Shown in pieces: positions 1 to 20,990 of a DNA stretch of 20,990 nt. Under the pieces are notes generated by a model, which did not search any database, was not told where the DNA came from, and saw only the letters and a list, made by a program, of their open reading frames with translations. The stretch's first letter is position 1, and each line of letters opens with the position of its first letter. The translations under genes were made by a program, and so were the position numbers. Origin of the DNA: a virus; IMG/VR virus record IMGVR_UViG_3300006108_000073, positions 1-20,990 of that record; one strand, 5' to 3'.

Positions 1-105
1 GCAGGTAATGAAGAAGGCTTATGTAAAGTGGTAAATGGTGGGTTAAACGGTTTAGAGGAGCGTAAACATTTGACAAGCAAAGCTCTTACCATCTTATCAG
101 CTTAA
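1..105 (+). CDS. C-terminus of a GH19-like endolysin (partial)
   Basis: An open frame enters at base 1 and ends at TAA 103-105, leaving 34 residues. They include VNGGLNGLEERK, resembling the C-terminal segment of glycoside hydrolase family 19 chitinase-like endolysins (VNGG.NGL..R followed by a short helix). Such enzymes cut peptidoglycan in the periplasm to lyse the host. The catalytic glutamates would lie upstream, outside the window, so activity cannot be judged. An endolysin just ahead of virion genes fits a phage late region. The frame is clear; the family rests on one short motif. Confidence 0.6.
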   Translation, partial: AGNEEGLCKVVNGGLNGLEERKHLTSKALTILSA

Positions 106-106
106 A

Positions 107-120
107 AGAGTTATAATTTA
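107..120 (+). promoter_or_regulatory. Candidate promoter (-10 TATAAT) ahead of virion genes
   Basis: A perfect TATAAT lies at 112-117 inside GAGTTATAATTTA, 26 bases before the ATG at 143. The TTGACA at 70-75 is too far away (36-base gap) to be its -35 box, and TTACCA at 86-91 gives a 20-base gap, so the -35 is weak or unusual. The word GTTATAATTTA recurs on the minus strand at 11053-11063 and 18937-18948, and a variant at 14309-14319, each time ahead of a gene. Confidence 0.5.
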
Positions 121-142
121 GCAAAAATTTGAGGTTTATCTC

Positions 143-784
143 ATGACTACGCCGTCTTTTGTATTGACTTATGATAGTTTGACCTCTACGGTGCTTCAGT
201 ACCTTGAGCGTTCAGACGCAGCAGTCGTCAATTATATACCGACGGCGATAACTCTAGCTGAATTTGAAATCGCTCAAGTCATTAAGACTTTAGGCCAGCT
301 AGAGGTAGTTGATTCGGTTATGAACGCAGGAAACCCGATAATAGCCAAACCGGCTAGATGGCGTAAAACGGTATCAATGACGTTAGTAAGCGCCTCAGGT
401 CAAAAACAACCTATCTTTTTACGTAAGCTAGAGTATTTAAATAATTACTGGCCTAACGTTTCTGCAACTGATCAGCCTCTATATTATGCTGATTATGACT
501 ACGATCACTGGTTTGTTGCGCCCACTCCAAACCAAGCCTACTCGTTTGAAGCTCTATGTTATACTCGTTTACAGCCTCTAGCTTCAGATAATCAAACAAA
601 CTGGTTGACTCAAAACGCGCCTAATGCTATGCTGTTCGGCACTTTAAAACAAACGGCAACGTTCTTAAAAGACGACTCTAGACTTCAAGTCTGGGAGCAG
701 CTTTTCCAAGAAGCGATGAGCGCGTTGAAAACTGAAGATCAGCTTAGATTGGTTGATCGTCAAACCGTTGCACAGGACTCTTAA
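143..784 (+). CDS. Head-tail adaptor protein (SU10-adaptor-like)
   Basis: A 213-residue protein resembling the adaptor/connector proteins of short-tailed phages, which form a ring under the portal and receive the nozzle. The middle, about residues 110-180, has the pattern I associate with this family: PLYYADYDYDHWFVAP, then a conserved aromatic strand, then SDNQTNWLTQNAPNAMLFG and a helix. Length and gene order (before fibre-like and nozzle genes) fit. The ATG has TGAGG eight bases upstream and follows a candidate promoter. The next gene starts 2 bases after the stop. Function comes from family pattern and position; an equivalent name is a P22 gp4-like head completion protein. Confidence 0.75.
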   Translation: MTTPSFVLTYDSLTSTVLQYLERSDAAVVNYIPTAITLAEFEIAQVIKTLGQLEVVDSVMNAGNPIIAKPARWRKTVSMTLVSASGQKQPIFLRKLEYLNNYWPNVSATDQPLYYADYDYDHWFVAPTPNQAYSFEALCYTRLQPLASDNQTNWLTQNAPNAMLFGTLKQTATFLKDDSRLQVWEQLFQEAMSALKTEDQLRLVDRQTVAQDS

Positions 785-786
785 TT

Positions 787-2016
787 ATGACATCATACGT
801 CAACCCTTTTACTGGACAAACGATATCGCCTTCGTCTATTAGTTATGAGTCTATCACAATTAGCTCAAATACTACTCTTCAGTGGCCTATCAATGGTAAC
901 ACGAATACACCCATCAGTAGTATTTTAGACGTTACAGCGACTACAACCGGTCTAGCTATTTTATTGCCCCCTGCTACTCAGGTATCTACTGGACAATCAG
1001 TTCTCGTTAGAAACACAGGCTCAAACCCTTTTAATGTGTTTGATAATAACGGCGGTAGTATCGTAACGGTTCTATCAGGTGTATCTCAGTTTATATGGCT
1101 TACAGATAATACAACTGTACAAGGTATTTGGGCAGCCGTCACTTTTGGTGCTAGCACTACATCGGCAAACGCAGCACAACTCGCCGGTTACGGGTTAGCT
1201 GCCTCAGGACTGACTCTAAATGAAAATAACCCAGTTACTTTCATTAATTCAACGCCTTTTACTATAAACTCAACATATCAATCATCATTTTTAGTTTGGA
1301 ATACTGGAGCAGGGGTTATCAACTTACCCTCTAGCGCCTTAGTTGGTAACGGCTGGTCTTGCATGATTGCTAATGACGGATCAGGGATTGTGACTATAAC
1401 CCCATCGGGCACAGATACAATCAATAGTAATTCAACGCAACAGTTGCAGCTGACAGAATCTTTAGTGATAGTATCTAATGGTGCTAGCGGTTGGAATACG
1501 TACGGCTACGGGCGGTCAAACACTTTTGCGTATACGCAACTCGCTTTGACTGTTACTGGAGGTTCATTAACTCTAACCTCAGCTCAAGCCTCTAACACGA
1601 TACAAACATATAGCGGTACTCTAACGTCAAATCAAACCGTTTATTTACCGTCTACAGTTCAACTATATTCAATCACAAATAGCACTACTGGATCCTACAC
1701 TCTATCATTTAGAACTGTAGCTTCAGGTGGAGCGATTTTAGCGATTAACCCTAACCAGTCTGTTATCGCCATTTGTGATGGAACAAATGTATACAACGCA
1801 AACACGTATTCTGCTGGATCTTATACAAACACCTCTATTACATTAGCTCCTGGCTCAGCTGCTACACCTACATTTAACTACGTTGGCGACTTAACGACTG
1901 GGTTTTATCAGCCGACAAGCGGGCAAGTAGGAGTTACAATTTCAGGTTCAAATGTAGCTACATTTTCTTCCACCGGTTTGGTAGTACCTCTAGGTATTAA
2001 TGGAGGCTCGTTTTGA
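787..2016 (+). CDS. Fibre-like beta-rich virion protein
   Basis: A 409-residue protein very rich in Ser, Thr, Asn, Gly and Val, predicted all-beta. At least two stretches (about 40-120 and 165-245) share a plan: a strand ending in LPP or LPS, then a G-bounded I/V.N.GS segment, then an SV.IV or QF.WL strand near a Trp. VTITPSGTDTI and VIVSNGASGW are of the kind seen in phage tail-fibre modules. The C-terminus has GDLTTGFYQPTSGQVGV and VATFSSTGL, a motif common before the distal end of phage fibres, but no chaperone or peptidase domain follows. Its place between adaptor and nozzle suggests a fibre or tail decoration. The last codon overlaps the TTG start of the next gene (TTGA). Confidence 0.6.
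   Translation: MTSYVNPFTGQTISPSSISYESITISSNTTLQWPINGNTNTPISSILDVTATTTGLAILLPPATQVSTGQSVLVRNTGSNPFNVFDNNGGSIVTVLSGVSQFIWLTDNTTVQGIWAAVTFGASTTSANAAQLAGYGLAASGLTLNENNPVTFINSTPFTINSTYQSSFLVWNTGAGVINLPSSALVGNGWSCMIANDGSGIVTITPSGTDTINSNSTQQLQLTESLVIVSNGASGWNTYGYGRSNTFAYTQLALTVTGGSLTLTSAQASNTIQTYSGTLTSNQTVYLPSTVQLYSITNSTTGSYTLSFRTVASGGAILAINPNQSVIAICDGTNVYNANTYSAGSYTNTSITLAPGSAATPTFNYVGDLTTGFYQPTSGQVGVTISGSNVATFSSTGLVVPLGINGGSF
2002..2006 (+). promoter_or_regulatory. Shine-Dalgarno GGAGG that fixes a TTG start
   Basis: GGAGG sits six bases ahead of TTG 2013-2015 and inside the end of the fibre-like gene. It is the strongest ribosome site nearby and supports TTG as the start of the nozzle gene, with a four-base TTGA overlap and probable translational coupling. 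Confidence 0.7.
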
Positions 2017-4019
2017 CCGCAAAAGTCATAGCCCTCGCTCCTGCTCCTGGAGTGCAAAGAGATGGAACTCAGTTCGACACCAATCGTTATGTAGACGGGG
2101 TCTGGGTTCGATTTCAACGCGGGCGTCCGCGTAAAATTGGAGGCTATAAAGGCATCTTTTTAGATGCTAGCGGTATATCAAGAGGTATGCAAATGACCTC
2201 TAATAACGGACTCAACTATATCGTTTCCGGTTACTCAAGCGGTTTGGAACAATGGCAAACTGACAATGATGACGGTACCGGTTTTGGACCAACGCAATAT
2301 AGCCTGTCGAATTTTACCTCTAGTGTAAACAACCTCTGGCAATTTGATATCGGTTATGACTCCACCGGCGGAGCAAATAATAACCTAGTCGCTCATCCTG
2401 GGCAAAACTTAGCAAACATTGACTCAACTGTAAATACGCCAGTTTTATACGGTCAGTTTCCCGGAACGTTTGGCAGCCCCTCGATGTCAAAAGTGGGCGT
2501 ATTTACAGCATCAGCTACAGCTAATGGTACAACAACGCTGACTCTAGCAGCTAGTAATATTCGTATAGCAGCAGGGCAAACTGTAACCGGCACTTATATA
2601 GCCAGCGGGACGGTTGTGACTCTGGTATCTGGAACTAGCGTTACATTGTCTATCGCTGCTACCGGCTCAGGTTCAACGACGGTTACTTTTGATAACAACA
2701 TCGCGGTTTCAGGCGGTTGCGTTATGATCCACCCGTACTTATTTGTATACGGGAATAACGGATTAATACAAAACTGCTCAGCCGGTGATTTTAGTAATTG
2801 GGTATCACCAGATGCAAACTCTAACAACGTAGCGACTGGTAAAATTGTAAAAGGCTTACCTATTCGCGGAGGTACCACCTCGCCTAGCGGATTGTTCTGG
2901 GCTCTTGACGCTCTTATTCGCGTTAGCTACGCACCAACAACCGCAGGCGGGCAAACGTTTTACTGGTCTTATGACCTGATCAGTAGCCAAACTTCAATCA
3001 TGTCGTCTAGCTCTGTTATTGAGTATGATGGTATTTACTATTGGGTAGGAGTTGACCGCTTTTTGATGTATAACGGCGTTGTACAAGAAATACCCAATGA
3101 TACAAATCAAAACTACTTTTTTGACAATTTAAACTACACTCAACGCCAAAAAGTATGGTGCTCAAAAGTACCTCGTTTTGGAGAAATATGGTGGTTCTAT
3201 CCTAAGGGAGATGCTACTGAGTGCACAGACGCAATCATATACAATGTTCGTGAAAAAACATGGTACGATGCGGGGCAAGCTGTAGGCGCTCAGAGATCTG
3301 CAGGCGCGTTTTCTGAGGTGTTTCCTAAACCGATCTGGGCGGGTAATGTACCGTCTGGTTATGAAGTTACAGCAGTGACTATCGTTAGTGGAGGTACCGG
3401 TTATGCAGTAAATAACCGTATAACGCTAAACGGTGGAGCGGGTACTCAAGCTACATTTTTAGTGACTAGCGTTTCTAGCGGAGTGATAACAGGTTTATCA
3501 ATCATAAACGGTGGGTCTTACACTAATACGTTTTCAGGGGTGCTAACAACGACGGCTATCGCGCCGGCTACTGGATCGAATTTAACTGTAAACGTAACTC
3601 TTAAACAGTTTTATACTCTTTGGCAGCATGAATCAGGCGTTGATCAAGTGTATTTGACTAATGTAGATGCTGTATATTCAGCTTTTGAAACTCCAAGTCT
3701 AGGTACTTTGAGCGGTTTAGTCGGCTCTGTACAACAGCCAGGAGACAATTTATGGACTCGTTTAGAGCGTATTGAGCCTGATTTTGTACAAAGCGGTGAA
3801 ATGGACGTGATCGTAACTGGTAAGGGTTATGCTGATGACGTTGACCAGCCGTCTAGCCCTTATAATTTCACCCCAGGAACTTTAAAAATTGATATGCGTG
3901 AGCAACGTCGTGAGATGCGGCTTCGTTTTGAATCTAACACCTATAATGGCACATACCAGATGGGTAAAAACCTATTGTCCGTCACAACCGGCGACGTTCG
4001 CGGAACAGGTAACCCATAA
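2013..4019 (+). CDS. Tail nozzle/hub protein with two inserted beta modules
   Basis: A 668-residue protein of the podovirus nozzle or P22 gp10-like type, normally a beta-propeller tube below the adaptor. Typical parts are the N-terminal FDTNRYVDGVWVRFQRGRPRK, the central GLFWALDALIRVSY and YYWVGVDRFLMYNG, and WWFYPKG.ATECTDAIIYNVREKTWY. Two stretches look inserted. Residues about 161-227 are a Thr/Ala/Gly module with GQTVTGTYIASGT. Residues about 448-529 are a module with SGGTGYAVNNRITL and IINGGSYT; it separates PIWAGN from LWQHESGVD, which I would expect close together in relatives. The start is TTG, backed by GGAGG at 2002-2006. The TAA stop overlaps the next ATG (TAATG). Confidence 0.75.
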   Translation: MTAKVIALAPAPGVQRDGTQFDTNRYVDGVWVRFQRGRPRKIGGYKGIFLDASGISRGMQMTSNNGLNYIVSGYSSGLEQWQTDNDDGTGFGPTQYSLSNFTSSVNNLWQFDIGYDSTGGANNNLVAHPGQNLANIDSTVNTPVLYGQFPGTFGSPSMSKVGVFTASATANGTTTLTLAASNIRIAAGQTVTGTYIASGTVVTLVSGTSVTLSIAATGSGSTTVTFDNNIAVSGGCVMIHPYLFVYGNNGLIQNCSAGDFSNWVSPDANSNNVATGKIVKGLPIRGGTTSPSGLFWALDALIRVSYAPTTAGGQTFYWSYDLISSQTSIMSSSSVIEYDGIYYWVGVDRFLMYNGVVQEIPNDTNQNYFFDNLNYTQRQKVWCSKVPRFGEIWWFYPKGDATECTDAIIYNVREKTWYDAGQAVGAQRSAGAFSEVFPKPIWAGNVPSGYEVTAVTIVSGGTGYAVNNRITLNGGAGTQATFLVTSVSSGVITGLSIINGGSYTNTFSGVLTTTAIAPATGSNLTVNVTLKQFYTLWQHESGVDQVYLTNVDAVYSAFETPSLGTLSGLVGSVQQPGDNLWTRLERIEPDFVQSGEMDVIVTGKGYADDVDQPSSPYNFTPGTLKIDMREQRREMRLRFESNTYNGTYQMGKNLLSVTTGDVRGTGNP

Positions 4020-4267
4020 TGGCTATTGTATATGATTCACGTGATTTGACTTGGGATACGTGGTGCGCACGTATGGCTGAGTTATTTGCGGCAAATCAAC
4101 TTGGAACTGTTCCTGAAAATGAATGGACACTTTGGGCGAGCGCGTTGGCCGGAATCGGCTACTTTACTCAATCAGGTTGTCCTGATCCAAGAGGTTTTAC
4201 TAACTGGAGAGATTGGGCAGAACAGATGACGGGCTCAATGAATTTAGCAGTTCCAAATAAGATTTAA
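4019..4267 (+). CDS. Small conserved virion-region protein, function unknown
   Basis: An 82-residue protein rich in Trp (LTWDTWC, NEWTLWASALAG, FTNWRDWAEQM), without signal peptide or membrane segment. It overlaps the nozzle stop by one base (TAATG) and ends two bases before the next gene, so it is made with the tail proteins. Small Trp-rich proteins follow nozzle genes in other short-tailed phages as I recall them, but I cannot assign a role. A minor tail component or assembly factor are guesses. Confidence 0.6.
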   Translation: MAIVYDSRDLTWDTWCARMAELFAANQLGTVPENEWTLWASALAGIGYFTQSGCPDPRGFTNWRDWAEQMTGSMNLAVPNKI

Positions 4268-4269
4268 TC

Positions 4270-5751
4270 ATGACAGCATCTACAACTCCATCACTATCCG
4301 ATCTTTTAAGCCCGTACAGCAACCAAGCTCAAATTAAAACGGCTGGGTTGGATAATGTGATGCTGGCCGTCAACTCCTCCGGCAATATAAATGATATCGC
4401 TAGTCAAGGCTTTACACCTGTACCAGTTACACAGCCTTATAAGGATGCATCAGGTAATCTAGTTACCCCAGCTCCAAACACTTATGCAGTGACCTCCGGT
4501 GATGGCACTGGAGGCTCTTTAAATTATTTTTTCACAGTTGATCCCAAAACAGGTTCAACTTCTCCCATTTCAAGTGCAACACAAAATCTGACATATAATC
4601 CAGGATCACCAGGAGGGTTTTTTAACAATAATCCTTTTGTAAAAGACGCAGCTTTAGTCGCTGCTGCGATTTACGCTCCTGAATTATTAGACACAGTCGG
4701 AACTGACACTTTAGGTGCTGATGTTATTCCCGCATCTACTGCGACTGGCGCTACTTCTGCTGCGGCTGCAGATGAGGCGAGCGGATTGACGGGTTTAGGG
4801 TTAGGACAAGCCGGAACTGAAGCAGCATCAGGAGCTCTACCAGCAGCGGCAGGAGCTACAGCGGGCGGGTCTTTACCTGTTGATCTAGCAAATACAGCAT
4901 TTGTACCTACCGCAGGAGCAACTGCAGGTGATCTAGCGATAGCGACTGATCCTGTCGCTGCTAACATAGCTGCTGGAATGACCCCAGAAGCTGCTTCTGC
5001 AGCTGCGGCTGCGGGTGTTGCCGCTAATGCAACTCAAGGTCTTACAGCTGCTCAAGCTGCTGCTTTAGCGGGAACTTCAGGACTTGCAGATGCGGCTGCC
5101 GCGGCAAAACTAGCATCATCGTTAACAAACTCTTCAGGCTCTATACCAGTAACCGCTTCAGGCGGGACTACAGGTGGTTCTAGCTCAGGTCCTTGGAATC
5201 AAACGCTTAATCCTGGAGTTTCAAAAATTGGAGCTTCAAAAACAACTGCTTGGGCTGATCCCTTATCGGGTTTGATGACTAGCATCGTTCCAACGTACTC
5301 ACCTTCTCAGGGTGCGTTAGGTAACATCATGTCACACGAATACCAAGGAGAACTTTCTCCAACATCGGGATATGCTAAAGGCGGTAAAGTTAAAAACGAC
5401 TTAGATAAGTTTGATCCTGATTTTGTAAAAGTGATCAAAGAAAGAGTGCCAGACCACCATCATCCAAACTATAATGGAAAAGCTCTATTTAGAACCGGCG
5501 GGTTAGGTAAGCATGTACAAGGTCCAGGAACTGGACAAAGCGATGATATCCCCGCTATGCTCGCTGATGGCGAGTATGTTTTTGATGCTGACACCGTGTC
5601 CGCTCTAGGCGATGGGTCTAATAAAGCAGGTGCTGAGGCTTTAGACAAGATGAGAGAAGCGATACGTAAACATAAACGTAGCGCTCCTATTGATAAAATA
5701 CCCCCCAAAGCGAAAAGTCCGCTTGAATACTTAAAAGGTAAACACAAATGA
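4270..5751 (+). CDS. Ala/Gly-rich internal virion protein with conserved C-terminal module
   Basis: A 493-residue protein. The middle, about residues 130-290, is extremely rich in Ala, Gly and Thr (runs such as AAAAAGVAAN), suggesting long flexible or helical structure. The last 120 residues are different and strongly patterned: YAKGGKVKND, RTGGLGKHV, then GPGTGQSDDIPAMLADGEYV (about 418-437), SALGDGSNKAG and a basic Lys-rich end. The S.DIPA.L.DGEYV type of module occurs in various phage head and tail proteins. Position between nozzle and the transglycosylase protein suggests a structural or ejected protein. The next gene overlaps by ATGA. Confidence 0.55.
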   Translation: MTASTTPSLSDLLSPYSNQAQIKTAGLDNVMLAVNSSGNINDIASQGFTPVPVTQPYKDASGNLVTPAPNTYAVTSGDGTGGSLNYFFTVDPKTGSTSPISSATQNLTYNPGSPGGFFNNNPFVKDAALVAAAIYAPELLDTVGTDTLGADVIPASTATGATSAAAADEASGLTGLGLGQAGTEAASGALPAAAGATAGGSLPVDLANTAFVPTAGATAGDLAIATDPVAANIAAGMTPEAASAAAAAGVAANATQGLTAAQAAALAGTSGLADAAAAAKLASSLTNSSGSIPVTASGGTTGGSSSGPWNQTLNPGVSKIGASKTTAWADPLSGLMTSIVPTYSPSQGALGNIMSHEYQGELSPTSGYAKGGKVKNDLDKFDPDFVKVIKERVPDHHHPNYNGKALFRTGGLGKHVQGPGTGQSDDIPAMLADGEYVFDADTVSALGDGSNKAGAEALDKMREAIRKHKRSAPIDKIPPKAKSPLEYLKGKHK

Positions 5752-6791
5752 CTACGACGACTAATGCTTTTACGCCGACTCCCGCTACGCTAGCAAACGC
5801 AGGCTCGTCTAGCGGTTCAGCAACGCAGGGGGGCGCTTTACCCAATATTACAACGACGCAAGCCCAATCTACAACGCTGCCTCAGTTTTATCAAGATTAT
5901 TTAAACACTTTGACTACTCAAGGTGCATCAGCTCTTGGTAATATGTATTCGGCTCCAAATACAGCAAATCAAGAAGCCGCATTTTCTGGAGTACAAGCTG
6001 CTGGACAAACATATCAACCAGGACTAACGCAAGCAGGGCAAACAACGCAAGGCGCTTTAGGGTTAAACGCTCCTGGTGTAGCGCAACCATATTTGACTCA
6101 AGGTACTAATGTAGCTGGTCAAATTGGACAGTTCATGGATCCTTACACGCAAAACGTTGTAAACTCCATACAAGCGCTAAATCAACAGAACATTGCTCAA
6201 AACTTATCGCCCGCGATCACTGGCGGTGCTGTAGGATCAGGGCAGTTTGGATCGCAGCGCGGAGCTCAAGCCCTAGCTCAAGGTATTTCATCGGCTGATA
6301 CCACAGCTTTAGCGCAAGAAGCCGCAGCTGAGCAAACAGGCTATGGACAAGCGCTTACAGCTGCTCAAAATCAAGCTGCTAATCAACTAGCTGCAGGACA
6401 GTCTTTAGGTGCACTAACAAACACGCAACAAGCAAATCAGCTAGCAGCCGCACAACAACAGGCAGCTGCCGCTCAACAACAGCAGTCCGATGCTCTAGCA
6501 GCTATCAACGCAAACGCGACTATCGGCGCTCAACAACAAGCCTTGACCCAAGCGGGTATCAACTATCCGCTTACGGCTTTACAACAATACGGTTCGTTAT
6601 TACAAGGTCAAACTATACCAACCGCAACTTCTCAAACGTACACAGGACCCATACCTGGCGCTTATCAAACGTCTCCTCTGTCTACAGCACTTGGAGTTGC
6701 ATCTACTGGAGCCGGTATCGTGAATGCGTTGACAAACGCAGCGAGTTCAACGGCTGGCCAAAAGATATTAAACAGCATTACCGGCGGTTAA
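5748..6791 (+). CDS. Gln/Ala-rich putative ejection protein
   Basis: A 347-residue protein with a low-complexity N-terminus, a helical Gln/Ala-rich core (about residues 160-270, with AAAQQQAAAAQQQQ) and a C-terminal tail with a Gly/Ala/Thr stretch near ALGVASTGAGIV. GGAVGSGQFGSQRGAQALAQ, about residues 157-176, is a well-ordered motif of the kind found in podovirus internal proteins. Heptad-like Gln/Ala helices are typical of ejected proteins such as P22 gp7/gp20 or T7 gp14/gp15, but there is no diagnostic motif. It starts with ATGA overlap and has AAAGG eight bases upstream. Confidence 0.5.
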   Translation: MTTTTNAFTPTPATLANAGSSSGSATQGGALPNITTTQAQSTTLPQFYQDYLNTLTTQGASALGNMYSAPNTANQEAAFSGVQAAGQTYQPGLTQAGQTTQGALGLNAPGVAQPYLTQGTNVAGQIGQFMDPYTQNVVNSIQALNQQNIAQNLSPAITGGAVGSGQFGSQRGAQALAQGISSADTTALAQEAAAEQTGYGQALTAAQNQAANQLAAGQSLGALTNTQQANQLAAAQQQAAAAQQQQSDALAAINANATIGAQQQALTQAGINYPLTALQQYGSLLQGQTIPTATSQTYTGPIPGAYQTSPLSTALGVASTGAGIVNALTNAASSTAGQKILNSITGG

Positions 6792-6800
6792 GGATAAATT

Positions 6801-8519
6801 ATGGCGCAAGAAATCACAACATCTCCATTGGATTCCGCGATAAATGTAGATCCTCCAACGTGGGGAAGTTACGTATCTGGAAATCCTCAAAGCAGCGCTT
6901 TAAACACTTCAGGACCAACGCTTGCTAATGCTGCGCCGGCTCAAGTCGCTGCTCCAGTTCAAGCTCCGGTACGAGCTCCCGCAGGCGCATTGCCATCAGC
7001 TTCGCCAGCTATGCCTGCTCAAGCAAGCCCGATGCAGCAGTACATGCAAGCCTTGAATCAATATCAGTCGGTTATTGACAGACAAGCCAATCAAGGTTCT
7101 CAAGTTCCTTGGTTCCAGATCGCTGGAGCGTTTTTAAACCCAGGACGTACCGGTAGTTTTGGAGAGTCACTTGGTAACGTAGGTAACGTTGTTGGTCGTT
7201 ACCAAGAAGAACAGCAAAAGAATCAAATTCCATTAGCAAAAGCCCGTCTTGATTTGATTAAATCAAAGTATGAACTTGGTAAGCAATCGCAAGCGCAGGA
7301 AGACTTTACTAAATTGATCGGCGGTCAACCTTCTACAACTGCCGGAACAACCGCAGTCGCTAGTCCTAATAATCCTTCTCCTGCAGAGCCGAGCGCTCCT
7401 AGTAGCGTTACTTTAGTCGGTGCTGATGTCCATCCTAATGATACTAAAACTCCAAGATCGTTAACGATGCAGGACGCGCTTAACTACGCAGCTGCTCATC
7501 CAGAAGATAAAGAGCGTATTAGTCTTTTGACTGAAGCTGCTAAGCAAGGCTTGCCTAATTATTTGATAGCTCAAAATGGAGTTGTATTTAACCAAAAAAC
7601 TGGAAAATACATCACTGACCAGTCTATACCCGGACAAGAGCAGAAAACGTACACCACGCCTTTTGGTAGGTTTAGTATGACGGCACAAGAGTATGAAAAT
7701 TTTAATAAAGCGCCTGAAGCAGCTCAAGTTCAAATGTTAACAAAAATGTTTGGAACAAATGAGCGGGGAGCCCCAAAAACATTGGAAGATCATGATGTTG
7801 AGGCAGCAGCCAGAAAAGAAACCGGAACAAAACAAGCTTCAGCAGATGTAGGAGGCGCTCAAACTCTTTTGAGTAATAGGCGAGCCGGTGAAGCTATGCT
7901 TCCTGTTTATGAGCGTATTCAAACGATATTGGATAAACCAGGAGTAAAATCTCAACTCGGTCTTTTCAAAAAAGGCGATGTCGCTGACGTTGTATCATCG
8001 TTTTTGCAAGGCGATCATAGTGAAAAATCTATTGCTGCGATGCAAAGTGCTATTCGTAGAGTCGGTGGTGATGATGAATTGATTAATGCTATTAACGATA
8101 TTGATGGACAACGCGGTATCGCTGAAGCAGAGTACATGAAGAGTATGCCCGGAAGCGCTAGAGTCTCAGACTTTAGACTTCGGTTTGCTCAAAGTTTACA
8201 TCCTAGCTCACAAGATGATATGTATGGCGCTTTCCAAAGCAAACTCAATGAGTTTAAAAACAGGGCTGCTTGGGATGTTGAACAACATGATCTTTTTGAT
8301 AAATTGAATAGAGAACGGGGAGTTACATATTCTCAGTTTTACACTCAACCTGAATACAAAAAAGCGTACGAACTTCATGGAAAAGCCTATGCCGCAGGAC
8401 AACCTACAAATGCGCCCGTAGCTGCAGGAACAACTCAAGAAGCTCCCTCTGGATCAATAATACAACGTTTAGAAGCTGAAAAAGCAAGACGTGACAAGCT
8501 GAAACAAACTCCTCAATAG
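6801..8519 (+). CDS. Putative internal virion/ejection protein
   Basis: A 572-residue protein. The first 90 residues are Pro/Ala-rich (APVQAPVRAPAG). Residues about 100-165 contain VPWFQIAGAFLNPGRTGSFG and a charged helix (YQEEQQKNQIPLAKARLDLI) suggesting coiled coil. A short Pro/Ser linker follows, then a long mixed helical part with many Lys, Asp and Glu. No enzyme motif is seen. The gene lies between the Gln-rich gene and the transglycosylase gene, the usual place for ejected proteins. AAGGA stands six bases before the ATG. I cannot name a closer family. Confidence 0.5.
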   Translation: MAQEITTSPLDSAINVDPPTWGSYVSGNPQSSALNTSGPTLANAAPAQVAAPVQAPVRAPAGALPSASPAMPAQASPMQQYMQALNQYQSVIDRQANQGSQVPWFQIAGAFLNPGRTGSFGESLGNVGNVVGRYQEEQQKNQIPLAKARLDLIKSKYELGKQSQAQEDFTKLIGGQPSTTAGTTAVASPNNPSPAEPSAPSSVTLVGADVHPNDTKTPRSLTMQDALNYAAAHPEDKERISLLTEAAKQGLPNYLIAQNGVVFNQKTGKYITDQSIPGQEQKTYTTPFGRFSMTAQEYENFNKAPEAAQVQMLTKMFGTNERGAPKTLEDHDVEAAARKETGTKQASADVGGAQTLLSNRRAGEAMLPVYERIQTILDKPGVKSQLGLFKKGDVADVVSSFLQGDHSEKSIAAMQSAIRRVGGDDELINAINDIDGQRGIAEAEYMKSMPGSARVSDFRLRFAQSLHPSSQDDMYGAFQSKLNEFKNRAAWDVEQHDLFDKLNRERGVTYSQFYTQPEYKKAYELHGKAYAAGQPTNAPVAAGTTQEAPSGSIIQRLEAEKARRDKLKQTPQ

Positions 8520-8527
8520 AGGCTAAA

Positions 8528-9859
8528 ATGGCTGACCAAATAACTACTTTTGACCCTTCTAAACTGAATGACACTCAGTTATATGTAGCTGATGTTTTAT
8601 CTAAAAAAGCCTTGAGCGCAGGATTAAATCCTGACCTGATCGTACCACTTGCTTTTCATGAAAGCAGTTTGAGACCTAATGCTGAAGGTCCTGAGATCAA
8701 AGAAGGCAGATACAAAGGTCAAAAAGCTCAAGGACTTTTTCAATTTATGCCTGATACCTCTAAAGAGTTAGGTATAACTGATCCATTAGATCTTGATCAA
8801 AACATGAACGGCGCTATAAAGCAGTTCAAAAACTACATTCAAAACCCAAATATTGGACCTGATGCTACAAAGATTTTAGCTGCTTGGAATGCCGGTCCTC
8901 ACCATGAATTTATAAAAACAGGTGATGTTAGTAAATTGCCTGATGAAACTCTAAATTACTTAATCAACATGCATAAGCGAGTCGGGGGTGAACTACCTTC
9001 CCCTGTCGTTAATACATCGGTAAATGATGCTAGAGTTCCTGATAAAGAGATGCCCGTACCGTTTAGTAATGTTACACCTCAAGAAGCGCTGACCTCAGGA
9101 TTAACTGGAGCCAAAGCAGGACTTGAAGCTGGCGCAGGAGCTCAAGCGGGTTTAGGGCTTAAACGCTACATAGACTCATTCAATCCAAACTCTCCTGCTA
9201 GCTTACAAACCTACCTAAATAAGATGCTAGGTAAGCAGTATCAAGATGTTCCTATTAAAGATCTTGAAGACTTAACTGGTAGAACTATCGTTAGTCAGCA
9301 CGATGTTCAAGAAGCTGTAAAAGATGTTCACGGTCGTCCAACGTATCCTAGCAGCGTTAGAGTTCAAAATCCTTCTGGTATTGGATATAAGCAAGTTCCA
9401 GTGGTTGATCCAGTAGCTCAGGGAGTAGCTCCTACAGGCATGTCTCCTAGAATAGATATAAGCCAGTATGAGTTTTCTCCAGGAATTAGAGGAGCAGTTC
9501 AAAAAACGGTACAAGGCGCTCTACCGTTACTTAAATCTGCAGCTAGAGTCGCTGGCTCTGCTCTAGGCGGGGCAGGAACCGCTCTAGACGTTCAAGATGC
9601 GATAAATCGTTTTAGGCACGGTGACACGACTGGAAGCGCGATTTCAGGACTTGGAGCGGGTCTAGGCGGGTTAGCAACTGTAGGGGCGATGGGTCTATTA
9701 GCGCCTGAAATAGCAACTGCTGCAGGAGTTGGAGCTCTAGGAACTGCTGCATACAACGCGGGTCGCGATCTATACAAAATGTCTCCTACAGAGCGCCAAC
9801 AGTTGCTTGAAAAAACCAAAGAAAACTTACGGTCTGTACTTCCTGATAATCTTAAATAA
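8528..9859 (+). CDS. Internal virion protein with N-terminal lytic transglycosylase domain
   Basis: A 443-residue protein. Residues about 15-150 form a soluble lytic transglycosylase (SLT) domain: catalytic Glu45 in FHESSLRPNAEG, GLFQFMPDT (69-77) and AAWNAGP (118-124). Such domains cleave the MurNAc-GlcNAc bond and let an infecting phage open a local hole in the cell wall, as the N-terminus of T7 gp16 does. The rest is helical, with a Gly/Ala-rich hydrophobic stretch (about 365-415) that could meet a membrane during ejection. There is no signal peptide, so it is virion-delivered rather than secreted. AGAGG lies six bases before ATG. A 35-codon open frame follows directly in the -1 frame (9856-9960). 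Confidence 0.8.
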   Translation: MADQITTFDPSKLNDTQLYVADVLSKKALSAGLNPDLIVPLAFHESSLRPNAEGPEIKEGRYKGQKAQGLFQFMPDTSKELGITDPLDLDQNMNGAIKQFKNYIQNPNIGPDATKILAAWNAGPHHEFIKTGDVSKLPDETLNYLINMHKRVGGELPSPVVNTSVNDARVPDKEMPVPFSNVTPQEALTSGLTGAKAGLEAGAGAQAGLGLKRYIDSFNPNSPASLQTYLNKMLGKQYQDVPIKDLEDLTGRTIVSQHDVQEAVKDVHGRPTYPSSVRVQNPSGIGYKQVPVVDPVAQGVAPTGMSPRIDISQYEFSPGIRGAVQKTVQGALPLLKSAARVAGSALGGAGTALDVQDAINRFRHGDTTGSAISGLGAGLGGLATVGAMGLLAPEIATAAGVGALGTAAYNAGRDLYKMSPTERQQLLEKTKENLRSVLPDNLK

Positions 9860-9960
9860 GACGTACAGAAACGCAAAGTAAGCTAGTAGCCATCCTAGAG
9901 AAGCTGGCTGATAAACCGCAAGGTAAAGTATTACAAAAAATACTACCTTCAGCGGGATAA
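9856..9960 (+). other. Possible lost or frameshifted C-terminal extension of the transglycosylase protein
   Basis: In the frame one base behind the preceding gene, 34 codons stay open to TAA 9958-9960. They read as a plausible charged helix (TETQSKLVAILEKLADK, PQGKVLQKILPSAG). No ATG, GTG or TTG start exists in it. Adding one A to the AAA run at 9854-9856 would fuse it to the 443-residue protein. It may be a decayed end, a base-call error or rare slippage. The protein-like look is my judgement. Confidence 0.35.
9920..9949. terminator. Stem-loop between convergent gene blocks
   Basis: AAGGTA (9920-9925) and GTATT (9928-9932) pair with AATACTACCTT (9939-9949), with a two-base bulge and a six-base loop. 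It stands between the last genes of the two opposing blocks, where a two-way terminator would be useful. No T-run follows on either strand and the stem is AT-rich, so strength is doubtful. Confidence 0.3.
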
Positions 9961-9971
9961 GTAACGCCTCT

Positions 9972-10193
9972 TTAAGCATCGAACCCATTGGCCCACTCTC
10001 CTAATCTAATGTAGTGAAAGACTTCATCAGGCTTTTTAGGGTCTGGCATATCAGTCCAAATCTGTATTGGAGCCTCCCAACCGTAAGTCTTCATAGCTTC
10101 TGCGATCTCATCATAGATACGCTCAGCTTCTGCCTCATTTAAACAGCTTATTTCAAATTTGATAGGCTTACCTATCTTGGTTAGTGTACCCAC
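9972..10193 (-). CDS. Small protein, function unknown
   Basis: 73 residues from a GTG at 10191-10193, chosen because AGGTGAGG stands six bases upstream; a longer frame to 10238 lacks such a site. The sequence has FEISCLNEAEAERIYDEIAEA and ends EVFHYIRLGEW, looking like a small alpha/beta protein with no motif I recognise. It overlaps the end of the upstream gene by 26 bases and is the last gene of the minus-strand block. A GTG start in an overlap fits coupled translation. Confidence 0.55.
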   Translation of the reverse strand: MGTLTKIGKPIKFEISCLNEAEAERIYDEIAEAMKTYGWEAPIQIWTDMPDPKKPDEVFHYIRLGEWANGFDA

Positions 10194-10527
10194 TATTAGC
10201 CTCACCTTCTTTATCAAGTTGCGGAATAGACTTATCATTCACATGATTTTCAACCAAAAGCAAATAACGACGTAAGTCACGAATATCATCGATAATACCC
10301 TCAGAACGAAGGTCAGCACAGATTGCTTGAAAGATATCATAATTGTACTTCTTGACGTGATTCTCAAGGCGATCCCATTTACGTGCTAGCATCATGAAAG
10401 CGCCAACCCCACCTCGCTTTTTCCATGAATCACCATAAGATTGCTCAGCTTTGACTAAGCCCCTGATATCAGCCGATGTGACACCGTTCAAACCTTTCTC
10501 TAAATCAGACATAGCTTTTTGCGACAT
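10168..10527 (-). CDS. Small helical protein, possibly MazG/Nmad1-like
   Basis: 119 residues, largely helical. SYGDSWKKRGG (30-40), ARKWDRLENHV (48-58) and DDIRDLRRYLLLVE (80-93) give a pattern like small phage all-alpha NTP-pyrophosphohydrolase or nucleotide-modification-associated (DUF1599/Nmad1) proteins: YGD.W, then K..R, then an acidic helix ending in DI.D. I do not see the full EExxE...ExxD set of MazG, so catalysis is uncertain. AAGGAG lies seven bases before ATG. It overlaps the HD gene by 23 bases, and that neighbour supports a role in nucleotide pools. Confidence 0.5.
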   Translation of the reverse strand: MSQKAMSDLEKGLNGVTSADIRGLVKAEQSYGDSWKKRGGVGAFMMLARKWDRLENHVKKYNYDIFQAICADLRSEGIIDDIRDLRRYLLLVENHVNDKSIPQLDKEGEANSGYTNQDR

Positions 10528-11026
10528 ACTTACGCTCCTTAATTAAATTTTCCAACAGAATCAACCCTTGCTTATGCTCTTTTAGAGTTCTGAGGTAGTT
10601 TATACCCCGATCAAACACCTCACGCATCGTAGAGTTACCAAGCTCAATCTCATCTAAACAACGATACAAAAGATCTAGCATGTCAGCCCACTTCAGCGTC
10701 AACGCTTCCTCATCAGTTAGATGCGGGATCGTTAGATAATTATCAGCTAGCATCTGAGTTTCTAACTCATCGCAAGCGCCTTTCAATTGAGGTGACTGCC
10801 ATTTAGCTGTAGCGGGAACATCGCCCGTCCACTGCTCAGCGGTATCGTGTAAGAGCGTAGCGTAGATCAAAGACTTACTTGGATTTGGATGTATCATAAG
10901 TAAGATGATCAAAACGTTAGCCGTATGTTCACCAACCGTATCAGTTGTCAGCATACGCCTAGTATGCCATCGTTTTACAGAGTTACCGTTACGAACGGTT
11001 TGGATTACGCTATGGGGTACATGCAT
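10505..11026 (-). CDS. HD-domain phosphohydrolase (YfbR-like 5'-nucleotidase)
   Basis: 173 residues with the HD set H34 (VGEHT), H60-D61 (LLHDTAEQ) and D115 (KWADMLD), plus R19-W20 and GDVPA as in YfbR-type deoxynucleoside 5'-monophosphatases. These metal enzymes remove phosphate from dNMPs in the cytoplasm; phage forms are thought to adjust nucleotide pools. The length is close to YfbR. AGGA precedes the ATG by about eight bases, and a candidate promoter (TATAAT 11056-11061) lies 30 bases upstream, so this gene probably starts its own transcript. Substrate is not readable from sequence; removal of a nucleotide that competes with a modified base is a possibility only. Confidence 0.75.
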   Translation of the reverse strand: MHVPHSVIQTVRNGNSVKRWHTRRMLTTDTVGEHTANVLIILLMIHPNPSKSLIYATLLHDTAEQWTGDVPATAKWQSPQLKGACDELETQMLADNYLTIPHLTDEEALTLKWADMLDLLYRCLDEIELGNSTMREVFDRGINYLRTLKEHKQGLILLENLIKERKYVAKSYV

Positions 11027-11052
11027 CTTTAGTTCCTAGTTATTGATATGAT

Positions 11053-11063
11053 TAAATTATAAC
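11053..11063 (-). promoter_or_regulatory. Candidate promoter GTTATAATTTA with nearby inverted repeat
   Basis: Read on the minus strand, TATAAT occupies 11061-11056, 30 bases ahead of the HD gene ATG. An inverted repeat TTAAC/GTTAA (11071-11075 and 11082-11086) sits at about the -35 distance and might be an operator. The word matches those at 112, 14312 and 18941. It lies in a 91-base gap (11027-11117) with no other gene; no convincing terminator for the upstream 149-residue gene was found there. Confidence 0.5.
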
Positions 11064-11117
11064 TCAATTTTTAACCGCTTCGTTAATAAACAGCTAAAAA
11101 CACTTGAAGCAGCTAAA

Positions 11118-11567
11118 CTATTCAACTTTTAACGGTTCTCTGCGTGCTTTGGCCAACCCACGTGGGTACTTAGGAAGTTTTGGCTTCGCTTTACCACGAC
11201 GTAAACCACGGTAAGCCGCAGCTGATTCGCAAGCTTCAAGTGAACGACGGCGCTCATCCCAGAGTTCTAAGATAAGACCGGCGAGGGGGCGCATGCTGAA
11301 CTTAGGATTAAGAGCCTCAAACTCAGCTGTAGTCTCCCAACCGTAAGCTTCAATGTAGTGTATCCAACTGATGTTGAGTTTACGAAGTAGCCCTTTCACT
11401 GCAGCATCGGAAGGGCGTACATAAAACATAGGAAGCGTGACAGAAGCTTCGCGTGCTAGATCAACCCAATGGTCATCATCAGCGTGTTTGCGGGTATAGT
11501 GTTCTCTTTGTAAATCGACTTGATTTTTCGCTTTGGCGATCAAGTCAGCGTCAAACGGTTTTGGCAT
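11118..11567 (-). CDS. Conserved-type phage protein, basic C-terminus, function unknown
   Basis: 149 residues. The first 40 are charged and helical, the middle has WIHYIEAYGWETTAEFEA, and the last 40 are rich in Arg and Lys (RGLRRGKAKPKLPKYPRG), which suggests contact with nucleic acid. I do not recognise a family. It overlaps the end of the RuvC-like gene by 17 bases, with AAAGGAAA before its ATG, so it is likely coupled to the resolvase. A DNA-binding partner in recombination is a guess from context. Confidence 0.55.
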   Translation of the reverse strand: MPKPFDADLIAKAKNQVDLQREHYTRKHADDDHWVDLAREASVTLPMFYVRPSDAAVKGLLRKLNISWIHYIEAYGWETTAEFEALNPKFSMRPLAGLILELWDERRRSLEACESAAAYRGLRRGKAKPKLPKYPRGLAKARREPLKVE

Positions 11568-12048
11568 TATCTGTTTCCTTTAAGTAAGTTGCTATCAACA
11601 ACGCCTCAGCGCGGTCGATATGTTTTTTCAAGTGAAGCTCTACACCAGGATAGAGTTTGATAGCCAGCGCTCTGGCTTCCTCTTTTTCCTTAGTCAGCTT
11701 AAAATACTTCTTCCAAGCCATAGGTGTAACATAGGTCAATGGAAGCTTAGAGAGCGTTAAAACTGAACGGCAAACGCCGAAAGAATCGCCTAGACTGAAA
11801 GTTGACGATGCAGCCTGTCCGGGCATTGAATTAACACGCTCCAAAGCAGCCTTCGCATTAAGTTTAGTACCTAGAGCTACATTCAAAACCAAATGCATAC
11901 CGCTAGGGTCTATTTCGTACTTAACCGCGCCGTCACCCTTTTTCATCGTTGGGATATCATATACCTCAGCTTTATCACCGTGAAGTACAGCGATAGCGCC
12001 TGTTAAGCCAGGATCAACCCCGACGTAAGTTTTTAGAATGACGTCCAT
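11551..12048 (-). CDS. RuvC-like Holliday junction resolvase
   Basis: 165 residues with the RNase-H-fold resolvase layout: D12 in GVDPGLTGAIAV, E70 in ALERV, and H143-I-D145-R-A-E148 in the last helix, in line with the four acidic residues that bind two metals in RuvC. SFGVCRSVL and YVTPMAWKKYF match the middle strands and helix. It would cut branched DNA during replication, recombination or packaging. Phage versions are often this short. AAAGG lies nine bases before ATG, within the end of the exonuclease gene (16-base overlap). Confidence 0.8.
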   Translation of the reverse strand: MDVILKTYVGVDPGLTGAIAVLHGDKAEVYDIPTMKKGDGAVKYEIDPSGMHLVLNVALGTKLNAKAALERVNSMPGQAASSTFSLGDSFGVCRSVLTLSKLPLTYVTPMAWKKYFKLTKEKEEARALAIKLYPGVELHLKKHIDRAEALLIATYLKETDNAKTV

Positions 12049-12869
12049 AAGTCACATCCTTTCAGCTGTTTACCGTACTCTAAAGCTTCATTGAACTTCT
12101 CACAAAACCAAGCGCCATCATCTGAGGGGACAGAGTATTGGCAAGAACGGCAATTTTGAAGTGGAGCCTCTTTACCCCAGCATACGCTATGAGAATCGCA
12201 AAATTTGCAGCGCCAATCGCCTTCTTTTTCCGCGATACGGATAGGAGGCATGGTTGAAGTGATCAGCTTTGCTAATTTGTTTTTTATCTCAGTTATCGTT
12301 GACTCATCTTTTTGCACACGCTCGATGTAAAACTTTTCGTCGTCTTTACAAACAGCGATATACAACGCTCTAGTCAAACCCGATAGCCACATACCGGCTT
12401 GCATCTGCCAGTAGTGTTGAGGTTTAGCTTCTTTTACTCCTCTAGACTGTAGCTCTTTAAAACCTTTTACATTAGATGATTTGATCTCAATAACATGGGG
12501 TGTCTTTTCTGCTGTAGGTACTCCACGAACTACCCCGTCAGTTTTACAGACAAAATGCCCGCTCGCTGCCGTATAAGTCCACTGCTTACCAGTTTCAGGG
12601 TCAACTTCCCAAACATCGAGGCCAGCATCTTTTAGATCTTGTATAACGCGATCCTCTTGAATGTAGCCAGTTTTAAACAATCTAAGCATTCTACCCTCAG
12701 GCTGATCGTTATGAAAACCCCTCCAGTCGTACCAGATAGATCTTAGACATTCTTCACCGATACCAGACGCGCCTATACGCGTTAGCATCAGCGCTTTGCT
12801 ATTATTTTTCTCGTACGCTTTGTAGATCAGGTTTTCTAACGCTTCTGTTTCTTTTGGTATTACTGCCAT
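12033..12869 (-). CDS. PD-(D/E)XK exonuclease with Cas4/AddB-type Fe-S cysteines
   Basis: 278 residues. The nuclease core shows D111 (KTDGVV), E128-x-K130 (VIEIKSS) and QHYWQMQAGMW (151-161), as in RecB/Cas4-like phage exonucleases. C41 (GEEC) plus C221-x2-C224-x5-C230 match the split four-cysteine iron-sulphur staple of Cas4, AddB and Dna2. A second set, C240-x2-C243-x12-C256-x15-C272, may bind zinc. The enzyme would resect DNA ends for the annealing protein encoded nearby. The start at 12869 keeps an N-terminal helix (NLIYKAYEKNN) typical of relatives, at the cost of a 68-base overlap with the zinc-ribbon gene; M28 (start 12788) is the alternative. Confidence 0.8.
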   Translation of the reverse strand: MAVIPKETEALENLIYKAYEKNNSKALMLTRIGASGIGEECLRSIWYDWRGFHNDQPEGRMLRLFKTGYIQEDRVIQDLKDAGLDVWEVDPETGKQWTYTAASGHFVCKTDGVVRGVPTAEKTPHVIEIKSSNVKGFKELQSRGVKEAKPQHYWQMQAGMWLSGLTRALYIAVCKDDEKFYIERVQKDESTITEIKNKLAKLITSTMPPIRIAEKEGDWRCKFCDSHSVCWGKEAPLQNCRSCQYSVPSDDGAWFCEKFNEALEYGKQLKGCDLWTSF

Positions 12870-13005
12870 TAGCTTCTTTCATTACGGGTTTTTCATGAGT
12901 TGTAAAGAGGTGGCCGTTCGCGCATTCCCTACGCCTATACGTGTAAGTTCCGCGGAATCGGCTCTCTTTGACATCACTCCAAGCATTGCAGTGAGGACAA
13001 TTCAA
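12802..13005 (-). CDS. Small zinc-ribbon protein, NrdR-N-terminus-like
   Basis: 67 residues. C3-x2-C6 and C28-x3-H32 with VKESR, YRRRECANGH and FTTHE closely resemble the zinc ribbon that begins the NrdR repressor, but the ATP-cone domain is absent. It may bind DNA or act as a regulator or antagonist of ribonucleotide reductase control; this is inference. The TTG start directly abuts the TAA of the DUF669 gene in the same frame, so no upstream start is possible, and a later start would lose the first CPHC pair. GGGATGA lies a few bases upstream. The C-terminal tail is basic and overlaps the exonuclease gene. Confidence 0.6.
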   Translation of the reverse strand: MNCPHCNAWSDVKESRFRGTYTYRRRECANGHLFTTHEKPVMKEANGSNTKRNRSVRKPDLQSVREK

Positions 13006-13518
13006 TTAATCATCCCAAGGTGCTTTTTTGCCAGAAGGCTTAGAAGGGGTAGCCGCAGGACTGGAGGCAGCCGCAGGAGGGGTAGCTCTTGCAGGTGTAG
13101 GAGCTGAAACGCCGTTTGGGGCTTTGAAGTTTGTGATAATGTTTTGAGGACCATAATCACCGGTACCCTTTTCAGTACCAACATCAGCGCTGAAAGGACG
13201 ATTGATAAGCTGATCTGAATCACCCGCGTTAGGCAAGCCGCAAGCGCGAGCCCAGCCTGCTAATTGACGACGTCCAATTTCCTCAGCTTTAGCGCTAGGA
13301 TTGTGAGTATTGAAGTTCATGAAAATAATGCGGTTTGCATTTGTAGGACCCAATACACGAAACTTTGCACGGATATAATAACCCGTACCTGCTTTCGTTT
13401 GACGTTGTTCCGCTTCTTCACACATTAACTGGTACTCACCGTCAGGAATAGGCTCATAGTTACCAGAACCGCCAGCATCAGCATCGATACCGCTCAAATC
13501 AAATCCAAAATTAGCCAT
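13006..13518 (-). CDS. DUF669-family, SSB-like DNA-binding protein
   Basis: 170 residues starting at MANFGFDLSG, chosen because GGAGAA stands just upstream; six extra N-terminal residues are possible. The core (YEPIPDGEYQLMCEE, GTGYYIRAKFRVLG, IIFMNFN, GRRQLAGWARACG) is the DUF669 pattern found in phage replication/recombination clusters. The C-terminus is a Pro/Ala linker ending KKAPWDD, like the acidic tip bacterial SSB proteins use to recruit partners. It likely coats single-stranded DNA made by the exonuclease. The Sak4-like ATPase gene lies 14 bases upstream, as in other phages. Confidence 0.7.
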   Translation of the reverse strand: MANFGFDLSGIDADAGGSGNYEPIPDGEYQLMCEEAEQRQTKAGTGYYIRAKFRVLGPTNANRIIFMNFNTHNPSAKAEEIGRRQLAGWARACGLPNAGDSDQLINRPFSADVGTEKGTGDYGPQNIITNFKAPNGVSAPTPARATPPAAASSPAATPSKPSGKKAPWDD

Positions 13519-13532
13519 TATAAGTTCTCCGA

Positions 13533-14273
13533 TCAAAGTTTAACAGGAATGCTCTCGATGAGCTTTTCGTACACCATTGGGATAGTGTCCGGACATGCGT
13601 AGCGATTTTTCGCCACGTACGCAGGGTTTTCCACCAAGTGAAGCAGGCGCTCACCGGTAGTCACACCACGCGTAGTTTTATTGCCGAAGCCCGAGTCTGA
13701 TTGCTTAATAATCACTCGGAAGCCGGCAAACGCTAACACGTCGACCCATTCTTGGAGAATGGCATTGCAACGGTTAGGCAGTTTAGGTTGATAACGATCG
13801 TACGGTTCGGAACGGGGATCCTCATAACGAGTCACCGCCGCATGAGCGAGTAAAACGACATTCATGTCACGACGCTTGCGTAGCGCGTCAAAACCGCTAA
13901 GTATTTCACGAAACGCTTCAGCAATCATCATTTGACCCTTACCATACGCTAGGGCTTTCTCATCATGACGGCTTTCAATATCAGAAGTGATCAAAGGCTC
14001 AACTAACCAGTCAACCGTGTCAAGGACAACAGTCTTAAAGTCATGTTCTTCTTTGATAAGTGTTTTGATATTACTAGCTACGTCTGAGATAGTTTCAGCG
14101 CGAGGGAAAGATGTGACATCTAATGATGCTAAACCGTCCTCAGTTGAAATAAAGATAGGGCGAGGGAAAAGACTTGCTAAAGTACTTTTACCAATACCGT
14201 GTCCTCCAAAGATACAGATACGTGGGGGCAGTTCTTGCTTACCCTTAATTAACGCTTCTTGCCAATCACTCAT
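13533..14273 (-). CDS. Sak4-like RecA-fold ATPase (single-strand annealing/recombination)
   Basis: 246 residues. Walker A GGHGIGKST (23-31), Walker B VVLDTVDWL with D85, a conserved LLAHAAV strand near 131-137 and a middle QPKLPNRC resemble the phage AAA/RecA-like proteins known as Sak4. These are half-size RecA relatives that work with an SSB-like protein in strand annealing. DUF669 just downstream supports the pair. AGGAG lies ahead of ATG, and a candidate promoter stands at 14306-14333, so this gene probably opens the recombination operon. Confidence 0.75.
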   Translation of the reverse strand: MSDWQEALIKGKQELPPRICIFGGHGIGKSTLASLFPRPIFISTEDGLASLDVTSFPRAETISDVASNIKTLIKEEHDFKTVVLDTVDWLVEPLITSDIESRHDEKALAYGKGQMMIAEAFREILSGFDALRKRRDMNVVLLAHAAVTRYEDPRSEPYDRYQPKLPNRCNAILQEWVDVLAFAGFRVIIKQSDSGFGNKTTRGVTTGERLLHLVENPAYVAKNRYACPDTIPMVYEKLIESIPVKL

Positions 14274-14305
14274 TTAAGTTCTCCTAGGTTATAAAGTTAT
14301 GCTGT

Positions 14306-14333
14306 CCGTTAATTATAACCTAAAATTTAACGG
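14306..14333 (-). promoter_or_regulatory. Promoter inside an inverted repeat (CCGTTAA...TTAACGG)
   Basis: TATAAT on the minus strand (14317-14312) begins 39 bases before the Sak4-like ATG. The box is framed by perfect seven-base arms, CCGTTAA (14306-14312) and TTAACGG (14327-14333). An arm overlaps the -10, which suits repression by a dimeric protein. No -35 consensus is visible; G/C-rich DNA (14331-14341) lies where it would be. Confidence 0.5.
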
Positions 14334-14343
14334 CGCGGGGGTT

Positions 14344-14368
14344 TTTTTAAAAATTATTTTTAAAAATT
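14344..14368. repeat. AT-only 12-base direct repeat
   Basis: TTTTTAAAAATT occurs at 14344-14355 and again at 14357-14368, one base apart. The second copy covers the stop codon of the 104-residue gene. A G-run (14337-14341) and T-run flank it. Such easily melted DNA beside the polymerase gene could help promoter opening or replication initiation, but no iteron set or origin protein was seen. Confidence 0.4.
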
Positions 14369-14674
14369 TAAACGTAGCTCACTGTAGGACAATTTGTTCT
14401 TATCCCATCTTAAAAGCAAGCAAGTGCCAAGCAACTCAGCTGCAACCGTGACGCATATAGAGCATAAAGCGGGATCGCCGGCCATCACTAGATAGTCATC
14501 AGGGTGCATGGAACGTAGTACGTTTCTAGCGTGCTCTATCGCTGCACGACCGTTAAAGTCTCTACCTATGGATGAAAACACGTGCCTAACGTCTCCATAC
14601 GCATCAGCAGCTGAATAATCTCGTCGCCTATCATAGCTGACAAGCCAAACTGTAGGGGTTCTAACTTCAGTCAT
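14360..14674 (-). CDS. Small conserved phage protein, function unknown
   Basis: 104 residues. VWLVSYDRRRDYSAADAYGD, then AAIEHARNVL, then GDPALCSICVTVAAE and a final LLRWDKNKLSYSELRLNF look strongly constrained and alpha/beta. Proteins with GDP...A...A and a closing LRWD...Y segment are common in phage replication regions, and I know of no assigned function. It overlaps the polymerase stop by ATGA with GGAGAA upstream, so it is translated with the polymerase. The stop lies in the AT-only direct repeat. Confidence 0.6.
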   Translation of the reverse strand: MTEVRTPTVWLVSYDRRRDYSAADAYGDVRHVFSSIGRDFNGRAAIEHARNVLRSMHPDDYLVMAGDPALCSICVTVAAELLGTCLLLRWDKNKLSYSELRLNF

Positions 14675-16467
14675 TTTATTTCTCCGTATATAAAACCGTG
14701 CTTAACTTCAGCCTTGACTGGTAACTCGGGCCACCACTTAGGCGGTGTTGACATTACCTGCTCAATGTAGTCTCTAGCGTCTTTAGCCTCAGCTTCATCA
14801 ACTACGCAAACGAGTTCATCGTGTACAGTTAAAGCGACAGGATAACTCTCATTCACGATAAGAAGTTGCTCCATAACGATATGCCTAGCCAGCGCCTGAA
14901 CAATGTTTTCAGTTATCAAACCGCCATAAATACCTGACCTACCTTCACCTCGAGCAGCGTAGCTATATCGGCGCTCGCTAGAACTGTAACTCAGATCAGG
15001 GTAGAACAAGGGTAAACCAGTTGGTAAATGTATTGTATTTTTACCAGTCATAACGTACACTTCAGTGCTGAGTGATCGCTTGATACCCTCAACAATGAGC
15101 GGTAAAGCCTTATCACAAGTATCCCAGAACTGGACTATCTTATCGTTTTTCTTTCTGTACGCGTTAATCGCCCGCTCACACATCTCCATTGATAAGTGCT
15201 TACCCTGCGTCCTTAAGAACTCAAAGAACGTTCTAGCGGACATACCGTAGCCCGCGCCTAGCACTGTTACCTTGCCTAACCAACGCTCATCTTCGTCAGC
15301 TTTAGTAATGGTTCTATCATAGATGAAAGACGCCATATCGCAGTACGGGTCTAACCCTTTGCGGAAAACCTCCATCAAGTCCTCTTGTCCAGCAACGCAA
15401 GCCAAGGCTCTAGCTTCAATTTGTGAGCTATCACCCACGACTAGAGCTTTTCCGGGAGGGGCGACAAGGCTCTTACGTAGCTTTGACCCGCGAGTCAAGT
15501 TCTGTAAGTTAATTCCTCCACCTCCGCTCATGCGACCGGTGTGAGCGCCATAATAAATAAGAGGTACAGGTAATAAACCGGTCTTACCAATCGCGCTCAA
15601 CCGCTGAGCTCTAGTCTGTTCAATAGTCGATTTCAATTTCAGTCTAGCGCTCACTATCGCTTGTACCCTAACGTCCTCATGTTCCAATAGATCCGTGATA
15701 CCTTTGTCCTGCTTGGAAAAAGCGTAAGTCGGCTTACCAGTTCTAGGACTAGTCTTCATTGGAGGTTCAACGCCTAAGTTTCTAAGCGCTTCAGCAAACT
15801 TAGGGTTTGACATGATAACCTCTATCGCTATACCGGCATCTTTAAGCATCTGTTCTCGACGCTCATCTAGCTCAACAACGTACTTGTCTAGCATCTCATA
15901 GTCAACGGCGAGCATAGGTCTAGTGACTGCTTTAATTGTCCATTGTAGTAATAGAAACTCAAACTTAGGAAAATTCTGTATCAGAGTATCATAAATTCTT
16001 TTTGTCAAGTCAACGTCTCGAATACAGTACTCGCCTAAGATCTCACGCTCATAGTCTTGCAAGTCCTCTAGGCGCTTACCCTTAGAAACGGATAGCCCGT
16101 CTAGCTTCTCACCGAATCCAAGGTGTTTTGCGACAGAATTAAGACTGTAAGAATTCAAACGAAGTTGCGACCGCGCTAACCCTAACGTATCCGTGATCTG
16201 AGTAGGAAACCAATTGTAATGCCTTGCCGCGATGGCTCCATCAAACTGAGCATTATGACAGATAGCGCGAACTTTAGACCCGTAGTGCTTGAAGGCTTTA
16301 CCAATGTCCTCACCCCAAGCTAGATGCGTAGGCTCGTCGTTAAGTTTGAACGAACAGCAAATAGCTTGGAACCTCGAGTCTCGAATGTACTCGGTTGAGG
16401 TCATCTTTGATAACGAATATGATGCTGGATCGTAGTACGTTTCAAAGTCTAGTGTAAGTGTATCCAT
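14671..16467 (-). CDS. DNA polymerase, family A, with 3'-5' exonuclease
   Basis: 598 residues from ATG at 16467, which overlaps the preceding TGA (TGATG); a frame extending to 16506 is unlikely. Exonuclease: D7-F-E9, N72..D76 (HNAQFD) and Y147..D151. Polymerase: HTGRMSG (309-315), motif A VGDSSQIEAR with D346, O-helix R395...K399...Y407, and motif C VHDELV with D550. No 5' nuclease domain is present, as usual for phage replicases. The residue matching E. coli Phe762/T7 Tyr526 is Leu403. It would be the phage replicase, placed between base-modification and recombination genes. Confidence 0.9.
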   Translation of the reverse strand: MDTLTLDFETYYDPASYSLSKMTSTEYIRDSRFQAICCSFKLNDEPTHLAWGEDIGKAFKHYGSKVRAICHNAQFDGAIAARHYNWFPTQITDTLGLARSQLRLNSYSLNSVAKHLGFGEKLDGLSVSKGKRLEDLQDYEREILGEYCIRDVDLTKRIYDTLIQNFPKFEFLLLQWTIKAVTRPMLAVDYEMLDKYVVELDERREQMLKDAGIAIEVIMSNPKFAEALRNLGVEPPMKTSPRTGKPTYAFSKQDKGITDLLEHEDVRVQAIVSARLKLKSTIEQTRAQRLSAIGKTGLLPVPLIYYGAHTGRMSGGGGINLQNLTRGSKLRKSLVAPPGKALVVGDSSQIEARALACVAGQEDLMEVFRKGLDPYCDMASFIYDRTITKADEDERWLGKVTVLGAGYGMSARTFFEFLRTQGKHLSMEMCERAINAYRKKNDKIVQFWDTCDKALPLIVEGIKRSLSTEVYVMTGKNTIHLPTGLPLFYPDLSYSSSERRYSYAARGEGRSGIYGGLITENIVQALARHIVMEQLLIVNESYPVALTVHDELVCVVDEAEAKDARDYIEQVMSTPPKWWPELPVKAEVKHGFIYGEIK

Positions 16468-17453
16468 CACTTGTCGTTTTCTTTTGGAGTGAGCCACGCT
16501 TTGCAAGCAGCACGCCAGTCGGTTGCTTTAATACTGTCAACGTAGATCAAACCGTTACGCGCTCTTTTATGCTGCCACCAAACCATAGCCATCGGCTGAG
16601 CAACGTCTTGGAAGAACTGAGTCTTATAAATGTGTTCGTCTTGCGGGTCGAGCATGAAACTTTCTAAGTCTTTTTTCCAGTCATTGTGATCGCAGTTATC
16701 CATTAGCGGATAGGGTTTTACGGCGAGTTCAACGTAATCGGACTCATAATAATCCAAGGGTACGTACGAAGTGTCTTTGACTTTATCCCAAACTTCTAAA
16801 TCCGTATAGACGTGCAAAGAGTCTGAAACCTGAGTGTAAGGACCGACCTTGTAACCGCTTCTAGCAGCAACGTACTCTTGAAGCATACTAAAATGCACGA
16901 CGTTAGCGCCTAGCTTACCGTACAATAGATCGTTTGATCTGCAGCAAACTATCATGTATAGCTGCCCGTCACGCACCTTCCAATAGATATGAGTGTTGCA
17001 GGGGTGATCGAGTTTGTTTTCACCTAGATCTTTTTTAGCGTCCCACATCGTAGTGACGACGCGTCGGTCCTCAGGATTACGCTTCAATAGCTCAATCGCG
17101 TTTTCAAGTTGATCAAACTCTTGACCGTGCCTCAAACGATAGCCGTAAGCGCCGTAGAACGTATCGCCGTCATCGCTATACTTTTTCATCTGAGAGTTGA
17201 AGTAATCTAGGAATTCAACATCGCGGTACCCGCCGATAATCCAAAGCCCTTCCATACAATGAAAGAACGGATTACAGTTACGGGCTTCGTTGAATAAGAC
17301 GCGCTCCATGGGTTTAGCGTAGGTAGTGGCTACCGGCTCGCTAAATTCAATCACTGGACCATTTCTAGAGTTACGGGGCACTCCAGCAGTTTTAATACCG
17401 TTCACTTCAAGAGGGAAGGCGTGGTTTACATTTCTTACGTTATAGGCTATCAC
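16467..17453 (-). CDS. Thymidylate synthase homologue, probably dUMP hydroxymethylase
   Basis: 328 residues. Thymidylate synthase landmarks: E68, R130-R131, catalytic C152 (DHPCNTH), R172-S173-N174-D175, N184 (GANVVHF), H214 and Y216 (DSLHVY). Asn184 matches the residue that reads uracil (Asn177 in E. coli ThyA; Asp in dCMP hydroxymethylases), so dUMP is the likely substrate. The usual ThyA C-terminus with its PHP.I and final Val/Ile is missing; the protein ends with a Trp-rich DWRAACKAWL segment. Adjacent base-modification genes favour 5-hydroxymethyl-dUMP over dTMP as product, but sequence alone cannot decide. The start is GTG, five bases after AAGGAG. Confidence 0.75.
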   Translation of the reverse strand: MIAYNVRNVNHAFPLEVNGIKTAGVPRNSRNGPVIEFSEPVATTYAKPMERVLFNEARNCNPFFHCMEGLWIIGGYRDVEFLDYFNSQMKKYSDDGDTFYGAYGYRLRHGQEFDQLENAIELLKRNPEDRRVVTTMWDAKKDLGENKLDHPCNTHIYWKVRDGQLYMIVCCRSNDLLYGKLGANVVHFSMLQEYVAARSGYKVGPYTQVSDSLHVYTDLEVWDKVKDTSYVPLDYYESDYVELAVKPYPLMDNCDHNDWKKDLESFMLDPQDEHIYKTQFFQDVAQPMAMVWWQHKRARNGLIYVDSIKATDWRAACKAWLTPKENDK

Positions 17454-17458
17454 ATGGG

Positions 17459-17464
17459 CTCCTT
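17459..17464 (-). promoter_or_regulatory. Shine-Dalgarno AAGGAG that fixes a GTG start
   Basis: AAGGAG on the minus strand, five bases before GTG 17453-17451 of the thymidylate synthase homologue. It overlaps the stop codon of the upstream helical-protein gene, which suggests coupled translation. The nearby ATG reads into TGA and cannot be used. Confidence 0.65.
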
Positions 17465-18359
17465 AAAATGCAGTTTCGGGGGAATAGTTGGCACGGGGAC
17501 GACCGCCATTAGATGCGCGGACATACTTATCAAACTCACACATGCAGTTCTGCCAGTCGTGCAATGTAAGAGTGCTAAGATCGATTGTAGCCCACCCTTT
17601 GGCGAGCTCTAGCGTTTCCATCAGTTCTTCATTAAAAGTATCCTGATGCGCTATCTGTTCTAACGGTCTGCCGTAAATACGGTTTAGACCTCTAGTGGAT
17701 CCAGGACCGATAGGCGCGAATGAATAGAGGTCTTTTGCCTCTTTTAGTAAGTGCGAATACGTCATATCAGCTACAGCTTGTCCTGCCATGAAGGTGCCCC
17801 ACCCATAAACACCCTTAAAAAGCGCCAAAACTTCCTCTATGGAGCGATCTTTAGGCTTCGTGTGGGTTAGGTAATGGGGTATAGTTTCGTTGGAAAATAG
17901 AGGTTCTAGCATGTTTTTAGCGATAAAATACCCTTTTCCCATGCCTTTAGGTATGTTACGGCCAGTAATTAGGTAAGCGCCTGTCCAAGTTTTATCACCT
18001 CTAGCCATACGTGAATCGATTATGTTTCCAAACGCCGTAGCGCTGAATGAATCGACCGGCCACTCACCCTTTTCCATGATTTCAGCTATCGTTGGAGGCC
18101 AGTTGATGTAACGCGCGATGCAAAGCATAATCCAAAGCCAATCGTGGTCTTTGTACTGACCTATGATGTTCTGAACAATCCAAGCGGATACACGATCGTC
18201 TATACGGTGGATATTACAGAAGCGGTACTTCTTTAAAATCTCGTCCTCAGTCCAAGGTTCTTTTTGTGTAGGGTCTATGATTTTATTGTACAAGATGTTC
18301 TCACGCTCGCTTACAAAATAAGCCATCTTGCGTATCATATTATTCTTAGTACTAAACAT
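17463..18359 (-). CDS. DNA base hypermodification protein (5-hmdU kinase helical-domain type)
   Basis: 298 residues, mostly helical. EPWTEDEILKKYRF (34-47) running into CNIHRIDDRVSAWI, GWGTFMAGQAVADMTY (186-201) and PIGPGSTRGLNR (216-227) match the pattern I know from phage proteins named 5-hmdU DNA kinase helical domain or alpha-glutamyl/putrescinyl thymine pyrophosphorylase. That glycosylase-like family was linked by genome context to thymine hypermodification. Here the helical part is a separate protein, and two P-loop kinases are encoded just upstream (eight-base overlap). Its likely role is recognition of hmdU in DNA or replacement of the pyrophosphate-activated group; which of these is unknown. 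Confidence 0.7.
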   Translation of the reverse strand: MFSTKNNMIRKMAYFVSERENILYNKIIDPTQKEPWTEDEILKKYRFCNIHRIDDRVSAWIVQNIIGQYKDHDWLWIMLCIARYINWPPTIAEIMEKGEWPVDSFSATAFGNIIDSRMARGDKTWTGAYLITGRNIPKGMGKGYFIAKNMLEPLFSNETIPHYLTHTKPKDRSIEEVLALFKGVYGWGTFMAGQAVADMTYSHLLKEAKDLYSFAPIGPGSTRGLNRIYGRPLEQIAHQDTFNEELMETLELAKGWATIDLSTLTLHDWQNCMCEFDKYVRASNGGRPRANYSPETAF

Positions 18360-18912
18360 TGTAACCGAGCTCCCGTAAAGCGATAGGTACGGCTTCGTCT
18401 GAACTAACCCAGTGAGGCTTTAGACCGGCAGCGTACAGTTTTCTAGCTGATGAAATATTCTTTTTATCGTTTGTCAATATGTTGTCAGTCTTAGCGATAG
18501 GGGGCTTACCTTCAACCGCACGGCGAGCGTTCACGTTAGCCACGCACTGCTCGAACGGCGTACTAAGACAGATGGGGACAAGACGAGCTCCAATCATTTT
18601 TAGTCTAGAGTTCAGTATCATTGTCGGTTCAAACACGTTTCCAACGATAACGCCCTCATACAAGACGTTTGTATACTCAGCTGCCTCGACGACCGCGTCC
18701 CAAACCATTTGAGGTGTTTTAATCGTATCACATCCACCGGTAGGGCGATCGTACTTACCAAGGGCTACAAAAGTTTTAAACACGTTTAACAGCACGCCAT
18801 TGCTAGCTTCAGCCGTCTTTATGAAATCCGGAGCTGCATGCTCCATGATACGCTTAGCAACCCAAGTCTTGCCTGCGCCGTTGCTTCCGCGTATAGAAAT
18901 TACATTATGCAT
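18352..18912 (-). CDS. P-loop kinase, 5-hmdU DNA kinase type (copy 1)
   Basis: 186 residues. Walker A GSNGAGKT (9-16), LGKYDRPTGGCDTIKT (51-66) and LYEGVIVG (84-91, E86) match the small P-loop kinases tied to 5-hydroxymethyl-dU hypermodification, which activate hmdU within DNA by adding phosphate or pyrophosphate. The GGCD.I segment after GKYD is the most specific part. It lacks a separate helical domain, which the next gene seems to supply. No clear Shine-Dalgarno precedes the ATG; a TATAAT box lies 29 bases upstream. It is a tandem homologue of the following upstream gene, sharing layout but not close sequence. Confidence 0.7.
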   Translation of the reverse strand: MHNVISIRGSNGAGKTWVAKRIMEHAAPDFIKTAEASNGVLLNVFKTFVALGKYDRPTGGCDTIKTPQMVWDAVVEAAEYTNVLYEGVIVGNVFEPTMILNSRLKMIGARLVPICLSTPFEQCVANVNARRAVEGKPPIAKTDNILTNDKKNISSARKLYAAGLKPHWVSSDEAVPIALRELGYNV

Positions 18913-18936
18913 ATTGATCGATTCGTTAATTAAAGT

Positions 18937-18948
18937 TTAAATTATAAC
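18937..18948 (-). promoter_or_regulatory. Candidate internal promoter GTTATAATTTAA between the two kinases
   Basis: TATAAT on the minus strand (18946-18941) overlaps the last codons of kinase copy 2 and stands 29 bases before the ATG of copy 1. CGTTA (18924-18928) and TAACG (18945-18949) form an imperfect inverted repeat around it, like the site at 14306-14333. It could let copy 1 and the genes after it be expressed apart from copy 2. Confidence 0.4.
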
Positions 18949-19530
18949 GTTCTCAGCTGCTTCTTTCATCCCAATGAGGTCAAGGCTTATAGCTACAGCG
19001 TCACGCTGGCTAACTACCCTCGCATCATAGCCATTTGCCTTTAATTTAGCATGAGCCAACTCAACGGCTCTGTACTTAGGAATCAAAGATTTCTTAGGAT
19101 CGAAAGGCTTTTCATTACCAACGATGGCGCGTCTTTTCAGCGTTTGTTCTATGCACTTTTCTTTAGGCGTATCTAAAGTCAACGCATGAAACTGAGAGCT
19201 CTCAGAGCACGCGGCAGCGATATCCATTGTCAGCTGTTGTAATCCAGAAAGAAGCAAGCCCTCCATGACAACATGCGCATACATAGAGACTTCGGATAGG
19301 GCTTCAACTAAATCACGAACATTCTTTACACGATCAACCCCACCTGAGGCAGCGCTATCATACTTGCCTATAAAGATAACAGGCGTCTTGTCCGGCGTTC
19401 TGTATACATGAGTGAAAACGCCGTTTGTAGTCGTGTAATCACGCACGTGGGTGAGTCTAGACATAATAGCACGAACGGCGGTCGTTTTACCGCTACCGTT
19501 CGTACCCCTGATATTGATTATGTGATTCAT
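18937..19530 (-). CDS. P-loop kinase, 5-hmdU DNA kinase type (copy 2)
   Basis: 197 residues. Walker A GTNGSGKT (9-16), IGKYDSAASGGVDRVK (54-69) and VMEGLLLSG (88-96) line up with copy 1 at nearly the same spacing, so the two are paralogues. Here the GGCD motif reads GGVD, and the tail is longer. It could act on a different form of the substrate (free nucleotide versus DNA, or first versus second phosphate), or be a diverged spare. The ATG overlaps the upstream stop (ATGA), and its end overlaps a candidate promoter for copy 1. Confidence 0.7.
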   Translation of the reverse strand: MNHIINIRGTNGSGKTTAVRAIMSRLTHVRDYTTTNGVFTHVYRTPDKTPVIFIGKYDSAASGGVDRVKNVRDLVEALSEVSMYAHVVMEGLLLSGLQQLTMDIAAACSESSQFHALTLDTPKEKCIEQTLKRRAIVGNEKPFDPKKSLIPKYRAVELAHAKLKANGYDARVVSQRDAVAISLDLIGMKEAAENVII

Positions 19531-20300
19531 GAAATGATTTCCGTATCGAAAGGTTCTTCAGGCATGTGTTTTAAAATTTCATCAGCCACGAAGCCGTAGC
19601 CGGTTAAGGCTTGTCGCTTGTCAACGATGTCTGCACCGATAGGCTTACCGTTCTTATAGTAGCCTTTGATCATGCAGGCGATAGTTTCAGCTTCCGCCAC
19701 GCCGCAGTCTCGAGTGTAGCGTGGGGGCGCTTTCAAGTACTTGATTTGATCGACTACTTGTAGAAGCGCTTTATCGGAGGGCACTCCCGGAAATATGATC
19801 TCTAGACCTTGCACTGGCAACTGAACCATATGCTTCTCAGCGCCGGTCCAATCAACATCATATCCGAACACAGCCTCACGCAAGTCCATACACTTCCAAG
19901 AGAAGTATGTACCTATTTGAGGGATGTTACCTTTCAAAAGCTTCATGAATGATGGTTGCATGCAGGCAGAAAAGAAGTTTTCGGGGGTTTTGTACACGTT
20001 TACCCAGTGCTTCATCGCTTTTAAGCCTGATTGCCCCCTGAAATGACGTCTTTCAGCTGCTCTAGGAGCTTTATCATAGCAGTTAAAGAGCCCCTCCCAG
20101 AATTTATCACCGTTCAGTTCGCATACCTGAGAAGCTATACCCATGTGATAGTATGTGATGAACGCCGCACACCAACGCATTAGCATAGACTCTGGTATGT
20201 CGGATCTAGCTAACGCCACGTACACAGGATCTAGGTCGTCTGTACGAATGGTATGCTTGGCAAAGTCAGTCCAAGGAAGGTTAGGATCGTATGTAATCAT
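19527..20300 (-). CDS. Thymine-hypermodification transferase-like helical protein (aGPT-PPlase superfamily)
   Basis: 257 residues, helical. APRAAERRHFRG (78-89), PQIGTYFSWKCMDL (127-140), YDVDWTGAE and DCGVAEAET (198-206) match the pattern of phage alpha-glutamyl/putrescinyl thymine pyrophosphorylase-like or amino-acid:DNA transferase proteins, thought to replace the pyrophosphate of activated hmdU in DNA with an amine or amino acid. The IGT.F/Y...K..D segment also resembles the GWGTFMAGQAVADM part of the 298-residue protein, suggesting remote kinship. It lies one gene upstream of kinase copy 2, joined by ATGA overlaps on both sides. The substrate cannot be read from sequence. Confidence 0.65.
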   Translation of the reverse strand: MITYDPNLPWTDFAKHTIRTDDLDPVYVALARSDIPESMLMRWCAAFITYYHMGIASQVCELNGDKFWEGLFNCYDKAPRAAERRHFRGQSGLKAMKHWVNVYKTPENFFSACMQPSFMKLLKGNIPQIGTYFSWKCMDLREAVFGYDVDWTGAEKHMVQLPVQGLEIIFPGVPSDKALLQVVDQIKYLKAPPRYTRDCGVAEAETIACMIKGYYKNGKPIGADIVDKRQALTGYGFVADEILKHMPEEPFDTEIIS

Positions 20301-20827
20301 GAAAATTGCACCTCTTTCAAATAATCAGTAGCGTAGTCATTATAACCACTAAGCATGAACGCGGGGATACCGCCAATACGCCATTTAGCAAAACTAGACT
20401 TGTACTTGCGGTAATAGTTACGGTACGCGGTAATGGCGTCACCCTCAACGCGACAATCATCAGGCATAGCCTGAGGGGGCTCACGCCATAAGTATTTGCC
20501 TTTCATTAACGCCTCAGGGGGCTCAGCTAAAACACCTGTTATGTATTTCTCACAAGCATGACGACGGTTGTAACGTTTGAAGTACTCACGGCATAAGAAA
20601 ACGCCTAAGTGTTGTAGCCAATCGTATTGAACCTTGGACTCAGCAGCCCATATAACCGAGGGGTGATGGATGTGAGTGGGTTTGTATGGAACATTAGCAC
20701 CGTTACCATGCATGTGATGAACGGTACAAAGTATTTGAGCAGTTTCTAGCGACATTTTGACAACGTGTGAGTCACAATGCATGACGGCAGCTAGGGGAGC
20801 GGAATGATGTAGATAGAAGATATTCAT
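20297..20827 (-). CDS. Conserved phage protein, function unknown
   Basis: 176 residues from MNIFYLHHSA at 20827, preceded by AGGAG; a longer frame to 20980 is a shadow of the upstream gene. Conserved-looking blocks are MHCDSHVVKMSLETAQ, THIHHPSVIWAAES, LCREYFKRYNRRHA, EPPQAMPDDCR and AYRNYYRKYKSSFAKW. I recall this His/Cys-containing pattern from many phages, always without a solid function. The several His and acidic residues could bind metal. It overlaps the transferase-like gene by ATGA, so it may belong to the base-modification set. Confidence 0.65.
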   Translation of the reverse strand: MNIFYLHHSAPLAAVMHCDSHVVKMSLETAQILCTVHHMHGNGANVPYKPTHIHHPSVIWAAESKVQYDWLQHLGVFLCREYFKRYNRRHACEKYITGVLAEPPEALMKGKYLWREPPQAMPDDCRVEGDAITAYRNYYRKYKSSFAKWRIGGIPAFMLSGYNDYATDYLKEVQFS

Positions 20828-20828
20828 A

Positions 20829-20990
20829 TTAACTCCTAGCAGTGATACGAACAACGGGAGACTCACTGACTTTAGTGTGAGCACGGATGAATTGAGGTGA
20901 CAAGTGAGCGCGCACTGCTTCCATATCAAGCGTTTCGCGGGTGCTAACGCTGATAGAGCAACGAAATGTTTTACCGTCAACTGAACCCTT
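20829..20990 (-). CDS. C-terminus of an unknown protein (cut by window edge)
   Basis: An open frame of 53 residues enters from the right edge and stops at TAA 20829-20831, two bases before the ATG of the 176-residue protein. It reads DGKTFRCSISVSTRE, LDMEAVRAHLSPQF and SPVVRITARS, probably a small alpha/beta or beta protein. The AGGAG for the next gene lies inside its last codons, so the two are in one operon. No family recognised. Confidence 0.6.
   Translation of the reverse strand, partial: KGSVDGKTFRCSISVSTRETLDMEAVRAHLSPQFIRAHTKVSESPVVRITARS

Follow-up and report, generated by a model that had tools for sequence, protein, structure and literature searches.

Organization of the locus

The window analyzed was the whole 20,990-nt stretch of the viral record IMGVR_UViG_3300006108_000073. 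Six minus-strand open reading frames were found at positions 16467-20827, either overlapping by 4-8 nt or separated by gaps of 9-24 nt (Table 1). The spacing was −4 nt for both P6/ADDT and ADDT/KinB, +24 nt for KinB/KinA, −8 nt for KinA/HMUDK_hel and +9 nt for HMUDK_hel/TS, and the genes of the TS homologue and the DNA polymerase shared 1 nt. The six overlapping or abutting genes described in the initial annotation were all confirmed, coordinates and strand included.

Table 1. Genes assigned in the window and the matches behind the assignments.
Feature	Position	Strand	Evidence
YfbR-like HD 5'-deoxynucleotidase	10505..11026	-	PF12917 60 bits
Family A DNA polymerase with 3'-5' exonuclease	14671..16467	-	PF00476 92 bits; PF01612 27 bits
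Thymidylate synthase (TS) homologue, probable dUMP 5-hydroxymethylase (hmdUMP formation, first step)	16467..17453	-	PF00303 79.8 bits; phrog_5131 347.6 bits
HMUDK_hel (aGPT-PPlase1 type)	17463..18359	-	PF18723 142 bits, E 3e-41 (cut-off 25)
KinA, 5-hmdU DNA kinase family, hel-side	18352..18912	-	PF18748 39.0 bits
KinB, 5-hmdU DNA kinase family, ADDT-side	18937..19530	-	PF18748 29.7 bits
Amino acid:DNA transferase (ADDT)	19527..20300	-	PF18724 37.4 bits (cut-off 26.2)
phrog_624 protein (P6), same operon	20297..20827	-	AlphaFold pLDDT 90.6

The profile searches against hypermodification families that the annotation had called for were run, and each core gene matched its expected family, far above chance level. 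The dUMP-type TS homologue and the two 5-hmdU-DNA-kinase-like proteins were recovered as described (PF00303 and PF18748). The two proteins annotated as helical both fell into hypermodification families, one as an ADDT and the other as HMUDK_hel. The locus itself was narrowed from six genes to a cassette of five, namely those of the TS homologue, HMUDK_hel, KinA, KinB and ADDT.

The sixth gene was rejected as a pathway member on its distribution, since 71 of the 80 viral contigs carrying it had no hypermodification gene within 3 kb. It is a widespread phage gene that is probably not part of the hypermodification pathway. The model of its product matched 1enj (Z 7.7 over 119 aa), and the protein is possibly T4 endonuclease V-like; no profile match to the T4 endonuclease V family was obtained at the sequence level.

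The gene order of the cassette was conserved among IMG/VR relatives of 54-88% identity. The pN/pS values ranged from 0.07 to 0.19 across the five genes, and purifying selection acts on all of them. Homologues of a dUMP-hydroxymethylase-type TS, a 5-hmdU DNA kinase and an ADDT were jointly present at the locus, which is the combination expected of a 5-hmdU-based hypermodification cassette.

The thymidylate synthase homologue and nucleotide supply

The best solved relative of the TS homologue was the CMP 5-hydroxymethylase MilA (81.7 bits vs 57 bits for the top thymidylate synthase). The catalytic residues E58, C146, R166, D169, N177, H207 and Y209 were retained, with Asn177 (uracil) instead of Asp (cytosine). 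W80 was lost, and H147 was replaced by N (PCN motif), likewise in M6, PaMx11, P26218 and May. The loss of W80 and the C-N motif suggest hydroxymethylation, as a hint rather than a proof. From its sequence, the protein was assigned with high confidence as an enzyme that would convert dUMP to hmdUMP.

The DNA polymerase gene was also close to the cassette in M6 and PaMx11, and by analogy the enzyme would incorporate hmdUTP. The gene of a YfbR-like HD enzyme, missing from the locus as initially annotated, was found elsewhere in the window. Its homologue adjoined the TS gene in P26218, M6, PaMx11, Pam3, ctfPj964 and a sister clade. This deoxynucleotidase probably belongs to the pathway as a pool-clearing arm removing dTMP, and a reduction of the dTMP/dTTP pool that lets hmdUTP compete was considered a reasonably favored role.

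The 5-hmdU DNA kinase family proteins

Both KinA and KinB scored above the curated PF18748 cut-off of 27 bits. The P-loop (Walker A) was intact in both proteins, and the invariant residues G9, N11, G12, G14, K15, D66 and E90 were kept. The pN/pS values were 0.08-0.10 for KinA and 0.15-0.19 for KinB. KinB clustered with the P26218 kinase in the tree (support 90/80) and showed a weak match to PF18747 (E 0.076). A recent duplication of the two kinases was considered. The proteins were 28% identical and each formed its own starred clade, but a sister-clade relation was not rejected by the AU test (p = 0.25), so the pair may stem from either duplication or acquisition.

A single origin of the two-kinase cassettes was rejected for the hel-side kinases (AU p 0.0025) and for the ADDT-side kinases (p 0.016), in a tree with long branches and with groups picked after the layouts had been seen. 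The extra kinases of two other loci, the second in L283 and the third in L288, matched generic AAA models only. The two-kinase layout is kept within the clade and also occurs elsewhere, with separate origins; Ackermannviridae provide a precedent for it.

Sequence selectivity has been described for the 5hmdU DNA kinase, with only ~20% of 5hmdU modified in SP8 DNA, at TG/TC sites, and phosphorylation by this kinase by itself increased restriction resistance (PMC7653180, PMC6449724). It was proposed that the second kinase either widens the range of sequence contexts or serves its own adjacent DNA-binding partner; these two roles together were given an even chance, the remainder being redundancy or a different substrate.

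ADDT and HMUDK_hel

The ADDT was homologous to 8z2m, a structure of the PaMx11 5-PmdU glycinyltransferase gp46 (E 3e-23), and to 25qc (E 2.8e-17). Its sequence makes it highly probable that the protein is a transferase swapping the phosphate of 5-PmdU for an amino acid. Glycine, by analogy, may be that amino acid, with chances about equal for and against. The ADDT of the putrescinyl-thymine phage phiW-14 (ORF109) was 31% identical, which counts against glycine specificity. The nearest cultured relative was that of phage P26218 (36.6%), and Pam3 also carries an ADDT according to annotation and profile search.

HMUDK_hel was 34% identical to ORF055 of M6, and its residue D210 is invariant. The top fold match of its AlphaFold model (pLDDT 90, pTM 0.87) was the PaMx11 glycinyltransferase 8z2n (Z 10.8), followed by 8-oxoG and other HhH glycosylases, and the fold matches listed were exclusively the glycinyltransferase, DUF2419 and DNA glycosylases. 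The Foldseek search with the model gave no match with E < 0.18, and hhalign did not support sequence homology to either Nth/MutY/AlkA or ADDT. A DNA-glycosylase-like fold is predicted for HMUDK_hel on the basis of the model.

The HMUDK_hel gene adjoins KinA here, but three phages (Nodularia, LuckyBarnes and Montesquieu) have HMUDK_hel and no PF18748 or PF18747 match. Phage phiW-14 phosphorylates hmdU (HmPPUra intermediate, PMC5977210) yet matches neither kinase model, so missing matches elsewhere are weak evidence. Because of the predicted glycosylase-like fold, with the glycinyltransferase as its top match, and the occurrence without recognizable kinases, the "kinase domain" label of HMUDK_hel may be a misnomer.

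Proposed pathway and the modified base

Judging from these assignments, the five adjacent genes very probably turn part of the thymine of this uncultivated phage into a bulkier, amino-acid-bearing base. A 5-hydroxymethyluracil-based thymidine hypermodification cassette, operating by the steps proposed below, was the best explanation as a whole and a fairly probable one, because of the family matches, the gene order of M6 and PaMx11, the active site of the TS homologue with its similarity to MilA, and the conservation and selection.

In the proposed pathway, the TS homologue would form hmdUMP from dUMP, the YfbR-like enzyme would lower dTMP/dTTP so that hmdUTP competes, and the polymerase would insert hmdU opposite A, as in known systems. 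KinA and KinB would phosphorylate the hydroxymethyl group in finished DNA within particular sequence contexts. The ADDT would then flip the phosphorylated base out and exchange its phosphate for an amino acid linked through the amino group, glycine being the likeliest. As no trimming enzyme would follow, the untailored amino-acid adduct would remain. HMUDK_hel would be a glycosylase-fold protein binding or acting on the modified base, and restriction resistance would be the expected gain of the modified DNA.

The annotated absence of tailoring genes from the window held for near-complete relatives as well. Searches for PLP, radical-SAM, FAD and acetyltransferase genes were negative in the window and in G001, G002 and G004, while the same queries were positive in other ADDT contigs. 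The negative result includes a near-complete relative of 51.6 kb. Neither the PLP and radical-SAM pair of the M6-type 5-NedU pathway nor the FAD enzyme and acetyltransferase of the PaMx11-type pathway was detected in the searches with these working controls. Because no recognizable tailoring gene was present, an untailored amino-acid adduct on thymine, e.g., N-alpha-glycyl-thymine, was predicted as the final base, with a slight preference over other outcomes. The ADDT-kinase-TS-HD set occurred without tailoring genes in the complete genomes of P26218 and ctfPj964 and in about 18 viral contigs, which suggests that so short a pathway can function by itself.

Such minimal systems and the negative searches both speak against further trimming of the base (decarboxylation, cleavage or acylation, as in M6 and PaMx11) by the product of an unrecognized small ORF, of a missing genome end or of the host, which was considered rather unlikely. 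This explanation draws on the tailoring genes of the well-studied M6 and PaMx11 loci, on small ORFs without assigned function, on what a host could provide and on the possible incompleteness of G002. Moreover, in seven relatives (L008, L010, L011, L033, L036, L038 and L039) the gene immediately before ADDT encoded a conserved protein of 250 aa that contained the methyltransferase-like motif LEVFCGFG and had no solved relative by sequence, and a PLP-like gene preceded ADDT in the sister clade.

The overlap of each kinase gene with its neighbor could also reflect two branches, ADDT with KinB giving one modified base and HMUDK_hel with KinA another. HMUDK_hel would then be a second glycosylase-fold DNA-base transferase that flips bases, not a kinase domain, and the phage would have two hypermodified thymines, or one in two contexts, with the untrimmed amino-acid adduct as the main product. 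The fold match of HMUDK_hel to the glycinyltransferase, the occurrence of HMUDK_hel and ADDT each without the other, and phage May, whose two kinase families are likewise divided between the vicinity of ADDT and that of TS, are consistent with such branches. However, one kinase serves both proteins in M6, PaMx11 and the sister clade, the relation of HMUDK_hel to ADDT is absent at the sequence level, the hel-side kinases lack a single origin, and phiW-14 weakens the argument from absent kinases. Two branches were therefore judged unlikely.

Ordinary nucleotide metabolism, in which a normal thymidylate synthase happens to neighbor unrelated P-loop kinases and the DNA is unmodified, was regarded as very improbable. 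The TS fold and the P-loop are common and the Pfam scores of the kinases are modest, but ADDT and HMUDK_hel matched none of 14 control genomes and are kept in order with the TS homologue, and we know of no place for them in nucleotide metabolism. An inactive, decaying cassette was practically dismissed, as no supporting evidence was found for it, the genes had no stops, the catalytic residues were intact and pN/pS was low.

Thymine hypermodification is a known type of anti-restriction, here apparently with two activating kinases and no recognizable amino-acid-trimming enzyme. The hypermodification cassette would be a compact, contiguous system without recognized tailoring genes in a phage lineage recurring in viral metagenomes. 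Two questions become testable with it: why some phages retain two 5-hmdU kinases, a layout of multiple origins, and what role is played by the often nearby HMUDK_hel, whose kinase-domain name is weakly founded. If the adduct is indeed untrimmed, an amino acid would be added to DNA and a usable enzyme set for making the adduct would be at hand.

Comparison with known systems

Delftia phage phiW-14 (alpha-putrescinylthymine) shares homologues of ADDT and HMUDK_hel (ORF72, 29%) with the cassette, but its genes are dispersed and neither kinase model, PF18748 or PF18747, has a match in it. In Ackermannviridae, of which phage May was examined, ADDT, HMUDK_hel and two kinase families (PF18748 beside TS and PF18747 near ADDT) are likewise present, whereas the genes are scattered over the genome and the second kinase belongs to PF18747, which KinB matches weakly. 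The ViI-like member Vi01 reportedly contains 5-NeOmdU.

Rhodoferax phage P26218 and ctfPj964, both complete podovirus genomes, have the order ADDT - kinase - TS - HD and, as here, no tailoring genes; P26218 also holds the nearest cultured ADDT and a relative of KinB. Unlike the present cassette, they have neither HMUDK_hel nor a second kinase.

The order of the cassette matches that in two Pseudomonas phages. M6, the 5-NedU phage, has the order ADDT - kinase - HMUDK_hel - TS - polymerase together with the YfbR-like HD enzyme, and PaMx11, with its ADDT homologue gp46, has the identical order. The difference lies between ADDT and the kinase, where M6 carries PLP (ORF52) and radical-SAM (ORF53) genes and PaMx11 carries FAD-oxidoreductase and acetyltransferase genes, whereas the second kinase fills this slot here.

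Gene content and conservation of the cassette

The locus in the window is a real, conserved thymidine hypermodification cassette of an already known type; its distinguishing features are two kinases and no recognised tailoring. The genes were arranged on the minus strand, in the direction of transcription, in the order P6, ADDT, KinB, KinA, HMUDK_hel, TS homologue and DNA polymerase (Table), the successive junctions being -4, -4, +24, -8, +9 and -1 nt. The six-gene locus of the initial annotation was confirmed in its main points. A small protein following the polymerase (14360-14674) matched PF23992 (Phage Pam3 gp32-like; 58.7 bits), and a protein of this type adjoined the AAA gene in both clades described below.

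Table. Features of the cassette and associated proteins (window positions unless a viral locus, L, is named)
Feature	Position	Strand	Match or remark
P6 (sixth gene)	20827-20297	-	phrog_624 (PHROGs)
ADDT	20300-19527	-	PF18724 (amino acid:DNA transferase), 37.4 bits
KinB	19530-18937	-	PF18748 (5-hmdU DNA kinase), 29.7 bits
KinA	18912-18352	-	PF18748 (5-hmdU DNA kinase), 39.0 bits
HMUDK_hel	18359-17463	-	PF18723, 142 bits
TS homologue	17453-16467	-	PF00303, 79.8 bits; phrog_5131, 347.6 bits
Family A DNA polymerase	16467-14671	-	overlaps TS homologue by 1 nt
YfbR-like HD protein	10505-11026	-	homologues adjoin TS elsewhere
250-aa LEVFCGFG protein	L008:4893-5663, L011:5253-6023, L033:1928-2686, L036:363-1121, L039:2207-2971		motif, position before ADDT

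A scan of IMG/VR recovered HMUDK_hel at 54-88% identity in 13 contigs, and the order from P6 to the polymerase was kept in every sufficiently long one, with one or two additional ORFs interspersed in some. Three related contigs, G001 (28.8 kb), G002 (51.6 kb) and G004 (51.3 kb), were examined over their full length. Searching again with the adjacent AAA protein as the query gave 80 loci, mostly of two architectures, those of the window clade and of a sister clade whose AAA protein is 70-74% identical. In the latter, a PLP-fold-like gene was accompanied by ADDT, only one kinase, HMUDK_hel, TS, HD and another type of DNA polymerase. The two clades were grouped in the HMUDK_hel tree with moderate support (79/97). 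Their ADDT proteins shared only 11-20% identity; therefore, the transferase was likely exchanged or very rapidly changed. The sister-clade polymerase (L045:6728-8626 and other loci) matched phrog_1252 and, weakly, family B; it occupied the slot of the family A enzyme, a polymerase exchange within a conserved operon.

Predicted hydroxymethylation, transfer and pool clearing

The TS homologue retained all catalytic residues (E58, C146, R166, D169, N177, H207 and Y209, E. coli numbering), of which N177 points to uracil rather than cytosine as the probable substrate. W80 was lost and H147 replaced by Asn, as in the homologues of M6, PaMx11, P26218 and May, whereas E. coli ThyA, Aeh1 td and Goe3 had CH at positions 146-147. 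The best solved relative was the CMP hydroxymethylase MilA (81.7 bits, compared with at most 57 for any thymidylate synthase). ADDT matched 8z2m (E 3e-23), which is PaMx11 gp46, 5-phosphomethyl-2'-deoxyuridine glycinyltransferase according to PDB, and 25qc (E 2.8e-17). The HD protein, with E. coli YfbR as the best solved relative (E 5e-5) and homologues adjoining TS in P26218, M6, PaMx11, Pam3 and the sister clade, is likely a pool-clearing enzyme. The pN/pS values were 0.07-0.09 for the TS homologue, 0.08-0.10 for KinA, 0.15-0.19 for KinB, 0.13-0.19 for ADDT and about 0.15 for HMUDK_hel. Gene identities, order, conservation and selection were established here, and each catalytic activity is a prediction.

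The sixth gene

P6 had no Pfam match. Phage records with relatives of P6 numbered 575, among them 243 of Synechococcus, and hypermodification genes were absent within 3 kb in 71 of 80 viral contigs carrying such relatives. The only credible structural neighbour of the P6 model (pLDDT 90.6) was T4 endonuclease V (Z 7.7, 119 residues); P6 also has an invariant His21-Glu28 pair, spaced like H16-E23 in that enzyme. Relatives were annotated as T4 endonuclease V in two phage records; at the sequence level the relation was unsupported. Most likely, P6 is a repair gene sharing the cassette operon.

Two kinases

Walker A and the remaining family-invariant residues were intact in both kinases. LDTP was present in KinB and the M6 and P26218 kinases, its counterpart in KinA being LSTP/LNTP. 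At least two kinase matches were found in 7 of 67 further ADDT contigs; in L276, L288 and L294, Pfam backed two or more 5-hmdU-kinase-like proteins, with one copy in L276 and one in L294 lying slightly below the cut-off, whereas in L283 it did not back a second one. Three successive P-loop kinases lay between ADDT and HMUDK_hel in L288 (1614-3554), the third matching generic AAA models only. A single origin of the two-kinase layouts was rejected by trees.

KinA and KinB each matched one place per record in the cultured-phage collection. The two-kinase state has a precedent, since Klebsiella phage May (Ackermannviridae) carried, by profile search, a PF18748 kinase adjoining TS and, not far from ADDT, a PF18747 kinase. 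According to published work (PMC6449724, PMC7653180), M6, ViI and phiW-14 probably have a 5hmdU intermediate in common. The 5hmdU DNA kinase acts selectively at TG/TC sites and modified about 20% of the 5hmdU of SP8 DNA, and phosphorylation by itself makes DNA more resistant to restriction. Given such selective and partial action, it was hypothesized that a second kinase would be useful if the two sequence contexts differ.

HMUDK_hel

Foldseek with the AlphaFold model of HMUDK_hel (pLDDT 90, pTM 0.87) gave no significant match (best E 0.18), the top ranks being PaMx11 glycinyltransferase and 8-oxoguanine glycosylases. VIA-align gave Z 10.8 over 226 residues with glycinyltransferase 8z2n and Z 9.9 with both 8-oxoG glycosylase 3n0u and DUF2419; among the matches listed, nearly all were of these three kinds. 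For a helical protein a Z of about 10 alone is only suggestive, and the uniformity of the matches is the stronger point. Sequence profiles did not detect the relation to glycinyltransferase or glycosylases.

In whole-record searches, PF18723 occurred without PF18724, PF18748 and PF18747 in Nodularia phage kac65v151, Brevibacterium phage LuckyBarnes and Glutamicibacter phage Montesquieu, accompanied by TS in the last two. These records are suggestive only, because phiW-14, which produces a phosphorylated intermediate (PMC5977210), matched neither kinase model (PF18748, PF18747). In LuckyBarnes (L203:1747-5762), HMUDK_hel had a long TS homologue and a pair of glycosyltransferases as neighbours, and neither a kinase nor ADDT was recognisable; this may be a glycosylated 5-hydroxymethylpyrimidine system that employs HMUDK_hel. 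With the cassette of the window, the reason for keeping two kinases and the role of HMUDK_hel become clearly testable.

Tailoring genes and comparison with known layouts

Recognisable tailoring genes were absent. Radical SAM had no match in 25 related records, with M6 found as the control. The sister-clade PLP gene profile, and phmmer queries with the PLP and radical SAM genes of M6, the FAD and acetyltransferase genes of PaMx11 and the glycosyltransferase genes of LuckyBarnes, produced no convincing match in the window or in G001, G002 and G004; the M6 and PaMx11 queries did match in other ADDT contigs. Another 25 ORFs of G002 had helicase, primase, terminase, lysozyme and ADP-ribosyltransferase domain matches and no tailoring family; among the unassigned ORFs of this near-complete relative (G002, L017-L019), one matched ART-PolyVal, the ADP-ribosyltransferase of polyvalent proteins (E 5e-13). 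A conserved 250-aa protein with a methyltransferase-like motif directly preceded ADDT in seven window-clade loci; Pfam, PHROGs and PDB sequences contained nothing that matched it. Which amino acid is used, what final base results and how the phage benefits are matters we infer.

Among known layouts, that of P26218 and ctfPj964 (ADDT, kinase, TS, HD) is without HMUDK_hel. M6 has ADDT, PLP, radical SAM, kinase, HMUDK_hel, ORF56-57, TS, HD, further genes and polymerase, and PaMx11 has ADDT, FAD, acetyltransferase, kinase, HMUDK_hel, TS, HD, further genes and polymerase. The window has the common frame, with a second kinase filling the tailoring slot.
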